Source: Mariprofundus ferrooxydans PV-1 (GTDB lineage: Bacteria; Pseudomonadota; Zetaproteobacteria; Mariprofundales; Mariprofundaceae). From it: a stretch of 64,000 nucleotides of DNA. Shown here piece by piece: positions 1 through 64,000 of the stretch. The stretch lies in assembly GCF_000153765.1 (NCBI RefSeq), contig NZ_DS022295.1:341828-405827 (forward strand). Reading direction: 5' to 3'. The notes beneath the pieces are model-generated. The model searched no databases and had not been told where the DNA came from. It saw only the letters and a program-made list of their open reading frames with translations. The position numbers were made by a program, and so were the translations under genes. Position 1 is the first letter of the stretch; each line of letters starts with the position of its first letter.

Positions 1-932
1 CACCATCCGGCCGCTGAATGGAAACCTTGAATCGCGATTTCGGGTGACCATGAGGAACCGATCGCCATCAGCAGCGCAATGCGCAGCGTATTGAGCAGCC
101 AGATAACAACAATGGCCAGTGGTATTACCAGCAGGACATTTGGAAAAATCAGCTGTGCCCTGATGATATAGATGTAACCGCCCAGAAACAGTAAAATCAA
201 CCCTATGCCCTGATAGCCCAGACAACCGGGTGCAATTATGACGCTGAATGTACCAACGGTGACAATGGTGGTCGAAATATCGACCGCCAGCTCATAGCCG
301 AGCAGGTGATCAATCCAGCCGGCAAGCTGGACGGTTGGTGTAAACAATATACCGGCTATGATTTTATCGTATTGTCCGAACCAGATGGTGGCTATTTTAT
401 AGAGCAGTAGACAAACGATGACCGCAAACAGCTCCCATCGTTGTTCGCGTACAAAGCGTAGCCAGAATTGTAACGGAGCAAGCAGGAGCATGGCGGTTGC
501 CATGGCTGCGGCTATTGCTATCAACAGCAGGCCTGAGAGGCCGGACAGGGCGTTGTCGGTCGGTGATGCTCCGCTTATATAGTCGAGCAGGAAGTATATG
601 GCTGCCAGTAGTACGCCATGTATTGCAACGTACACCTTTCTCTTCTGATGCGTTCCCAGAATTAGCTCGCGATAGTTGCCAAACCGGGCCAGCAGAATAA
701 TGGCGAAGCCAAAAAAGCCTTTCACAATGTAGGCGGGAAACAGATTGAAGTAGCCGATGCTAGAGAGTAGGCCGCCGCGCAGTTTGAACGGCGTCAGGTA
801 TGCCTGCAGTAGGATATCGAGGCCGCTGAGCTCGGCAAATACGACCAACCACAAGATCAGCGTGAAATAGGTCCGGGCTCCGTGCTGCGCACATATGCTG
901 TTCCCCCCGGCAGGGGGGGCGGCGCTGATCAC
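1..932 (-). CDS. Exosortase, XrtE-like (partial, runs off left edge)
   Basis: Polytopic inner-membrane transpeptidase-like enzyme that processes proteins carrying a C-terminal PEP-type sorting signal. The visible 310 residues contain about eight hydrophobic segments. The catalytic Cys lies in APGCLGYQG (residue 237), the conserved Arg in NTLRIALL (284) and the His in FHSAAG (305), which is the Cys-Arg-His order of exosortases. The frame is open from the TAA at 963-965. No ATG is available near the 5' end, so GTG at 932 is the likely start, about 30 nt behind the upstream small gene. That neighbour ends in an APEID-type signal, which points to the XrtE / VPEID-CTERM class. XrtE proteins carry an extra C-terminal CAAX-protease-like domain, but that part would lie beyond the window edge. 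Exosortase identity is firm; the subclass is inferred. Confidence 0.85.
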   Translation of the reverse strand, partial: MISAAPPAGGNSICAQHGARTYFTLILWLVVFAELSGLDILLQAYLTPFKLRGGLLSSIGYFNLFPAYIVKGFFGFAIILLARFGNYRELILGTHQKRKVYVAIHGVLLAAIYFLLDYISGASPTDNALSGLSGLLLIAIAAAMATAMLLLAPLQFWLRFVREQRWELFAVIVCLLLYKIATIWFGQYDKIIAGILFTPTVQLAGWIDHLLGYELAVDISTTIVTVGTFSVIIAPGCLGYQGIGLILLFLGGYIYIIRAQLIFPNVLLVIPLAIVVIWLLNTLRIALLMAIGSSWSPEIAIQGFHSAAGW

Positions 933-962
933 GGGTTTATCACTGTAGATCGGTTGAGACTG

Positions 963-1124
963 TTATTTTTTCGGCTTCATCAGCATCAGCACGCCAGCCA
1001 GCAGACCGATTGCCTGCAGTGACAAGCCGCCGTCGATTTCCGGTGCTGTTGGAGGAATAAGTGCCCATGCGGTCGATGTATAGAGGCATAGCAGTGCTGT
1101 GGCGAAGATCATGTTTAATTTCAT
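963..1124 (-). CDS. Tiny PEID-type C-terminal sorting-signal protein (likely exosortase substrate)
   Basis: A 53-residue protein on the minus strand, with start ATG at 1124 preceded by AAGGA at good spacing. Residues 1-21 form a signal peptide ending in STAWA. An APEID motif follows at 27-31, then a hydrophobic helix (about 35-48) and the basic C-terminus MKPKK. The motif, helix and basic tail are the tripartite plan of PEP-CTERM-like signals, and APEID closely matches the VPEID motif of XrtE systems. Once the signal peptide is removed, almost nothing is left except the sorting signal. The protein is therefore either a minimal substrate or has some other role in the system. The exosortase gene starts about 30 nt downstream on the same strand, so the two are probably co-transcribed. 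Confidence 0.75.
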   Translation of the reverse strand: MKLNMIFATALLCLYTSTAWALIPPTAPEIDGGLSLQAIGLLAGVLMLMKPKK

Positions 1125-1475
1125 GTTTGCATCCTTTTCTTCAGGAGTGTTAAACGTTGTGGGAAAAGACTAACTGACCGGATTACACCACTACAAGTTA
1201 GCAACTTTATCCTGCTTCAAAGGGTACACGGATAGAATACTAAAATACAGTTTTTTTCCAAAATCCGGGTGCTTGAGACCACAACAACACTGCCTCCCAA
1301 CGACTCCATATCTCACCCGCGAAAAACTCTGTCGGGCAATCAGTTCAAGTGAGCATTCCGTAGTCAAACTTCAACATTACAGGCTGAGGCTGTAAACAGT
1401 TGATGTTACTTCTGGTAAAAGCAAAAAGCCGGCCCTGCGTGAGCGGGGCCGGCCTTGATCGTAGAGCGCGGGGGT
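1125..1475. other. Intergenic region upstream of the exosortase pair
   Basis: About 350 nt with no convincing coding frame. It should hold the promoter of the minus-strand pair at 1-1124 and the 3' end of the lipoprotein gene at 1476-1658. The only clear structure is the terminator hairpin at 1423-1456. I looked for a sigma-54 type promoter, as found for some exopolysaccharide/exosortase genes, and did not find a good match. Confidence 0.5.
1423..1456 (-). terminator. Rho-independent terminator of the DUF3012 lipoprotein gene
   Basis: GC-rich hairpin (GCCGGCCC paired with GGGCCGGC) with a 9-10 nt loop. On the minus strand it is followed by a T-rich run. It lies about 20 nt after the stop codon of the small lipoprotein gene. 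Confidence 0.75.
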
Positions 1476-1658
1476 TTACTTTTTGTACTGGCCCATCACG
1501 CAGTATTTGGCATAGGTCGCAGCATCATTGCTGCTCCAGTCAGCCTTGGGTTTTTCCTTGATCTTGTTGCACCAGGCCTCCGTGCCTGGCTCGGGTGAGC
1601 AGGCGGAGAGGGTGAAGAGCAGCAGCATTGAAGCGATTGCGGTCAATATGATTTTCAT
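1476..1658 (-). CDS. Small DUF3012-family lipoprotein
   Basis: A 60-residue precursor with a hydrophobic signal sequence and the lipobox LSAC, so the mature protein should begin at Cys20. The mature part contains GTEAWC, KPKADWSSNDAATYAKYC and two further Cys besides the lipid-anchored one. This spacing (EAWC, KPK.DW, A..YAK.C) is the signature of the DUF3012 family of short proteobacterial lipoproteins of unknown function. It sits alone between its own terminator and the kinase gene upstream. A strong purine-rich RBS (GGAGG) precedes the ATG. Confidence 0.8.
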   Translation of the reverse strand: MKIILTAIASMLLLFTLSACSPEPGTEAWCNKIKEKPKADWSSNDAATYAKYCVMGQYKK

Positions 1659-1705
1659 TGAAACCTCCGTAAAATGGTAAGGGTAGATTAACGTCAGCAG
1701 CCAGT

Positions 1706-2689
1706 TCAGGCCAGCAGATCGCGGATTTCAGCCTGAGTCAGCGGGTTGGGCAGGCGGGCGCCGAGTTGCGATACCACGCGTGCGGCGGCATGTGAGCCCA
1801 GATGACCCGCCTGCTGCCAGTTAAGGCCGTTGGTGATGCCATAGAGTACGCCGGCGGCATACATATCACCGGCACCGGTGGTATCGATAGCATCAACGCT
1901 GACGCCTTCAATCGGGTAGGCCTCGCCCTGATGCATAATGATCGAACCGTTCTTGCCCAGTGTCAGTGCGACATTGGCGCAGTGCTTGTGAATGGCATGG
2001 GCGCAATCAATCGGATCTTCCAGACCGGTCAGCGAACGCGCCTCCTCTTCATTGCAGAAGAGCAGGTCTACCGGCCCCTCAATCAGTGCCTGAAACTGGT
2101 CACGGCAGATATCTATCAGGAAGGGGTCGGAGATGGTCAGCGCCACCTTTACGTTATTGGCCTTGGCCAGCTCAATCGCCTTGAGGGCCGCTTCACGGGT
2201 GGAATCACCGGCAAACAGATAGCCTTCGACATAGACGTATTCCGCTTTGGCGATCTCCGCCTCACAGATGTCATCGGCGTTCAGGGCAGCGGAGATGCCC
2301 AGATTGGTCAGCATGGTGCGCTGTGCATCGGGCGTGATCAGTACGACACACGAGCCGGTCTGGCCTGTGCTCTGAGCTACTTCGATCGCCACACCCAGCT
2401 GCTTCATCTCGTCGAGATACCGGCTGCCGAATGCATCTGTACCGGTTTTGCATGCATAGGCCGTTGTGCCGCCCATATCGGCAATGCCGACGATGGTGTT
2501 GGCAGCAGAACCGCCGGAGCAGTAGTTCACATCATGGCCGGTCAATGCGGCCAGTACCTGTTTCTGCCGCTCTTCATCGACCAGCGTCATAATGCCTTTA
2601 TCAATGCCGGTGGAAGCCAGGAAGTTATCCTCGCAGCGAACCTGCATATCCATAATGGCGTTACCGACGCCGTATACATTGTATCCCAT
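1706..2689 (-). CDS. Adenosine kinase-like PfkB carbohydrate kinase
   Basis: A 327-residue ribokinase-fold kinase that should transfer phosphate from ATP to the 5' hydroxyl of a nucleoside or sugar. The N-terminal GGSAANT motif is the substrate-binding glycine pair. The C-terminal [16 protein letters not shown] is PfkB signature 2, with the anion-hole glycines and the catalytic Asp. The N-terminus ([10 protein letters not shown]) and overall length resemble bacterial proteins annotated as adenosine kinase, but the family is broad and the substrate cannot be proven from sequence. The gene is single and divergent from the channel gene. The frame on the other strand is open over much of its length but is only a shadow. 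Confidence 0.8.
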
Positions 2690-2895
2690 GATGTTCTCCC
2701 GAAAAAGTGATGCGGCAGGCTTGCGGGCATGTGCAGCTCAGTCAACTGTTCAATGGCAACAGGAGTGGGCGGCTATGATCGATGTTTGTGCTCTGCCGGT
2801 GGCATATTAACCGGCTTGCAGATGCAGACTCTGTTGCTTCATTCCCGAAGCATTATCACAATGCGCGCCCGAAAATGCATAGGAGTACCAAAATC

Positions 2896-3702
2896 ATGCA
2901 ACAGTTAGCACAACGAGTAGTAGAGCACCGGATGTTTGAATATTTTATTATCGGCATCATTTTGCTCAGCGCCGTACTGATCGGTCTGGAGACATCGGAA
3001 GAGATGCTTGCTGATTATGGCCACTGGATCACATGGGGTAATCGCCTGGTACTGGGCATTTTTATCATCGAAGCGGCACTGAAAATCTATGCCGTAGCAC
3101 CCAGACTGAAACTCTATTTCGGTAGCGGCTGGAACCTCTTCGATTTTACCATCATTGTGCTGGCACTGCTGCCGAGTACCGGTGAGCTGGCCATGCTGGC
3201 GCGTCTTGCACGCCTGTTGCGGGTGCTGCGTCTGATTACTGCGATTCCCGAGCTACGCCTGATTGTGGCCACGCTGATGCGCTCGATTCCGAGCATGGGC
3301 AATATCATGCTGCTGATGGGTGTGATCTTCTATATCTATGCCGTGGCCGGCCAGCAGCTCTTCCATGAGCATGATCCGGTGCACTGGCGTAACCTCGGTA
3401 TCTCGCTGCTGACGCTCTTTCGCATTGTTACACTGGAGGACTGGACGGATGTGATGTACACGGCGATGGAGATGAATGTCTACAGCTGGATCTATTTCGT
3501 ATCCTTTGTTGTGCTCGGTACATTTGTCATTATCAATCTGTTTATTGCCGTGGTGATCAACAATCTGGAAGAGGCCAAGCAGGAGCGACTGGCTTCATTG
3601 CGTCAGCCGCCAAGCCGCGACGGTTTAATCAAGGAGCTGGAGCAGACGCAGGCGGCACTGCAAAAGCTTCAGAAGCAACTTCAGGATACCCGTTCGGATT
3701 AA
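2896..3702 (+). CDS. Bacterial voltage-gated cation channel (BacNav/ion_trans family)
   Basis: One-domain (24-helix tetramer type) channel subunit of 268 residues with six transmembrane helices. S4 carries Arg at every third position (ARLARLLRVLRLI, about 102-114), the voltage sensor. The pore filter is TLEDWTD (179-185); NaChBac and NavAb have TLESW. S6 (about 197-220) leads to a cytosolic tail ending in a heptad-like coiled coil (about 240-265), as in tetrameric BacNav channels. I start at ATG 2896 because AGGAG lies 10 nt upstream; an in-frame ATG at 2875 lacks such a site. The extra acidic filter residues resemble engineered calcium-selective variants, so Ca2+ permeation is possible (inference). 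Confidence 0.88.
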   Translation: MQQLAQRVVEHRMFEYFIIGIILLSAVLIGLETSEEMLADYGHWITWGNRLVLGIFIIEAALKIYAVAPRLKLYFGSGWNLFDFTIIVLALLPSTGELAMLARLARLLRVLRLITAIPELRLIVATLMRSIPSMGNIMLLMGVIFYIYAVAGQQLFHEHDPVHWRNLGISLLTLFRIVTLEDWTDVMYTAMEMNVYSWIYFVSFVVLGTFVIINLFIAVVINNLEEAKQERLASLRQPPSRDGLIKELEQTQAALQKLQKQLQDTRSD

Positions 3703-3715
3703 GCTGGGAGAGTAG

Positions 3716-3784
3716 TAATAAAAGCCATGTTCAAGGGTTGATAAAGAGCTGTAATAAAAGCATCCAAGATAATGTTAATAAAAG
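3716..3784. repeat. Three direct copies of TAATAAAAG after the channel gene
   Basis: TAATAAAAG occurs at 3716-3724, 3752-3760 and 3776-3784, with spacings of 36 and 24 nt. The segment lies in the short gap between the convergent channel and LOG-family genes. I see no strong terminator hairpin there. The function is unknown and it could be chance in AT-rich sequence. Confidence 0.45.
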
Positions 3785-3801
3785 AGTTTTGCTTTCTTTT
3801 T

Positions 3802-4860
3802 TTAATCCTGTCCCTCGTCTGCCAGATGATCCCGATAGAGCGCATTCATGCGCCGGATAATCTGCGGTAGTGCATTCATCCGCCTGCGATCCAGGTGCAT
3901 GCGCAGGCGTGGCAGATGGCTATAGCATGCATCATCGGAGCGGGGCCAGCCGAATACCTGTTCGATGCATCCCTGGCTTAATACATCGCTGAATTCGGCA
4001 TTGAGTTGCTGCATGACATCATCACTCAGCGGATTGAGCATGCGCAGCAGGATGCACTGTCCGACATAGCGGAAGCTGTGATAATTCGTGTAATAGTCGC
4101 TGATGTATTCAACGACCGAGTGGATATTATCGGTATGATATAGCAGGTGGTGGTCGTCGGCGTCGATCAATTGATCGTGCGCAAGCCTGCGCATCCATGA
4201 GCGGGTCAGCGGGCCCCAGTAATCGTCTCCCGGCGCTTCCAGCAGCACGACCGGAATGGGTGGGTTGCGACCGGTTTGCAGCAGCGTCAGCGTTTCAAAG
4301 GCTTCATCGAGCGTACCGAAACCACCCGGAGTCAGCACGACGGCATCGCTCTCCTTGAGGAAGAAGAGTTTGCGGGTGAAGAAATACTGGCAGTAGAAGT
4401 GACGCGGCGAGCCGTCCATGACCGGGTTGGCCTGCTGCTCCATCGGCAGGTTGATATTGATGGCGAATGAGTTCTGTTCGCTGGCACCCTCATTGGCCGC
4501 CTGCATCAGGCCGCCGCCACCGCCGGTGATGATCATGAAACCGGCCTCTTTGAGAGCACGCGCGCACTCGCGCGTCTGAATGTAGCGGGGGTGGGTCGGC
4601 TGGGTCCGCGCCGAGCCGAATATCGAGACCTTGCGCCAGGACTGGTAGGGCTTGAATACATTCAGTCCCTTGCGCAGTTCGGTCAATGTCCGGGCCAGCA
4701 TCTTGATGTCGGCATTGCCGATATCACTGCTGATAAGCCGCATGGTTTCGATTACCAGTGCGCGCTTGTAGGGGGAGTCATGCTGATAATCGCTGAGCAG
4801 CTTGTGTACATGCGTGCGCAGTGGTTCAGGCAGATCGTCAATGCATTCGAGTTCAGTCAC
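3802..4860 (-). CDS. LOG-family nucleotide-binding protein (nucleosidase-like)
   Basis: A 352-residue protein with the Rossmann-like LOG core. The motifs SIFGSAR, ITGGGGGLMQAANEGA and PGGFGTLDE are the signature of the LONELY GUY / TIGR00730 superfamily. The PGGxGTxxE loop binds the phosphoribosyl group. Members release ribose 5-phosphate from nucleoside monophosphates, either in cytokinin activation or as PpnN-type nucleotide nucleosidases. This protein is longer than plain LOG (about 190 aa) and shorter than PpnN (about 450 aa), with extra helical N- and C-terminal parts. It is the last gene of a minus-strand run, 18 nt after the OmpA-like gene. Confidence 0.82.
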   Translation of the reverse strand: MTELECIDDLPEPLRTHVHKLLSDYQHDSPYKRALVIETMRLISSDIGNADIKMLARTLTELRKGLNVFKPYQSWRKVSIFGSARTQPTHPRYIQTRECARALKEAGFMIITGGGGGLMQAANEGASEQNSFAININLPMEQQANPVMDGSPRHFYCQYFFTRKLFFLKESDAVVLTPGGFGTLDEAFETLTLLQTGRNPPIPVVLLEAPGDDYWGPLTRSWMRRLAHDQLIDADDHHLLYHTDNIHSVVEYISDYYTNYHSFRYVGQCILLRMLNPLSDDVMQQLNAEFSDVLSQGCIEQVFGWPRSDDACYSHLPRLRMHLDRRRMNALPQIIRRMNALYRDHLADEGQD

Positions 4861-4878
4861 GGATTATTATACCCGCAG

Positions 4879-6378
4879 CTACTTGCCGGCCGGTGCCTCA
4901 ATGACCACATCAATGCGCCGGTTCATTGCGCGGCCACGATCGAATTCATTACTGGCAATCGGACGCACCTCGCCGTAACCGAGTGCCTTCAGGCGTGAAC
5001 CGTCGGCTCCGGCGGCGATCAGGAAGTCGCGCACGGCTTCGGCGCGCTTGAGTGAGAGTCGCTGATTAACTTTGACGTCACCCTTATTGTCGGTGTGGCC
5101 CTCGATACGAATCTTGCGGTCGGCATAGATGGCGAAAGCCTCTTTGACCTGACCGAGCATATCATAATATTTGGCGTTTATTTTGCTGCTGCCGCTGGCG
5201 AATTTCAGTGCACTCAGGCGCATCAGTATGGAACCGTCCAGATTGGCCAACAGCTCTACCTGATTCGGTTTGAACAGTGCGCGCAAGCGCTGCTGGCGCT
5301 TCTGCTCATAAGTTTCCCGCTCAAGCTTGGCCTGGAAGGCCTCCTTGATATTGCTCATCTGACTCTGCTGGGCTTTGGAGAGCTGACTTGTCTCTTCGGC
5401 AAGACGAGCCTTTAGCTCCGTTTCATACTGCTGTTTAAGTTGCACGCGCTCTGCTTTGCGGGCCTTGCGCTCTGTAGCGAGGGTCTGCTTCATCTCACGC
5501 ACGGCTGCAATGATTTTTGCCGGCTGGGTGCGGGAGAGCATCGGATTATTCGAGTCGGTATCGATATCCAGCAGCGTGGCAAGTTTGAACCTGAAATCGC
5601 GCTGCTTCAGGATGATAGCTTCATGACTGCCGGTGTCTCTGCGCCATACTTTTACCTGCTGGGCGATATGCCGGGCCTCCTGTGCCAGATACAAGGCCAC
5701 TTCAGGGTGAGCCGGAGCTGTGTGATTGATGCCATCGACATAGGCGCGCAGGGCAGCGGCTTTTTGTTTGGCGATACCGTACATCACGGGTGAATATTGT
5801 TTGGCGCCGGCATGGGCTGCTTTAGCGACCTCGCTGTCGGCCATGTCAGCCAGCTGCGGCATCGCCTGATTGAGCACCTTGCGATAGTCGGTCAGCGCAT
5901 CGTTTGCAAAGCGCTGGGTCTGATTCAGGTCACCCTGCTCATGGGTGGCGATTGCCTGCGCTACGGCCTTGTTGGCCTGATCCATGATCTGTGCAAAGGA
6001 TGCTGCATCATCGGGCTGACCGGATGAGGCAATGATTTTTGTGATTGAAGTGGCTGCCTGACGCATCTCCAGCAGTGACTTGAACCGCTGATGAAAGTCG
6101 GTTGCTGTCTCCCTGGCTTCAGTCAGTGAAGCTTCTGCCTGAGCCAGTGCTGCAGATTCATCATCCGCCTTCTGCTGCTGGCTGGCCAGCATGGCCGCAC
6201 CCAGATAGGCCTCAGCCCGCTCAATGGTCTTCGGTGCGTAGATGCTCAGATTACTCTGTTTGAAGGTGTCGATGTTGCGGCGTGTGGTGTCGGTGTTTGT
6301 ATCTGCTGCAAAGAGGGGGGTTGCCCAGATCAGCAGCGCGGCGATCGCCGCTATCGATGTAGTCGTTTGCTTATCCAA
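4879..6378 (-). CDS. OmpA-family cell-wall-binding protein with long helical N-terminal region
   Basis: A 499-residue exported protein with a signal peptide ending in PLFAADT. A long alanine/glutamine-rich helical region follows (about 30-370) with strong coiled-coil character near 300-365. The C-terminal OmpA domain (about 380-495) has IEGHTDNKGD and FDRGRAMNRRID, the residues that bind meso-diaminopimelate in peptidoglycan. The protein most likely spans the periplasm, tethered to the wall by the C-terminus. Its ATG overlaps the end of nadA by 8 nt, so translation is probably coupled, although no metabolic link is apparent. Confidence 0.82.
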   Translation of the reverse strand: MDKQTTTSIAAIAALLIWATPLFAADTNTDTTRRNIDTFKQSNLSIYAPKTIERAEAYLGAAMLASQQQKADDESAALAQAEASLTEARETATDFHQRFKSLLEMRQAATSITKIIASSGQPDDAASFAQIMDQANKAVAQAIATHEQGDLNQTQRFANDALTDYRKVLNQAMPQLADMADSEVAKAAHAGAKQYSPVMYGIAKQKAAALRAYVDGINHTAPAHPEVALYLAQEARHIAQQVKVWRRDTGSHEAIILKQRDFRFKLATLLDIDTDSNNPMLSRTQPAKIIAAVREMKQTLATERKARKAERVQLKQQYETELKARLAEETSQLSKAQQSQMSNIKEAFQAKLERETYEQKRQQRLRALFKPNQVELLANLDGSILMRLSALKFASGSSKINAKYYDMLGQVKEAFAIYADRKIRIEGHTDNKGDVKVNQRLSLKRAEAVRDFLIAAGADGSRLKALGYGEVRPIASNEFDRGRAMNRRIDVVIEAPAGK

Positions 6379-7459
6379 GGTTCAACATCCTTTCCAGCGA
6401 CAGTTTGGCCCAGCGTTTCTGCTGGTGCGGCACTTCAATCTGGTGTGTGATATTCCCGTCGCGAATCGAGCGGAGTGCCGCACAGAGATGCTGCGGGTCG
6501 GTGCGGAACATGGTTGAGCACATGCAGATCATCGGCGAGAGGAACCAGATCGGTTTATCCGGATACTCAATGCGCAGCCGGTTGACCAGATTCAGCTCGG
6601 TGGCGATGGCAAAGCTCTGGCCGGCTTCAGCTTGTGCCACATGCTCGATAATGCGCTCGGTGGAGCCGACAAAATCGGCTGTTTCACACACTTCGCGCGA
6701 GCACTCCGGATGGGCCAGAATCCGGATGCCGGCATGATTGTTGCGCATGGTTTCCGCATGCTCCGCCTTGAACAGCTGATGCACAGAGCAGAATCCCTTC
6801 CACAAAATCAGTTTGGCCGCCTCAATCGCTTCAGGCGTATTGCCGCCGAGCGGCTGGAACGGGTCCCAGATAATCATATCCGCTTCATCCATACCCATGG
6901 CCAGCGCGGTGTTCTCACCCAGATGCTGATCGGGGAAGAAGAGGATCTTTTCGCGGTTGCTCCAGGCCCACTCCATCACACGCTGTGCATTACCGGAGGT
7001 GCAGACAATGCCGCCATGTTCGCCGCAGAAGGCTTTCAGCGCGGCTGTGGAGTTGATATAGGTAACCGGTGTAACGCACTCATCGGGGTTAATTACCGTG
7101 GCCAGCTCCTGCCAGGAGCGGTTGACCTGTTCATCGTTGGCCATATCGGCCATCGAGCAGCCGGCAGCCAGATCCGGCAGAATCACCGTCTGCGCATCCG
7201 AGGTGAGGATGTCGGCGGTTTCAGCCATGAAGTGGACGCCGCAGAAGATGATGTAAGGCGCGTCGGTTGCCGCAGCCTGCTGGGATAGCTTCAGCGAATC
7301 GCCCGAGACATCGGCAAAGGCAAAGACCTCTTCACGCTGGTAGTGATGGCCCAGAATCAGTACCTGATCACCCAGTTCGGCTTTCAGCTGTTTGATTTCA
7401 GTGATGATGTCGGCTTCCGGGGTTTCGTATAGCTGCGTCAGCAGCGCCTGAGTAGTCAT
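6371..7459 (-). CDS. nadA: Quinolinate synthase A
   Basis: Condenses iminoaspartate with dihydroxyacetone phosphate to quinolinate in de novo NAD synthesis. The 362-residue length is usual. Motifs [28 protein letters not shown] and AGCSMADM are characteristic. The three 4Fe-4S ligands are seen as the Cys in [16 protein letters not shown] and ICMCSTM, equivalent to Cys113, 200 and 297 of the E. coli enzyme. It is the first gene of the nadA / ompA-like / LOG run and is divergent from ilvD, with about 130 nt between the starts that must hold both promoters. No NadB or NadC gene is in view. Confidence 0.95.
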
Positions 7460-7593
7460 GGCGAAAGTTTCCGGCGGTACTCCGCCCTTGTCAATCTTGC
7501 GCCCATTGCGGTTATAACCGGTTCGTCTGTCTGCGCGTGCATACGGGCACGCTCGGAGTTACGCTTCGCCCAAGACCTTACCGGAGAGTTTTT

Positions 7594-9441
7594 ATGCCTG
7601 CATATCGTTCCCGCACATCCACCCATGGCCGCAATATGGCCGGAGCCCGCTCGCTCTGGCGCGCAACCGGCATGAAAGACGGCGATTTTGAAAAGCCGAT
7701 CATCGCCGTGGTTAACTCATTCACCCAGTTTGTACCGGGTCATGTGCACCTGAAAGATATGGGCCAGCTGGTAGCGCGCGAGATCGAGGCTGCCGGCGGT
7801 GTTGCCAAAGAATTTAATACCATCGCTATCGATGACGGTATCGCCATGGGCCACGGCGGCATGCTCTATAGCTTGCCGTCCCGCGATCTGATTGCCGATT
7901 CGGTCGAGTATATGTGTAACGCACATACCGCCGATGCGATGGTCTGCATCTCCAACTGCGACAAGATCACACCGGGCATGCTGATGGCAGCACTCAGGCT
8001 GAATATCCCGGCTGTATTTGTCTCCGGCGGCCCGATGGAAGCGGGCAAGGTCACGATCAATAATCGTGAAAAGCATCTGGATCTGGTGGATGCCATGGTG
8101 ATGGCGGCCGATCCCAATGAGTCGGATGAAGATGTGGCGGCAGTCGAGCGCTCGGCCTGTCCAACCTGCGGCTCCTGCTCCGGCATGTTTACCGCAAACT
8201 CGATGAACTGCCTGACCGAAGCGCTTGGTTTGAGCCTGCCGGGTAACGGCTCACTGCTGGCAACGCATGCCGATCGTAAGGAGCTGTTTCTGGAAGCAGG
8301 GCGCACGGCTGTAGCGCTGTGCGAGCGCTACTATAAGCAGGAGGATCTCTCTGCATTGCCGCGCTCGATTGCCACTTTTGAAGCATTCGAGAATGCGATG
8401 GCACTCGATATCGCCATGGGCGGCTCCTCCAACACCGTATTGCATCTGCTGGCCTGCGCGCAGGAGGCCGGTGTTGATTTCACCATGGCCGATATTGATC
8501 GCCTCTCCCGCAAGGTGCCGAATCTGTGCAAGGTTGCACCGGCTGTTCAGCACTACCACATGGAAGATGTACATCGCGCCGGTGGCGTGATCGGCATCCT
8601 TGCCGAGCTTGATCGGGCAGGGCTGATCCATCGCGATGTACCGACCGTGCATGCAGCCACACTCGGTGCGGGTCTGGATGCCAATGATGTGATGAATGAG
8701 GCGAATGTCGCACCGCGCCAGATGTATCTGGCTGCACCCGGTGGTATTCCCACGCAAACGGCATTCTCTCAGTCAGAGCGCTGGAAATCGCTGGATACCG
8801 ATCGCGAAGCCGGTTGTATCCGCAGTCTTGAAAATGCCTACTCGAAAGAGGGCGGCATTGCCGTGCTTTATGGAAACATTGCCGAGAACGGTTGCATCGT
8901 GAAGACCGCCGGCGTGGATGAATCGATCTGGAAGTTTACCGGTCGCGCTCGCGTGTTCGAATCGCAGGACGATTCGGTGACCGCCATCCTCAACGACAAG
9001 ATCGTCCCCGGCGATATCGTCATCATCCGCTATGAAGGTCCGAAGGGTGGGCCGGGCATGCAGGAGATGCTTTACCCGACGTCCTACCTGAAGTCGAAGG
9101 GCATGGGCAAGGTCTGCGCACTACTGACCGACGGTCGCTTTTCCGGCGGCACTTCCGGCCTCTCCATCGGCCATGCTTCACCTGAAGCCGCCGAAGGCGG
9201 TGCCATCGGCCTGGTCGAGGATGGCGATACCATTGAGATCGATATCCCGAATCGCACGATCAATCTGCTTATCTCATTCGAGGATCTGGCCAACCGCCGT
9301 GTAGCCATGGATGCCAAGGGCGCGGATGCCTGGAAGCCGGTTGATCGCCAGCGCCCGGTCTCCAAAGCCCTGCTGGCCTATGCCGCGCTGACCACTTCAG
9401 CCGATAAGGGTGCAGTCCGCAACCTCGATCAGCTCAAGTAA
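7594..9441 (+). CDS. ilvD: Dihydroxy-acid dehydratase
   Basis: Iron-sulphur dehydratase that converts 2,3-dihydroxy acids to 2-oxo acids in valine, isoleucine and pantothenate synthesis. The 615 residues match the usual length. Cluster cysteines are visible in [10 protein letters not shown] and in [19 protein letters not shown]. The C-terminal [18 protein letters not shown] motif is also typical. I choose ATG 7594 ([20 protein letters not shown]) because it matches the family N-terminus and has GGAGAG upstream. An in-frame ATG at 7537 would add 19 residues with no family counterpart. A strong terminator follows at 9464-9494. Confidence 0.96.
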
Positions 9442-9463
9442 CACTTCGAAGCTTCACCAGATC

Positions 9464-9494
9464 AAAGCCCTCTGCGAAAGCAGGGGGCTTTTTT
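9464..9494 (+). terminator. Terminator of ilvD with C(GAAA)G loop
   Basis: Hairpin AAAGCCCTCTGC-GAAA-GCAGGGGGCTTTTTT, with a GNRA-type tetraloop and a six-T run. It belongs to a family of look-alike terminators in this window (23403, 29468 and, decayed, 26521). Confidence 0.9.
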
Positions 9495-9568
9495 GCGATT
9501 GTTGTGGAACCTCTGTTTGTGGTCTACTCTCGGTTCAAACTGGGAAAAGGTAATTCAAGATGCAAGAC

Positions 9569-9594
9569 CTGACCCCAAGAGCGACCCCAAGAGT
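9569..9594. repeat. Left-flank CTGACCCC / GACCCCAAGAG repeat of the island
   Basis: CTGACCCCAAGAG is followed at once by CGACCCCAAGAG. CTGACCCC is the reverse complement of the GGGGTCAG motif that recurs at 11798-11848 and 12755-12806. Short repeats with this core are common next to REP-associated tyrosine transposases, but no transposase is present here. Confidence 0.55.
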
Positions 9595-9689
9595 CTAATG
9601 AATAGGAGGGAATTATGTCCAATTATATATGCAAATAAAACAAGGAATTATTTCCTCGTATCAACACTGTTATGTGATCAAGGATAGAG

Positions 9690-10505
9690 ATGAGAGCTTT
9701 TAGCAATCTTGAGAAGCAGTTAGTGCGAAGAATGATAGAGCTTGAGGATAAAGTGGGCTCACTCAACATTTTGGGCAACATTCTAGACTCATTCTATGGA
9801 AAGACTCATCTTCCTGATCACTGCTACATAGAGCTAGAGAGTGAGCGTGATGTTTCCATTCAGGTTCGTGATGACGCATTGGCTCAAAATGGGCTGGATT
9901 GGATAAGAGAGATAGACGAGGATATTTCGAAGAAATTACTTACGGTGGTTGCTCTATTTCAATATCTAGAAGAGGAAAAGCTGGCGTATTTTGTTGGAGA
10001 CTTAAGTCTTAATAGTTTAGGAGAAGTCTGGTCTGACACCAAATACACAAGGTGTGAGTTTTTGGATAATGACCTTAAGCCATTAATATTCAAATACTCT
10101 AGAAAGAAAATATTTGTCTCTGAAACCCTGCGTATCTTAGAGAAAAATGATTTCAAGACCGATGAAGAGCTGAGGCATGAAGAGGAAGTTTCATCAATGA
10201 AGAAGCAACTCGGCCTGACTCAAGTTGCTCTCGGTATTACACTTTTAGGTCTTTTGGTTTCGATATTTATTCCAATATTAGTAACTTCTACCGTTGAGAT
10301 CGAAAAAAGTGATCTCCCTAAACCCCTTGCTACGCTTGAGAACCAACTGAAAAGAATAGGTGACATTGAGAAAGCGTCGAACGAAAGCATTGGAGATTTA
10401 GAGTCAGCTATCCTGTCCGTCCAGGAATCAATTAATAACTTGGGCGCACCCAAGTCCAAGCCACATAACCAGAAAAATCAGCCGACCGCTGATAGCGGCG
10501 GCTGA
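9690..10505 (+). CDS. Unknown membrane-anchored protein, first gene of the Shedu island
   Basis: I do not recognise this 271-residue protein. Residues 1-175 form a soluble, charged domain. A single hydrophobic helix (about 176-199) is followed by a hydrophilic, heptad-like helical segment (about 205-250) and a polar tail. AAGGA sits 6 nt before the ATG. Base and codon use is AT-richer than in ilvD. The last 13 or so codons lie inside the attC-like hairpin at 10463-10519, as happens for cassette genes that run into their attC site. A GTTATGT sequence at 9669-9675, 15 nt before the start, could be the left cassette boundary. Its position next to Shedu suggests a defence or cassette accessory role (inference). 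Confidence 0.7.
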   Translation: MRAFSNLEKQLVRRMIELEDKVGSLNILGNILDSFYGKTHLPDHCYIELESERDVSIQVRDDALAQNGLDWIREIDEDISKKLLTVVALFQYLEEEKLAYFVGDLSLNSLGEVWSDTKYTRCEFLDNDLKPLIFKYSRKKIFVSETLRILEKNDFKTDEELRHEEEVSSMKKQLGLTQVALGITLLGLLVSIFIPILVTSTVEIEKSDLPKPLATLENQLKRIGDIEKASNESIGDLESAILSVQESINNLGAPKSKPHNQKNQPTADSGG

Positions 10506-10519
10506 TTTTGACGTTATGC
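10463..10519 (+). other. attC: Integron attC-like recombination site (57 bp)
   Basis: Outer boxes ACATAAC (10463-10469) and GTTATGC (10513-10519) pair at 6 of 7 positions. Between them, an 11-bp arm (10474-10484) pairs with 10499-10509, and an inner CCGC/GCGG pair closes a 5-nt loop. A single unpaired A at 10485 lies on one side only, like the extrahelical base of attC sites. The size of 57 bp and the order R'', arm, loop, arm, R' fit attC, and the centre resembles the aadA-type site. A rho-independent terminator is the main alternative, because TTTT follows the GC stem. No integron integrase is visible in the window. Confidence 0.6.
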
Positions 10520-10549
10520 CCTTAAAATGTTTTCAACCACAAATTCAAA

Positions 10550-11740
10550 ATGAATTCTAAAACTGCCCGGATTGATAAATGGACTAAACGAGATTTTATA
10601 GAGATCCCGTTCACGTCTTCAAATCCTGATTTCACCAAAGATGATGAAAACGTGTCTAACTACCTCACAAGGGTAAAAAAACGTTACAAAGGTAAAGAAG
10701 ATACCGAGGAAATCTACAACTTGTTTTCTCAAAGTGGGATCATAAAAGCTGCCAGGGAGTTGATCTACAACGTTAAAAATGGAGCTCCTGTTTTCCACGT
10801 AATCGGATATTCGTTTAACGTCAGCAGAGCAACATTAGAGTTGGGTCATCTTATCGATATCATTATAGAATCAACAGACGAAAAAGAAATCAGCGAGGAA
10901 ATAAAAAACACCTTGGCAATTGCCTCTATTGAAGAGGTGCCAGTTTATCCTAATATAGAGGAATTGGCAGAGGAGCTATCAAGACACTACCGTGATATGA
11001 TGATTGAAGGTTTTGAAGCCCCCGATGGGAAAGGGGGAAAAATGAGACTCAAGCTCACAAAATCACCAGGGAGAAAAATAGAAACAATCCACTATTTAAA
11101 TGACATTTTGCTAAATGAACCACGACATCCATCAGAACTTACATTAATTCGGGCAGCTGTTCAAAAAGAACTTGGAAAACTAAATAAAGCAAATCAGTTA
11201 ATTAGTATTCTTGAATTAGCAATTAATGAACTTGATGAATTGCTAAAAGCAAAAAAGAGAAATGAAAACAAACTTCAATCATGCCTGACTAATAATCCAA
11301 TACTTTTTGGTCTAGAATATCAGAAAATTATTCCAAAATATAGATTGGGGTCAGAATATGAAACGGATTATGCTCTAGAGCGTTATTCCGGGATAATAGA
11401 TGTACTGGAAATTGAATCAAGCAATCTACAAGTGTTTAACAAGAATGGAGATCCTTCTCAATATTTAACACATGCAGAGCAACAAGTTATGGATTGGTTG
11501 CAATGGATTGAACGAAACCATCCATACGCAAGGGAATCACTCCCCGGCATTACAAGACCTGTAGGCTTTGTGGTTATTGGGAGATCAAACAAGCTCGATA
11601 AAAAGCTTAAGCAGAAACTGCTACATCGAAATACTATGTTTCGTGGTAATCTTGAAATTCTTACATTTGATGATGTTCTGCAAAAAGCAAAAACAATGTT
11701 GAATATTTTATCAGGAACCAAATCTTTAAAAAAGGCATAA
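10550..11740 (+). CDS. Shedu-type antiphage nuclease (DUF4263)
   Basis: A 396-residue single-gene defence protein. The C-terminal half (about 240-390) has the DUF4263 / SduA pattern: a helical lead-in ending LTNNPILFG, then ETDYAL, VLEIES, HAEQQVMDWLQWIERN, GFVVIGRS and LTFDDVL. This is a PD-(D/E)XK-like nuclease core with Asp, Glu and Gln in place. The usual ExK position reads EIE here, a form I believe also occurs in part of the family. Residues 1-235 are an N-terminal region I cannot assign; Shedu N-termini vary and are thought to carry sensing. The ATG lies 30 nt after the attC-like boundary, and the stop codon overlaps a GCATAAC box, so the gene has cassette-like limits. Composition is AT-rich compared with the flanking core genes. 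Confidence 0.82.
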   Translation: MNSKTARIDKWTKRDFIEIPFTSSNPDFTKDDENVSNYLTRVKKRYKGKEDTEEIYNLFSQSGIIKAARELIYNVKNGAPVFHVIGYSFNVSRATLELGHLIDIIIESTDEKEISEEIKNTLAIASIEEVPVYPNIEELAEELSRHYRDMMIEGFEAPDGKGGKMRLKLTKSPGRKIETIHYLNDILLNEPRHPSELTLIRAAVQKELGKLNKANQLISILELAINELDELLKAKKRNENKLQSCLTNNPILFGLEYQKIIPKYRLGSEYETDYALERYSGIIDVLEIESSNLQVFNKNGDPSQYLTHAEQQVMDWLQWIERNHPYARESLPGITRPVGFVVIGRSNKLDKKLKQKLLHRNTMFRGNLEILTFDDVLQKAKTMLNILSGTKSLKKA

Positions 11741-11785
11741 CAAAATCATACACCGGAAACTTGGCCGTAGGCCAAGTTTCCGGTG
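11735..11785. repeat. GCATAAC box plus perfect 16-bp stem hairpin after Shedu
   Basis: GCATAAC (11735-11741) overlaps the Shedu stop codon and is the exact complement of the GTTATGC box in front of the gene. A perfect 16-bp inverted repeat follows (11751-11766 with 11770-11785, 3-nt loop). As an attC it is incomplete: it has no GTTRRRY box after the hairpin (GTAAATC is found there) and no extrahelical base. It could be a truncated attC or a strong terminator. Confidence 0.6.
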
Positions 11786-11797
11786 ATCGTAAATCGC

Positions 11798-11848
11798 AGG
11801 GTCAGGCCTATACTTTATAGAAAAACTACAAGGTATAGGCCTGACCCT
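11798..11848. repeat. Perfect 16-bp inverted repeat containing the GGGTCAG core
   Basis: AGGGTCAGGCCTATAC (11798-11813) is repeated exactly in inverted orientation at 11833-11848, with 19 nt between. It resembles a REP/BIME-like element of the GGGGTCAG type. It lies between the Shedu gene and the next membrane-protein gene. Confidence 0.75.
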
Positions 11849-11902
11849 AAGGGGCATCAATGTTTCGATGTGACAGCTTGAGATGGTATATGTTTGGGAG
11901 GG

Positions 11903-12703
11903 ATGATGGACTGGTTAGAAATTGTTAAGGTTTCTTTTCAAATTGTATTTTGGTTAATTATTTCAATAGTTACAATACTTACTTACAGGCGTGCTCGCCG
12001 TACTATATTGCAGCCAATTCGAACTGAAGTATTTAAATTGCAATTAGAAGAGATGGCTAAAGTTCTTAAGATATTCTCAGGAAAAACGGAAATTGAGTTA
12101 CGGGATGATTATTCTTTCGAAAAAATATTCTATGTTAATGCTTGCCGGATGTATGATGATTATGCAGAGATTTTTTTTGATATAAAAAATGATCCAAAAG
12201 GTCGCCCATACAATCGCAATGAATGTCCTGTCAGCATGTTTTCAAAAGAGTATGCAGAAGAAAATCTCATATTGATGGATAGTCATTTAAAAGATGATTC
12301 TTCTATTGAACAAAATAACGAGCCAATAGATTTAAGAGTTAGGGCTGCACGCTGGCATAAATATGCTTATGGGGAGCTCCACATTCCAAAAGAGTTCTCA
12401 GATTTTGAGAAGAACCTTAATGATTTATTGGAAAACCCTTTGCTTCCATTGCAATTAGTGACACAAATTCAATCTTATCAATATCTTGTGGCTGAGAACT
12501 TAACAATGATTGGAAAACTGCTGGAGGAGAAGGCTCAAGAAATGGACGATAAATACCCTACTGTTGAAAAACTCCAACAGTCTTCGTACGACTGGATACA
12601 CACACTGTATGTTGAGCGCTTTAAAACGCTGAAACCAACAGCAGATCAGATTGCATTATATGTACGATCATACTTCAAGACAGATGAATTAATGAATGAG
12701 TAA
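11903..12703 (+). CDS. Unknown N-terminally membrane-anchored protein of the Shedu island
   Basis: About 266 residues, not recognised. One hydrophobic helix near the N-terminus (about 8-27) is followed by the basic stretch YRRARR, which predicts a cytoplasmic body. The rest is charged and mostly helical. The 5' end reads GGGAGGG-ATGATG: ATG 11906 has the better spacing to the GGAGG, ATG 11903 and TTG 11894 are alternatives, and I list 11903. The gene is strongly AT-rich, like the other island genes. It may be an unrelated cargo gene or a membrane effector next to Shedu; nothing in the sequence decides. Confidence 0.65.
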   Translation: MMDWLEIVKVSFQIVFWLIISIVTILTYRRARRTILQPIRTEVFKLQLEEMAKVLKIFSGKTEIELRDDYSFEKIFYVNACRMYDDYAEIFFDIKNDPKGRPYNRNECPVSMFSKEYAEENLILMDSHLKDDSSIEQNNEPIDLRVRAARWHKYAYGELHIPKEFSDFEKNLNDLLENPLLPLQLVTQIQSYQYLVAENLTMIGKLLEEKAQEMDDKYPTVEKLQQSSYDWIHTLYVERFKTLKPTADQIALYVRSYFKTDELMNE

Positions 12704-12754
12704 GATCAAAGGGGTAGGGCTATGCTAACTAACTTATTTGTAAGAGATAATATT

Positions 12755-12806
12755 GTCGGGGTCAGGCATGAGTCGGGGTCAGAGTCGGGGTCAGAGTCGG
12801 GGTCAG
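12755..12806. repeat. Four copies of GTCGGGGTCAG
   Basis: Copies start at 12755, 12772, 12784 and 12796 (spacing 17, 12, 12). The outer two continue into GCATGA. One more CTGACCCCC in inverted orientation lies at 12907-12915. Together with 9569-9594 these bracket the three AT-rich cargo genes. Confidence 0.75.
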
Positions 12807-12925
12807 GCATGAGTTATTGAGTTGTTTGAAAGCCCATAATAGCCGCAGGAGTGAGGGCAGTTCTTTAGTCCGAAGTTTTATAAGCATAGCAGCAAACTAA
12901 TAATAACTGACCCCCGTTCGGTGCT

Positions 12926-13861
12926 TTATGGTTGATGCCCCAGACGGACGTCAATTTGAGGATGCCGGGCGACCAGGTCTTTTAGGCGCTTCAGGTTTTG
13001 CAGGTTGTGCGCATGGTCTTCGGTGAAATCACCGGGCTCGACTGTATGATCCCAGCCCCAGCGGGTAATGCATGTGTCGCCGGCCAGCAGCACCGGACCG
13101 TGCGTGGTGCGGACAAGATAAGCGGTGCTGCCTGCGGTGTGACCCGACACGCTGATAGCAAACAGTGAGCCGTCTCCAAATACATCTACGATGCCTTCAA
13201 ACCGGTGTTGTGAATCCGGTTGAAACGGCCACTCCTGGAACGGTTGTTTGTCTTGGAACAGCTGGTCGGTGGCACCCTGCACAAACATATGCTTAAAGGT
13301 TGTGTGTGTGGATTCCGATGCGCCGATATACAGTGGTACATCGTTGGCTATGTCGGGCATGCCGATAATATGGTCGAGGTGCAGATGCGAAAAAAATACG
13401 CCGGATAGTTTGGTGTCGTGCAGTATCTCACCGGTGCTTTTGTTGATGTGCATTTTATCGATGTGCATCGCTTTTTGAACTATCCAGTTTAACCCTGCCT
13501 TGCCGGGATCATTCAGCACCTTGCGCGAGACGCCGGTATCCACCAGATAATTACCGTACTGCGGATGCTTCAGCAGGTGTGCATAAATGTGAACAGGTTC
13601 ATCCCGGTCGGTCACTCCGGCCTGCACGGCTGCCGGGCTGTTCAGATTCAACAGGCCGGAGAGCGGAGCGGACCAGTCTGCACTGTTGATGGTTTCCAGC
13701 GTAATCGGCCCCGGCTGGTCGATAAGACGTTCCATCTCCGCACTGCTGCAGGGCTTGCCAATGGCGGCTTTTTCTACCGGATGGTGGGTAAGCGCGCAGC
13801 CGTGCAATAACAAGATAAACATGCAAGCCAATGTGAGCAGTGGACGGCTTTGGGATTTCAT
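12926..13861 (-). CDS. Lipoprotein metallo-beta-lactamase-fold hydrolase
   Basis: A 311-residue precursor with lipobox LLHGC (Cys22), so it is predicted to be lipid-anchored in the envelope. The metal site is clear: SHLHLDHIIG gives HxHxDH, SGHTAGS the next His, LAGDTC the bridging Asp, and RLGHQP the final His. The layout resembles the lactonase/quorum-quenching and related branches of the superfamily, but the substrate is unknown. It is a single gene at the right border of the Shedu island, and its base composition matches the core genome rather than the island. Confidence 0.82.
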   Translation of the reverse strand: MKSQSRPLLTLACMFILLLHGCALTHHPVEKAAIGKPCSSAEMERLIDQPGPITLETINSADWSAPLSGLLNLNSPAAVQAGVTDRDEPVHIYAHLLKHPQYGNYLVDTGVSRKVLNDPGKAGLNWIVQKAMHIDKMHINKSTGEILHDTKLSGVFFSHLHLDHIIGMPDIANDVPLYIGASESTHTTFKHMFVQGATDQLFQDKQPFQEWPFQPDSQHRFEGIVDVFGDGSLFAISVSGHTAGSTAYLVRTTHGPVLLAGDTCITRWGWDHTVEPGDFTEDHAHNLQNLKRLKDLVARHPQIDVRLGHQP

Positions 13862-14120
13862 ATGTGACCTCCGACGGATTTTGCGGATTCTTATGTATCC
13901 ATGTGCAATCTGGCAACCGGCTCAACAGGGGCATGGGTCCGTGTTGAGTAGTAGCCGGGTGTCGGTGGGCATGCATTGTTTGAAGGCGGAGGAAAAGGGG
14001 AGACTCACACTGTTCCCGGTTTCCGTATAGAGTACGCCGATAAACCAGCTTCAAAGGCGTCCAACAGATTAACGTTAAACCCGCGACACCCTTATCTCTT
14101 TCTAACATGGAACAAAACAA

Positions 14121-14993
14121 ATGAATGATAAAACGATAGCAACGCATAACGGTAACTTTCATGCCGATGATGTTTTCAGTGTCGCTGCAATTGGGATGAT
14201 ACTCCCTTCTTTTACGCTTGTTCGCACACGTGATTCAGCGCTGATCGCAAAGGCCGATATCGTCATTGATGTTGGTCTTGAATATGACCCGGAGCGAGGC
14301 CGCTTTGATCATCATCAACGTGGTGGTGCAGGAGAGCGCGAAAATGGTATTCCATACTCGTCGTTTGGTCTGATCTGGCAGAAATATGGCGCAGATATAT
14401 GCCAGGGTGACCAGGATGTAGCCAATGCTGTGGATGCCGGTCTGGTATCAACGATTGATGCCGTCGATTGTGGTCATGTAGAAGGTGTGCAACAAGGCAT
14501 CAGCCTTAGCCATACGATTGGCATGTTTAACCCGACCTGGCAGGAAGATAGCCATGTTGATGCATGCTTTGATGAAGCGGTTGAATTTGCATCGCGCGTG
14601 TTAACACGATTCATTGCAGCAGCTCGCGGTGGCATCAGTGCGAAAGCCATTGTGGCGAAAGCGATTGATGATGCAGCAGATCCAAGAGTGATTGTATTGG
14701 AAAAATATGTTCCGTGGAAAAGAACGGTTCACGCTCTCTCTGAAGAGGCGCTCTATGTGGTTTACCCGTCTCAGACCGGCGAATGGAGAATTCAAACCGT
14801 ACCTGTTGAGCCGGGTTCTTTCGAAGACAGGAAATCGCTGCCTCAGGCATGGGCGGGTTTGTCCGGTAAAGAGCTTCAGGAGCTCACCGGTATTGATGAT
14901 GCGATGTTCTGCCATAATGGTCTGTTTATTGCCGGTGCAGAATCATTTGAGAGCACGATGAACATGGCATCCATGGCGCTTGAAGAAGCATAA
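14121..14993 (+). CDS. MYG1 family protein (DHH-like predicted exonuclease)
   Basis: A 290-residue full-length MYG1/UPF0160 protein. The N-terminal HNGNFHADDVFS and the later FDHHQRGG are the conserved metal-binding motifs related to DHH phosphoesterases. Eukaryotic MYG1 has been shown to be a 3'-5' RNA exonuclease; the bacterial role is not established. The gene stands alone, 258 nt from the divergent hydrolase gene, and the 3' side opens into a hairpin-rich region without genes. Confidence 0.9.
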   Translation: MNDKTIATHNGNFHADDVFSVAAIGMILPSFTLVRTRDSALIAKADIVIDVGLEYDPERGRFDHHQRGGAGERENGIPYSSFGLIWQKYGADICQGDQDVANAVDAGLVSTIDAVDCGHVEGVQQGISLSHTIGMFNPTWQEDSHVDACFDEAVEFASRVLTRFIAAARGGISAKAIVAKAIDDAADPRVIVLEKYVPWKRTVHALSEEALYVVYPSQTGEWRIQTVPVEPGSFEDRKSLPQAWAGLSGKELQELTGIDDAMFCHNGLFIAGAESFESTMNMASMALEEA

Positions 14994-15527
14994 AAGGACT
15001 CTGCCTCTTTTCTGCTTTCAGGGTAGTTATAGATTGATCTTTAAACCCGTTCCAAGATGCGCCGGAGTATTTATTACTCAATGGGACGCGGCGAAAAAGG
15101 TTTCGCCCCATCGAGTGATAAATACGCAGGAAGAAGCAGATTGCCGGGCACCTTTCTTTGGTTCGTTTCTTTTGTGCAAAAGAAATGAACGACAGGTCAG
15201 CACCGATAACTTTTTATTTTATTAACATATCGTTATGGCAAAGCTTTGGCTGATGAAAAAAGAGCATAACAGCAGTTTTTTCTGCTGTGTTCATTCTTTG
15301 TGCGTACAAAGAACGAACCAAGAAAAACGCCCCGGAGAGCAGCTTGCCCTGCGGGTCCCCGATCCAGCGCATAAAATCACGGTCGCGCTTACACGCTCCA
15401 GCTCGTGATTTTATACTTGTCTCGGCAACCTGCTAGCGGGGGATCGAGAATCGAGGCATCATTCTTTGCTCGCTTTGATTCAGATGATATCATCATTGAA
15501 GTATAAAAAGAGAAGGGGCCTCCTACA
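14994..15527. repeat. Gene-free block of successive hairpin repeats upstream of psd
   Basis: No coding frame is convincing. The block holds at least five inverted repeats: 15067-15085 with 15107-15125 (17 of 19 pairs, with a nested GGCGAAA/TTTCGCC stem); 15162-15189; 15269-15288 (ACAGCAG/CTGCTGT around six T); 15290-15317; and 15371-15381 with 15404-15414 (11 bp). The hairpins at 15162 and 15290 are diverged copies of one element lying in the two orientations: TTC-T-rich stem, 4-nt loop, GAA. The palindrome GATGATATCATC (15483-15494) lies near psd and could be an operator. Confidence 0.7.
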
Positions 15528-16448
15528 ATGAGTCAAGGCTTTGAAATTCAGGTATTTAACCGTTACCGGAACAAAATGGAGATCGAAAAGGTCTACGGTG
15601 ACGGCATGGTGAAGTTTGCCTATGGCAACCCCATAGGGCGGCTCCTGGGACCTGTCATTGCAAGCAAAATGCTCAGCAGACTATACGGAAAATCTCAGGA
15701 TAGCTTAAAGTCGGCGAAAAAGGTCGCGCCCTTTCTTAAAAACTTCAATATCGCCATTGATCAGTATCAGAAGGGATCGTTCAAAGAGAATCCGATTGAA
15801 ACATCCTATCACTCATTTAACGAGTTCTTTATTCGCAAGTTTCAGGAAGGACAAAGAACGTTCACAACAAATGACGATGAGATGGGGGCTTTTGCCGAGG
15901 CACGATACTTCGGCCATGCAAGCATGAGCGATGATCTCAATGTCCCGGTTAAAGGATCGATGTTACGCGCTGTTGAGCTTATCGGTGATAATGAATTAGC
16001 CAAAGATTTTATCGGAGGCCCGCTGATGATCGCAAGGTTATGCCCTGTGGACTATCATCGCTACCACTATCCAGATAGCGGCAAAACGCTTAAAGCGTTC
16101 ACTGTTCCCGGCGATCTGCATTCAGTCAATCCACTGGCTTTAAAGTTTAGACAGGATATTTTCATCAAAAACGAAAGACGTGTCTCGATCCTGGACACCG
16201 AACATTTCGGCAAGCTGGCCTATATTGAAGTCGGCGCTACCTGTGTGGGTAAAATCGTACAATCCTTTGATGAATCCGGGCCGTTTAAAAAAGGCGATGA
16301 AAAAGGCTATTTTCTCTTTGGTGGCAGCACCGTTGTGTTATGCGGCGAAAAGGGCAAGTGGGCTCCCTCCGAAGATATCCTGAAGAACACCAAAGCAGGC
16401 ATTGAGACCTATATCCATCTCGGCGATGTTGTTGCTCAAGCCAGCTAG
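15528..16448 (+). CDS. psd: Phosphatidylserine decarboxylase
   Basis: Pyruvoyl-dependent membrane-associated enzyme that makes phosphatidylethanolamine from phosphatidylserine. The 306-residue proenzyme has the self-cleavage motif GGST in FGGSTVVL near the C-terminus, where the Ser becomes the pyruvoyl group. Upstream, CPVDYHRYHYP and the VGATCVGKI segment are typical of the family. The sequence is closer to the GGST branch than to the LGST form of E. coli. AAGGGG lies before the ATG. A diverged copy of its 3' end is found after the next gene, at 17808-17870. Confidence 0.93.
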   Translation: MSQGFEIQVFNRYRNKMEIEKVYGDGMVKFAYGNPIGRLLGPVIASKMLSRLYGKSQDSLKSAKKVAPFLKNFNIAIDQYQKGSFKENPIETSYHSFNEFFIRKFQEGQRTFTTNDDEMGAFAEARYFGHASMSDDLNVPVKGSMLRAVELIGDNELAKDFIGGPLMIARLCPVDYHRYHYPDSGKTLKAFTVPGDLHSVNPLALKFRQDIFIKNERRVSILDTEHFGKLAYIEVGATCVGKIVQSFDESGPFKKGDEKGYFLFGGSTVVLCGEKGKWAPSEDILKNTKAGIETYIHLGDVVAQAS

Positions 16449-16509
16449 TAACTCAAGGTAACCAGGTAGTCAAAATGCGCGAAACGAGATCGGGCCACGA
16501 AGGTACATT

Positions 16510-17754
16510 ATGACTTTCGCCTCTTTGGGCCTGTCCGCCCCCATCCTTGAAACCATCACGGTAACCTATACAAAGCCCACACCTGTTCAGCTCGAATCCA
16601 TCCCGGCAATTTTAAAAGGCAGGGATGTGATGGCCGCCGCACAAACCGGCACCGGCAAGACCGCCGGCTTTACCCTGCCCATGTTGCATCTTCTGGCGCA
16701 AGGGCCACGAGTTCGGGCGAATCAGGTGCGCGCGCTTATTCTGGTGCCAACGAGGGAGTTGGCTGGGCAGGTCGGTGATAGTGTGGTGCGTTATGGCGTG
16801 CGCCTGCCGCTACGCTCTGCTGTGGTCTTTGGCGGTGTTAAAATAAACCCTCAGATGATGAAGCTGCGTAAAGGCGTCGATATTCTGGTGGCAACACCGG
16901 GGCGTTTGCTCGATTTACATCAACAAAATGCTGTGAGGTTTAATCAGCTTGAAATCCTGGTGCTGGATGAAGCAGATCGCATGCTGGATATGGGCTTTAT
17001 GGACGAGCTGAAAAAAATCCTGGCGCTGTTACCGGTGAAGCGTCAGAACCTGATGTTCTCCGCAACTTATTCTGATGAAATTCGAGCGCTGGCGAAAACC
17101 ATTGTGCATCACCCTGTTGAAATCTGCGTGAATCCGGCGAACAGCACGGCAACAACCATCGAGCACTGCTTATATCCGGTTGATAAACAACAAAAAAATG
17201 CTTTGCTTAAAAAATTAATCAAGGACAATGACTGGCAGCAGGTATTGGTTTTCTGCAAAACAAAGCAGGCGGCTGACAGGCTGGTACGTTTCCTTGAACA
17301 ACAAGCTATCAGCGCCGCCGCCATTCATGGCGACAAAAGCCAGGGTGCACGAACCAGGGCGTTGAGCGAATTTAAAAACAGTCAGGTTCAGGTTTTAGTC
17401 GCCACCGATCTGGCTGCCAGAGGCCTGGATATACCGCAGCTACCCCAGGTGGTGAATTATGATTTACCGCATGTGGCGCAAGATTACATTCATCGCATAG
17501 GGCGTACCGGCCGTGCCGGTGTCAGTGGTCAGGCGGTATCGCTCGTTTGCGCCGATGAGTTTGACGAGCTGGCTGCGGTCGAGCGCGTTATTCAGCAACT
17601 CATTACGCGAAAAACCATGGAAGGCTTAGAGCCTGTTCATGCTCTGCCCGAATCCCGTTTAGATATGCGTCCGATAAAACCTAAAAAACCAAAGAAACCA
17701 AAAAAGCCCAAGACAGGAGCAAGTGGCGCTGTCCCGCCGCGCGATAGGACTTAA
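16510..17754 (+). CDS. DEAD-box RNA helicase, RhlE-like
   Basis: ATP-dependent RNA helicase of 414 residues. Motif I is AQTGTGKT, motif II DEAD in LDEADRMLDMGF, motif III SAT, and motif VI HRIGRTGRAG. The Q-motif region (KPTPVQLESIP) precedes them. The C-terminus is a Lys/Pro-rich basic tail with repeated KPKKPKKPK, typical of RhlE and probably RNA-binding. It starts 61 nt after psd. It is flanked on the other side by a remnant of a psd 3' end, so it looks inserted at the end of psd. Which RhlE subtype it is cannot be settled from sequence alone. Confidence 0.92.
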   Translation: MTFASLGLSAPILETITVTYTKPTPVQLESIPAILKGRDVMAAAQTGTGKTAGFTLPMLHLLAQGPRVRANQVRALILVPTRELAGQVGDSVVRYGVRLPLRSAVVFGGVKINPQMMKLRKGVDILVATPGRLLDLHQQNAVRFNQLEILVLDEADRMLDMGFMDELKKILALLPVKRQNLMFSATYSDEIRALAKTIVHHPVEICVNPANSTATTIEHCLYPVDKQQKNALLKKLIKDNDWQQVLVFCKTKQAADRLVRFLEQQAISAAAIHGDKSQGARTRALSEFKNSQVQVLVATDLAARGLDIPQLPQVVNYDLPHVAQDYIHRIGRTGRAGVSGQAVSLVCADEFDELAAVERVIQQLITRKTMEGLEPVHALPESRLDMRPIKPKKPKKPKKPKTGASGAVPPRDRT

Positions 17755-17807
17755 TCAAAACTATGGAGGGTGCTTTAATCGAGAGTAATTGATGAGATTG
17801 ATAGGGT

Positions 17808-17870
17808 GATGAAAAAGGTAAGTGGGCTCCCTCCGAAGATATCTTAAAGAACACCAAAGCAGGTGAGACC
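17808..17870 (+). pseudogene. Remnant of a psd 3' end
   Basis: Sixty-three nt align with 16344-16409 inside psd, with one 3-nt gap and about nine substitutions. Several changes are synonymous (CTG to TTA, GGC to GGT, AAG to AAA). That suggests a relic of a related psd allele rather than a recent local duplication. It is not part of an open frame. Confidence 0.85.
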
Positions 17871-17970
17871 TTGATCCCCTGTAAGCGACAGATACTTTTT
17901 ATAGCTACATACTACTCTGCTAAAGCAGAGCATCCCCCTTTCTTTTGCGGCACAAAAAGGCAGGAGCCGT

Positions 17971-18265
17971 TTGGACGGCGATTAGCCGCCCGGAGGGTGA
18001 AAGCCATGAGGCTTGAATCAAAAAAAGAGGTGAAAGACAAATCTGCAGGATAGCTAATTTGGACTGCATCAGGCAGCCCTCAGGGTGAGGCACATGGAAG
18101 TGCCGAATCACAATTCATCTGGATTGATGAATTGGACGAGCTAAAAGCTCGCCCGCAAGGATGAAGCACATGGATGTGCCGAATCACAATTTATCTGGAT
18201 TGATGAATTGGACGAGCTAAAAGCTCGCCCGCAAGGGTGAGGCATATGGATGTGCCGAATCAAAG
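17971..18265. repeat. Tandem array of about four double-hairpin units with covarying stems
   Basis: Units start at about 17971, 18059, 18132 and 18208 with TTGGAC. The last two are nearly identical over 76 bp and the first two are diverged. Each unit has hairpin A: GGC-GATTA-GCC, CTGC-ATCAG-GCAG, then CGAGC-TAAAA-GCTCG twice. A conserved linker CCCNNAGGGTGA(R) comes next. Hairpin B follows: AAGCC/GGCTT, GGCAC/GTGCC, GCAC/GTGC, then GGCA/TGCC. Each unit ends in (C)GAATCA. Stem sequences differ between units but remain paired. Confidence 0.8.
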
Positions 18266-18329
18266 CGACCAACTCATTCAATATTGAGCCTATCGCGCGG
18301 CGGGGCAGCGCCGCTTGCTCCTCATACGA

Positions 18330-18376
18330 GCGATTCACTACAGCCGCTGCATCCGCAGCTATTTCCTGTAGTGAAT
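18330..18376. repeat. Inverted repeat ATTCACTACAG / CTGTAGTGAAT
   Basis: An 11-bp perfect inverted repeat encloses a smaller GCTGC/GCAGC hairpin, giving a nested stem. It lies between the tandem array and the cyclic-nucleotide-binding gene. The role is unknown; it might be an attenuator or REP-like element. Confidence 0.6.
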
Positions 18377-18542
18377 AACTCTATTCGGCAAACCTATAAG
18401 GGGGAATCAAACGGCATTTGTCCCTCTCTGCGAAAGTTTGCGGCTTTGTGATCAGGCTCATGTTTTGGATAACTGAAACCGTACAGTTTTGCCGTGCCCA
18501 TTATTAGTGTTGAAGCATGTGGGGACTACTGTGAGGTGAACG

Positions 18543-19181
18543 ATGGAAAAACAGAATTGCCGGACTCTGCATTCCGTATTGGATTCAGAAGAGCTTATAG
18601 AGCTCGATAGCACTATCTCCGGGGGAGAACGATTGTTCGGCCCGTTTAATTACAGTAAAAAGACCCTCGATGAGATCGTTGATATGACAACGGTGGTTCC
18701 TCTATTCAACAGCTTCGACCCCTCACAACTCAGAGTGATTGTGCCGCATATGCAGATTGTTCATATGGCGAAGGGGCAGTGCCTGTTTTTCGAGGGCGAA
18801 GCGGGTGACTATATGTGCTTTATCATCTCCGGTCGTATGGAGGTGTTCAAGGATTCGGTGGGTGGCAAGCTGGTATCGGTATCGACGATCTCGCGGGGCT
18901 CCAGTATCGGTGAAATGGCAATGATCGATACCTATTCCCGTTCGGCGACTGTGATTGCCAAAGAGGCCACAACTACGCTGGTACTCAAACGTGAACATTT
19001 CGACCAGATTCTGGAAGCGGACCCACAGACAGGCATTGTCTTTTTAAAGGCGTTGTCACGTATTGTTTGCCTGCATTTGCGCAGAACCTCGAATCAGTAC
19101 GCTGATATCTGTGAAACGGCGGGTGAAGACGCGAATGCTTCGGGCCTTCAGGAGCAGTTTCTGGTCGGTGCGATTCATTAA
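18543..19181 (+). CDS. Cyclic-nucleotide-binding domain protein without DNA-binding domain (paralogue 1)
   Basis: A 212-residue protein. After an N-terminal helix region starting with LFGPF, it has one cyclic-nucleotide-binding beta barrel (about 70-185). The phosphate-binding cassette is recognisable as IGEMAMIDTYSRSATV, with the Gly-Glu and the Arg that contact the cyclic phosphate. No CRP-type helix-turn-helix follows; the C-terminus is short and polar. It is clearly homologous end to end to the protein at 28734-29450, including the LFGPF start, DEIxxMT and YMCFxxSG. It probably works as a regulatory subunit or a partner-binding receptor for a cyclic nucleotide. Confidence 0.85.
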   Translation: MEKQNCRTLHSVLDSEELIELDSTISGGERLFGPFNYSKKTLDEIVDMTTVVPLFNSFDPSQLRVIVPHMQIVHMAKGQCLFFEGEAGDYMCFIISGRMEVFKDSVGGKLVSVSTISRGSSIGEMAMIDTYSRSATVIAKEATTTLVLKREHFDQILEADPQTGIVFLKALSRIVCLHLRRTSNQYADICETAGEDANASGLQEQFLVGAIH

Positions 19182-19242
19182 GGAATCAATGGGCCGGACT
19201 CGATTGCGTTCGGAACGGCCAGGCAAAGGCTGATTCGTTTGT

Positions 19243-19641
19243 TTAATCCGGGAAGATCATCAATTTGGCGCCGTGCCTGATATAGAGCTCGGCGAGTTCG
19301 CGTGACATGGAGCCGTAAAAGGCGAAGTAATAGGGATAGGTCCAGTCTTTATCCGTGATATTGGGATCGGCTCCGGCCTCTAATAATATGCGAATGGTTT
19401 CCATGTTTTTGGCGGTCAGATGTAGCGGTGTTGATAGATCACTGTTCTGTGCATCCAGATCAGCGCCATGTTCTATCAGCAGTCGCATCGCATCTGCATG
19501 TGCATGTATTGTAGCCAGATGCAGGGCGGTGTTTTGCGCTGCATCTCTTGCGTTTACATCAGCACCGATATTCAGCGCCTGCTTCAACGCCTCAACATCA
19601 CCGCCGGATGCCGCTGTGAACCATCTGTCCTGATCTGTCAT
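19243..19641 (-). CDS. Short ankyrin-repeat protein
   Basis: A 132-residue protein made of about four ankyrin repeats. Visible repeat cores are TALHLATIHAHADAMRLLIE, TPLHLTA and ETIRILLEAGADPN, with the usual GADVNARD and GADLDAQN turns. It should be a cytoplasmic protein-protein interaction module, as there is no signal peptide. It is co-oriented with the RRM gene 16 nt upstream (19658-19903) and may be in one transcript with it. Confidence 0.88.
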   Translation of the reverse strand: MTDQDRWFTAASGGDVEALKQALNIGADVNARDAAQNTALHLATIHAHADAMRLLIEHGADLDAQNSDLSTPLHLTAKNMETIRILLEAGADPNITDKDWTYPYYFAFYGSMSRELAELYIRHGAKLMIFPD

Positions 19642-19657
19642 AACGACCCGATCACTT

Positions 19658-19903
19658 TTATTCAGCTGACCTGATCTCGTTTACGCGCAGCTTCCGGCCG
19701 GCGAATGCTTTGCCGTTGAGTGACCTGATGGCTTTGTTTCCTTCGTTGTCATCGGGCATCTCGACAAAGCCAAAGCCGCGGCTTTGATTGGTTTCATTAT
19801 TTGTTACCACTGTTGCACTCGCAACTGTGCCGAACCTGGAGAAGAGTTCGCGCAACTCTTCATCGCTGGTGCTGAAAGACATATTTCCAACATTAATATT
19901 CAT
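19658..19903 (-). CDS. RNA recognition motif protein (bacterial RRM)
   Basis: An 81-residue single RRM. RNP2 is INVGNMSF and RNP1 is RGFGFVEM, both with the aromatic residues that stack on RNA bases. The domain fills the protein, with no Gly-rich tail. Proteins of this type bind single-stranded RNA and are often cold-induced; here a cold-shock protein gene lies directly upstream on the same strand. The exact targets are unknown. Confidence 0.93.
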   Translation of the reverse strand: MNINVGNMSFSTSDEELRELFSRFGTVASATVVTNNETNQSRGFGFVEMPDDNEGNKAIRSLNGKAFAGRKLRVNEIRSAE

Positions 19904-19982
19904 ACCGGGTGACCCTCTAAATACCTGAACTTAAATCCAGCAGATTTGGACTTAAGGTGCTTCTCTGCATTGTTCATAGAGC

Positions 19983-20015
19983 AAAAAAAACACCCCGCTG
20001 TCAGGCGGGGTGTTT
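19983..20015 (-). terminator. Terminator of the cold-shock gene
   Basis: Strong hairpin AAACACCCCGC/GCGGGGTGTTT with an eight-T run on the minus strand, 19 nt after the stop of the csp gene. It separates csp from the RRM gene. Confidence 0.92.
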
Positions 20016-20033
20016 GAACGAAACGTTTTTACC

Positions 20034-20237
20034 TTACTGAGGGAAAACGTTAGAGGCCTGTGGGCCTTTTGCGCCATTCTCAACATCAAACTCAACGAGC
20101 TGACCTTCAGCCAGAGACTTGAAGCCGTCACCCTGAATTGAAGAGAAGTGTACGAATACATCATCGCCACCATCATCCTGAGAGATGAAGCCGAAACCTT
20201 TAGTATCGTTGAACCATTTAACTGTACCTGTTGCCAT
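20034..20237 (-). CDS. Cold-shock protein, CspA family
   Basis: A 67-residue single-domain nucleic-acid chaperone. RNP1 is KGFGFI and RNP2 is VFVHF, after the usual start [11 protein letters not shown]. Proteins of this family melt secondary structure in mRNA. The upstream stretch (20238-20497 contains no gene) is AT-rich near the start and could supply the long 5' leader that controls many csp genes, although I cannot point to a defined thermosensor. It ends at a strong terminator. Confidence 0.95.
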
Positions 20238-20497
20238 TTTGTAACATCCTTAATTAATTATTTGTGCATAATATGTATTTATAAGTGTTAATATTAAGAT
20301 CAATCAAGGAGTACTAAATCAGCCTAAAAAACACAATAAACAAATATCTTACGAGACACAGTATACCCAGTTGAAAGCACCATGCCAGAAAAAAGATATC
20401 CGGGGACAGAGGCAGCTCTACTATCGATCTGTTTCTCGCGCTCAATACCTTGTGATTTTTCAAGCCTTTCGTGTAGCAGCCTGACCTCGAAACCAGC

Positions 20498-22072
20498 TCA
20501 CTTTAACAGGTTATAATCACTCAAATGAAACCATTTACGTGAAAAGATAAACCCGGTCACAGGTTCCGGCGACAGGCTGGTGACCTCCTCAGACATGTTT
20601 TTTCTATAGAAGGCGGTGACAGTGGCATTTTGCCAGACCGTTTTTTGCATCTTTTGGCGCATTTCGGCGACGTATCTATCCTGAAGCTCCTGTTTGGCAT
20701 CGATGGCCTTGATACTTTTATCCTGCTTCACAGCAGCGATGGCCTGAGTGATATAATCGGTCGCCACCTGCATATAGGATATTTGCGAGCTGTGACCGGA
20801 GCCTGTGTTCGGGCCGTTCACTTTAAAATAGTTGGGATAACCTGCAACGGTGATGCCTTTATAAGAGACGGCCTCATTTTCCCATTCGCTATTGAGGTTG
20901 CGGCCACCCAGACCATAGACCTGAAACGTCAGCGCCTTTTTCATATTCGAATAGGCATAATATCCCGTGGCGTAGACGATGATATCCAGAGGTATCTCTT
21001 TACCGTCTTTTGTCTTGATGCCTGTGGGCGTGATGCATTCAATGCCGCTGATATCCACATCGACATTTTCTTTGGCGAGAGCGGGGAGATAGTTGTTTGA
21101 CGGTATGACCCGCCGGCAGCCCAACTCGTAATCGGGCATCATGTGCTGACGTAGCTTGTCGTCCTTAATATATTTATCGAGATGCTTTTGCTGCCTTCTC
21201 CGGTAATAGCTTTTCATCAGCCGACTGATTATTGATATCCCGGGGTAGCGGCGGAAGGCAATAAACCTGATGTCATAAAAGATAAAGACGAGCAGACGGA
21301 TGAGGTGGCGGATGCCCGGCAGCGTACGAACGAAACGCTCTATAGCACTGTAATGCCGGTCTGAACGCGGAAGCACCCACTGTGCCTTGCCCATGAACAG
21401 GGTTAATCTGGAAACCTTGTCGGCAATGGCCGGCACAATCTGGGCCCCTGAACACCCCGAGCCGATAACCCCGACACGTTTACCCTCATACGAGACACTA
21501 TGATCCCAGTGGCCGGCGTGGAATTTCGCACCCTTAAAGGTTTTTGCCCCCTTAATATCGGGAATATGCGGATTCGCCAGCACACCACTGGTGTCGATAA
21601 TAAAACGGGCGTTGTAGCGCTCGCCCGACGCCGTCTCCACACGCCACAAACTCTCGCTCTCGTCATAGGTGAGTTTGGTGACCGTCTGGTTCGTTTTTGC
21701 CTGTTTTCTTAAGTCGAACTTCTCGATGATATGGTTCATATATGCGAGTAGTTCGCTTTGCGGGGCGAATGTTTTTTTGAACGGGTAGGGGATAAAGGAG
21801 ATGGAGTAGAGGCTGGTTGGAATATCCACCTCGGCACCGGGATAGGTGTTGATCTGCCAGGTGCCGCCCAACTCAGCGCTTCTCTCCAGCAGGATGAAAT
21901 CATGACAATGCTGTTGTTGTAAACGGATGGCCGCCAGCAAGCCTGAAAACCCTGAACCGATAATTACGGTCTCAACATATCGGGCATCCGTTTGTGTCTT
22001 GTCGACCTGTGCTGATTCTGTTGTTGGTAATGGTGCTGATGCGCTTCTCGTTACATTGGGTTGGACGTTCAT
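20498..22072 (-). CDS. Baeyer-Villiger-type flavin monooxygenase
   Basis: About 524 residues. The FAD-binding motif is IIGSGFSGL near the N-terminus, and a second Rossmann motif VGVIGSGCSGAQ binds NADPH. The segment FKGAKFHAGHWD between them fits the Baeyer-Villiger fingerprint FxGxxxHxxxW(P/D) exactly. Such enzymes insert oxygen next to a carbonyl using NADPH and O2; the substrate cannot be told. I start at ATG 22072 (MNVQPNVTRS), since 20 further upstream residues in the frame look unrelated. The gene is divergent from serC. Confidence 0.85.
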   Translation of the reverse strand: MNVQPNVTRSASAPLPTTESAQVDKTQTDARYVETVIIGSGFSGLLAAIRLQQQHCHDFILLERSAELGGTWQINTYPGAEVDIPTSLYSISFIPYPFKKTFAPQSELLAYMNHIIEKFDLRKQAKTNQTVTKLTYDESESLWRVETASGERYNARFIIDTSGVLANPHIPDIKGAKTFKGAKFHAGHWDHSVSYEGKRVGVIGSGCSGAQIVPAIADKVSRLTLFMGKAQWVLPRSDRHYSAIERFVRTLPGIRHLIRLLVFIFYDIRFIAFRRYPGISIISRLMKSYYRRRQQKHLDKYIKDDKLRQHMMPDYELGCRRVIPSNNYLPALAKENVDVDISGIECITPTGIKTKDGKEIPLDIIVYATGYYAYSNMKKALTFQVYGLGGRNLNSEWENEAVSYKGITVAGYPNYFKVNGPNTGSGHSSQISYMQVATDYITQAIAAVKQDKSIKAIDAKQELQDRYVAEMRQKMQKTVWQNATVTAFYRKNMSEEVTSLSPEPVTGFIFSRKWFHLSDYNLLK

Positions 22073-22297
22073 TCGGTGTTTTATCCTTGAGGTGGTAACT
22101 ACTGATCCCCGCATTCCGGCACAGGATAACAAGCATGGCGAGGCATGGGCAATAGCGGTTGCTGTAAAATGGAAGTGGGGAAAGTTTTTTCGCGCATTGA
22201 GGAATCGTTATTGCCGGAGTATCTTCTCCGCGTTGAAAAAAATCGGAGGGGAAACAGATCGTGTCTCCCCGGAATATGCCCCAAAAAGGATGTAACC

Positions 22298-23380
22298 ATG
22301 GCTAGAAAGTTTAACTTCAGTGCAGGTCCGGCAATGCTGCCGACCGCCGTAATCGAGCGCGCGCAAGCCGAGATGCTGGATTGGAACGGTTCGGGTATGT
22401 CGGTGATGGAGATGAGCCATCGCGGTAAAGAGTATATGTCGATCGCGTCAAAAGCGGAGAAAGATCTGCGCGACGTGATGTCGATCCCCGATAACTACAA
22501 GGTGCTCTTTCTGCAGGGCGGCGCTTCGTCCCAGTTCGCAGCGATTCCGCTGAATCTGCTGGGCGAGAAGAAGAGTGCCGATTATATCAATACCGGCATG
22601 TGGTCGAAGAAGGCGATTGCCGAGGCAAAGCGCTACTGTAGCGTAAATATCGCGGCAGATACTTCGGGTAACGGTTTTACCACCGTGCCGACTCAGGCTG
22701 AGCTGAAGCTCAATCCCGATGCGGCCTATGTACACTACACGCCGAACGAGACCATTGGCGGCGTTGAGTTCGATTATATTCCGGAGACGGGCGACGTGCC
22801 TCTGATTGCGGACTTGTCTTCCACCATCCTTTCGCGTCCGATTGATGTCTCCAGATTCGGCATGATCTATGCCGGCGCACAGAAGAATATCGGCCCTGCC
22901 GGCCTGTGCATTGTGATTATTCGTGAAGATCTGCTGGGCAAGGCGTCGGACATTACGCCTACGATGTTCAATTACGCCACGCATGCCGAAAACGATTCCA
23001 TGTACAATACGCCTGCGACCTACAGCTGGTATGTGTCGGGTCTCGTCTTCGAGTGGATCAAGGAGCAGGGCGGACTTGAGGCGATGGCTGTGGTCAACAA
23101 GCGCAAGGCCGACAAGTTGTATGCTGCAATTGATGCAACCGATTTCTACGGCAGCCCGGTCGCTATCAATGCACGTTCATGGATGAATGTACCGTTCACA
23201 CTGGCTAATGCCGATCTGGACGCTGCTTTCCTTGCCGGTGCGGCAGAGCGCGGCCTGGCTACCCTGAAGGGACATCGCTCCGTCGGCGGTATGCGTGCCA
23301 GCATCTACAACGCGATGCCGGAAGAGGGCGTGGATGCGCTGGTTGCCTGGATGCAGGAATTCGAAAGCAGCCAGAGTTAA
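22298..23380 (+). CDS. serC: Phosphoserine aminotransferase
   Basis: PLP enzyme of serine and pyridoxine synthesis that converts 3-phosphohydroxypyruvate to phosphoserine. It has 360 residues. Family marks are the N-terminal FNFSAGPAMLP, GGASSQF, the VHYTPNETIGG segment, and GAQKNIGPAG, which contains the Schiff-base Lys. The C-terminal GHRSVGGMRASIYNA motif is also diagnostic. ATG 22298 follows AAAAAGGA; longer in-frame starts lack family similarity. A C(GAAA)G terminator follows. Confidence 0.96.
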   Translation: MARKFNFSAGPAMLPTAVIERAQAEMLDWNGSGMSVMEMSHRGKEYMSIASKAEKDLRDVMSIPDNYKVLFLQGGASSQFAAIPLNLLGEKKSADYINTGMWSKKAIAEAKRYCSVNIAADTSGNGFTTVPTQAELKLNPDAAYVHYTPNETIGGVEFDYIPETGDVPLIADLSSTILSRPIDVSRFGMIYAGAQKNIGPAGLCIVIIREDLLGKASDITPTMFNYATHAENDSMYNTPATYSWYVSGLVFEWIKEQGGLEAMAVVNKRKADKLYAAIDATDFYGSPVAINARSWMNVPFTLANADLDAAFLAGAAERGLATLKGHRSVGGMRASIYNAMPEEGVDALVAWMQEFESSQS

Positions 23381-23402
23381 TTATCAGCCTGATCCGATAA
23401 TC

Positions 23403-23432
23403 AAAGCCTCCTGCGAAAGCAGGGGGCTTTTT
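23403..23432 (+). terminator. Terminator of serC with C(GAAA)G loop
   Basis: AAAGCCTCCTGC-GAAA-GCAGGGGGCTTTTT. The right arm and loop are identical to those of the ilvD terminator at 9464. Confidence 0.92.
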
Positions 23433-23556
23433 CGTGTCGGTCGGGTTTCCCAGATTCATGTACGGAATTATACCTATACTCTGAACTCATGGGTGGAAAT
23501 TGATGGAAGGCAACTTCAGTTTAGAGGTTGATTAAAGAAACAAGGGGAAAGGGGCT

Positions 23557-24231
23557 GTGTTGAAGTTTGAAGAGATCTACCTGCGTGCGGCGGAACACAA
23601 GAGTGGCGTGGATGTGCTGGAGCAGTTGCTGCCTGAAGCCAGCAGCGTGGAAGCGGTGGCGTCGCTGGATGAGAGCCGCTTCCTGGCTGAAATGACACGC
23701 TGCATTTTTCAGGCCGGTTTTGTCTGGCGGGTGATCAATCAAAAGTGGCAGGGCTTTGAAGATGTGTTCCATGGCTTTGATGTGAACAGGGTTCTCAGTT
23801 TGCAGCCGGAGGATTGGGAAGAGATTTGCGCGGATACGCGCATCGCACGAAATCGCCAGAAGATCGGTTCGGTCAGGGTCAATGCGCAGTTCATTGAGGA
23901 TATCGCGCTGGAGACCGGCAGCTTTGGTCGCTTTATTGCCGACTGGCCTGCATCGGATCTGATCGGGTTGCTCGAGCTGCTGAAGAAGCGCGGTGCAAGG
24001 CTCGGTGGTAACACAGGTCAGCGGTTCCTGCGTAATGTGGGCAAGGATAGCTTTTATCTTGGCAAAGATGTGATTCGCTGTTTACAAAACAGCGGCCTCG
24101 ACATCAAGGATAATCCAACGTCAAAAAAGGAGCTGGCCGCCATTCAGCAGGCCTTTAATCAATGGCATGAAGAATCAAACCGCTCCTATACGCATATAAG
24201 CAAAATAGCCGCCTACACGATCAGCTCATAA
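23557..24231 (+). CDS. DNA-3-methyladenine glycosylase I-like protein
   Basis: A 224-residue helix-hairpin-helix-type base-excision enzyme of the Tag family. The core includes the FLAEMTRCIFQAGFVWRVI segment and DTRIARNRQKIGSVRVNA, matching the conserved central part of 3-methyladenine DNA glycosylase I. Whether the classical zinc ligands of Tag are kept is unclear to me, so it may be a variant branch. The start is GTG at 23557, just after a purine-rich GGGGAAAGGGG. Confidence 0.75.
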   Translation: MLKFEEIYLRAAEHKSGVDVLEQLLPEASSVEAVASLDESRFLAEMTRCIFQAGFVWRVINQKWQGFEDVFHGFDVNRVLSLQPEDWEEICADTRIARNRQKIGSVRVNAQFIEDIALETGSFGRFIADWPASDLIGLLELLKKRGARLGGNTGQRFLRNVGKDSFYLGKDVIRCLQNSGLDIKDNPTSKKELAAIQQAFNQWHEESNRSYTHISKIAAYTISS

Positions 24232-24322
24232 TTTGTGTATTGGAAGGATAAGGGCTGAATGTATTCATGATTACCTTACCATTGCCGATAGATAACAACT
24301 CAGAGGAACAAGGGGATCATGG

Positions 24323-26431
24323 TTGGCGAAGAGTGCGTACAACACTAAAAACAAAATAAGCTGGTCCAACCGGCTTAATACCCGCTTTCAGCTCACGCTG
24401 ATTCTGGTTCTGCTGGTAGCATTTGCCAGCAGCCAATATCTGTTATTCAGCAAGCAGAAAGCATCAATCTATCAGGAGGAGGTGGAACGTGCTGCATTCA
24501 TGGCTGACGGACTATCCCGCAGCCTGCAAACGCTGATGCTCTCCGGTAATGCCGAGTACGCAACCGACTGGATCGAACGCGTTTCTAAAAGTCCGGAACT
24601 GCTCATTGTTCAGGTCATCCGCAAGAACCATTATCAGGCATTTCTGGATGGTAAAACCCTGGATGCGGTGAACAGTTATCTGGATGAGAATCGTTTCAGC
24701 CGTGCACTCAAACCTGCGAAAAAAATCACCGATCTGGATCCGGCAGCTTTTGCCAAAGCCGTAGCGGGTAATGAATTCAGCAAGCTTGATGAGGCCAGCG
24801 GCAAGCTGACCTTTCTGCTGCCGATCAGAGCACGTAACGCATGCATGGGCTGTCATGGTTACGATCAATCAAAGGTTCGCGGTATCTTGCGTATCACCAC
24901 TTCAGTTGCCCATGCCCAGCAGCGCATTTCCAGGGCACTGCATGATACCATCGTATTCGGCATTTCAGTCGCACTGTTGATCGGGCTGCTGCTGTTCCTG
25001 TTTATCCGCAGGCAGATTCTGATTCCACTTGAGCAGGTTGCTGAAGCAACAGCCGATATAGCAGCCGGAAATCTGGAGACCCGCATCAATATGCGCAACA
25101 AGAGTGAAATCGGCATGCTGGGCGACTCATTCAACCACATGACGGATGCGCTAAAAAACTCCACCGTATCGCGTGAATATTTTGAAACCATCATGAGCTC
25201 CATGGGTGAGATGCTTTTTGTTACGGACAGTGAGCATAAAATTCAGCTCACCAACCCGGCTGTGCTGGCAACGCTTGGTTATCAGCAGCATGAGTTGAAA
25301 GATAAGCCTCTGGACGCATTGATCGACGGTGGTATAGAGCTGAGTGCGGGGGAAGAGAAACGGCTTGCTGATGAGGGCGAAATCAAAAGTATCGAGCGCA
25401 AATTCCTGCACAAAGACGGGCATAGCATCCCGGTGCTGATTACCGTGTCGATGATGCAGTACGGGGAGAATAACGTCTGCCAGATTATTCATGCCGGTCG
25501 CGATATCACACGCCAGAAACGTATTGAACGGGACCTTAGTTTAGCCGCCAAGGTGATGGAGAGCGATTCCAATGCTATTATGATTTGTGATCATCAGGCC
25601 AATATCCTGCTGGTTAATCCGGCCTTTTGCGTCATCACCGGCTACTCTCGTGATGAGGTGATTGGTAGAAATCCGCGTATTCTGTCATCAGGGCGCCAGT
25701 CAGCGGAGTTCTACCGCAATTTGTGGGATTCTCTGCTCAGCGATGGCGCGTGGGCAGGCGAGATATGGAACAAGCGTAAAGATGGCGGTGTCTATCCCGA
25801 ACGCCTGTCGATCTCTGCTGTATGTAATGATGCCGGTGAGATCACCAACTATGTCAGTATTTTTAATGACATTTCCGAGCAGAAGGATATCGAGCTGCGC
25901 TTGTCGCATATGGCCCATCATGATCAGCTGACAGGGCTGCCCAATCGGACCCTGTTCATCGACCGGCTGGAACATGCACTTGCTCATGCTAGTCGCAACA
26001 AAGATAAAGTGGGATTGATGTTTATCGATATTGACGGGTTCAAGGCGGTAAATGATAACCATGGTCACGATGTCGGCGATGCTCTGCTCTGTATCATTGC
26101 AAACAGTCTGACAGAGCTTGTTCGCGATGCCGACACTGTGGCTCGGATTGGCGGTGATGAGTTTGTCATCATTCTGGAAAAGCTGTTGAGTGATACAGCA
26201 ATTATTCAGGTAGCCGAGAAAATTCTGAATCGGTTCAGCGTACCAACTCTGGCAGCCGGTATTGCCTGCGATATTGGTTGTAGTATTGGTATCACCATTG
26301 GGTCGGACGACAGTAGTAGTTGCAATGAAATAGTCAAACAGGCCGATACCGCAATGTATTTGGCCAAGACATCAGGCAAGCAGCAGTATCGCATCTATGG
26401 CCGCGATTGTGTTGCAGCAATGGAGTTATAA
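24323..26431 (+). CDS. Sensor diguanylate cyclase with periplasmic c-haem motif, HAMP, two PAS and GGDEF
   Basis: A 702-residue inner-membrane enzyme that should make c-di-GMP from two GTP. TM1 (about 23-43) and TM2 (about 211-230) bracket a periplasmic domain ending in CMGCH (174-178), a c-type haem attachment site like that in DUF3365/Tll0287-type sensors. HAMP follows, then two PAS domains (about 290-410 and 420-530) and GGDEF. The active site RIGGDEF is intact. RDAD five residues upstream is the RxxD inhibitory site for product feedback. The start codon is TTG 24323 with AAGGGG upstream; the nearby ATG at 24319 is out of frame and terminates at once. A redox or gas input is inferred from the haem motif. 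Confidence 0.88.
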   Translation: MAKSAYNTKNKISWSNRLNTRFQLTLILVLLVAFASSQYLLFSKQKASIYQEEVERAAFMADGLSRSLQTLMLSGNAEYATDWIERVSKSPELLIVQVIRKNHYQAFLDGKTLDAVNSYLDENRFSRALKPAKKITDLDPAAFAKAVAGNEFSKLDEASGKLTFLLPIRARNACMGCHGYDQSKVRGILRITTSVAHAQQRISRALHDTIVFGISVALLIGLLLFLFIRRQILIPLEQVAEATADIAAGNLETRINMRNKSEIGMLGDSFNHMTDALKNSTVSREYFETIMSSMGEMLFVTDSEHKIQLTNPAVLATLGYQQHELKDKPLDALIDGGIELSAGEEKRLADEGEIKSIERKFLHKDGHSIPVLITVSMMQYGENNVCQIIHAGRDITRQKRIERDLSLAAKVMESDSNAIMICDHQANILLVNPAFCVITGYSRDEVIGRNPRILSSGRQSAEFYRNLWDSLLSDGAWAGEIWNKRKDGGVYPERLSISAVCNDAGEITNYVSIFNDISEQKDIELRLSHMAHHDQLTGLPNRTLFIDRLEHALAHASRNKDKVGLMFIDIDGFKAVNDNHGHDVGDALLCIIANSLTELVRDADTVARIGGDEFVIILEKLLSDTAIIQVAEKILNRFSVPTLAAGIACDIGCSIGITIGSDDSSSCNEIVKQADTAMYLAKTSGKQQYRIYGRDCVAAMEL

Positions 26432-26520
26432 GTATGCACAGCTATTGCGACTTGAAGCTGTAGAAGTCAGTTCCAGGGCGATAGAGATAGGTGCCGATCT
26501 GTTGTGGTCCGTATATTAAA

Positions 26521-26552
26521 ACCACCTGTGAAAGCAGGAGGATATTATTTTA
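26521..26552 (+). terminator. Probable decayed terminator
   Basis: CCACCTGTGAAAGCAGGAGG followed by ATATTATTTT. Same architecture as the C(GAAA)G terminators but with mismatches in the stem and a weaker loop. It comes about 90 nt after the GGDEF gene. Confidence 0.5.
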
Positions 26553-26727
26553 CAGTCGTTGTGGTGTCCCTTGCTGTAGATTACGCTCGCTTCAACCCGG
26601 TGGATGAAGAGGTTTTGCATATTTCGTGGTTTTGTTTCTGGTAAAGCAGAACTTCGCTGAAAAGGATGAGTAAAAGCATGGAAATGGCTGGATACTGTAT
26701 GGCGCGTAAGCGCTGCAGAGGGTGAGC

Positions 26728-28557
26728 ATGTTCAACATAAGCTCTGAGCCCCGAGCCACAAGAAATCATACCCTGACAATGTGCCTGCTGCTGCTTGCTA
26801 CACAGTTTGTCAGCGCACTATGCCAGGCTGAGCCGTTGATCGATCTCTCATCTGATATGGAGGGGGTAAGCACGCAGGCGGAAGTCCGCTACCTGGAAGA
26901 TGCAAAGCATGACTACACCCTTGAGCAGGTGCGAAGTGAACCGTTGGCCGCAAAATTTGCGCCGCTGCCGCAGGGCAAGAGTAATTTCGGTGTCAGCAGC
27001 TCCGACTTCTGGCTGCGTATCGACGTAAAAAACAGCGGCAATACACCGCTGTCGTGGTATCTGGAGGCTATTTATCCGCAGTGGGATCATGTCTCCTTTT
27101 ACATGGACGGGGCAAAGCCGCTTACCGGCGGCGATCACGTCGCGTTTGCACAGCGTGCTGTTGCGGCGGAGAGTAATCTTTATCCTGTGAATACGCCGCC
27201 CGGTGTAAAGCAGCGCATTTGGGTTCATTTCTCCTATCAACTGCCGGGCCTGGCCGAGACACAACTGCGTCTGTGGACGCCGAATGCTTTCTACCTGCAC
27301 TATGCCAAACGTTATTTTGTTATCGGAGGCTTTGTCGGCATTGGTATTCTGCTGGTGCTCTATAATCTGCTGATCGGTTACTCCACACGTATGCCTGAAT
27401 ATATCTGGTATACCTCCTACGTGATGGCGGCCGTGATGAGTCTGATCACCCTTACCGGTCTGGGCTATCGTTACTTATGGCCGTCCATGACCTGGTTTTC
27501 TGATTTTTCGCCGCTTTTATTCCCGCTACTGACGCTGCTGTTGGCGACCCAGTTTACGCGTATGTTTCTGTGCACGCGCGACTCCCGCTTCATCGACCGG
27601 GTGCTGCAGGCGGTTTTTATCGCAGGCGGGCTTGCGCTGCTCTGTTATCTTTTCGGATGGCGCGATTATGCGCTGAAACTTGTTTTTCTGTGTGCATTTC
27701 TAACGATCTTTTATCCGCTGATAGGGCTGTGGCAATATCGAAGGGGCAGGCTGGATGCCCGATTTTATGTGGCCGGATGGAGTGTCTGGAGCCTGGCTAT
27801 GCTTATTGCCATGCTGCGCAATACCGCTGTCATCCCGTCTGATTTCGCTACCAGCTTTGCACCTGCATTGGGTTTTTTTATTGAGGGAGTACTGCTTTCG
27901 TTTGCACTGGCCGATCGTATTAACCGGCTGATGAATGAGAAGGAGACGATGGAGCTAATGCATATCGAACATCTGGAGCAGGAGCAGGAAACGCTTGAGC
28001 GGGTAGTATTAGAACGCACGGCAGCACTGGAACAGGCGATGAGAGATACAGAGCATTTGGCACGGACGGATGCGCTGACAGGAGCGCTAAATCGCCGGGC
28101 CTGCTTTGAATCCGGCGAAACAGAGTTTGACCGGGCCAGACGTTATAACACGCCACTTGCTGTTGTGATGATCGACCTTGATCTGTTTAAATCGATCAAC
28201 GACAACTATGGACATGCTACCGGTGACGCCGTACTCGTTGCTGTGGTCGAAACACTGCGCGGCATGACCCGGACTGTGGATACGATTGGACGCATTGGCG
28301 GCGAAGAGTTTATCGTTCTGCTGCCGCAGACCAGCCTGCAGGATGCCGCTGCACTGACGGAGCGTTACAGGGGCGCGATAGGGCAGCTGGAGGTTACGCT
28401 CGACGATCTGGCCATCAAAGTTACGGCCAGCTTCGGCGTTGCCTGCGTTGATGTAACCGGAGAGACGCTGACTCAGGCAATAGGCCGTGCCGATGCCGCG
28501 CTTTACCGTGCCAAGTCCCGTGGCCGTAACTGCATTGAGCTGGCGGAGGGGCCCTGA
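26728..28557 (+). CDS. 7TMR-DISM diguanylate cyclase
   Basis: A 609-residue protein. A signal peptide (cleavage after about CQAEP) is followed by a periplasmic 7TMR-DISMED2-type beta domain (about 40-190), seven transmembrane helices (about 200-405), a short coiled coil, and a C-terminal GGDEF domain. The active site is RIGGEEF and the I-site RTVD lies five residues before it, so it should be an active, feedback-inhibited cyclase. The periplasmic domain of this class is thought to bind carbohydrates or similar ligands. ATG 26728 is chosen over GTG 26722, with AGAGGG as RBS. Confidence 0.88.
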   Translation: MFNISSEPRATRNHTLTMCLLLLATQFVSALCQAEPLIDLSSDMEGVSTQAEVRYLEDAKHDYTLEQVRSEPLAAKFAPLPQGKSNFGVSSSDFWLRIDVKNSGNTPLSWYLEAIYPQWDHVSFYMDGAKPLTGGDHVAFAQRAVAAESNLYPVNTPPGVKQRIWVHFSYQLPGLAETQLRLWTPNAFYLHYAKRYFVIGGFVGIGILLVLYNLLIGYSTRMPEYIWYTSYVMAAVMSLITLTGLGYRYLWPSMTWFSDFSPLLFPLLTLLLATQFTRMFLCTRDSRFIDRVLQAVFIAGGLALLCYLFGWRDYALKLVFLCAFLTIFYPLIGLWQYRRGRLDARFYVAGWSVWSLAMLIAMLRNTAVIPSDFATSFAPALGFFIEGVLLSFALADRINRLMNEKETMELMHIEHLEQEQETLERVVLERTAALEQAMRDTEHLARTDALTGALNRRACFESGETEFDRARRYNTPLAVVMIDLDLFKSINDNYGHATGDAVLVAVVETLRGMTRTVDTIGRIGGEEFIVLLPQTSLQDAAALTERYRGAIGQLEVTLDDLAIKVTASFGVACVDVTGETLTQAIGRADAALYRAKSRGRNCIELAEGP

Positions 28558-28677
28558 TTCCCGTTGTGGAAAAAAGATCCCGGTCTGCAGGGAATATTTT
28601 TCCCACAGGCAAAAATATCCATCCCGTGAAATATCCGTAACTTATTGTATTTAAAGTAGTTTATTAAAAAATAGTAT

Positions 28678-28694
28678 TTGGCCGGTTCCTTGCA
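28678..28694 (+). promoter_or_regulatory. Sigma-54 (RpoN) promoter candidate
   Basis: TTGGCCGG-TTCC-TTGCA matches the -24/-12 consensus YTGGCACG-N4-TTGCW at the invariant GG and GC with exact spacing. It lies 40 nt before the start of the cyclic-nucleotide-binding gene at 28734. If used, the gene would need an enhancer-binding activator. Confidence 0.65.
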
Positions 28695-28733
28695 TTAGTA
28701 ATATCAGCATTATTAAAGTCAGGAGATATTATT

Positions 28734-29450
28734 ATGCAGCTTGCTTCCATGATTTCAGATATTATAGAGCAGAAAGACGAGAATATGATGGCTGACAGCA
28801 GTCAGAGTCAGGATTACGTTTTCGCTTCAGACACTTTGTTCGGTCCGTTTAAGCAGCCTGAATCTTTGATCGATGAAATTATCGAGATGACAGGCGCTAT
28901 TCCGTTGTTTGACAAGTTTGACACTATAGAGGTCGGCGCACTTGCCGCGCATATGAGAATCACCCGTCTGGATGAGCAGCAGCGCCTGTTTAGTGAGGGT
29001 GACAACAGCGACTATATGTGTTTTGTCGTTTCCGGCACACTTGAACTCCTCAAGGAGTCGCAAAACGGCAGAATGGTCTCTGTTTCAACGCTGTCCCGTG
29101 GACGCCTGGTCGGTGAGATGGCACTGGTAGAGAACTTCCCTCGCCATGCCACCGTGATTGCCCGTACACCTTGCACGTTGCTGAAGATCACACGCGAAAG
29201 CTTCGAACATATTTTAGAGAAGCGTCCCGGCATCGGCATTGCATTCCTGCAGACTCTTTCCAAATCACTGAGTCAGAATCTGCGCAGGACATGCGGGCAG
29301 TTGGCCGACGTGCGTGAGTCATCCAGCTCGGTTGCCGCTGTTTCTGTGCTGATAGATCAGAAAACAAGTGTGAAACAGCCGAACTTCATCGATCAGATCA
29401 TCAACAGAAAACAGTCGGGTTCATCGCAGCTGATCAGGCAGTTGACCTGA
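28734..29450 (+). CDS. Cyclic-nucleotide-binding domain protein without DNA-binding domain (paralogue 2)
   Basis: A 238-residue paralogue of the protein at 18543-19181. It has the same LFGPF lead, a cNMP-binding barrel (about 65-180) and the phosphate-binding cassette VGEMALVENFPRHATV, with the Gly-Glu and Arg retained. The C-terminus is polar with no helix-turn-helix, so direct DNA binding is not expected. ATG 28734 has AGGAG upstream; a later in-frame ATG at about 28785 is an alternative. The gene follows a GGDEF gene but has its own sigma-54-like promoter and its own terminator. Confidence 0.85.
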   Translation: MQLASMISDIIEQKDENMMADSSQSQDYVFASDTLFGPFKQPESLIDEIIEMTGAIPLFDKFDTIEVGALAAHMRITRLDEQQRLFSEGDNSDYMCFVVSGTLELLKESQNGRMVSVSTLSRGRLVGEMALVENFPRHATVIARTPCTLLKITRESFEHILEKRPGIGIAFLQTLSKSLSQNLRRTCGQLADVRESSSSVAAVSVLIDQKTSVKQPNFIDQIINRKQSGSSQLIRQLT

Positions 29451-29467
29451 CAGAAGCGACGGTCATC

Positions 29468-29500
29468 AAAAAAGCCCCCTGCGCAAGCAGGGGACTTTTA
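29468..29500 (+). terminator. Terminator with C(GCAA)G loop
   Basis: AAAAAAGCCCCCTGC-GCAA-GCAGGGGACTTTTA, again a GNRA-type loop and the same stem core as the ilvD and serC terminators. It may act on both strands, since the methyltransferase gene converges from the right. Confidence 0.88.
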
Positions 29501-29541
29501 CTCATGTTCAGGTTTGCAACCAGAGACTGGGTAACCGGGGC

Positions 29542-30726
29542 TTAAAGCACCCCTTCAATCATGATATTGCGCGGGGTTAATGATCTGGTGCAAAACGTGC
29601 TCACATTCACCGTATAGCCACTACGTTCCAGATAAACCGCCATATCCATGATCAGCCACAGCTCCAGAACACGCCTGAAGCAGTGACGCAGCAGTTGCAG
29701 GCGCATCACCTCAAACTGACGCTTCCACGCTCTGCTTTCCAACCCATGCCAATCCACTTTGTGGGGCAGCATGAGTTGCTCGCGCTCACACAGTTTCCGG
29801 CAGTAGGAGTGAAAACCCTCCTGTAACCACGCTCTCGGGACAGGTCTGAAGTTGTGGTAATCACTGCTGCCGACAAGCTCCGCCCTGAGTAGCTGAAAGC
29901 CCAGTTTCCACGCCATGTCCTGATTCCTTTTTCTGATCTCATTGTGGTGGGCGGTAACGGTTTCATTGACGGCCAAACGCAGGGCTTCTCTGGAGAGTTT
30001 TAGTGTCAGCTCACGATTAAACGGCGTGTAAGCCTGATCGCGCCCCAGGTGATAACAGCATGGCACGAGGGTGAAACCCGGCGCGTTTGTCCGGATAATC
30101 TGGCGGATCAGCTGACGATGGAGGTCACCGCAGGCATGCAGCGCAATAGTGTGTTGGTTACTCAGGTATTCACCGGTCTGAACGGTTAATACATCCACAT
30201 GTTTGAACTGCTGGTTTACATTGAATTTGCCCGCAAGCGCTCTGCCTGCTTCTACCAGCTCCCGGTTATACTCCAGTGTGGTCACCTGTTGTTGCCACGC
30301 TTCGGATAACAGACGGCCAAGATAGCCTTTGCCGCCACACCATTCGGTGATGGGTTGTTGCGGTTTCTCCATGCTGCAATAAAGCGATCTGATCTGCTGC
30401 CATTTTCTGCCGGGAATGCCGGCACTAAAGCGCGGCTCTGTTGCGAGTCGATGATGTTGTTTTGTTGCGGGTAACGTTGTGAGCGAAGGGATCACGCTTA
30501 ACTCAGGCACGAAACCGGAGAGGAATGAGGTCAGTGCTTCATTGTCGGAGGCATAATGCGCCAGTGTCGCTTCATCCAGATCCAACAGTGCCCGGGTCAG
30601 CTCCGGCCGGGATTCACACCATGCCGGCCGTTCGGTTTTGAACGGGTGCGGTTGCCAGAGGTGTTGGCTTGCAACAAGGAATTGATCCAGTTGTTTCAAG
30701 CGCTCGTGATATCCGATATGACGCAT
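29542..30726 (-). CDS. METTL25-like SAM-dependent methyltransferase (Methyltransf_32)
   Basis: A 394-residue protein. A class I SAM fold is visible from EWCGGKGYLGRLL (motif I, about 140) through VTTLEYNRELVEAG. ALHACGDL and PCCYH are the marks of the Methyltransf_32 / METTL25-RRNAD1 group. Members act on ribosomal or RNA-associated substrates in eukaryotes; the bacterial substrate is unknown. The N-terminal 110 residues and the basic C-terminal part are specific to this family. It is transcribed alone, divergent from msrBA. Confidence 0.75.
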   Translation of the reverse strand: MRHIGYHERLKQLDQFLVASQHLWQPHPFKTERPAWCESRPELTRALLDLDEATLAHYASDNEALTSFLSGFVPELSVIPSLTTLPATKQHHRLATEPRFSAGIPGRKWQQIRSLYCSMEKPQQPITEWCGGKGYLGRLLSEAWQQQVTTLEYNRELVEAGRALAGKFNVNQQFKHVDVLTVQTGEYLSNQHTIALHACGDLHRQLIRQIIRTNAPGFTLVPCCYHLGRDQAYTPFNRELTLKLSREALRLAVNETVTAHHNEIRKRNQDMAWKLGFQLLRAELVGSSDYHNFRPVPRAWLQEGFHSYCRKLCEREQLMLPHKVDWHGLESRAWKRQFEVMRLQLLRHCFRRVLELWLIMDMAVYLERSGYTVNVSTFCTRSLTPRNIMIEGVL

Positions 30727-30849
30727 GTCAGGTGGTAAGGCTAATTTAACTCAGGCATGAAGGATATTCTCAAAGATGCCGGAGGCGGGACATGCTTAAA
30801 TGCCTCTGCTCTGGACAGATACCGCTTTTTTATAGGATGATACGAAACC

Positions 30850-31293
30850 ATGAGATATCAAAAGTCACCAGATGCCATCGCCGGATTATCGCCCGAGCAG
30901 TTTCGGGTTTCGCAGCAAAATGGAACCGAGCCCCCCGGCACTGGTGAATATCTGCATAACAGGGAGCCGGGAATCTATGTAGATATCGTCTCCGGCGAGC
31001 CGTTGTTTGCCTCAACCGACAAGTATGAATCAGGTTGTGGCTGGCCAAGTTTCACCAAACCAATCGAGCCTGCGCATGTGGATGAATTGCGCGATAGCAG
31101 CCACGGCATGATCCGTACCGAGGTGCGGAGTCACTATGGTGACAGTCACCTGGGGCACGTGTTTCCGGATGGTCCGAAAGAGCACGGTGGCTTACGTTAC
31201 TGTATCAATTCGGCTTCGCTGCGTTTTGTGCCTCGCGATGAGATGGCGGCGCAGGGGTATGGGGCATATCTTGATCAGGTGGAGGATAGCTGA
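30850..31293 (+). CDS. msrB: Peptide-methionine (R)-S-oxide reductase, zinc-less type
   Basis: Repairs methionine-R-sulfoxide in proteins. It has 147 residues. The catalytic Cys is in RYCINSASL. The second Cys, in ESGCGWPSF, sits in the conserved GWPSF motif and could be the recycling cysteine. These are the only two cysteines: both CxxC pairs that bind zinc in E. coli MsrB are missing (the sites read HNREPG and GHVFPDGP). It is directly followed by msrA without a gap. Confidence 0.94.
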
Positions 31294-31797
31294 ATGGCAC
31301 AGGAGCGCGCCATTCTCGCCGGCGGATGTTTCTGGGGCATGCAGGATCTGATACGCAGACTTCACGGAGTTGTCTCCACCCGGGTGGGCTATAGCGGCGG
31401 CGATGTATCCAACGCCACCTACCGCAACCACGGAACGCATGCCGAAGCCATTGAGGTTATCTTTGACCCTGAACTGCTTTCCTACCGAAAACTGCTGGAG
31501 TTCTTCTTCCAGATCCATGATCCCACGACGCCCAACCGTCAGGGTAACGATAGGGGATCATCGTATCGCTCTGCGATCTATTATGTGAATGAGACGCAAA
31601 AAGAGACCGCGCTCGACACGATTGCCGATATTGAAGCAAGCGGTATATGGCCGGGCAGGGTGGTTACCCAGGTTGAGCCGGCAGGTGATTTCTGGGAGGC
31701 CGAATCGGAGCATCAGGATTATCTGTTACATTATCCCGGCGGTTATACCTGCCACTACCCGCGATCGGACTGGGTGTTACCCATACGGCGTAAATGA
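31294..31797 (+). CDS. msrA: Peptide-methionine (S)-S-oxide reductase
   Basis: Repairs methionine-S-sulfoxide, the complementary epimer to MsrB. It has 167 residues, with catalytic GGCFWGMQ near the N-terminus and the GYSGG motif after it. The C-terminal YTCHYPR Cys may recycle the enzyme. Its ATG abuts the msrB stop (TGAATG), so the pair is translated together. No signal peptide is present, so both act in the cytoplasm. Confidence 0.95.
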
Positions 31798-31808
31798 ATA
31801 GAGTGTCG

Positions 31809-32480
31809 TCAGGCCTGATCGGGCGTGGTGATCAGGATCTCGACACGACGATTTTTGGCGCGGTTTGCGGCACTGTCGTTGGGGTATGCCGGGCTGCTTT
31901 CACCCATGCCAGATGATGCGATGCGGTCAGCCGAGACACCCTTGCTGATCATGTAGGAAGCAACAGCCAGCGCGCGTCGCTCCGACAGGCTTTGATTGAA
32001 CAGGGCTGTTCCTGTGCTGTCGGTGTGGCCGGTAATGGTAAGTCTGGTTTTTTTATACCGTTTGAGCAGGGTGGCAACGTCATCGAGTGTCTGCTTGCCC
32101 TGTTCGCTCAGCTCGTTGGAGCCTGAGGCGAAAGCGGCATCACGGGAGAGGGTCAGCTTCAGTGCTTGCGGCGTTTCGCGCTGAACCACGATATTGCCCG
32201 CTGTCGCATCCTTACTCAGACGTACGGCTTTTTCCTGCCGATCCAGGTATTGCACTGCGGTTTCTCCGACGACAAACCCCGCAGCTGCGCCAATCAGGCC
32301 CCCGTAAAGTCCCGCATTGGCTGCGGTGCTGGCAGCATTGCCGATCGGAACACCTGCGGCGGCGCCTGCAATGGTGGCAGCCAGCACGATTTGATCCTTT
32401 TGGCTTAAGGTGCCGGTGTTGGCACAGCCGGCGAGTAGAACGGAGAGCGTGAAGATGGCGATGGTTCGCATGGTTTTCAT
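31809..32480 (-). CDS. OmpA-family lipoprotein with glycine-zipper segment
   Basis: A 223-residue precursor with lipobox LLAGC (Cys19). A small Gly/Ala-rich zipper segment follows (about 33-75: IAGAAAGVPIG, GLIGAAAGFVVG). The C-terminal OmpA domain (about 115-218) has GHTDSTGT and NDSAANRAKNRRVEI, the peptidoglycan-binding signature. It is expected in the outer membrane, linking it to the wall. It is convergent with msrBA across an 11-nt gap without a terminator of its own. Confidence 0.88.
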   Translation of the reverse strand: MKTMRTIAIFTLSVLLAGCANTGTLSQKDQIVLAATIAGAAAGVPIGNAASTAANAGLYGGLIGAAAGFVVGETAVQYLDRQEKAVRLSKDATAGNIVVQRETPQALKLTLSRDAAFASGSNELSEQGKQTLDDVATLLKRYKKTRLTITGHTDSTGTALFNQSLSERRALAVASYMISKGVSADRIASSGMGESSPAYPNDSAANRAKNRRVEILITTPDQA

Positions 32481-32654
32481 GACATCCTCCTCTATCGAAG
32501 GCTGGTAGTGTCACGAAGGCAGCACCATCTCCTTCAATAAGAAAAAACCGTTAACCTTTATTTAGTTTCTCACGCGTCGCAGGTCAAGTTTTATCCTTCT
32601 ACAAGGTGTCCGTGTTGAGACATCCCGGAAGCATCTTCCGGCAAACAGCAGCGA

Positions 32655-34724
32655 TCAAGGACGCTTTTGAAGCCAGAACTGGTACATGTCAAAAAAAGCA
32701 TCCGGATTCTCCTGCTCGTATATGGCCCAGTTCTCCAGGTTGGTGGCTGTCGGGTCGTCGGGGAAACGCGTATGATAGGCGCGGATCGTCATTGGTTCGG
32801 CCGTGAAGCCAAGGAAGGTCAGACCGTTCTCGTCAATGAATTGCTGGATCTGCGCTAGCGTTAGGCGGTGCTCCTGCACATGAAATAGCAGGTCCCTGCA
32901 TGCGCTGAGACTGTAAAAATCGGTGGAACGTACGGCACAGCCGAGTGTCTGATTACGATCAACTTCGCGCAGGTAGGGCCTGGCCTTTCTGATGCCGTCT
33001 GCCGTGGCGGCAAAATTTCTTTGGGCGATCAGTTCGCGTGCCTTGACGACGTGTCGCCGTGCAACCTCGCTGTAGAAACCAAGGCGCATGACACCGTTCG
33101 GACGCAGCATGGATACAAGCACTTTCCAACCCTCCTCCGGCCTATCGAGATGATGCAATACACCGACGGATTCGATGATATCGAAGGTTCGATCCAATGA
33201 ACCCAGCTTCAGAATGTCCGCACGGGCAAACTCGATGTTTTGAATGCCCATCTCCCGGGCTTTGCGCTCGGCATAACTGAGGCTGGCCAGACTCAGGTCC
33301 ACAGCCAGGACACTGGCGTTGCGGATTAATCGGGCCGTTTCAATCGGGTGCTGACCTGTACCGCAGCCGGCAACAAGCAGATCCGGCTGCATCATGTTCT
33401 CGATGGGTTCAATAACCACTCCGGGGAAGAGACTGTGAAGGTAGGTATTGATGGCTACAGGCTCAATGGCTGCCGGCAGCTTAACCCAGCGCGGGTAGGG
33501 GCTCTCCTCGTATTGTGCCTGAACCGCCAGTGACACCTCATTCTCTACGGGGGTCAGCGAAGTGATGGAAGGGCGCAACGCTATCTCTTCCCGGGGCTCT
33601 TTGATCTGCTGGATGAGCAATCTTTGAATGGCATCGGGCCACTGCCGCTCAAGCAGCTTATGCGAGCCTGCTATTGAGTAAAGCGGAAAATAGCTGGCAA
33701 CCGCGATAAGCCGGAGCGGGGATACCTCTTCTGGTTCTTTCTCAAGTGTCGTAATCAGGGCGTCTTTCAATGCGCTTGCTGTTTGTATCTCATCGGCACT
33801 GCAATAGAACAGGTAATCGTTGATAAAGCACTGTTCAGCCAGAGGACCGAAAAATGAAAACCAGGATGTTTGGAGCGGATTTGTTGTTGCGTTGGCGGCG
33901 TTAAGCAGCATCTGTCGTGCATCTGTTAACCACTGTTCGAGATTTTCGTCGTAGACGGGCACCGACCGTAACAGCGCTTTGTACAAAGGATCGTTGCCGA
34001 TCTCCGCCAGCGTATTGCCTTCGCAGAGTTGATTGATCGGGCGGACTTGATGATGTGGCATATCAGTTTGCTGTAGGTAGGGCGCGATCAACGGGTTTAT
34101 TGTCAACAGATTACAGGCGACACCGACCAGATCTGTCGGACGAAGCCAGGCGTCATTGAGCGCCTGCGCGACTGTTTTATAGAGAAAGGGGCCGTAACTT
34201 TTAAATCGCATCAGTGCAACACACTGTACATATGCCAGTTTTGCCGCATCATTTTCTGGTAGCAGTGTAAGGAGACGGCGGTAAATGACTTCGGCCTCCG
34301 GTAGCCGTTCCAGACTGCTCAGTACATTGCCCAGTTTATAGTGGGAATCAGGGTCGTTGGGATTCACTGCAATGGCCTTGCGATAGCAGGCTTCGGCCTC
34401 CTGTAATCTGCCAAGTTGTAAGAGTGCGTTACCCAAGTTGGAATGGGGGCCAGAATCACCCGGCATCAGGTTGACGGCTTTTTGCAGGGGTGTAAGTGAT
34501 TCGGCCACTCTGCCCATTTGTGCTAGGACGATGCCCAGCATTGTCCACGAATGCGCGTGACCGGGAAACGATCTGGCTAATGATTGTGCCAGCTTTTCGG
34601 CCGTTTCCAGATCACCGCTGTTCAGACGCTGGGCGATGGCATTGATCTGTGTCTGTGGCGGTTGCGGAGGGCGATGAATTACCTTTCTTGGCGGTGGTGT
34701 CTTCTTTCTGGTTTTTCGAGCCAT
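32655..34724 (-). CDS. TPR-repeat protein fused to SAM-dependent methyltransferase
   Basis: A 689-residue cytoplasmic protein. A basic, proline-rich N-terminus is followed by about four tetratricopeptide repeats (25-165; for example SNLGNALLQLGRLQEAEACY). A middle region of unknown fold comes next, then a class I methyltransferase domain (about 430-560) with motif I DLLVAGCGTGQHPIETA and FDIIESVGVLHHLDRPEEG. Fusions of this type are common in proteobacteria, but their substrates are not known to me. It is a single gene with a free-standing promoter region upstream. Confidence 0.85.
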   Translation of the reverse strand: MARKTRKKTPPPRKVIHRPPQPPQTQINAIAQRLNSGDLETAEKLAQSLARSFPGHAHSWTMLGIVLAQMGRVAESLTPLQKAVNLMPGDSGPHSNLGNALLQLGRLQEAEACYRKAIAVNPNDPDSHYKLGNVLSSLERLPEAEVIYRRLLTLLPENDAAKLAYVQCVALMRFKSYGPFLYKTVAQALNDAWLRPTDLVGVACNLLTINPLIAPYLQQTDMPHHQVRPINQLCEGNTLAEIGNDPLYKALLRSVPVYDENLEQWLTDARQMLLNAANATTNPLQTSWFSFFGPLAEQCFINDYLFYCSADEIQTASALKDALITTLEKEPEEVSPLRLIAVASYFPLYSIAGSHKLLERQWPDAIQRLLIQQIKEPREEIALRPSITSLTPVENEVSLAVQAQYEESPYPRWVKLPAAIEPVAINTYLHSLFPGVVIEPIENMMQPDLLVAGCGTGQHPIETARLIRNASVLAVDLSLASLSYAERKAREMGIQNIEFARADILKLGSLDRTFDIIESVGVLHHLDRPEEGWKVLVSMLRPNGVMRLGFYSEVARRHVVKARELIAQRNFAATADGIRKARPYLREVDRNQTLGCAVRSTDFYSLSACRDLLFHVQEHRLTLAQIQQFIDENGLTFLGFTAEPMTIRAYHTRFPDDPTATNLENWAIYEQENPDAFFDMYQFWLQKRP

Positions 34725-35101
34725 CTGTCCTAAGTCCTTAAGCTTCTTTGCTTACAAACTTTAGAGGTGGGGGCGGAAATGTCCAATACGGCGGTTTCGA
34801 CGAGTGTGGACTGGGTGACCGACCTCTTTAGCTGCCTGTCAGTATGTGCTAAAGCGAAGTCACAGTGTACATTACAACCTTGGTTGTTTGCGTATGTATA
34901 TATTCTGCCTTAATAGTGGCAACGATTAATGCGTTTTATTTCAAACAAATACCCTCGGCAGAGGGCACCGAAAGCATGGTGCAGTGGGTCGAACCCGCTG
35001 ACTGTCTATGACTTACATTTGTCATCCGGTTTTGTATGCGTAGGTTGCCGCGCATCAGAATTCGGTGAGCAGAGAGAAGTCGCCGGTTCAAGGAGATATT
35101 G
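34725..35101. other. Divergent promoter region between TPR-methyltransferase and slyD
   Basis: About 375 nt with no convincing gene. It must hold the promoters for both flanking genes. I see only loose -35/-10-like sequences (around 34884-34910) and no palindrome strong enough to name an operator. AAGGAG before slyD is the RBS. Confidence 0.4.
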
Positions 35102-35605
35102 ATGCAGATCTGCAATCATAAAGTCGTTTCACTTCAGTTTAGCATGAGCAATGATGCCGGAGAGGTGCTCGATTCATCCGACGACGGAGATGCTCTGCTT
35201 TACCTGCATGGTGAAGAGAATATTGTGCCGGGACTGGAACTTGCACTTGAAGGCAAGAGCGTTGGTGACAAGCTGAAGGTGACGCTGGATGCTGCCGATG
35301 CCTATGGAGAGATCGACCCGTCATTGGTTGAGGTCGTATCCGCTGAAATGTTTGAAGGCGTGGATAACATCGAGGTGGGTATGGAGTTCGAGGCCGAGAT
35401 GCCCGATGAAGACGAGCTCCAGTATGTACGCATTACTGAAATTGACGGCGATAATGTGACCGTGGACGGCAATCACCCGCTGGCTGGCATGCGTTTGCAC
35501 TTCGATGTGACAGTGGAAGCTATTCGTGAGGCAACGGAAGAAGAGCTGGAGCACGGTCATGTGCATGGCGGCGAGTGCTGCGGCGAAGAGGATTGCTGCA
35601 ACTAA
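35102..35605 (+). CDS. slyD: FKBP-type peptidyl-prolyl isomerase SlyD
   Basis: A 167-residue cytoplasmic prolyl isomerase and metallochaperone. The FKBP half and the insert-in-flap domain are recognisable by ENIVPGLELALEG, GDKLKVTL, YGEIDPS and the NHPLAGMRLHFDVTV segment. The C-terminal tail HGHVHGGECCGEEDCCN is rich in His and Cys, the nickel/zinc-binding tail known from SlyD, although much shorter than in E. coli. ATG 35102 follows AAGGAG. A weak hairpin terminator follows at 35633. Confidence 0.93.
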   Translation: MQICNHKVVSLQFSMSNDAGEVLDSSDDGDALLYLHGEENIVPGLELALEGKSVGDKLKVTLDAADAYGEIDPSLVEVVSAEMFEGVDNIEVGMEFEAEMPDEDELQYVRITEIDGDNVTVDGNHPLAGMRLHFDVTVEAIREATEEELEHGHVHGGECCGEEDCCN

Positions 35606-35632
35606 AACCGCGATACGATTAGCAGATCAATT

Positions 35633-35662
35633 AAAAGGGCTGTCTTCACGGGCGGCCCTTTT
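35633..35662 (+). terminator. Terminator after slyD
   Basis: AAAAGGGC paired with GCCCTTTT around a 14-nt loop, ending in four T. It is modest in strength and may only attenuate read-through into the ferredoxin gene. Confidence 0.65.
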
Positions 35663-35729
35663 CCATGCTTGCCCGGCTTTGGTGTGCGGGCAAACCAACA
35701 GAATGTTTACACCGCTTGGAGAGGGAATC

Positions 35730-35969
35730 ATGAGTAGTGCATCAACTACCGTTAACACACCGACGATAGAAGTCTGTCACGGACCGCAATGCAGCGATTC
35801 CGGCGGCCGAGCTCTGGCGGCAGAGCTTGAGGAGATGGGGCTGAAGGTTTGCGCGGGCGATTGCCGCAGCCAGTGCGCTCATGCGCCATTGGTGCTTGTC
35901 GATAACTACATGATAAGCAAAGCCACGACTGACAAGGTGGTTGAACGGTTGAAAACCTTACAGGCGTAA
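35730..35969 (+). CDS. Thioredoxin-like [2Fe-2S] ferredoxin
   Basis: A 79-residue electron carrier of the thioredoxin-fold 2Fe-2S family, related to the C-terminal part of NuoE. Cluster ligands are expected among CHGPQC near the N-terminus and CAGDCRSQC in the middle. The PLVLVDN segment is also typical. ATG 35730 (MSSASTT) has GGAGAGGG upstream; longer frames run through the slyD 3' region and are not real. Redox partner unknown. Confidence 0.82.
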   Translation: MSSASTTVNTPTIEVCHGPQCSDSGGRALAAELEEMGLKVCAGDCRSQCAHAPLVLVDNYMISKATTDKVVERLKTLQA

Positions 35970-35978
35970 GCCAGACGC

Positions 35979-37718
35979 TTAAAATGGCGCCGGCAGTTCA
36001 AACACCATTGGCTCACGACTGACCGGGTGGGTAAAGCAGAGACGTCGGGCATGCAGCATCAGCCGCTCTGCCGGCAGGCCATAGAGACCGTCACCGACAA
36101 TCGCCGCATTAAGTCCATCGCGGTGCGAGGCATGTACGCGCAACTGATGCGTGCGCCCTGTTTCCGGATAAAACCAGATGCGGGTCCTGTTATTTTCCCG
36201 TGCAATAATCTGCCAGCGTGTCGTAGCCGGTTTGCCGTGTTGGTAGCAGACCATCTGGCGCGGCCGATCATCCAGATCCACGCGCAGCGGTAGTTCGATA
36301 CGCCCCTGATCTGGCTGTGCCGGTAAGCGCTTCACCAGCACCGCTTCATAGCACTTTTCCACGCTGCGTTCGATAAACTGCTTCTGCAGCCGCTTGTGCG
36401 TGCGCAGATCTTTTGCCACCAGCAACAGGCCTGATGTATCCATATCCAGTCTGTGTACCAGCGTCAGTTCGGGTATTTGGGGGTAGCGTTGGGCCAGTCG
36501 GGAGAAGAGCGACTCTTCAATCTCCCTGCCCGGCGTCGACATCAATCCGGCCGGTTTATTGACCACCAGTAACTGATCATCCTCATACACAATCTCTATC
36601 CCGGATGTTGTCATGGCCCGACCGTGGCAGGGCTCCGGCTCGACATCCAGACCGCGCAACATAAACGGCAATATAGGACGGCACTTTCCCCTGCATGCCG
36701 GATAATAGTGACCATGATGCCTGACGCCGGTTGCGGGGGAGGCTCCCCACCAGAACTCGGCCATGGCCAGCGGCTGTAGCCGCTGCTGACGTGCATAATG
36801 AATCAGTTTGGGGCCGGCGCAGTCGCCTGAGCCTGCCGGCGGTCTGGCATCGGTATAAAAGTGGCTGATGGGCTGTTGCTCATGCAACAGGTTGCCCAGG
36901 CGATAGGTCGCAAAGACCTGTTTATGCAGCACCCGTGAGCTCTCTGAGCGCGCATTCCGTAATTGCCTGATCTGCTGCTCATGCAGCTCGAGCTGCTGTT
37001 GCAGCCCCTGCAGTTTTTCATCCCAGTGAGCTCTGGCATTGGTTGCTTCGCGTTTATGATGCTGGCTGGCCAGCGCAAGGGCAGCCATCTCTTTACGGTG
37101 CAGGGCATCGTCCTGCTGCATAAGCAGTGTCAGTCGTTGCTGTTTTCGCAGCGATTTTGCCTCACTGTGGCGTTGTCGCAGTAACGTCAGGGCATGCTCA
37201 CGCTGTTGCTGTATGCTTGCGATTTTTTGCCCCAGTTCGTAACGCAGGGCAGATGACTCAAGCTGCTGCAGTTTCCGGGTCATATCCGCCAGTCCGGCTC
37301 TGCCGGCGGGTAAAAAACTGTCCTGTTCTGCCTGTTCAAACAGCGGTGGTACAAAGCCGGGCCACTGCCAGTGGCCGAACAACATGCCGGAAAATGCACT
37401 GAGGAAACCGATCTCTCCATGCCTGTCGCGCACGACCAGAACTCCGAACATCTTTCCGCACTCTGATCTCATCGTGGCTTGCAGATCCTTGCTGTTCAAC
37501 CGTTGCTGGAGGATCAGGCTGGCCTGTCTGGCTAGTGGGTGGGGGGTATTAGAAAAAGGGGAGGGGATGAGTGCGGGGATCTCATCTGCCGCCGGAGGTT
37601 GCGGAAAGCGGGTGATCAGGGGTGTATGCTGATCGAAGTTCGGTTGCTGTCCAAGCAGGGGAGAACATTTGGCTGTGTGCGGTTCACCGGCCTCGCTGTT
37701 TGTGGTGCGCATGATCAT
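35979..37718 (-). CDS. Large RluA-family pseudouridine synthase
   Basis: A 579-residue protein. The C-terminal third (about 370-575) is the catalytic domain: VHRLDMDTSGLLLVAKD holds the catalytic Asp of RluA-type enzymes, and PETGRTHQLRVHASH is the second signature. The N-terminal part is unusual for RluA enzymes of this size class. It has a conserved domain (about 80-140) followed by a long charged coiled coil (about 150-270). A linker with CRGKCRPILPFM suggests metal binding. Proteins of this layout occur in gammaproteobacteria, but the RNA target is not known to me. Confidence 0.85.
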   Translation of the reverse strand: MIMRTTNSEAGEPHTAKCSPLLGQQPNFDQHTPLITRFPQPPAADEIPALIPSPFSNTPHPLARQASLILQQRLNSKDLQATMRSECGKMFGVLVVRDRHGEIGFLSAFSGMLFGHWQWPGFVPPLFEQAEQDSFLPAGRAGLADMTRKLQQLESSALRYELGQKIASIQQQREHALTLLRQRHSEAKSLRKQQRLTLLMQQDDALHRKEMAALALASQHHKREATNARAHWDEKLQGLQQQLELHEQQIRQLRNARSESSRVLHKQVFATYRLGNLLHEQQPISHFYTDARPPAGSGDCAGPKLIHYARQQRLQPLAMAEFWWGASPATGVRHHGHYYPACRGKCRPILPFMLRGLDVEPEPCHGRAMTTSGIEIVYEDDQLLVVNKPAGLMSTPGREIEESLFSRLAQRYPQIPELTLVHRLDMDTSGLLLVAKDLRTHKRLQKQFIERSVEKCYEAVLVKRLPAQPDQGRIELPLRVDLDDRPRQMVCYQHGKPATTRWQIIARENNRTRIWFYPETGRTHQLRVHASHRDGLNAAIVGDGLYGLPAERLMLHARRLCFTHPVSREPMVFELPAPF

Positions 37719-38031
37719 TCAGAATGAACCCCTGTTTATTTATAGCTATAAGCCGCATCGGTGCGGCAAGCTAGCGGGATTGACCGGGAAATCACGAGAG
37801 GATGAATATCTTCTCCTGATACGGGGCAAAAAATGAAGGCGTTTACGATTCATTGACGGACTCTCCTGTTGCCCGATGAGATGTGTCGCTATCGGTACCC
37901 TGCGTAGCAATCAGTTCAGGATCTAAATCATTGAAGTTAAAAACAAGAATAGTGAGCCAGCCCACAGCCGTGGGCGATACTGACCGGTTAAATGGCGCTG
38001 CCTTATGTTCATCAACTGACTGGAGGTTGCC
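37719..38031. other. Intergenic region upstream of the pseudouridine synthase
   Basis: About 310 nt. It serves as promoter region for the minus-strand RluA-like gene and probably for the small gene at 38032. Frames on either strand here lack an RBS and protein-like composition. I see no repeat or hairpin of note. Confidence 0.4.
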
Positions 38032-38136
38032 ATGTTCACCAAGCGTAAACATTCACACGATAAACCGGGTCGTGATTTTTTGATGACCATTGTGATTATC
38101 ATGCTTATGTACGGGTTATATACCCTGAATCTGTAA
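38032..38136 (+). CDS. Small single-pass membrane protein (34 aa, unknown)
   Basis: ATG 38032 follows a strong GGAGGT at ideal spacing. The 34-residue product has a basic, polar N-terminus (KRKHSHDKPGRD) followed by one hydrophobic helix (about 16-33, containing MTIVIIMLMYGLY). The positive end should stay inside. A short gene-free stretch and a strong terminator (38355) follow. The RBS and the clean amphipathic layout make it a plausible small membrane protein, but there is no homology I recognise. Confidence 0.5.
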   Translation: MFTKRKHSHDKPGRDFLMTIVIIMLMYGLYTLNL

Positions 38137-38354
38137 GTGGCGGTATGCTATCCGATAGGCAGGCAATCAGTAGCGGAGCTCTTGACGCCTGTGTGGCTTT
38201 TAGATAATCCTTCGCGCATGTACACAGAACAGATCATCAACCGCATCTATATGCAGGTAAACGGTGCCGATATCCGACGTCGCCGCTATCAATCTGTCTG
38301 TGCAATAAAGAAGTGTCTGTTTACATCGTAAACTGATACCGGTTCCAGTTCTTT

Positions 38355-38390
38355 AAAGGGTCACAGGCAGCTGTCTGTGACCCTTTTTTT
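38355..38390 (+). terminator. Terminator upstream of the argD-like gene
   Basis: AAAGGGTCACAG paired with CTGTGACCCTTT and seven T. It ends a short transcript that starts before or at the 38032 small gene, so the argD-like gene at 38437 must have a promoter inside or after it. Confidence 0.9.
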
Positions 38391-38436
38391 ATGCCTTGAA
38401 TATCACTATCAAATGTCACTGCCAATGGAGGTAGCT

Positions 38437-39657
38437 ATGAAAAACTATGATAATCCGCACCCGTCTGTGATGCCTGTAGCCAGACGTCCGGATGTCTGTT
38501 TTGTGCGGGGAAAAGGCTCATGGTTGTGGGACAGCCATGATAAGCCCTACCTTGATTTTGTGCAGGGATGGGCGGTGAATTGTCTCGGTCACGCGCCGGA
38601 TATTGTGGCCGAAGCTTTGGCCCGTCAGGCGGCTCAACTGATTCATCCGGGCCCCGGCTATTTCAATGCACCGATGATAGAGCTTGCAGATATGATCGCC
38701 GCTCACAGTTGCTTTGATCAGCTCTTTTTCACCAATAGCGGGGCTGAGGCGAATGAGGGCGCGATCAAGCTGGCACGCAAGTGGGGGGCAATGTATAAGC
38801 TAGGCGCATTTGAAATCATCACGCTGCAGCATGGCTTTCACGGGCGGACGCTAGCCACGATGTGCGCTTCGGGAAAGTCTGGGTGGGAGGAGTTGTATGC
38901 ACCGAAAATGCCGGGTTTTATCAAGGTTGCACGGCATGATATCGATGCCGTGGAGGCTGCCATCGGCAGAAATACCGTTGCCATTATGCTGGAGCTGGTA
39001 CAGGGAGAGTCTGGCGTGCATCCGATGCCGGAAGACTATCTGCGTGCATTGCGGCGTCTGGCTGATGAACACGGAGTGCTGCTGATCTTTGACGAGGTGC
39101 AGACCGGTATGGGCAGGACGGGGACGCTCTTTGCCTATGAACATAGTGGTGTTGAGCCCGATATCATGACCCTTGGCAAGGGGTTGGGAGGCGGTGTCCC
39201 GCTGGCGGGTTTAGCCATTAAAAAGGAGGTCTCCTGTTTTGAGCCGGGTGATCAGGGGGGTACGTTCAACGGAAACCCGCTGATGACTGCAGTGGGGCTT
39301 GCGGTGGTCAATGCGTTGCTTGCTCCGGGTTTTCTGCATCATGTCAGGGTTATGGGCCGGAGACTGAGCAGTGGGTTGACGCAGATATCCGGCAAATATG
39401 GGCTGGGTGAGGTCAGGGGAGAGGGGCTGCTGCTTGCCATGGATACAGGGAGTCTGCCGGCTGCTGCTCTGGTGGAGCATATGCTTGCGGCAGGGGTACT
39501 GATCAATGCGCCACGAGAGCATACGCTCAGGTTTATGCCTGCACTGAATGTAGCGGCGGACGAGATTGACCGGATGCTTGCACTGCTTAATGCCGCCTGT
39601 GCCGATCTCAAAACGACGCTTGCAGCAGAGGAGGTCAGGGATGCATCGCTATCTTGA
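38437..39657 (+). CDS. argD: Class III aminotransferase, ArgD-like
   Basis: PLP enzyme of about 406 residues that most likely acts as acetylornithine (or succinylornithine) aminotransferase in arginine synthesis. Visible marks are FTNSGAEANEGAIKLARKWG, QHGFHGRT, LIFDEVQTGMGRTG (cofactor Asp), and LGKGLGGGVPLAGL with the Schiff-base Lys. ATG 38437 has GGAGGT upstream. The 3' end overlaps the next gene by 17 nt. Related class III enzymes act on other omega-amino substrates, so the symbol is likely but not certain. Confidence 0.85.
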   Translation: MKNYDNPHPSVMPVARRPDVCFVRGKGSWLWDSHDKPYLDFVQGWAVNCLGHAPDIVAEALARQAAQLIHPGPGYFNAPMIELADMIAAHSCFDQLFFTNSGAEANEGAIKLARKWGAMYKLGAFEIITLQHGFHGRTLATMCASGKSGWEELYAPKMPGFIKVARHDIDAVEAAIGRNTVAIMLELVQGESGVHPMPEDYLRALRRLADEHGVLLIFDEVQTGMGRTGTLFAYEHSGVEPDIMTLGKGLGGGVPLAGLAIKKEVSCFEPGDQGGTFNGNPLMTAVGLAVVNALLAPGFLHHVRVMGRRLSSGLTQISGKYGLGEVRGEGLLLAMDTGSLPAAALVEHMLAAGVLINAPREHTLRFMPALNVAADEIDRMLALLNAACADLKTTLAAEEVRDASLS

Positions 39658-40228
39658 ATCAAGCGCTGTCATTGACTGGCAGAGTGAGCTGGTACTCAAT
39701 CAGGCGGCAAGACTCGCTTCGGGTCACAGCCACGCAGTTGATATCGCTAAAGCCTGCTATGAGTTTGTCCGTGACGAGATCAAACATAGTTGGGATTATC
39801 GTTTGAGTCCGGTGACCTGCAGGGCATCGGATGTGCTGAAATATGGTACCGGTTACTGTTACGCGAAAAGTCACCTGCTGGCAGCACTGCTGCGTGCCAA
39901 CGGCATACCGTGCGGGCTCTGTTATCAACGACTGACGATATCCGGCGGTGTGCCTCCGTTTAGCTTGCATGGACTCAATGCTATCTGGCTGGAGCCGTTC
40001 GGCTGGTATCGTGTGGATGCCAGAGGAAACAGTGCGGAGGTTGATGCAGCTTTTTGCCCGCCGGTAGAGAGGCTGGCGTTTCCTGTTGTTGCCGAGGGTG
40101 AGGCGGATTTTCCGGAGATATGGGCTGAGCCGTTACCAATGATACAACGTCTGCTGGAGAACAGTGCCACTTACATGGAAGTGGCCAACCACCTGCCTGA
40201 CATCTATCTGGTGCAAAAGCCCGTGTAA
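39641..40228 (+). CDS. Transglutaminase-like cysteine peptidase domain protein
   Basis: A 195-residue protein. Cys in GTGYCYAKSHLLAALLRANGIP, His in FSLHGLNA and Asp in YRVDARGN form the transglutaminase/papain-like triad. Family members act as proteases or amidases rather than as cross-linkers; the substrate is unknown. The start ATG 39641 lies inside the argD-like gene, after AGGAGG, so the two are translationally linked. A link with arginine or peptide metabolism is only inferred from that overlap. Confidence 0.82.
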   Translation: MHRYLESSAVIDWQSELVLNQAARLASGHSHAVDIAKACYEFVRDEIKHSWDYRLSPVTCRASDVLKYGTGYCYAKSHLLAALLRANGIPCGLCYQRLTISGGVPPFSLHGLNAIWLEPFGWYRVDARGNSAEVDAAFCPPVERLAFPVVAEGEADFPEIWAEPLPMIQRLLENSATYMEVANHLPDIYLVQKPV

Positions 40229-40434
40229 GTGTGATCGCGTGGATGATTTGATGCGTCGTTAACGCGCGTAACAGGCGAGAGCAGAGAGATGCAGTACACG
40301 CGATCAATGCAGGCATGCATTTTACTCCGGTGCGGCTATCGTTAGCGCGTGCCGGGACATCAGCGGATCATGTTCGTATCTGCTGATGCCTGAGCGAGTA
40401 GTCGACCGGATAACGGGCCAAAGAGGAAATCAGC

Positions 40435-41052
40435 ATGATTCTGGATTTTGACGAATTAAGCAGCGGCCAGCGCTATTTTCAAACCATTCAAACGCTGATG
40501 CCCCGGCCGATTGCGTGGGTACTCACAGAGCACGAGAACGGCGGTTACAATCTTGCACCGTTCTCCTTTTTTACCGCGATCTGTTCTGAACCGCCGCTAC
40601 TGATGCTCTCACTCGGTCTGAAGCCAGGCGGAGGATTCAAGGATACCCGCATCAATCTGGAGCGCAGTAAGCGCTGCGTGATTCATATTCCGGATCGCGC
40701 GATGCTCGAAGCGATGAATGCCAGCAGTGCTACGCTTTCAGCGAATATATCCGAGGTTGAGCAGTTGGGGCTCGCCCTGAAACCCTTTGACGGCTTTACC
40801 CTGCCGCGACTGGCCGATGCCCGCGTCGCCTACGGATGCAAACTCCATGAGATTATGGAGATCGGAGCCGGTCCGCAAAGCCTGCTGTTTGTACAGATTG
40901 AGCGGATGTTTATTGATGATGTGATTCTGGATGACGCAGCGCAGGCAGACCGCATCAAGGTCGATGCCCTGAAGCTTGATCCTGTCGCCCGGTTGGGTGC
41001 CAATGAATATGGGTTTCTACACGATATCAAGCATATAAAACGCCCTGACTGA
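40435..41052 (+). CDS. Flavin reductase-like FMN-binding split-barrel protein
   Basis: A 205-residue protein of the flavin-reductase-like domain family (COG1853). The N-terminal TLMPRPIAWV and the following NLAPFSFFTAICSEPPLLM are the classic FMN-contact segments. The C-terminal part with VDALKLDPVARLGANEY is also typical. Enzymes of this type reduce flavin with NAD(P)H or bind FMN for another reductase. The gene stands alone, with AGGAAAT upstream of its ATG. Confidence 0.88.
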   Translation: MILDFDELSSGQRYFQTIQTLMPRPIAWVLTEHENGGYNLAPFSFFTAICSEPPLLMLSLGLKPGGGFKDTRINLERSKRCVIHIPDRAMLEAMNASSATLSANISEVEQLGLALKPFDGFTLPRLADARVAYGCKLHEIMEIGAGPQSLLFVQIERMFIDDVILDDAAQADRIKVDALKLDPVARLGANEYGFLHDIKHIKRPD

Positions 41053-41133
41053 TAGCGCCGCTTTCGGCTCGGTCCGGAGACCAATCTCATCCTGCAGCCA
41101 TGAAAAGAGAACGGTGACAGAGTCAGGCGAGAC

Positions 41134-43437
41134 TTATCTCTGGAAGATTGTTACCCGGTTCCGACCGGACTGCTTGGATTGATATAGCGCCTTATCGACC
41201 TGAAGCAGACTATCCTCAATGGTGCTTTCTTTTGAGAAAGAGGCGACACCTGCACTGATCGTCACCGTCCCGACCTGATCAAACGCCTGCTGACTGACCT
41301 TTCTGACCAGTTTTTCCGCCAGTATCCCGGCATCGGTCAGGCCGGTGTTGGGACAAACAATAAGAAATTCCTCTCCGCCCCAGCGGCCGAGGTAATCTGT
41401 GGCGCGCACGTTATTCTTCATGATGTCAGAGAGCGTAATCAGCACAGTATCACCGACGGCATGCCCAAAGGTGTCGTTCACCTCTTTAAAGAAATCGATG
41501 TCTATCATGATCAGTGATACATTATTCTGATAGCGATCAACGCTGGCTTTTTGAGCGGTGAGTACCGAGTCCATTTTCACCCGGTTATACAGACCGGATA
41601 ACTTATCCGTATTCGATATGACACGCAGCCGGTTATTCAGGCGGTTCAACCTGCTGAAGTGATAGATAAAACCAAAGGAGAGCAGCGCTATGCCGGCAAA
41701 CAATTTCCATAAAAAGGTATAGTCTTCCATGACCTCCTGCTTCACGGATACCCATTTGTTGAATATGGCCTGTTTTTTATCGCTGTCGAGATTAACCACC
41801 AGTTTCTCGAATATATCCCTGAGAATCGGCTCGTCATTGCGGGTGGCAACGGAGAGGTTTACATCCTGATCCAGGCGTGATGACACCTTTAAGACACCGG
41901 TAAAGTCCTTTTGTATATATGCAGCAATGCTCATCAGATTATCGATATAACCGAATAACTCGCCGCTCTCGACCCGCTTCAGCCCATCGGTAATCGAGTC
42001 GACATCAACGATATTGATATTTTTATATTTGTCCCTCAGCGATTCGGCTATGGCATAGCCTTTTACAACCCCCAGTTTCCTGTCGGCTACCGTGGCAATA
42101 TCATCAATGAAAAATTTATCCATGGTTGTTGCCATGACAATAGGCGCCTTGATATACGGCGTTGTAAAGTCCATATACTTTCTGCGTTCCGGTGTAGATG
42201 ATGCCAGCGAGAAGATATCGCATTTCCGCTCTTTTGCGCTGGTGATGGAGTCCTGCCAGCTTCCGGTCGGAACCAGTTGCACGGGAATCGGGAGTTCGGC
42301 TCTGAATAACTTGAAAATGTCCGCCACAATGCCGATATGCTGACCGGACTTGATGCTTTCAAATGGCATCCAGTCCGGGTCGACACACATACGGATCAGT
42401 TTTTTGTCCTGCAGGTAGAGTTTCTGTTTATCGGTAAATGTGGCACTGTGGTCAAAATCGTGGATGACTTCATCAAACAGGAACGTGCCTGGTTGCTCTT
42501 CTGCCGGCAGCAAGCCGCTGTGCTTGAACTGTTTGATTGCTCTTAATGCGAGTTCTTTATTGGTGGCGCCGATTTCAAAAAAGTCCAACAGCATCATTTT
42601 TCTTGTGACATCGGCTTCGTAGCTCAGGGCTTTCATGCTCTTTCGTTTGGAATATTTTTGGTAAATTGTGGCAATGGTCTCTTGCGGGTGTGCCAGGGCA
42701 TAAGCCCAGCCTCGATTGGATGCATTGATAAAACGGCGTGTCCTTTCCGGGTGATTAATGGCTTCAGCATAGGATGTAAACAAATTGACCGCGCTCATGA
42801 CAAAGCCGTAGTCGGCCGGGTCAATCACATTATATGGCTGCTTTAGCTGATCAAGCAGATAGAGCTGGTTGGTCCTGAAAGCACTCATGGCATCGACTTT
42901 ATGCTTAATGAAGTCGTCGATATTGAAGGTTTGATTGACGAAGTGGGTATTTTTTTTGTTGATATAGAAGTGGTCGAGGAGGAGGGCCAGTGAGCTGTAT
43001 TTCAGCTCGTCCGGGGTGCCCATGATGGTTTTTCCGATCAGGTCACTGGGTGATTTTATCGCTTTGGAGGTGACAAAAACCAGTGGTGACTGCTGAAAGT
43101 ATGTTGCCAGCAAAATGATGGGTTCCAGATGTCCATGGTTAATGACAACACTGGAATTATGAAGGCCATAGTTACATTTTCTGCTGAGCACACTATCCAC
43201 GGTATCAATGCCGGTTTTATACTCGATCAGGTCAACATCAAGGCCCGCATCCGCATAAAAGCCTTTCTCTTTTGCCATGATAAAGCCGGCATATTCAAAC
43301 TGGTACTTCCACTCCAGCTGCAGGGAAACCTTCTCTGCAGCCTGCAGCGCTGCAGGCCGGGAGATGAGCAATATCAAACCGCACAAACAGAGTGTGCAGG
43401 CCAGGCTCTTGCGGGCGATAGAGGTAACGATGTTCAC
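41134..43437 (-). CDS. Diguanylate cyclase with NMT1/THI5-like and SBP3-type periplasmic sensor domains
   Basis: A 767-residue inner-membrane enzyme. The signal peptide (to about RPAALQAAE) is followed by an NMT1/THI5-like substrate-binding domain (about 38-330: QLEWKYQFEYAGFIMAKEKG). A second binding domain of the SBP_bac_3 type comes next (about 345-575: RMCVDPDWMPFESI). One TM helix (about 585-605) leads to the GGDEF domain with RWGGEEF and the I-site RATD five residues before. It should make c-di-GMP in response to two kinds of small ligand, possibly a pyrimidine or amine and an amino acid (inference). Confidence 0.87.
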   Translation of the reverse strand: MNIVTSIARKSLACTLCLCGLILLISRPAALQAAEKVSLQLEWKYQFEYAGFIMAKEKGFYADAGLDVDLIEYKTGIDTVDSVLSRKCNYGLHNSSVVINHGHLEPIILLATYFQQSPLVFVTSKAIKSPSDLIGKTIMGTPDELKYSSLALLLDHFYINKKNTHFVNQTFNIDDFIKHKVDAMSAFRTNQLYLLDQLKQPYNVIDPADYGFVMSAVNLFTSYAEAINHPERTRRFINASNRGWAYALAHPQETIATIYQKYSKRKSMKALSYEADVTRKMMLLDFFEIGATNKELALRAIKQFKHSGLLPAEEQPGTFLFDEVIHDFDHSATFTDKQKLYLQDKKLIRMCVDPDWMPFESIKSGQHIGIVADIFKLFRAELPIPVQLVPTGSWQDSITSAKERKCDIFSLASSTPERRKYMDFTTPYIKAPIVMATTMDKFFIDDIATVADRKLGVVKGYAIAESLRDKYKNINIVDVDSITDGLKRVESGELFGYIDNLMSIAAYIQKDFTGVLKVSSRLDQDVNLSVATRNDEPILRDIFEKLVVNLDSDKKQAIFNKWVSVKQEVMEDYTFLWKLFAGIALLSFGFIYHFSRLNRLNNRLRVISNTDKLSGLYNRVKMDSVLTAQKASVDRYQNNVSLIMIDIDFFKEVNDTFGHAVGDTVLITLSDIMKNNVRATDYLGRWGGEEFLIVCPNTGLTDAGILAEKLVRKVSQQAFDQVGTVTISAGVASFSKESTIEDSLLQVDKALYQSKQSGRNRVTIFQR

Positions 43438-43688
43438 TGGCGAAGCACTCCGTCTCTCAGGAAAAAATATTGAAGCAACAATATAACAAATAACTTCGAA
43501 ATCATACCGAAATCAGGGTTTGGGCTTACGATATTTCAGCGCCAGGTGATGTTATTCGGGGCTAGTGTGCATGTCGGGTGAAGAGGGTGAAAACTATATA
43601 TGCACGAGCCTCTTCTAAGGATTGTTCCTCTGAGGCAGGGTTTACAGATTTGTAGTGCTTGTCGTAAGCAGGTATCAATGGAGGGTAT

Positions 43689-44414
43689 ATGCAGGGTGTA
43701 GATCCGGGTGAGAGCAGCATTTTGGCTGAGAGCGGGCTGAATATGCAGGCGGTGTTTAATCTGTCCGAACTGACCCCTGAGATGCGGGCTGCGATTGATG
43801 CCGTGGCAGCAACAACGGGTTATCGCCAGTTGCTGCTCTTTGCCCACGGCGGTCGCCGCATGTGGCAGGCAGTCGCAGGCTACCTGAGCGGAGAGCATCC
43901 GATTGACCGTTTTTCAGTTGATACGGTTACCCGGTATTTCGACGAAGAGAATCCCGTCAGTCGCTATCAGCTGCTCTATCCGCAACAGCCTGTTCACCTG
44001 CCTTTGCAGCAGCTGGGGAAGCTTGCCGGCTGGCATCATGCCTCCCCGTTTCGTATCGGTGTCAATGGCCGTTGGGGATCATGGTTCGCTTACCGGGCGG
44101 TGGTGCTGGCCGATACGATATTTACGCCGACGCTTGCGATGGATGATCCTTCGCCGTGCTTACACTGCCCGGAGAAAGTCTGTTTGTCGGCCTGTCCCGT
44201 GGTGTCAGCCGGTAGCGAGATTCCGCTGGATGCTTGTATGGATGAGCGGCTTAAGTCGGGCTCGCTTTGCGCCGGCTCCTGTCTTGCTCGCACTGCCTGT
44301 CCGGTGATGCGCGGGGAGTGTTATGATGATGAGCAAATCGCCTATCACTATGGTCTTTCGCTTGCGACGATACGAAAGCACAGTGAGGCGGCCCCTGATC
44401 CCGAGTGGTTGTGA
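43689..44414 (+). CDS. 4Fe-4S ferredoxin-type protein, distantly QueG-like
   Basis: A 241-residue soluble protein. The C-terminal half has CLHCPEKVCLSACP and then CMDERLKSGSLCAGSCLARTACP, a cluster-binding pattern similar to the ferredoxin part of epoxyqueuosine reductases. The cobalamin-binding part of QueG is not obvious. The N-terminal region (TGYRQLLLFAHGGRRMW) is conserved-looking but unassigned. ATG 43689 follows GGAGGG; ATG 43743 is a possible shorter start. The function is unknown. Confidence 0.7.
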   Translation: MQGVDPGESSILAESGLNMQAVFNLSELTPEMRAAIDAVAATTGYRQLLLFAHGGRRMWQAVAGYLSGEHPIDRFSVDTVTRYFDEENPVSRYQLLYPQQPVHLPLQQLGKLAGWHHASPFRIGVNGRWGSWFAYRAVVLADTIFTPTLAMDDPSPCLHCPEKVCLSACPVVSAGSEIPLDACMDERLKSGSLCAGSCLARTACPVMRGECYDDEQIAYHYGLSLATIRKHSEAAPDPEWL

Positions 44415-44415
44415 T

Positions 44416-45285
44416 TTAACGCCTCTCCAGCAGGGTTTTAACTGCGGCAAAATCCTGCTCTTGCAGATCGGCGTCGGCCGCAGGGGAGAATAGTTTGGCC
44501 AACTCCGTACCGAGCGGCAGGTGAGCGCCGTTTTCCGCTGCGGCTGCCAGTACGAACTGCATATCTTTGGCCATGTGCTTGAACGGAAACTGCGGCGGGT
44601 AATTGCCTGTTTTGAACATCTCCTCCTTAAGATGAAACAGCGTGCAGGAGAGGGGGCCGGAAGCCACGGCATCCAACAGCGTTTCGCTCGCCAGTCCCGA
44701 TGATTCAGCCAGATGCAGGGCCTCAGCGATGCCTTCGGTCATGATGCCGAGCAAGAGATTGATGGCCAGCTTCATGGCGGAGCCGCTGCCTGTCGGACCG
44801 CAGTAAATGACCTTTTTTCCCATGCTGAGCAGCAGGGGCTCCTGTGCCCGTACGGCCGCCTCCGGCCCACCGGCCAGAATGACCAGTGTGCCGGTCTGTG
44901 CCGGGACTTTCGAGCCGGATACCGGCGCATCGATCAGGGTCATGCCGTGATCGGCCAACTCTTTCGCCCAGCGTTTCGAACACTCCACCGGTACGGTACT
45001 CATGTTGATCACCGTTTTACCTTCGCAATCGCCGCTTAACAGGCCTTCCTCACCAAACAGTACCGCATCTACCGCCTCTTCGCCTGTGAGCATCAGGATG
45101 ATCACATCCGAGGCGTCGGCTACCAGCGACGGCTTGTCTGCCACCATGGCGCCGGCATCGACCAGTGCGGCGGCTTTTTCCACCGTGCGATTGTAGACGA
45201 TCAGCGGATGCCCCTGCTTGAGAATATTGGCGGCCATCGCCTCTCCCATGATGCCGAGGCCGATAAAGCCAATGTTCTGTGTCAT
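44416..45285 (-). CDS. NAD(P)-dependent beta-hydroxyacid dehydrogenase (HIBADH/GlxR-like)
   Basis: A 289-residue protein. The N-terminal IGFIGLGIMGEAMAANIL is the Rossmann motif, and DAPVSGSKVPAQTGTL contains the substrate-binding signature of the beta-hydroxyacid dehydrogenase family. The catalytic Lys is in GSGSAMKLAINLLLG. Family members reduce tartronate semialdehyde, succinate semialdehyde or 3-hydroxyisobutyrate-type substrates; the Arg or Ser at the cofactor-selecting position (YNRT) suggests NADP. It converges with the 4Fe-4S protein gene across a 1-nt gap. Confidence 0.9.
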   Translation of the reverse strand: MTQNIGFIGLGIMGEAMAANILKQGHPLIVYNRTVEKAAALVDAGAMVADKPSLVADASDVIILMLTGEEAVDAVLFGEEGLLSGDCEGKTVINMSTVPVECSKRWAKELADHGMTLIDAPVSGSKVPAQTGTLVILAGGPEAAVRAQEPLLLSMGKKVIYCGPTGSGSAMKLAINLLLGIMTEGIAEALHLAESSGLASETLLDAVASGPLSCTLFHLKEEMFKTGNYPPQFPFKHMAKDMQFVLAAAAENGAHLPLGTELAKLFSPAADADLQEQDFAAVKTLLERR

Positions 45286-45474
45286 CGTTGTAATCCCCTG
45301 TTTAGAAATGATCGGGATAGATGATAAGGCGTTGTGATTGTTTTTTCCACGCCCTGTTACGCAGGCTGGTGAAACGCAGCTGGTCAGTCGGGTGGAAGCG
45401 GCAATTCTGATGATAATAGTGTGCTGCTGTGGCAGCCTTGAAGCGTTGTGAAATAATGGTCAGGGGCAGTGAAT

Positions 45475-45699
45475 ATGAGAAATGTTGAGATTTCAGAAGA
45501 GCCGATTGAGCTTTATAAACTGCTGAAGTTTGAAAACCTGGCATCCAGTGGCGGGGAGGCCAAACATGTGATTGCTGAGGGGCTGGTAAAGCTCAATGGC
45601 CGGCTGGAAACGCAGAAGCGCAAGAAGATCGTTGTCGGTGATATCGTTGAGTTTGCCGGTGAAAAGATCTGCATCCGGCTCAGTAGCGAAAGTGACTAA
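45475..45699 (+). CDS. S4-domain RNA-binding protein, YbcJ-like
   Basis: A 74-residue protein consisting of one S4 RNA-binding domain: the IELYKLLKFENLASSGGEAK helix pair is followed by GLVKLNGRLETQKRKKI. This is the small stand-alone YbcJ type, expected to bind structured RNA such as rRNA. AGGGG lies 8 nt before ATG 45475, which I prefer over GTG 45469. Confidence 0.88.
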   Translation: MRNVEISEEPIELYKLLKFENLASSGGEAKHVIAEGLVKLNGRLETQKRKKIVVGDIVEFAGEKICIRLSSESD

Positions 45700-45757
45700 T
45701 CCGGCAAGTTTCGGCAGGCGATGATGCCGTGTCGGTGAGTGTGGTGACTTTGGTTCG

Positions 45758-45934
45758 CTATGACCTGTATTTGTAGGTTGCAGACCTGTTGCTGTGTTCA
45801 TAAGTGCCCAGCACGATCTCGGTCAGAATTTCATCGATAACATCCGCATTCACATCCTGCTCCAGCACATCGACCATCTCCTCACTGCTGATGACCGTCT
45901 CCTCATGCGTTTTCTTGTCGATTTTGATGAACAT
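45758..45934 (-). CDS. Small acidic protein of unknown function
   Basis: A 58-residue protein starting at ATG 45934 after AGGAGAGCTTC. It is rich in Glu, Asp and Val and lacks a membrane segment. The same 14-nt leader, AGGAGAGCTTCATG, precedes the peptidoglycan-binding gene at 52353. A longer in-frame start at 45967 lacks an RBS. I do not recognise a family. Confidence 0.55.
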   Translation of the reverse strand: MFIKIDKKTHEETVISSEEMVDVLEQDVNADVIDEILTEIVLGTYEHSNRSATYKYRS

Positions 45935-46205
45935 GAAGCTCTCCTGATGCGCGGTTAAAGTATGCATGCGGGAGAATGCACCGGCCCGGGCTGAAATGCC
46001 ACAACAGGACTGAGGCGGGATGACGATGCCGTGTTGTGCCTGCTATATATTTCAATATGTTCCTGGATTGTAAAAGAGAAGGTGACGATTAAGCTTGTGG
46101 GCCGGGTGTCGCCGTTCCGACGGGTTGTTGCCTCTTTTATAAATCCAATGGAGGCCAGATGTACCGCCCAGATCCTTCTCAACCGCTTTGCGCACTCATC
46201 CTTCC

Positions 46206-47585
46206 ATGCGCGTGTCTGTATTGAACAAGAACCCTGTTACCATTACCCCGGCTGCGATTGCCGACCATTATGCGGTACTCGACCGAATCGGCGTGATTGA
46301 CGATGACCGCACGAACGGCTTTATACGCCCCGCCTATTCGGATGCAGAATCGGCAGCCTTTGATTATGTGGAAAGCGCTGCAGTTGCTGCGGGGCTTGTC
46401 AGTCGCAGGGATGCCGTTGGCAACCTGATCATTGAGACAGCGGGCGAATTTACGCATTGGGTGGAGACCGGCTCGCATGTCGATACGGTCGATGCCGGTG
46501 GTAACTATGACGGTGTTGCAGGCGTGGTTGCAGGACTGGCGGTACTGATTGCTGTCCAATCCGGCGGTGAAGCGTTGTCCCATGGCCTGCGCCTGCGGGT
46601 ATGGCGCGGCGAAGAGTCGTCGGCATTCGGCACGGCATCGCTGGGTGCATGGGCGGCATTCGGAGAGCTGAAACCGGCCGTGCTCGATTATACACACGGC
46701 GGCAGGACGCTTGCGCAGGCGATGATCTCCCAGCATGCCGATCCTTCATATGTGCGAGCCGGAGCCGCCACGATTCCGGATGCAGAGCGCGACGCTATTG
46801 CTGCACATATTGAGCTGCATATCGAGCAGGGGAGCGTGCTTGAGAACAAGCAGTGCGATATCGGCATCGTGACCGGTATCCGCGGCTCGATACGCAGCTG
46901 GGTCCATTTGACTGGTGCTTTCGATCATTCGGGAGCAACCCCGATGGGGGTGGCATATCGCAAGGATGCAAATCTGGCGATGGCGCATCTGATGGTGCAG
47001 CTGGACGGGTTGCTGGCCCGGTTTAATAAACTGCATCCGGAAACACCTCAGGCAGTTATCCAGACCTTTGGTGTCGTGAACAGCCATGCGGAGCACAATC
47101 AGCATTGCCCGCTTGTGCAGGCGAATGCGGTATCCAAGGTGAGCGGGTTTGCCTACTTCTCGCACGAAATACGCAGTTGTTCTGAAGGGTTGGCACGAGA
47201 CTATCATGAACAGGCGCAGGCGCTGATCCGCCAGCAGGCTGCACTGTTTCATGTCGGGGCGGAGGTTGAACAGATATCCATCTCCTTCGGCATTCCTGCA
47301 CTGAATGCGCATATCCAGAGCATGACCGCCGCCTGCTGCGAAGAGCAGCACAGGCGTTTCACCTATTTGCCCAGCGGTGCCTGGCACGATGTGGCAGTAA
47401 TCTGTCATCAGCAAAAAACAGATGGCAGTGCAATTCCAACCGGCATGATTTTTATTCCCTGCCGCGCCGGTATCAGTCATTCAGCGGCGGAGCACACTTC
47501 ATATGAGCAGATCGCTGCCGGTGCATCGATATTGGCACAGCTGATGCTCACTTACAGGAGCGGGCCTCAGCCGTTTCACGGCTAA
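46206..47585 (+). CDS. M20-family Zn-dependent amidohydrolase (allantoate / N-carbamoyl amino acid type)
   Basis: About 459 residues. GSHVDTVDAGGNYDG holds two metal ligands and EESSAFG the general base. HIELHIEQG is the dimer/active-site signature of the allantoate amidohydrolase and beta-ureidopropionase group, and the C-terminal GMIFIPCRAGISHSAAE is also typical. The enzyme cleaves carbamoyl or similar amide bonds. Which substrate is used cannot be told and no purine-degradation genes lie nearby. I chose ATG 46206 for the start. Confidence 0.88.
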   Translation: MRVSVLNKNPVTITPAAIADHYAVLDRIGVIDDDRTNGFIRPAYSDAESAAFDYVESAAVAAGLVSRRDAVGNLIIETAGEFTHWVETGSHVDTVDAGGNYDGVAGVVAGLAVLIAVQSGGEALSHGLRLRVWRGEESSAFGTASLGAWAAFGELKPAVLDYTHGGRTLAQAMISQHADPSYVRAGAATIPDAERDAIAAHIELHIEQGSVLENKQCDIGIVTGIRGSIRSWVHLTGAFDHSGATPMGVAYRKDANLAMAHLMVQLDGLLARFNKLHPETPQAVIQTFGVVNSHAEHNQHCPLVQANAVSKVSGFAYFSHEIRSCSEGLARDYHEQAQALIRQQAALFHVGAEVEQISISFGIPALNAHIQSMTAACCEEQHRRFTYLPSGAWHDVAVICHQQKTDGSAIPTGMIFIPCRAGISHSAAEHTSYEQIAAGASILAQLMLTYRSGPQPFHG

Positions 47586-47686
47586 GAGTTTCTGCTCAGG
47601 TTGCAAACCAGGATCACGCTGGTGTTATTAAAAGATAAAGATCTGCACGTTTTCTGCGATAGATATAATTTGGGTTGGGAGAGGCC

Positions 47687-48055
47687 ATGATACTTATTGT
47701 CGATGATAACGATAACGTTCGAGAGATGCAGGTTGCCGTGCTGGAAAGCGCCAATTATTCGGTGCGCGATGCAGCAGATGGTATCAAGGCTATTGCTCTG
47801 GCAGAGGAGGTATGCCCTGAACTTGTATTGATGGACATTACCATGCCTGGTATGACCGGTTATCAGGTGCTGGAAATCCTGCGTGAACGCCACGGAGATG
47901 CATTACCCATCATTCTGGTCAGCGCGCTGCCGGAAAGTGAAGAGCGCGATATAGCAATCTCCAGAGGTGCTACGGACTACATCAGCAAGCCGTTTGATAT
48001 CCCGTCGGTTCTGAGCTGTGTTAAGCAATATCTGCAGGTCCGGCCGACAGTATGA
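47687..48055 (+). CDS. Single-domain response regulator (CheY-like), first gene of the kinase operon
   Basis: A 122-residue stand-alone receiver. The acidic pair is in ILIVDDN, the phosphoacceptor Asp in LVLMDITMPGMTGY, and the conserved Lys in YISKPFD. ATG 47687 has GGGAGAGG upstream; TTG 47675 is unlikely. Its stop overlaps the kinase start by 4 nt. It is probably a phospho-relay partner or output module of the kinase. Confidence 0.92.
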   Translation: MILIVDDNDNVREMQVAVLESANYSVRDAADGIKAIALAEEVCPELVLMDITMPGMTGYQVLEILRERHGDALPIILVSALPESEERDIAISRGATDYISKPFDIPSVLSCVKQYLQVRPTV

Positions 48056-51000
48056 GTTCGAATATATTCAGAATTGCCATCATCGGCGCCGGTCGCGGAG
48101 GTGAGGCACTGCTGCAGGTATTGCAGGAAGATAGCGATATCAGGATTGTCGCGATTGTTGATGCGCGTGTGGATGCCCCTGCTCTGAAACAGGCGGCACT
48201 GCTTTCAATTCCGATCCTTCATGCCGTCGAAGGGATTCCTGCCTGCGATATGGTCATCAACGTCACCGGCTGTAGCGATGTGTCAGAGCGCTTGTGCCGC
48301 TATTTTTCATCGGATGTGGAGATTATGGAGGGGAAGGCTGCACGCTTTTTCTACGACCAGATGTGCAAGCGAAAGGCCGAAAAGAAACAGATTGAGCAGA
48401 TGCTTGCCGAGTTCGAGCAGCTAAACCGTATCGGACGCCATTTGAATACGACTGACAGCCTCTCCCGGATGCTTAAACTGGTTCTGCAGGAAGCAATGCA
48501 GGTTACCGGCTCGCCGGCGGGAACTGTTTCTCTCTACGATAAAAGGTCGCGCTCCCTGTCGCTCTATGCCGCATCCGGATTTTCTGACTCCTTTGGTCAT
48601 CAGGATCGCTGGGTTATCCGGGAAGGCGGGCTTACCGAGCGTATTTTCAGCGAGCGGAAACCATTTGTCGTGCCGGATATTGCCGACTCTGAGGAGTTGG
48701 CGCTTAACAGTATGCTGGCAGAGGAGGGGGTGCAGGCTCTGGTTGCCGTGCCTTTGGCGCTGGGGACTGAAACTGTCGGCATACTCTACGTCAATGATTT
48801 TGCGCCGCGCGAGTATGATGAAAATCATCTCTGTATTCTGGATCTGCTGGCTAATCAGGCTGCGCATGCCATTCAGAAGGCTCGACTCTTTGAAACCATT
48901 GAACAGGAAAAAGCAGAACTCAAATCGTTAAATGAGCATCTGGAAGCGCGGATTATGGAGCGCACCGCTGATCTGACCTCTGCCAATGAGGCGCTGACTC
49001 GTGCCAATCAGGCCAAATCACAGTTTATCAGCAATATGTCCCATGAGCTACGTACGCCGCTGACCTCTATCAATGGCTTTTCCGAATTTCTGATTGATGG
49101 CTTTGTCGGACCACTGAATGAAACCCAGACCAAATACCTGAAAAACATCAATATTTCAGGCAAACATCTGCTGGAGCTGATTAACGGCATTCTCGACCTT
49201 GCCAAAATCGAGGCAGGCAAGATGACGCTCAAGCTGGAGAAGGTGGATGTCGCAGCACTGCTTGATGAAATCCTGCTGGTGCTACAGGGGTATGCGACCA
49301 AAACAAGCGTGCGGCTGCTACTCGAGTGTGATGCCGCGATCCCCGGTATTGTTCTCGATCGTACAAAATTCAAGCAAATTCTCTACAACCTCTGCTCCAA
49401 TGCGATCAAGTTTAGTCCTCAGGGAGGCGAGGTCAGAATCGTCGTCGATTACAACAACAGTGCGGCTGGGCAGCATAACGACGACGAACTGGAGAGTTAC
49501 GCGAGATTAACGGTTGCTATTCACGATGAAGGTATCGGGATCTCTCCGGAGGATCAGGTGCATATCTTTAATCCGTTTGAGCAGGCAGATGGTTCGCACT
49601 CGCGCAATTACGAAGGTACGGGGCTGGGACTGACACTGACCCAGAGACTGGTCGAAATGCATGGTGGTTCTATCGAGGTGAACAGTGCTCCCGATAAAGG
49701 TAGCTGTTTTGTATTCACCCTGCCTGTCGAGTTCATGCAAAAAGCGCCTGTCGAAAAAACCATCATGCCGGCAGATAAGCCGGAGCTTCTGTTGCAACCG
49801 ATGCACAACAAGCCGTTAGCCGTTGAACCTGACGCACCAGTGATCATGGTTGTCGATGACGATGCACACTCACTGGAAATCAGCACCCTTTACCTTTCTG
49901 ATGCAGGCTACAGGGTTTGTCATGCCATGAATGGTGACGATGCACTGCTTGTCGCTCGTAAAAAACGGCCGTTTCTGATTTTGCTGGATGTGATGATGCC
50001 CGGTAAGGATGGCTGGGAGGTATTGCAGGAGCTCAAGATTGATGCTGACACATCGGATATCCCGGTGATCATGTGTACTGTCTCCGAGAATGAGGAGCTG
50101 GGCATAGCACTGGGAGCCACTGATTATCTGAGCAAGCCGATCAATCGTGAGCTGCTTGCCTCCAAGCTCAAAACATTAAGCAAAGGCATACATCGCAGAC
50201 ACAGAGCGATGCATGTGCTTGCCATAGACGATGATGAAAGCATTCGGGAGCTCTATACGGCCACGCTTACTGCACAGGGTTACCGGGTTCATACGGCAGG
50301 CAATGGTCCGGATGGTATCAGTCTGGCCGAAAGCGTGGAGCCGGACATTATCATTCTCGACCTGATGATGCCGGGGATGGACGGATTTGAAGTTGCCGAA
50401 CGACTGAAGCGGCAACCACGCACGCAGAATATTCCAATTATTGTTGTCACTGCCCGGGAACTGGCCGTCGCCGAACGGGTACGTTTGATGGGGCATATTG
50501 AAGAGTGTGTCAGTAAAGAGCAGTTCACCCGCGAACGGCTGATTGATGAGATTCGTCAAATTGAGAGCATCTACCCCTACCAGGCGGGATTGAAAGACAA
50601 TATTTCCGGTCTGCTGAACCATCGCTATTACCAGATTCGCCTGAATCAGGAGATCTCACGCGCATCGCGCAACAGCGAGAAAATGGCCTGTGTTGTGTTT
50701 GACCTGGATGGGTTCTCCCGATTCAGCGAGATGGCAGGGGATGCGTATGTTCACTCGGCGCTGCGCAAGGTAGGCAGTTTCATGATGAATAACCTCAGAG
50801 GCTCCGATATTGCTACCAGACACCGCGTGGATGAATTCGCCATGATTCTTACCCGTACAGAGCTCGAAGGCGCGCTGCTGGTGGTAAATCGCCTGAAAAA
50901 CATGATTGAGACATATCCGTTTCCCGGTGAAGAGGGGCTGGATAAGCCGGGTTTGACCACCAGTGCGGCTATCTCACTTTATCCTGTAGATGGTGATACG

Positions 51001-51105
51001 CCTGAGAAGTTAATAACCGCATGTCACGAGCGTATACATAAAGCCAAAGCATCCGGACGCAACAAACTGGCGTATGAGAAAAACGGAGGCCTGGTTATTA
51101 TATGA
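48052..51105 (+). CDS. Hybrid histidine kinase: Rossmann, GAF, HisKA, HATPase, two receivers, degenerate GGDEF
   Basis: A 1017-residue cytoplasmic signalling protein without membrane helices. Residues 1-100 look like a Rossmann NAD(P)-binding domain (IAIIGAGRGGEALLQVL). GAF follows (about 125-285), then HisKA with SNMSHELRTPL (phospho-His) and HATPase with NLCSNAIKFSP, DEGIGIS and GTGLGL. Two receivers come next (Asp in LILLDVMMPGKDGW and in DIIILDLMMPGMDGF). The C-terminal GGDEF-like domain reads HRVDEF instead of GGDEF, so it is probably not catalytic. Four-nt overlaps (ATGA) join it to the receivers before and after. Confidence 0.88.
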   Translation: MSSNIFRIAIIGAGRGGEALLQVLQEDSDIRIVAIVDARVDAPALKQAALLSIPILHAVEGIPACDMVINVTGCSDVSERLCRYFSSDVEIMEGKAARFFYDQMCKRKAEKKQIEQMLAEFEQLNRIGRHLNTTDSLSRMLKLVLQEAMQVTGSPAGTVSLYDKRSRSLSLYAASGFSDSFGHQDRWVIREGGLTERIFSERKPFVVPDIADSEELALNSMLAEEGVQALVAVPLALGTETVGILYVNDFAPREYDENHLCILDLLANQAAHAIQKARLFETIEQEKAELKSLNEHLEARIMERTADLTSANEALTRANQAKSQFISNMSHELRTPLTSINGFSEFLIDGFVGPLNETQTKYLKNINISGKHLLELINGILDLAKIEAGKMTLKLEKVDVAALLDEILLVLQGYATKTSVRLLLECDAAIPGIVLDRTKFKQILYNLCSNAIKFSPQGGEVRIVVDYNNSAAGQHNDDELESYARLTVAIHDEGIGISPEDQVHIFNPFEQADGSHSRNYEGTGLGLTLTQRLVEMHGGSIEVNSAPDKGSCFVFTLPVEFMQKAPVEKTIMPADKPELLLQPMHNKPLAVEPDAPVIMVVDDDAHSLEISTLYLSDAGYRVCHAMNGDDALLVARKKRPFLILLDVMMPGKDGWEVLQELKIDADTSDIPVIMCTVSENEELGIALGATDYLSKPINRELLASKLKTLSKGIHRRHRAMHVLAIDDDESIRELYTATLTAQGYRVHTAGNGPDGISLAESVEPDIIILDLMMPGMDGFEVAERLKRQPRTQNIPIIVVTARELAVAERVRLMGHIEECVSKEQFTRERLIDEIRQIESIYPYQAGLKDNISGLLNHRYYQIRLNQEISRASRNSEKMACVVFDLDGFSRFSEMAGDAYVHSALRKVGSFMMNNLRGSDIATRHRVDEFAMILTRTELEGALLVVNRLKNMIETYPFPGEEGLDKPGLTTSAAISLYPVDGDTPEKLITACHERIHKAKASGRNKLAYEKNGGLVII

Positions 51106-51479
51106 AGCCGCTTTCCGGAAAAAAAATAGCTATTGTGGATGATAACGACAGCATTCTGATGCTGTTTTCGGCACTGTTGGACGCACACGGCGCCTTAGTG
51201 GAGACAACAAATAGCGGCGAAATATTTCTTGAACACATCTCGGACATGGCACCGGATTTGATCCTGCTCGATATCCAGATGCCGGATATGGATGGTTATC
51301 AGGTACTCGAGAAAATCAGGCGTACGGGTAGCGAGATACCGGTGGTTGCATTAACAGCGCATGCCATGAGTGGCGACAGGGAAAAAATACTGGAACGGGG
51401 ATTTTCGGACTATATCGCTAAACCTGTCGATACGCGTGTTTTTCCGGGGCAGGTAGCATCCTTTCTGTTGCCGGATTAG
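51102..51479 (+). CDS. Single-domain response regulator (CheY-like), last gene of the kinase operon
   Basis: A 125-residue receiver with IAIVDDND, LILLDIQMPDMDGY (phospho-Asp), ALTAHAMSGD and IAKPVD. It begins in the ATGA overlap with the kinase, so it is made together with it. There is no output domain. It likely accepts phosphate from the kinase or its receivers and binds a partner protein. Confidence 0.92.
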   Translation: MKPLSGKKIAIVDDNDSILMLFSALLDAHGALVETTNSGEIFLEHISDMAPDLILLDIQMPDMDGYQVLEKIRRTGSEIPVVALTAHAMSGDREKILERGFSDYIAKPVDTRVFPGQVASFLLPD

Positions 51480-51976
51480 CCCGTGAGCTGATCCAGTGCG
51501 CTATAGGGTGCCGGCTGTGTCAGTAGCCGGTCGACGGTTGTAACCTCAGCAGCTAACCCTCTGTAATTGATTTCAGCTATCAGCTGACTTTGGGTGAGAG
51601 GGGGGAGATAGATATTTTCCGCATTCAGCGACGGTTGATCCTCTGCATTCTCCGATATGCATAACAGGCTTATATAACTGATGTTTTTTATACTATTAAG
51701 TCTCTCTATGACTACATCGTTCTGTAGCAGATTGAAATTATGCACGATCAGCAGGATCGTATTCTGTTGCTGTAAACAGCCGGAAACAGTTGTCTGTAAA
51801 TCATCGGGATTCAGGCGCAGGTCGATGTATTGAACAGTGAGTGATGACGGTATCACAGCACGTAAATCCTTCACTGTCCGTCTGCGTCCCTGTCCGTGCG
51901 GACTGATCAGATTGATGCTTGCCCCACCTAGCAGAAGCTTTGCCAGCTGCAGGGTGAACTCAGGGCGCAGTATCAC
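51476..51976 (-). CDS. ATPase-like protein with degenerate P-loop, partner of the peptidoglycan-binding protein
   Basis: A 166-residue protein. The segment INLISPHGQGRRR occupies the place of a P-loop (a Gly-rich loop after a hydrophobic strand) but lacks the Lys-Ser/Thr that binds phosphate. ILLIVHNFN resembles a Walker-B-like strand without the acidic pair. I therefore call it ATPase-like only. Its ATG overlaps the stop of the upstream peptidoglycan-binding gene by 4 nt, so the two form an operon. AAA ATPase plus peptidoglycan-binding pairs occur in GspA/ExeA-type systems (inference). Confidence 0.5.
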   Translation of the reverse strand: MILRPEFTLQLAKLLLGGASINLISPHGQGRRRTVKDLRAVIPSSLTVQYIDLRLNPDDLQTTVSGCLQQQNTILLIVHNFNLLQNDVVIERLNSIKNISYISLLCISENAEDQPSLNAENIYLPPLTQSQLIAEINYRGLAAEVTTVDRLLTQPAPYSALDQLTG

Positions 51977-52353
51977 GACAGGATAGCGGGCAGGGCTTTT
52001 GTCATCTCCGCCTCCAGCTCCCCGGACTTGATCACGCCCTTGCTGATCAACAGGCGTATCAGTGCGTCGAATTGCTGTTGATTGACGAGCGGAGCATCCA
52101 CAGCAGGCGCTTCAGCGCTTTTTTCCCCGGTGGGTAAAGCCGGTTGACCCTGTTGAATCAGTTGGAACAGCTCGTCATCGACCTGACCTGAAGGCTTCAG
52201 GCCGTGTTGCTTCTGGATATCCTTGATGGCATCTCGCGTATGCACGCCGAAGACCCCTTTCTGATCCTGCATGGGGTAGCCCTTGCGATATAAAATCTCC
52301 TGCAGCAGGGCAATCCTTTTACCTCGCATGAATATTTTAAGCGGCCTGGGCAT
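51973..52353 (-). CDS. PG_binding_1 (peptidoglycan-binding-like) domain protein
   Basis: A 126-residue protein. KRIALLQEILYRKGYPMQDQKGVFGVHTRDAI is the repeat of the PG_binding_1 fold (LQxxLxxxGY..., GxFGxxTxxAI), about 15-70; I quote only its key residues: Leu14, Gly-Tyr pair and the FG..T turn. There is no signal peptide, so it may be cytoplasmic or delivered via a partner. It starts at ATG 52353 after AGGAGAGCTTC. It lies upstream of, and overlaps, the ATPase-like gene. Confidence 0.72.
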   Translation of the reverse strand: MPRPLKIFMRGKRIALLQEILYRKGYPMQDQKGVFGVHTRDAIKDIQKQHGLKPSGQVDDELFQLIQQGQPALPTGEKSAEAPAVDAPLVNQQQFDALIRLLISKGVIKSGELEAEMTKALPAILS

Positions 52354-52483
52354 GAAGCTCTCCTGTGTGGGGTGTTGCTTACAAAATTCGAATTCAACCG
52401 TCACTGTGATGATGATATGGCGTGTTGGCAATATCCCGGAAGTTTTGCTTGCCCGTTCCGCTGGATCAGTACACATTTAGCCG

Positions 52484-53509
52484 ATGAAATATTTACGTGC
52501 CATCGTGTTGATAGTGCTGATTCTGGCCGGTTGTCAGACCAATGGCGCGGGCCTGAAGCTGGCTCCGGGCTGGTCCTATCAATCGCTGAGTGCATGGAAA
52601 GCAATCACGCCGAACAAAATGGCACTCTCATCCGGCAAGGATTGGCTATATATTAGTGGCGAGCGCAGCCAGTACAGTTCAGAGGCGGGAGTGATTGCTA
52701 TCCGTCTGAGCAGCAGCCGTACGCATATTCTGGTGCAGGGCATGCGAAATGCCAATGGTATCAGACTTGCGCCGGACGGATCATTATGGATTGCTGAAGA
52801 CGATCCGAAAGGTGTGGTCTGGCGTATGGCTGAGCCGGATCAGTTTCCGTCCGACCAGCGCGTGGATCCGGTTGAATTGACCAGCAGCTACGTATCGCTG
52901 GCACCGTTTAATTCTGCCGGGCAATTTCACCACCGTGCTATCGCCTTCTCTGCCGATGGTCGCTTTGCCTATCTGGCGGATGCCTCGGCTGCAGGTAGCC
53001 TGTTTCGTCTGGAACTGAAAAGTCGTACGTTGGCAGTCTATCACAGTGAGAAAGGGTGGCTCGCGGTTAATCCGGATGAAGCAACCGGTTCAGCTCTTAC
53101 GCTCGGAGCCAGAGCCTTTGCCGGCATACACGATATTGAGCGTTTGCCTGATGGCACGCTTCTGCTGGCGGAGTCCGGCAGTGGGCAGATCCTGCAACTG
53201 CACGATGACGGGAAACGGCCCCGTATCGAACCATGGCTGGATAACCCATCGCTTAGCCACCCTGATGATATGAGTTGGGATAGTGCGCGCCACTGGTTGT
53301 GGATTACCGATCATGGAGAGCAGTCGGTTGTATGGGCATGGGATGGTCGGAAGTTACACGAAATCATGCGTCACCCGACCTCCCGCTTTGGCGGTGTGCT
53401 GGCAACCGATGATGCTGTTTACGTGAACCTGCAGCGCGGACGTTATAATCCTGCCATGACGCTTCGATTGCATGAGAAGCATAACACCGGATCAGAGGAT
53501 CACGCATAA
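52484..53509 (+). CDS. Lipoprotein beta-propeller (SMP-30/NHL-like)
   Basis: A 341-residue precursor with lipobox LILAGC (Cys17). The mature part consists of propeller-like repeats such as NGIRLAPDGSLWIAEDD, IAFSADGRFAYLAD and DIERLPDGTLLLAESGSG. This resembles the SMP-30/gluconolactonase and NHL repeat groups, but the metal ligands of gluconolactonase are not evident. It is probably attached to an envelope membrane. A bidirectional terminator follows at 53534. Confidence 0.75.
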   Translation: MKYLRAIVLIVLILAGCQTNGAGLKLAPGWSYQSLSAWKAITPNKMALSSGKDWLYISGERSQYSSEAGVIAIRLSSSRTHILVQGMRNANGIRLAPDGSLWIAEDDPKGVVWRMAEPDQFPSDQRVDPVELTSSYVSLAPFNSAGQFHHRAIAFSADGRFAYLADASAAGSLFRLELKSRTLAVYHSEKGWLAVNPDEATGSALTLGARAFAGIHDIERLPDGTLLLAESGSGQILQLHDDGKRPRIEPWLDNPSLSHPDDMSWDSARHWLWITDHGEQSVVWAWDGRKLHEIMRHPTSRFGGVLATDDAVYVNLQRGRYNPAMTLRLHEKHNTGSEDHA

Positions 53510-53533
53510 GTAGTCGGATTGTTCAGCAAAACA

Positions 53534-53563
53534 AAAAAGGCAGGGGAGAACCCCTGCCTTTTT
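53534..53563. terminator. Bidirectional terminator between the propeller gene and trxA
   Basis: AAAAAGGCAGGGG-AGAA-CCCCTGCCTTTTT, a perfect 13-bp stem with T-runs on both strands. It serves the plus-strand lipoprotein gene and the minus-strand trxA gene. Confidence 0.95.
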
Positions 53564-53580
53564 CCGAGAGTAGGGCGCTG

Positions 53581-53913
53581 TTAGCCCAGATGTTCGTCGA
53601 TGAACTCGCCCAGTTTGGCCTTGTTGACAGCGCCGACCTTGGTGCCCTGAACATTGCCGCCGGAAAAGAGCATCAGCGTAGGGATACCGCGTACGCCATA
53701 CTTGCCCGGAGTGTTCGGGTTATCATCGATATTGATTTTTGCAATGGTTACCTGACCTTGCTTCTCGCCGGCAACTTCGTCCAGAATCGGCGCGATTTGT
53801 TTGCAGGGGCCGCACCATGGAGCCCAAAAATCAACCAGCACAGGGCCGGATGCTTTCAATACGTCAGCATCAAAGCTTTCGTCGCTGACATGAATGATTA
53901 AATCTGAAGACAT
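53581..53913 (-). CDS. trxA: Thioredoxin
   Basis: A 110-residue cytoplasmic disulfide reductase. The active site is WCGPCK in [12 protein letters not shown], followed by the cis-Pro turn GIPTLMLF. It has the normal length and the usual buried Asp (VLVDFWA). It is a single gene, convergent with the propeller lipoprotein gene and divergent from the MidA-like operon (66 nt to that start). GAGGAACT precedes the ATG. Confidence 0.97.
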
Positions 53914-53979
53914 TTGAGTTCCTCGTTATCGTATATGGGATGTTCGATACGTTAATCCGGGGCGAGAGAGGCGTCAACT

Positions 53980-55125
53980 ATGACAGGGCATCATCAACTC
54001 GAGCAGATCATTTGCGCGCATATCTCCGATGCAGGCGGTTTTCTCCCCTTCGATGCATTTATGCAGGCTGCGCTCTATGAGCCGGAACTGGGCTATTACG
54101 AGTCAAAAACGGTATTCGGCGAGGCGGGCGACTTTGTCACGGCACCCGAGCTGGGACCGTGGCTATCCCTGGGTTTTGCCGACCTGATTTTCAACTGCTG
54201 GCAACAACTGGGTGAGCCTGCGCAGTGGACTCTGCTGGAGCAGGGCTCCGGCAGTGGCAAGCTGTTGGCATCGGTAATTAATATCCTGTCGCAGATGATG
54301 CCTGTGATGCCTGAACGCATTCTCTCTGTGGAGCGTAGTCACGGTCTCCGCCAGAGACAGCAGGTGCTGTTTGACGAGAGCGGGGTGGACGTGGCGTTGT
54401 TCGGGACGCTGGATGAGATCGAGATACCTGAAAATATCATTATCTACAGTAATGAGTTGCCCGATGCATTTCCACTGCGCTGCTTTCGCTACAAACAGGG
54501 ACAATATTATGAGCGCGGCGTGATACACCGGGCCGAGGGTGGATTTGAGTGGGCGGATGCACCGCTACCGATGCAGCATGCTCCGGATATTCCGCAATCG
54601 TTGAGCAGCCGGTGGCAGGACGGTTATATCAGCGAATTCAATCCGGGCCTGCCTGTATGGCAGCAGTCGCTGGCACGAGTGGTGCAGCGCGGTTTTATCC
54701 TGACGCTGGATTACGGCTATTCACAGCAGGAGTATTATCGACCGGGTCGCGCCGAAGGTACGTTGCTGGCGCACCTAGAGCACAAGGCGATTGACGATGT
54801 GTTATCCGAGCCGGGAAGTCGCGATATTACTGCACATGTGAATTTCTCGGCGCTCGTGCAGGCGGGCAGAGCGGTTGGTATGGAGCCGCTGTTGTGGATG
54901 TCACAGGGTGGCTGGCTGGCCCAGTCACCATCGGTGCAGGCCTTTATCCAGTCGCTGGCGACCCAAAGTGATGCGCAGAGTCTGCATCTGCTGACCCATG
55001 CCAAACGGCTGCTGATGCCTTTCGGCCTGGGAGAGGTATTCAAGTTGCTGGTGCAGTCTAAAGGCCTGCCGGCCCAGAAGCCGGCATATCTCAAACAGTT
55101 TGATCATCTCGACTCACTGTTATGA
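53980..55125 (+). CDS. MidA-like SAM-dependent methyltransferase (COG1565)
   Basis: A 381-residue protein of the family that includes NDUFAF7/MidA, an arginine methyltransferase needed for complex I assembly in mitochondria. Marks are the N-terminal PFDAFMQAALYEPELGYY, GEAGDFVTAPELGPW, and motif I LLEQGSGSGKLLAS. The central NELPDAFPLRCF and LTLDYGYSQQEYYRP are also conserved. The bacterial role is not established. It opens a three-gene run with the TrmA-family and oligopeptide-binding genes, 7 nt from the next start. Confidence 0.88.
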   Translation: MTGHHQLEQIICAHISDAGGFLPFDAFMQAALYEPELGYYESKTVFGEAGDFVTAPELGPWLSLGFADLIFNCWQQLGEPAQWTLLEQGSGSGKLLASVINILSQMMPVMPERILSVERSHGLRQRQQVLFDESGVDVALFGTLDEIEIPENIIIYSNELPDAFPLRCFRYKQGQYYERGVIHRAEGGFEWADAPLPMQHAPDIPQSLSSRWQDGYISEFNPGLPVWQQSLARVVQRGFILTLDYGYSQQEYYRPGRAEGTLLAHLEHKAIDDVLSEPGSRDITAHVNFSALVQAGRAVGMEPLLWMSQGGWLAQSPSVQAFIQSLATQSDAQSLHLLTHAKRLLMPFGLGEVFKLLVQSKGLPAQKPAYLKQFDHLDSLL

Positions 55126-55132
55126 AGGATAC

Positions 55133-56380
55133 ATGATGATTACAGGAATAGCTGAAAGCATATTGCCCGGCGGTGAGACGCTTGTGCGCACAGAGGGGCA
55201 TACGATGCTGGTGGCCAATGCCGTGCCGGGCGACGAATTGTCTGTTCGCCCGTTACAAAAGCGGCGCGGCGTGCTGCGCGGCGAAATCACGACGGTGAAC
55301 AAGCCCGGCCCGCAGCGGGTTAGCGCTGAGTGCCCCGTGGCAGGCGAGTGTGGCGGCTGTGCGCTGCAGTTCCTTGCCCCTCAGAGTCATGCAGCACTTA
55401 AGTCGGCATGGGTGCATGATGCCTTCCGCGCACTGATCGGAGTCCAGACACAATGGGTGGAGGCTGAGACGGTTGCCGCTGCATCGCGCAGGCGTGTGCA
55501 CTGGATGGTGAACCGCGATGAGCAGGGCAGTTTTGCCGGTTTTTATGCACATGCCAGTCACCGGGTGATTCGCCATGAACAATGCATGGTGCTCACGCCC
55601 GGACTGCAACGCCTGCACAGTGAGTTGCTGCAGCACCCTGCACTGCTTAGTGGTGTCCAAGGCATTCAGGCTCTGGAGTTGGCGGATGGTATGCATGTTG
55701 TGCTTGAAGGCGCGATTACAGAGGCCTCCGGTCTGCCGCTGATGTGTGCCGATCTGCCTGTGCAGTGGTGGCGGCGACAGGATGATGTAACGCGGCCGCT
55801 GAACCGGCCTGTACAGCGTTTCCATGACCGTCTGCCGGCCGGAGAGCAGGATATTCTGCTTGCCGTGGGGCCGGACGATTTTGTGCAGGGGCAGGAGGCC
55901 GGTAATCGCAAGCTGATTGCACTCATTCAGCAGTGGGCCGGCCCGGTTCGCCGTATTGCCGATCTCTTCTGCGGCATCGGCAACCTGTCGTTGCCGCTTG
56001 CGGTTGCCACCGGCGCTGAGCTCTTCGGCGCGGAGCTGAATCCGGCCAGCGTACGGGCTGCACAGACCAATGCAAAAAGGCTGGGAATAAATGCCTCTTT
56101 TGTGCAGGCCAACCTGTTCGAGGACTTTAATATGGAGCCCTATATCGGCGCAGACCTGCTGATCCTCGACCCGCCGCGTCGTGGCGCCAAACGCATCTGC
56201 AGCCGTATCACGCACCTGATGCCGAAACAGATTATCATGATTTCGTGCGACCCTGCAGCGGGTGCAAGAGACGGAGTAATGTTGCAGCAGCAGGGTTATC
56301 AGCTCAAGGCGCTGCAGGCGCTGGATCTGTTCGCCTATGCCGGTCATGTCGAATCGCTCTCGCTGTGGGAGCGTGCGTGA
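55133..56380 (+). CDS. TrmA/RlmD-family RNA (uracil-5-)-methyltransferase
   Basis: About 415 residues. An N-terminal TRAM-like domain (GIAESILPGGETLVR) is followed by CPVAGECGGCALQ, a Cys set typical of 4Fe-4S members (RlmC/RlmD type). The C-terminal methyltransferase has DLFCGIGNLSLPLA (motif I), LDPPRRGAK and SCDPAAGARD, which contains the catalytic Cys. It should make 5-methyluridine in 23S rRNA or tRNA; I cannot say which position. ATG 55133 follows GAAGGA. The stop overlaps the next GTG start by 4 nt. Confidence 0.9.
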   Translation: MMITGIAESILPGGETLVRTEGHTMLVANAVPGDELSVRPLQKRRGVLRGEITTVNKPGPQRVSAECPVAGECGGCALQFLAPQSHAALKSAWVHDAFRALIGVQTQWVEAETVAAASRRRVHWMVNRDEQGSFAGFYAHASHRVIRHEQCMVLTPGLQRLHSELLQHPALLSGVQGIQALELADGMHVVLEGAITEASGLPLMCADLPVQWWRRQDDVTRPLNRPVQRFHDRLPAGEQDILLAVGPDDFVQGQEAGNRKLIALIQQWAGPVRRIADLFCGIGNLSLPLAVATGAELFGAELNPASVRAAQTNAKRLGINASFVQANLFEDFNMEPYIGADLLILDPPRRGAKRICSRITHLMPKQIIMISCDPAAGARDGVMLQQQGYQLKALQALDLFAYAGHVESLSLWERA

Positions 56381-57885
56381 AATTATGTTTTGCCTTGCTG
56401 GCCGCCTGCCTGTTGCTGACAGCCTGTCACGGGCAGGATCGGGAAGAGGGCGTGTTGCGTGTCGGGCTGGCCCACATGCCGGCAACGCTCGATCCCCGTT
56501 TCGCCACCGATGCTGCATCGGTACGGGTACAGGAGCTGTTGCATCGCGGCCTGTTGCGGCTGGATGAGAGCTTTCATCTGCAGGGTGATCTGGCCACCGG
56601 TTGGGAGCAGCCGGAGCCGCTGTTGTGGCGATTTACGCTCAGGCCGGGTCTGCACTTTTCCGACGGGACGCCACTGACGGCGGCCGATGTGGCAGCCACG
56701 CTCTCCGCGGTGCTGAACCCGGCTCTGGCCAGCCCGTTGCGCGCCGGTTTTGCTGCGGTCAGCCAGGTGGAGGCCGAGGGTCGTGGTGTGGTTCTTATTC
56801 ATCTGAAGCGGCCTGACGCCTCGTTGCTGACGCGGCTGACATTGGGCATTTTGCCGGCATCGATTGCCGCACTGCCGCAGCAGGCCCGCACGACAACAGG
56901 ATGCGGCGCTTACAGGGTGCGGCTGTGGGATCAGCATGGCCTGACACTGGAGCGGGTGGACCTGCATAGCCGGGTGCGGGTTATTCACTTTACTGCCGTC
57001 AAAGATCCGGTGACGCGGTTATTAAAACTGACCCGCGGCGAACTGGACTTCGTGCAGAATGATCTGCCGCCGCATCTGTTATCCTACGTGCGCAAGCAAG
57101 CGTCACTGACGATGCAGACGCGTCCCTCAACGACATTCTCCTATATCGGTCTGAATTTGCAGGACAAGCGTCTGAAAGATGTGCGGGTTCGGCGTGCGCT
57201 CGCTCTGGCGCTGGATCGGAATACCTTGAAACGTGCACTGTTTGCCGATCTGCCGGTACTGGCGGAAACTGTATTGACGCCGGCCCACTGGGCGGCAACC
57301 AAACTGCCGCGGATTCCGTTTGATCCGAAACTGGCGGAAACACTGCTGGATCAGGCAGGCATGCGACGCGGAGCGGATGGTATCCGCTTTTCACTGAACT
57401 ATCGCACCAGCACCGATCCCGCCCGTTTGCAACTGGCTACGGCCGTTGCCGCCATGTGGCGGCGGATCGGTATCGATGTGCATATCGAATCACTGGAGTG
57501 GGGTGGTTTTTATGCCCGTATCAAGCAGGGTGATTTTCAGGTCTTTTCGCTGGCATGGGTGGGCAGCAGCGACCCGGATATCTACCGCTGGATACTACAC
57601 TCGTCGATGTGGCCGCCGCACGGCTCCAATCGCGGCCGCTATGCCAACCCGCAGGTGGATGCATGGCTGGATCAGGCGGCCGAAAGCGCAAGTCAGCAGC
57701 AGCGACAGCTCCTCTATGCACGGGTAGAGAAACAGATGCATGCGGATATGGTCTATATCCCGTTATGGTATGATCCGGTTATTGCTGTCAGCGGCCCCCG
57801 TGTCAAAGGCTTCAGGCCGCAACCCAATGGCAGTCTGCTGGGACTAAAAGATATTTTTCTGACCGAGTCTAAATCTGACCGGTAA
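56377..57885 (+). CDS. Oligopeptide-type ABC transporter substrate-binding lipoprotein (SBP_bac_5)
   Basis: About 502 residues starting at GTG 56377, inside the GTGA overlap with the methyltransferase. The lipobox is LLTACHG (about Cys16-17). The SBP_bac_5 fold is clear from GLAHMPATLDPRFATDAASVRVQELL through LRPGLHFSDGTPLTAADV to YIGLNLQDKRLKDVRVRRALALALDR. The C-terminus is also as in DppA/OppA proteins. No permease or ATPase gene lies nearby, so it is an orphan receptor here and its ligand is unknown. Confidence 0.9.
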   Translation: MKLCFALLAACLLLTACHGQDREEGVLRVGLAHMPATLDPRFATDAASVRVQELLHRGLLRLDESFHLQGDLATGWEQPEPLLWRFTLRPGLHFSDGTPLTAADVAATLSAVLNPALASPLRAGFAAVSQVEAEGRGVVLIHLKRPDASLLTRLTLGILPASIAALPQQARTTTGCGAYRVRLWDQHGLTLERVDLHSRVRVIHFTAVKDPVTRLLKLTRGELDFVQNDLPPHLLSYVRKQASLTMQTRPSTTFSYIGLNLQDKRLKDVRVRRALALALDRNTLKRALFADLPVLAETVLTPAHWAATKLPRIPFDPKLAETLLDQAGMRRGADGIRFSLNYRTSTDPARLQLATAVAAMWRRIGIDVHIESLEWGGFYARIKQGDFQVFSLAWVGSSDPDIYRWILHSSMWPPHGSNRGRYANPQVDAWLDQAAESASQQQRQLLYARVEKQMHADMVYIPLWYDPVIAVSGPRVKGFRPQPNGSLLGLKDIFLTESKSDR

Positions 57886-57984
57886 TCAGTCGACTTACTG
57901 CCTCTATTTCCAGATAGCAGTGTCGCCGATGTTGCGACTGCACCACTAAACGACTACTCTCTATAAGCATGTGAGATCGTTTTT

Positions 57985-58959
57985 ATGCGGGGTAGTGAAT
58001 TCATGAAACGCGGCGATCAACAATATAATGCCCTGGCCGAACGGATTGGCCGGCTGCATCTTCAGCAGCGGCTGGGTATTGAACAGGAACATGTAAAACA
58101 GATTTTCGGTCGGGGCCGGAATTTTTTCCATATTGAAAACTGGTATTCCGTGCATGCACTGATGCGCCTGTGCTTTCGTCTGGCCGGTATCTATGAGCGG
58201 GGCAGGCATAACGCCGCCGATATACGTGTTTGTGAAAATGAGGTATTTATCCCTGATCTGCCTGCCGGACTTGATGGCTTTACCATTCTGCAGCTAAGCG
58301 ATATCCACGTGGATATGAGTGATGCGATATCCCGTGCGCTGAATCAACGGGTAACTACGGTGAAATATGACCTGTGCGTCATTACCGGCGATTTTCGTGC
58401 CCGTACATATGGCTCATTTGATGCGGTATTGCAGGGCATGGTCAAGCTCAAGTCTGCACTGAAAGGAGAGGTGCTGGGGATTCTCGGCAACCACGACTTT
58501 ATTGAGATGGTGCCGGGCCTGGAGGAACTGGGCGTTCGCATGCTGCTTAATGAGTCGGCCCTGATCGAACATAATGGCGAGCATTTATATGTCGTCGGGG
58601 TGGATGATACACACTATTATCAGGTAGATAATCTGGATAAAGCGGCATCCGCCATTCCTGCCGAGTCGATCACCATCCTGCTTTCACATTCGCCGGAGTT
58701 GTATCGACAGGCGGCACATTCGGATATCAATTTAATGCTTAGCGGCCACACCCATGGCGGTCAGGTTTGCCTGCCCGGTGGTTTCGCTTTGACTTATAAC
58801 ATCAATGCTCCGCGTCGAATGGGCCGGGGAGTTTGGCGGTATCACGGCTTGCAAGGGTATACCTCGGTCGGTAGCGGCACATGCGTGGTGGATGTACGCT
58901 ATAATTGTCCGCCGGAAATCACTTTGCACCGATTACGGTGTGGTGGTCAGGGTGGATGA
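57985..58959 (+). CDS. Calcineurin-like metallophosphoesterase
   Basis: A 324-residue protein with all five metallophosphoesterase motifs: LSDIHVD, VITGDFR, LGNHDF, LLSHSPEL and SGHTHGGQ. The fold and length match the YaeI/UDP-sugar-pyrophosphatase-like group acting on phospholipid- or sugar-linked phosphates. The N-terminal 85 residues are an unusual hydrophilic/basic extension (for example RGRNFFHIENWYS). The start could be ATG 57985 or 58003; neither has a strong RBS. Confidence 0.85.
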   Translation: MRGSEFMKRGDQQYNALAERIGRLHLQQRLGIEQEHVKQIFGRGRNFFHIENWYSVHALMRLCFRLAGIYERGRHNAADIRVCENEVFIPDLPAGLDGFTILQLSDIHVDMSDAISRALNQRVTTVKYDLCVITGDFRARTYGSFDAVLQGMVKLKSALKGEVLGILGNHDFIEMVPGLEELGVRMLLNESALIEHNGEHLYVVGVDDTHYYQVDNLDKAASAIPAESITILLSHSPELYRQAAHSDINLMLSGHTHGGQVCLPGGFALTYNINAPRRMGRGVWRYHGLQGYTSVGSGTCVVDVRYNCPPEITLHRLRCGGQGG

Positions 58960-59445
58960 TCAATAGGGGCGACTGCGCAAGCGGAAGTGATACAGCAGTC
59001 GGGAAACAAGCAGATCAAATAACAAAAAAACCGTGCAGAGCGCGAGGATAATCGGGAGCGAAAGGTTGTAGCTGCCAGCCATGGCCAGCAGCGGCAGAAA
59101 GCTCTCAGGTATCTGATCCAGTCCGACAGCCATGCCGCCCGGCTGAATATCCATACGACGTTTGATAAGGCTGGACAGGGCATCGCCAGCCATGGCCGCA
59201 CATGCGATGATAGCACCATCTGCTGCCGGCACCCCAGTCAGCTGAGCTGTCAGGGTAGTGATTGCAATGGCAAGCACTACACCGCGAACGGTGACATGGT
59301 TTCCAAACAGACGCTTTCCATCAGACAACTTCAGGCCGTGATCCAGAGGGTGAGCGAATAATTGCCCAAACAGGGCTGTGCCGAGCAGAGGCATCCCGTT
59401 GGCGATGATCACCAGAATCAGCAGTTTGAGTTCGATCATCGCCAT
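58960..59445 (-). CDS. CDP-archaeol-synthase-like membrane protein (DUF46)
   Basis: A 161-residue polytopic membrane protein with four or five hydrophobic helices. DGKRLFGNHVTVRG and AGDALSSLIKRR are the conserved polar motifs of the CarS / DUF46 family, which in archaea attaches CTP to a lipid and is related to CDP-diacylglycerol synthases. The lipid substrate in a bacterium is unknown. The gene converges end-to-end with the phosphoesterase gene (no gap). Confidence 0.82.
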   Translation of the reverse strand: MAMIELKLLILVIIANGMPLLGTALFGQLFAHPLDHGLKLSDGKRLFGNHVTVRGVVLAIAITTLTAQLTGVPAADGAIIACAAMAGDALSSLIKRRMDIQPGGMAVGLDQIPESFLPLLAMAGSYNLSLPIILALCTVFLLFDLLVSRLLYHFRLRSRPY

Positions 59446-59627
59446 GCCTTACTATATCACTATCTGGCATAAAATAATGCATTTGGCGGCGACAGCAGGG
59501 TCAGCGCTTATCAGGGAGGTGATGAGTTGATGTATGGCGGACGTTTATGCATCGACATTCTTATCTGGTGGGAGTATAAATGCAGCAGGCGAAGAGCTGG
59601 TTTCCACGCTCGTTCAGAAGGAGTGAT

Positions 59628-61175
59628 ATGAACATACCTGATTTCCATCTCAGATTGCGACGTGTGGGTATTGATACCTATAAGGAGAATGTCGCCTATC
59701 TGCATCGGGACTGCCCGATCTATCGCGCCGAAGGGTTTCAGGCGCTGGCCAAGGTGCAGATCAATAGCACGGCCATGGATCAACAGGTGCTGGCCGTACT
59801 CAATGTGGCCAGCGACGAACGTATTATGGCGACGGATGAGCTTGGACTCAGCGAGCAGGCCTTTGAGCAGCTGGGGCTGGCTGAAGGTGAGACCGTCTGT
59901 ATCAGTCATGCCATACCGCCGGAATCACTCAATGCCGTACACCGGAAAATTGCCGGCGAGCATCTGGATGGAGCTGATTTTACCGGCATCATGCAGGATG
60001 TGGTGGATAACCGCTATTCACGCATGGAGATGTCCGCCTTTCTGGTGGCCTGCAGCGAGAATGGCATGGAGCGAGATGAGATCCTCGCGCTGACTCAAGC
60101 TATGGTCGATACCGGTGAGCGACTGGACTGGGGCGAGCCGCTGGTGGCCGACAAGCACTGTATCGGCGGTATTCCGGGCAACCGGACGACGATGCTGGTG
60201 GTGCCGATTGTCGCGGCCCACGGCATGCTGATTCCGAAAACATCCAGCCGCGCCATTACCTCGCCGTCAGGTACGGCCGATACGATGGAGACGCTGGCCC
60301 ATGTCCAGCTCAACCTTGCCCGGTTGCGCAAGATTGTCCGACACGAGCGCGGTTGTCTGGCATGGGGCGGTACGGCGCGTCTGGCTCCGGCCGATGATAT
60401 GCTGATCTCCGTTGAGCGGCCCCTGGCGCTGGATTCACCCGGCCAGATGGTGGCCTCGATTCTCTCCAAGAAAATTGCCGCCGGCTGTACGCATCTGCTG
60501 ATCGATATCCCGGTCGGGCCGTCGGCCAAGGTACACGGCATGAATGATGCGCTACGACTGCGCAAGATGTTTGAATATGTCGGTGATCGATCCGGTTTGA
60601 ATCTGGAGGTGGTGATCACCAACGGCGAGCAGCCGATCGGGCGAGGTATCGGACCGGTGCTTGAAGCGCGCGATGTGATTCTGGTGCTGGAAAACGATCC
60701 GGAGGCACCTTCCGATCTGCGGGAGAAGGCGCTGAGGCTGGCCGGCCGTATTCTGGAGTTTGATCCGGATGTGCGTGGCGGGCAGGGCTATGCCATCGCA
60801 CGGGATATTCTTGAAACAGGACGGGCGATGAAAAAGATGCAGGCGATTATTGCTGCGCAGGGTATGAATAAAACAGCAATGAAACCGGGAGTGCTGGTAA
60901 AAGAGATACTCGCTTCGGAAAGTGGTTATGTGACCGGTATCGATAACCTGCAGATGGCGCGCATTGCCCGTTTGGCCGGTGCTCCGATGGATAAGGGGGC
61001 GGGGGTTGATCTGCTTAAGAAACTGGGTGACCCGGTCAGCGAGGGTGAAGCGCTCTATCGCATCCATGCCGAATTTCCTTCCGATTTCGAGTTCGCACAG
61101 GATCTGGCTGCCAAGGGTGACGGATATACGATAGGGGCCGTACCGCCAGCACCGCGCTACTTCCCGGCGCTGTGA
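59628..61175 (+). CDS. Thymidine phosphorylase / AMP phosphorylase-like enzyme
   Basis: A 515-residue protein. The nucleoside-phosphorylase core is visible: [34 protein letters not shown] (phosphate loop), [18 protein letters not shown], and the C-terminal VTGIDN / [18 protein letters not shown] domain. Length and N-terminal extension (about 90 residues before the core) match the archaeal AMP phosphorylase and the bacterial 'putative thymidine phosphorylase' group rather than E. coli DeoA. It starts at ATG 59628 after AAGGAG. One nucleotide separates it from the next gene. Confidence 0.88.
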
Positions 61176-61176
61176 C

Positions 61177-62082
61177 ATGACCTCCGATATGGTGGTACTG
61201 AGCTTTCCGGATGCAGCAGGTCAGGCATCGATGCTGGCTGCTTCGCTGTTAAGTGAGCAGGGCAGGGTATCTGCTGCCGAAATCACTGTTCACCGCTTCC
61301 CCGATGGCGAGAGCCGTGTTGCCGTGCCCGTACCGTTGCCGGATCATGTCGTGATCCTCTGCAGCCTGAATCAACCGAATGAGAAGCTGATCGAGTTGTT
61401 GCTGGCGGCCTCAGCAGCCCGCGCTAACGGCGTGAAACGGCTGATACTGGTGGCGCCTTACCTCTGTTATATGCGGCAGGATACGGCTTTTCACCCCGGT
61501 GAGGCGATCAGCCAGCAGGTGATCGGCATGCTGCTGGCCGATGCCTTCGACGGTGTTGTGACGGTTGATCCGCACCTGCACCGGGTGCATCAGCTGAAAC
61601 AGGCGATTCCTGCATCTAAAGCTCTGGCACTCTCGGCCACTGTTTTGATGGGCGATTTCATTGCTAGCCGCGTTGAGCAGCCGTTGCTGCTTGGGCCTGA
61701 TGAGGAGTCCCAGCAATGGGTGGATGCCATTGCCGCCGGCCGCGGATTCGATGTGGCCGTAGCGGAGAAGCAGCGTCTGGGTGACAGCGATGTACAAATC
61801 CATCTGCCGGCGGATATCAGCGTCGCCGGTCGCCATATTGTGCTGGTCGATGATGTGGCCAGCACCGGCCGCACACTGCTGGCTGCAGTCGAGGCTGCAA
61901 AGGCTGCCGGCGCTGCATCGGTTTCTGCGATCATCACGCATGCGCTGTTTGCCGGTGATGCCTGGCCGCGATTGCAGGCGGCGGAGCTCGATGCCATCTG
62001 GAGTACCGACAGCATCGTCCACTCCAGCAACGTCATCAGTCTGGCACCGCTTCTGGCTAATGGTGTGAACTCCTGTTTGTAA
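61177..62082 (+). CDS. Ribose-phosphate pyrophosphokinase-like protein
   Basis: A 301-residue protein of the PRPP synthetase / phosphoribosyltransferase fold. The PRPP-binding loop VLVDDVASTGRTL is intact. RFPDGESRV and APYLCYMRQDTAFHPGE resemble the ATP- and ribose-5-phosphate-contact segments of PRPP synthetase. Its direct coupling to a nucleoside phosphorylase suggests a pentose-phosphate-forming salvage step: phosphorolysis followed by pyrophosphorylation (inference). Confidence 0.85.
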   Translation: MTSDMVVLSFPDAAGQASMLAASLLSEQGRVSAAEITVHRFPDGESRVAVPVPLPDHVVILCSLNQPNEKLIELLLAASAARANGVKRLILVAPYLCYMRQDTAFHPGEAISQQVIGMLLADAFDGVVTVDPHLHRVHQLKQAIPASKALALSATVLMGDFIASRVEQPLLLGPDEESQQWVDAIAAGRGFDVAVAEKQRLGDSDVQIHLPADISVAGRHIVLVDDVASTGRTLLAAVEAAKAAGAASVSAIITHALFAGDAWPRLQAAELDAIWSTDSIVHSSNVISLAPLLANGVNSCL

Positions 62083-62698
62083 GCCTGTATCTAATTATCA
62101 TGCTCAGGCAGGTGTAGTCTGGATATCCGGGTCAGAATTTCAGCCTGACCTGAATGGAGTCACCAATGGCTAATATAACATCGTTAAAGCAGCTTACTTG
62201 CTTTCAGAGCAACTCGGCTTTGAAGCGGAGTGTCAGTTTACGATTGGTTAGAAGCGGAGGGCAAAATCCATCGATATGGAAAGCTTCTGTCGAACCAATA
62301 AGGTGGCAGGTGATTGATGTATTATATTGTTGAAACTGACAAATCATTTGATCAGGTCGCCATGGATCTCGAAGTATCGGTAAAACGCAATGGCTTCGGG
62401 GGCCTGCAACACTGGTTCAGATAGCAGGGGGACGTGGAAGAAAAGATCATTCAGATGGTAGATGATGCAAAGTAGATGCCCTGCATAACGGGAGGGTTTC
62501 AGGCAATCACATTTCAGGTGTATAAAAATCCGCCCGAAAGAGGTGGCTGTTGAATAGCTCTGTCAGAGCAGATTCCATTGCCGGTTGAAAACGAGCCAGC
62601 TTTTCATTTACGTGGCAGTTATGTTTGTTTTAGCGGGGCTTATGACTATTTGGATAACATCTAATACATTCTTAATAGAGGACGACTAAGCTTGCTCA
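62083..62698. other. Gene-poor stretch before nhaA
   Basis: Over 600 nt without an intact gene. It holds a GGTCAG...CTGACC inverted repeat (62130-62150) and the relic of a DUF302 gene (62317-62475). Other frames break up quickly. The end of the stretch should contain the nhaA promoter. Confidence 0.5.
62317..62475 (+). pseudogene. Relic of a DUF302 gene
   Basis: ATG 62317 opens a 35-codon frame whose product (MYYIVETDKSFDQ, then DLEVSVKRNGFGGLQ) looks like the start of DUF302 proteins, which run to about 130 residues. A TAG at 62422 ends it. In the same frame the reading goes on as GDVEEKIIQMVDDAK to a second stop at 62473. The middle of the domain is missing, so I read it as an internal deletion. 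Confidence 0.55.
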
Positions 62699-64000
62699 AT
62701 GAGTGATGATACAAATAATATATTGCAGCGCGGCCTGGAGAATATTCAATCCCCGTTTTCAAACTTCATACGTGCGCAGACCACATCCAGTCTGTTTCTT
62801 CTGGTCGCCACGGTTGCAGCTCTGTGGTGGGCAAACTCTGATTACTCTGCTACCTACGAGAACCTGATACACACATCGGTTGGTTTCTTTGTCGGCGAGT
62901 TCGAGCTGCACGCTTCACTCAAGTACATTATTAATGATGGTTTGATGGTGGTATTTTTCTTCCTGCTAGGCCTTGAGATCAAACGGGAAGCCCTGGCCGG
63001 AGATCTCGCTCAACCCGAAAATCGACGTATGCTGATTGTCTGTGCCGTCGGTGGAATGGTTTGTCCGGCTGTGATTTATTCCCTGTTCAACTGGTCACAT
63101 GGCTCACAGCTTGGATGGGGTATCCCGATGGCGACGGATACGGCATTTGCGTTAGGTGTGCTCACCCTGGTCAGAAAACATATTCCCACTGCTCTGTTAG
63201 CTTTTATCGTGGGTCTCGCCATTGTTGATGATATCGGCGCCATACTGGTGATTGCATTGTTCTATACACAGGAGATATCGGTAACATTTCTGTTCACTTC
63301 ATTTACGCTGATCGCGTTTTTGGGCGTGGCTAATTATGCAGGTGTCCGCCAACCTCTTTTCTATGTCATCGTAGGTGTTGCCGCCTGGTGGACGATGCTT
63401 AAATCCGGTGTCCATCCCACGTTTGCCGGTGTGGCGATTGCTTTGACGATACCTGCGCGGCCATTGTTAGCGCCCGGTAAATTACTGAATAAAGCGAAAT
63501 CTAAAATCAATTCAATGCAAAATCATGCGGGTCAGGTCGATGTTCTCGGTAGTCGTCAGGATCATGAACAGGTGCTGAAGATCCGTGATTATGCGGAACG
63601 CGCGAGCACGCCTCTACGTCGCTGGGAAGATGCGCTGGATTTGCCCGTTGCACTGTTTGTTTTGCCACTGTTTGCGCTGGCTAATGCCGGCGTGGCGTTT
63701 AACGCAAGTTCATTTATTGAAAGCCTTCAGCATCCAATTGGGTTGGGCATTGTTACCGGGCTTGTAGTCGGTAAATTTATTGGTATTTCAGGTGCATGCT
63801 GGCTTTGCCTGCGCTACAAAATCGGGTGTCTGCCGGATGCTATTAATATTCACCACGTCATAGGTGTGTCACTGATAGCCGGTATCGGCTTTACCATGTC
63901 CACATTTATTGCCACGCTGGGGTTTGATGCGCAACCCGTGCATCTCCATAGCGCCAAGACATCGATTTTGTTTGCCTCGGTTATTTCTGCAATGCTTGGT
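62699..64000 (+). CDS. nhaA: Na+/H+ antiporter NhaA (partial, runs off right edge)
   Basis: At least 434 residues of an inner-membrane sodium/proton antiporter that exports Na+ and regulates cytoplasmic pH. Key marks are ATDTAFALGVL, with the ion-binding Asp equivalent to Asp133, and VDDIGAILVIALFY, with the adjacent Asp pair equivalent to Asp163/164 of E. coli. LLGLEIKREAL and GFTMSTFIATLGF are also typical. A long polar insert (about residues 265-300) lies before the later helices. ATG 62699 gives the family N-terminus; the nearest GAGG is rather far (about 18 nt). Confidence 0.94.
   Translation, partial: MSDDTNNILQRGLENIQSPFSNFIRAQTTSSLFLLVATVAALWWANSDYSATYENLIHTSVGFFVGEFELHASLKYIINDGLMVVFFFLLGLEIKREALAGDLAQPENRRMLIVCAVGGMVCPAVIYSLFNWSHGSQLGWGIPMATDTAFALGVLTLVRKHIPTALLAFIVGLAIVDDIGAILVIALFYTQEISVTFLFTSFTLIAFLGVANYAGVRQPLFYVIVGVAAWWTMLKSGVHPTFAGVAIALTIPARPLLAPGKLLNKAKSKINSMQNHAGQVDVLGSRQDHEQVLKIRDYAERASTPLRRWEDALDLPVALFVLPLFALANAGVAFNASSFIESLQHPIGLGIVTGLVVGKFIGISGACWLCLRYKIGCLPDAINIHHVIGVSLIAGIGFTMSTFIATLGFDAQPVHLHSAKTSILFASVISAMLG

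What the first reader, a model, noticed from the sequence alone, without database searches (positions are those of the whole stretch)
10463..10519. attC-like site at the 3' end of the first island gene
Seen: complementary 7-nt outer boxes (ACATAAC and GTTATGC), a paired stem with one single-sided unpaired A, and a total of 57 bp, which is the shape of an integron attC. The Shedu start lies 30 nt after the box and its stop overlaps GCATAAC, so the Shedu gene has cassette-like limits. No integrase is visible. Defence genes in integron cassettes are known in principle, so a Shedu cassette would fit.
Basis: partly seen in the sequence, partly recalled or inferred. Interest (0 to 1): 0.72.

Follow-up and report, generated by a model that had tools for sequence, protein, structure and literature searches.

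The report
Integron cassette carrying a Shedu gene
The hairpin is a real integron recombination site (attC): it ends the first of two captured gene cassettes, the second being a predicted anti-phage Shedu gene, in an integron that has kept its docking site but lost its integrase, one of several such remnants in this iron-oxidising bacterium.

Summary
A covariance model built only from attC sites beside integrases in other genomes scores 10463-10519 at 37.2 bits (E 3e-7 in the window; controls at most 16 bits), and the site shares the canonical attC spacing. The cassette ends fit exactly: R'' of the first site is the reverse complement of GTTATGT at 9669-9675, just before ORF1, and its R' is the reverse complement of GCATAAC at the Shedu stop. 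The sequence before the first cassette (9600-9669) is an attI: its homologues lie directly upstream of intact intI in three relatives. The locus is attI, ORF1 cassette, attC1, Shedu cassette, and an attC2 that has lost its R' box. The genome (genus Mariprofundus, 99.75% complete) has no intI over cut-off, yet carries further orphan attI sites of two classes, with cassettes holding other predicted defence genes (PD-T7-4, Uzume, PDC-S47, a TIR-Mrr pair). Shedu in integron cassettes, arrays without integrases and integrons behind ilvD are already known. What is unusual is one integrase-free genome holding at least five, probably six, loaded attI platforms of two classes.

The parts
9600..9669 (+). 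attI site (class B): docking site, insertion point G9669|T9670
   Evidence: Homologues at 73-86% identity lie directly upstream of intact intI in three relatives (G090, G034, G028) and beside an intI fragment in G013; aligned to ...CAACACTG|TT
9670..10513 (+). Gene cassette 1 (844 bp)
   Evidence: Left end GTTATGT is the exact reverse complement of attC1 R'' ACATAAC, the only match within 4 kb upstream
9690..10505 (+). ORF1, 271 aa, unknown; one hydrophobic (putative membrane) stretch, no family; stop codon lies inside attC1
   Evidence: no Pfam family above cut-off; no homologue in 73 other family genomes
10463..10519 (+). attC1: R'' ACATAAC, bulged A at nt 23, R' GTTATGC
   Evidence: 37.2 bits, E 3.3e-7 with model R1; bottom-strand hairpin z -7.3
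10514..11790 (+). Gene cassette 2 (Shedu); right limit approximate because its R' box is lost
   Evidence: Left end GTTATGC pairs exactly with R'' GCATAAC at 11735-11741
10550..11740 (+). SduA (Shedu) nuclease gene, 396 aa
   Evidence: PADLOC SduA PDLC00389 E 2e-172; Pfam SduA_C E 3.4e-16
11735..11790 (+). attC2 remnant: R'' and 5' arm intact, 3' arm altered, R' box missing
   Evidence: 5' arm identical at 22 of 23 nt to a complete attC elsewhere in the genome (C3:224237); full model gives only 8.5 bits; hairpin z -9.0
11799..11847 (.). Inverted repeat GGGTCAGGCCTATAC...GTATAGGCCTGACCC directly behind attC2; may have removed its R' box
   Evidence: read from sequence; the role is inference

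Best explanation
10463-10519 is an integron attC, the recombination site at the 3' end of the first of two gene cassettes. An integron integrase, now absent from this genome, inserted the ORF1 and Shedu cassettes behind the attI at 9600-9669 by recombining the folded bottom strand of a circular cassette's attC with attI, cutting between G and TT. Cassette 1 is 9670-10513. Cassette 2 starts at 10514, carries Shedu, and has an attC that has since lost its R' box. Shown: the attC match, the exact cassette limits, the attI homology, the lack of intI, and the absence of the block in one congener. Inferred: the recombination events themselves, that both cassettes arrived through IntI, and that an IntI in trans could still excise cassette 1. 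Cassette 2 probably can no longer be excised precisely on its own.
For: (1) Model R1, built from 10 attC sites beside integrases in other genomes, gives 37.2 bits, within the range of those attC; controls reach at most 16.1 bits. (2) Same register as canonical sites: 15-nt 5' arm, bulged A at nt 23, 14-nt 3' arm. (3) The R''/left-end match is exact for all six attC and for attC2; in reference arrays R'' is the exact partner of the preceding R' in 48 of 52 consecutive pairs. (4) The left flank is an attI found directly upstream of intact intI in three relatives. (5) attC2's 5' arm matches another attC of this genome at 22 of 23 nt. (6) Congener G005 lacks the block; neither gene has a homologue in the relatives searched.
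Against: No intI over cut-off in the genome, so present activity is unproven. attC2 fails the full model (8.5 bits). In attC1 the second extrahelical base is shifted into the spacer (A-A mismatch in the canonical register). The hairpin also passes a simple terminator scan. Only one congener shows the empty locus.
Confidence: 0.94

Rival explanations
1. The hairpin is only a transcription terminator behind ORF1 and resembles an attC by chance.
For: The A-run, GC stem and T-run pass a terminator scan on both strands. A stable hairpin after a gene is common.
Against: A terminator explains neither the spaced R''/R' boxes (37.2 bits), nor the exact 7-nt partners at both cassette left ends, nor the attI before the first cassette. 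An attC can also terminate transcription, so the two roles do not exclude each other.
Confidence: 0.02
2. The cassettes were inserted by an integrase at a non-attI genomic site (attG) behind ilvD.
For: attG insertion of cassettes into genomes is established (Loot et al. 2024, cited in PMC11023631 and PMC12444791). The left flank does not match the other attI class of this genome.
Against: The left flank matches integrase-linked attI of relatives over about 70 bp, ending at the insertion point.
Confidence: 0.03
3. On origin (compatible with the best explanation): the attI-cassette block reached this locus as a unit on another element or by recombination between GGGGTCAG repeats, rather than by loss of intI from an integron already here.
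For: CTGACCCC/GGGGTCAG repeats bracket the block (9569; 12758-12806). No intI remnant lies between ilvD and attI. The genome has several attI copies.
Against: The repeats are common in this family and absent from the stretches taken around two of the other loaded attI loci (L140, L143). In M. erugo an intI N-terminal remnant lies beside an orphan attI, which favours deletion of intI there.
Confidence: 0.35

Closest known systems
CALIN (cluster of attC sites lacking an integrase; IntegronFinder 2.0, PMC9024848)
   Same: attC-bounded cassettes with no integrase nearby or anywhere in the genome
   Different: An attI is kept; only one attC at this locus is intact, below the default threshold of two; several attI-led loci of two classes in one genome
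Xanthomonas chromosomal integron downstream of ilvD (PMC12444791)
   Same: Cassettes directly behind ilvD, progressive loss of intI, Shedu reported among cassette defence genes
   Different: Different class of bacteria; short array; the ilvD neighbourhood may be coincidence, as no intI was seen next to ilvD in the Mariprofundus genomes examined
Defence-gene cassettes of chromosomal and mobile integrons (Darracq 2025, Getz 2025, Kieffer 2025, cited in PMC12444791 and PMC12409362)
   Same: Small anti-phage genes carried as integron cassettes
   Different: Here the arrays are scattered, short and without integrase; defence activity not tested

Membership tests
integron attC site | R''/R' boxes with conserved AAC...GTT core | tested here: met
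   ACATAAC / GTTATGC
integron attC site | Imperfect bottom-strand hairpin with extrahelical bases at conserved distance | tested here: met
   Bulged A at nt 23, 15/14-nt arms as in reference sites; second extrahelical base shifted to the spacer
integron attC site | Covariance model score clearly above background | tested here: met
   37.2 bits, E 3.3e-7; controls at most 16.1 bits. Own model, not the IntegronFinder model
integron attC site | Recombined by IntI as folded bottom strand | not testable with these tools
   needs a recombination assay
integron gene cassette | Left end is the complement of the cassette's own R'' and lies just before the gene | tested here: met
   7/7 for cassette 1 and cassette 2
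integron gene cassette | Complete attC at the 3' end of the Shedu cassette | tested here: not met
   R'' and 5' arm present, R' missing, 8.5 bits: decayed cassette
complete integron | attI site | tested here: met
complete integron | intI gene | tested here: not met
   No TIGR02249 hit over cut-off in the genome; no remnant upstream of attI
CALIN | At least two attC sites without integrase | tested here: inconclusive
   One intact and one decayed attC in the window; another locus of this genome holds four
Shedu (SduA) | SduA_C (DUF4263) nuclease domain | tested here: met
Shedu (SduA) | Protection against phage | not testable with these tools
   needs a phage assay

The most novel reading that the evidence does not exclude
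In Mariprofundus, attI sites work as a scattered set of docking platforms of at least two integrase classes. They are loaded largely with defence cassettes and served in trans by integrases that come and go, so that a genome with no integrase still keeps a distributed integron (here five, probably six, loaded attI loci).
Probability: 0.25. Interest if true: 0.75.

Novelty: new member of a known kind. Interest (0 to 1): 0.55.

Why it matters
It places an anti-phage Shedu gene in an integron cassette in Zetaproteobacteria, for which two literature searches found no description of integrons. It shows how integrase-free remnants can be recognised by attI homology plus exact cassette limits even when only one attC is intact. 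The genome-wide set of attI platforms makes a question testable: are orphan attI sites still used when an integrase arrives from elsewhere?

Tried and rejected
Terminator-only reading: rejected on cassette limits and attI. attG insertion: considered while the left flank looked unlike the other attI class, dropped. Shedu relatives in genome contigs and plasmids: none in genomes, only distant plasmid hits. Rfam: one unrelated hit (cspA). The first MAFFT alignment of 39 attC had mixed arm lengths and was replaced by 10 sites in one register; selecting one register could favour sites with the same arm length, though the window was not used. A second model was not built because the pooled alignment A3 contained the window site. 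ORF3 (11894-12703) could not be shown to be a cassette: no attC follows it.

Full report
CHECK. The 57-bp element is exactly as described. Its bottom strand folds as DNA far better than shuffles (z -7.3). The boxes pair at 6 of 7 positions.

MODEL. Integrase genes were located in relatives, and hairpins with attC boxes were collected beside them on the expected strand. Ten sites in one register gave covariance model R1; nothing from the window was used. R1 recovers long arrays in the reference loci and scores the window site 37.2 bits, the only hit in 64 kb at E up to 10. 282 kb of control DNA yields at most 16.1 bits. The canonical reference sites carry a bulged A 15 nt after R'' and a 14-nt 3' arm; the window site has both.

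CASSETTE LIMITS. A circular cassette has one attC, so in the inserted form its left end must complement its own R''. ACATAAC (attC1) pairs with GTTATGT at 9669-9675, 14 nt before the ORF1 ATG at 9690. GCATAAC at the Shedu stop pairs with GTTATGC, the R' of attC1. All six attC sites have exactly one such partner within 4 kb, close before an ORF start. In four reference arrays R'' is the exact partner of the preceding R' in 48 of 52 consecutive pairs. attC2 is decayed: its first 23 nt match a complete attC elsewhere in the genome at 22 positions, but its R' is gone and R1 gives only 8.5 bits. A GGGTCAGG inverted repeat lies directly behind it.

attI. The 70 bp before cassette 1 have homologues directly upstream of intact, divergently oriented intI in G090 (C33), G034 (C137) and G028 (C2), next to an intI fragment in G013, and at a second place in this genome (C4:1318273-1318331). 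The alignment ends at ...CAACACTG|TT, the insertion point.

GENOME. No intI passes the cut-off (the weaker hits look like XerC/D-type recombinases, as in the control genomes) in a 99.75% complete, four-contig assembly. A second attI class (RATAYKTRYRYHYATTAATAWG|TT), found near intI in G034 and G004, occurs at four loaded places and one apparently dead place here, and in other Mariprofundus genomes (named records M. micogutta and M. erugo). With the window that makes five loaded attI loci supported by the attC model. The second class-B locus (C4:1318k) has an exact left-end/R'' pair and a hairpin but no model hit, so it counts as probable. Cassette genes include PD-T7-4, Uzume UzuA, PDC-S47/Abi_alpha, a TIR-Mrr pair and a methyltransferase. 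The cassette walk was run one base off for the window, so the window limits rest.

ORIGIN. Congener G005 has ilvD followed directly by the metallo-hydrolase gene, without the block. No Shedu homologue at E below 1e-25 was found in 397 other genomes of the phylum, and no ORF1 homologue in 73 other family genomes. How intI was lost here is open. In M. erugo an intI N-terminal remnant sits beside an orphan attI, so deletion is one documented route.

KNOWN OR NEW. Arrays without integrases, defence genes in cassettes, and Shedu in Xanthomonas integrons (which sit behind ilvD) are published. The locus is a new member of a known kind. The number of loaded orphan attI sites of two classes in one integrase-free genome is the unusual part; one narrow literature search found no description, which is weak evidence of novelty.

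Noticed in passing
L140 (own genome C4:879003-882233): Orphan class-A attI followed by a short array of cassettes with predicted defence genes PD-T7-4, UzuA and PDC-S47/Abi_alpha plus an unknown 175-aa gene; four attC by model.
   Followed up: partly
L141 (own genome C3:1316774-1318271): Orphan attI with one cassette holding a TIR-Mrr gene and a 184-aa gene matching PDC-M36A.
   Followed up: partly
L142 (C3:992230-992756) and L143 (C3:223392-225059): Further orphan attI loci, one with an 8xMP-like gene (below Pfam cut-off), one with a methyltransferase and an unknown gene.
   Followed up: partly
L224 (own genome C4:841839-841862): attI-like copy with G to A at the insertion point and no cassette; a second similar stretch lies about 745 bp upstream.
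   Followed up: no
L144 (M. erugo G002 C11, locus 5510-5716): N-terminal intI remnant (55% identity over 69 aa) directly beside an orphan attI.
   Followed up: partly
L031, L035: The class-A integrase has an N-terminal extension of roughly 100 aa before the usual IntI domain; in G004 the gene lies downstream of a cassette in the same direction.
   Followed up: no
window 9569, 12758-12806, 12907: CTGACCCC/GGGGTCAG repeats bracket the block; similar short repeats are scattered through the family.
   Followed up: partly
window 11894-12703: 269-aa ORF with no family above cut-off between the Shedu cassette and the repeats; not shown to be a cassette.
   Followed up: no
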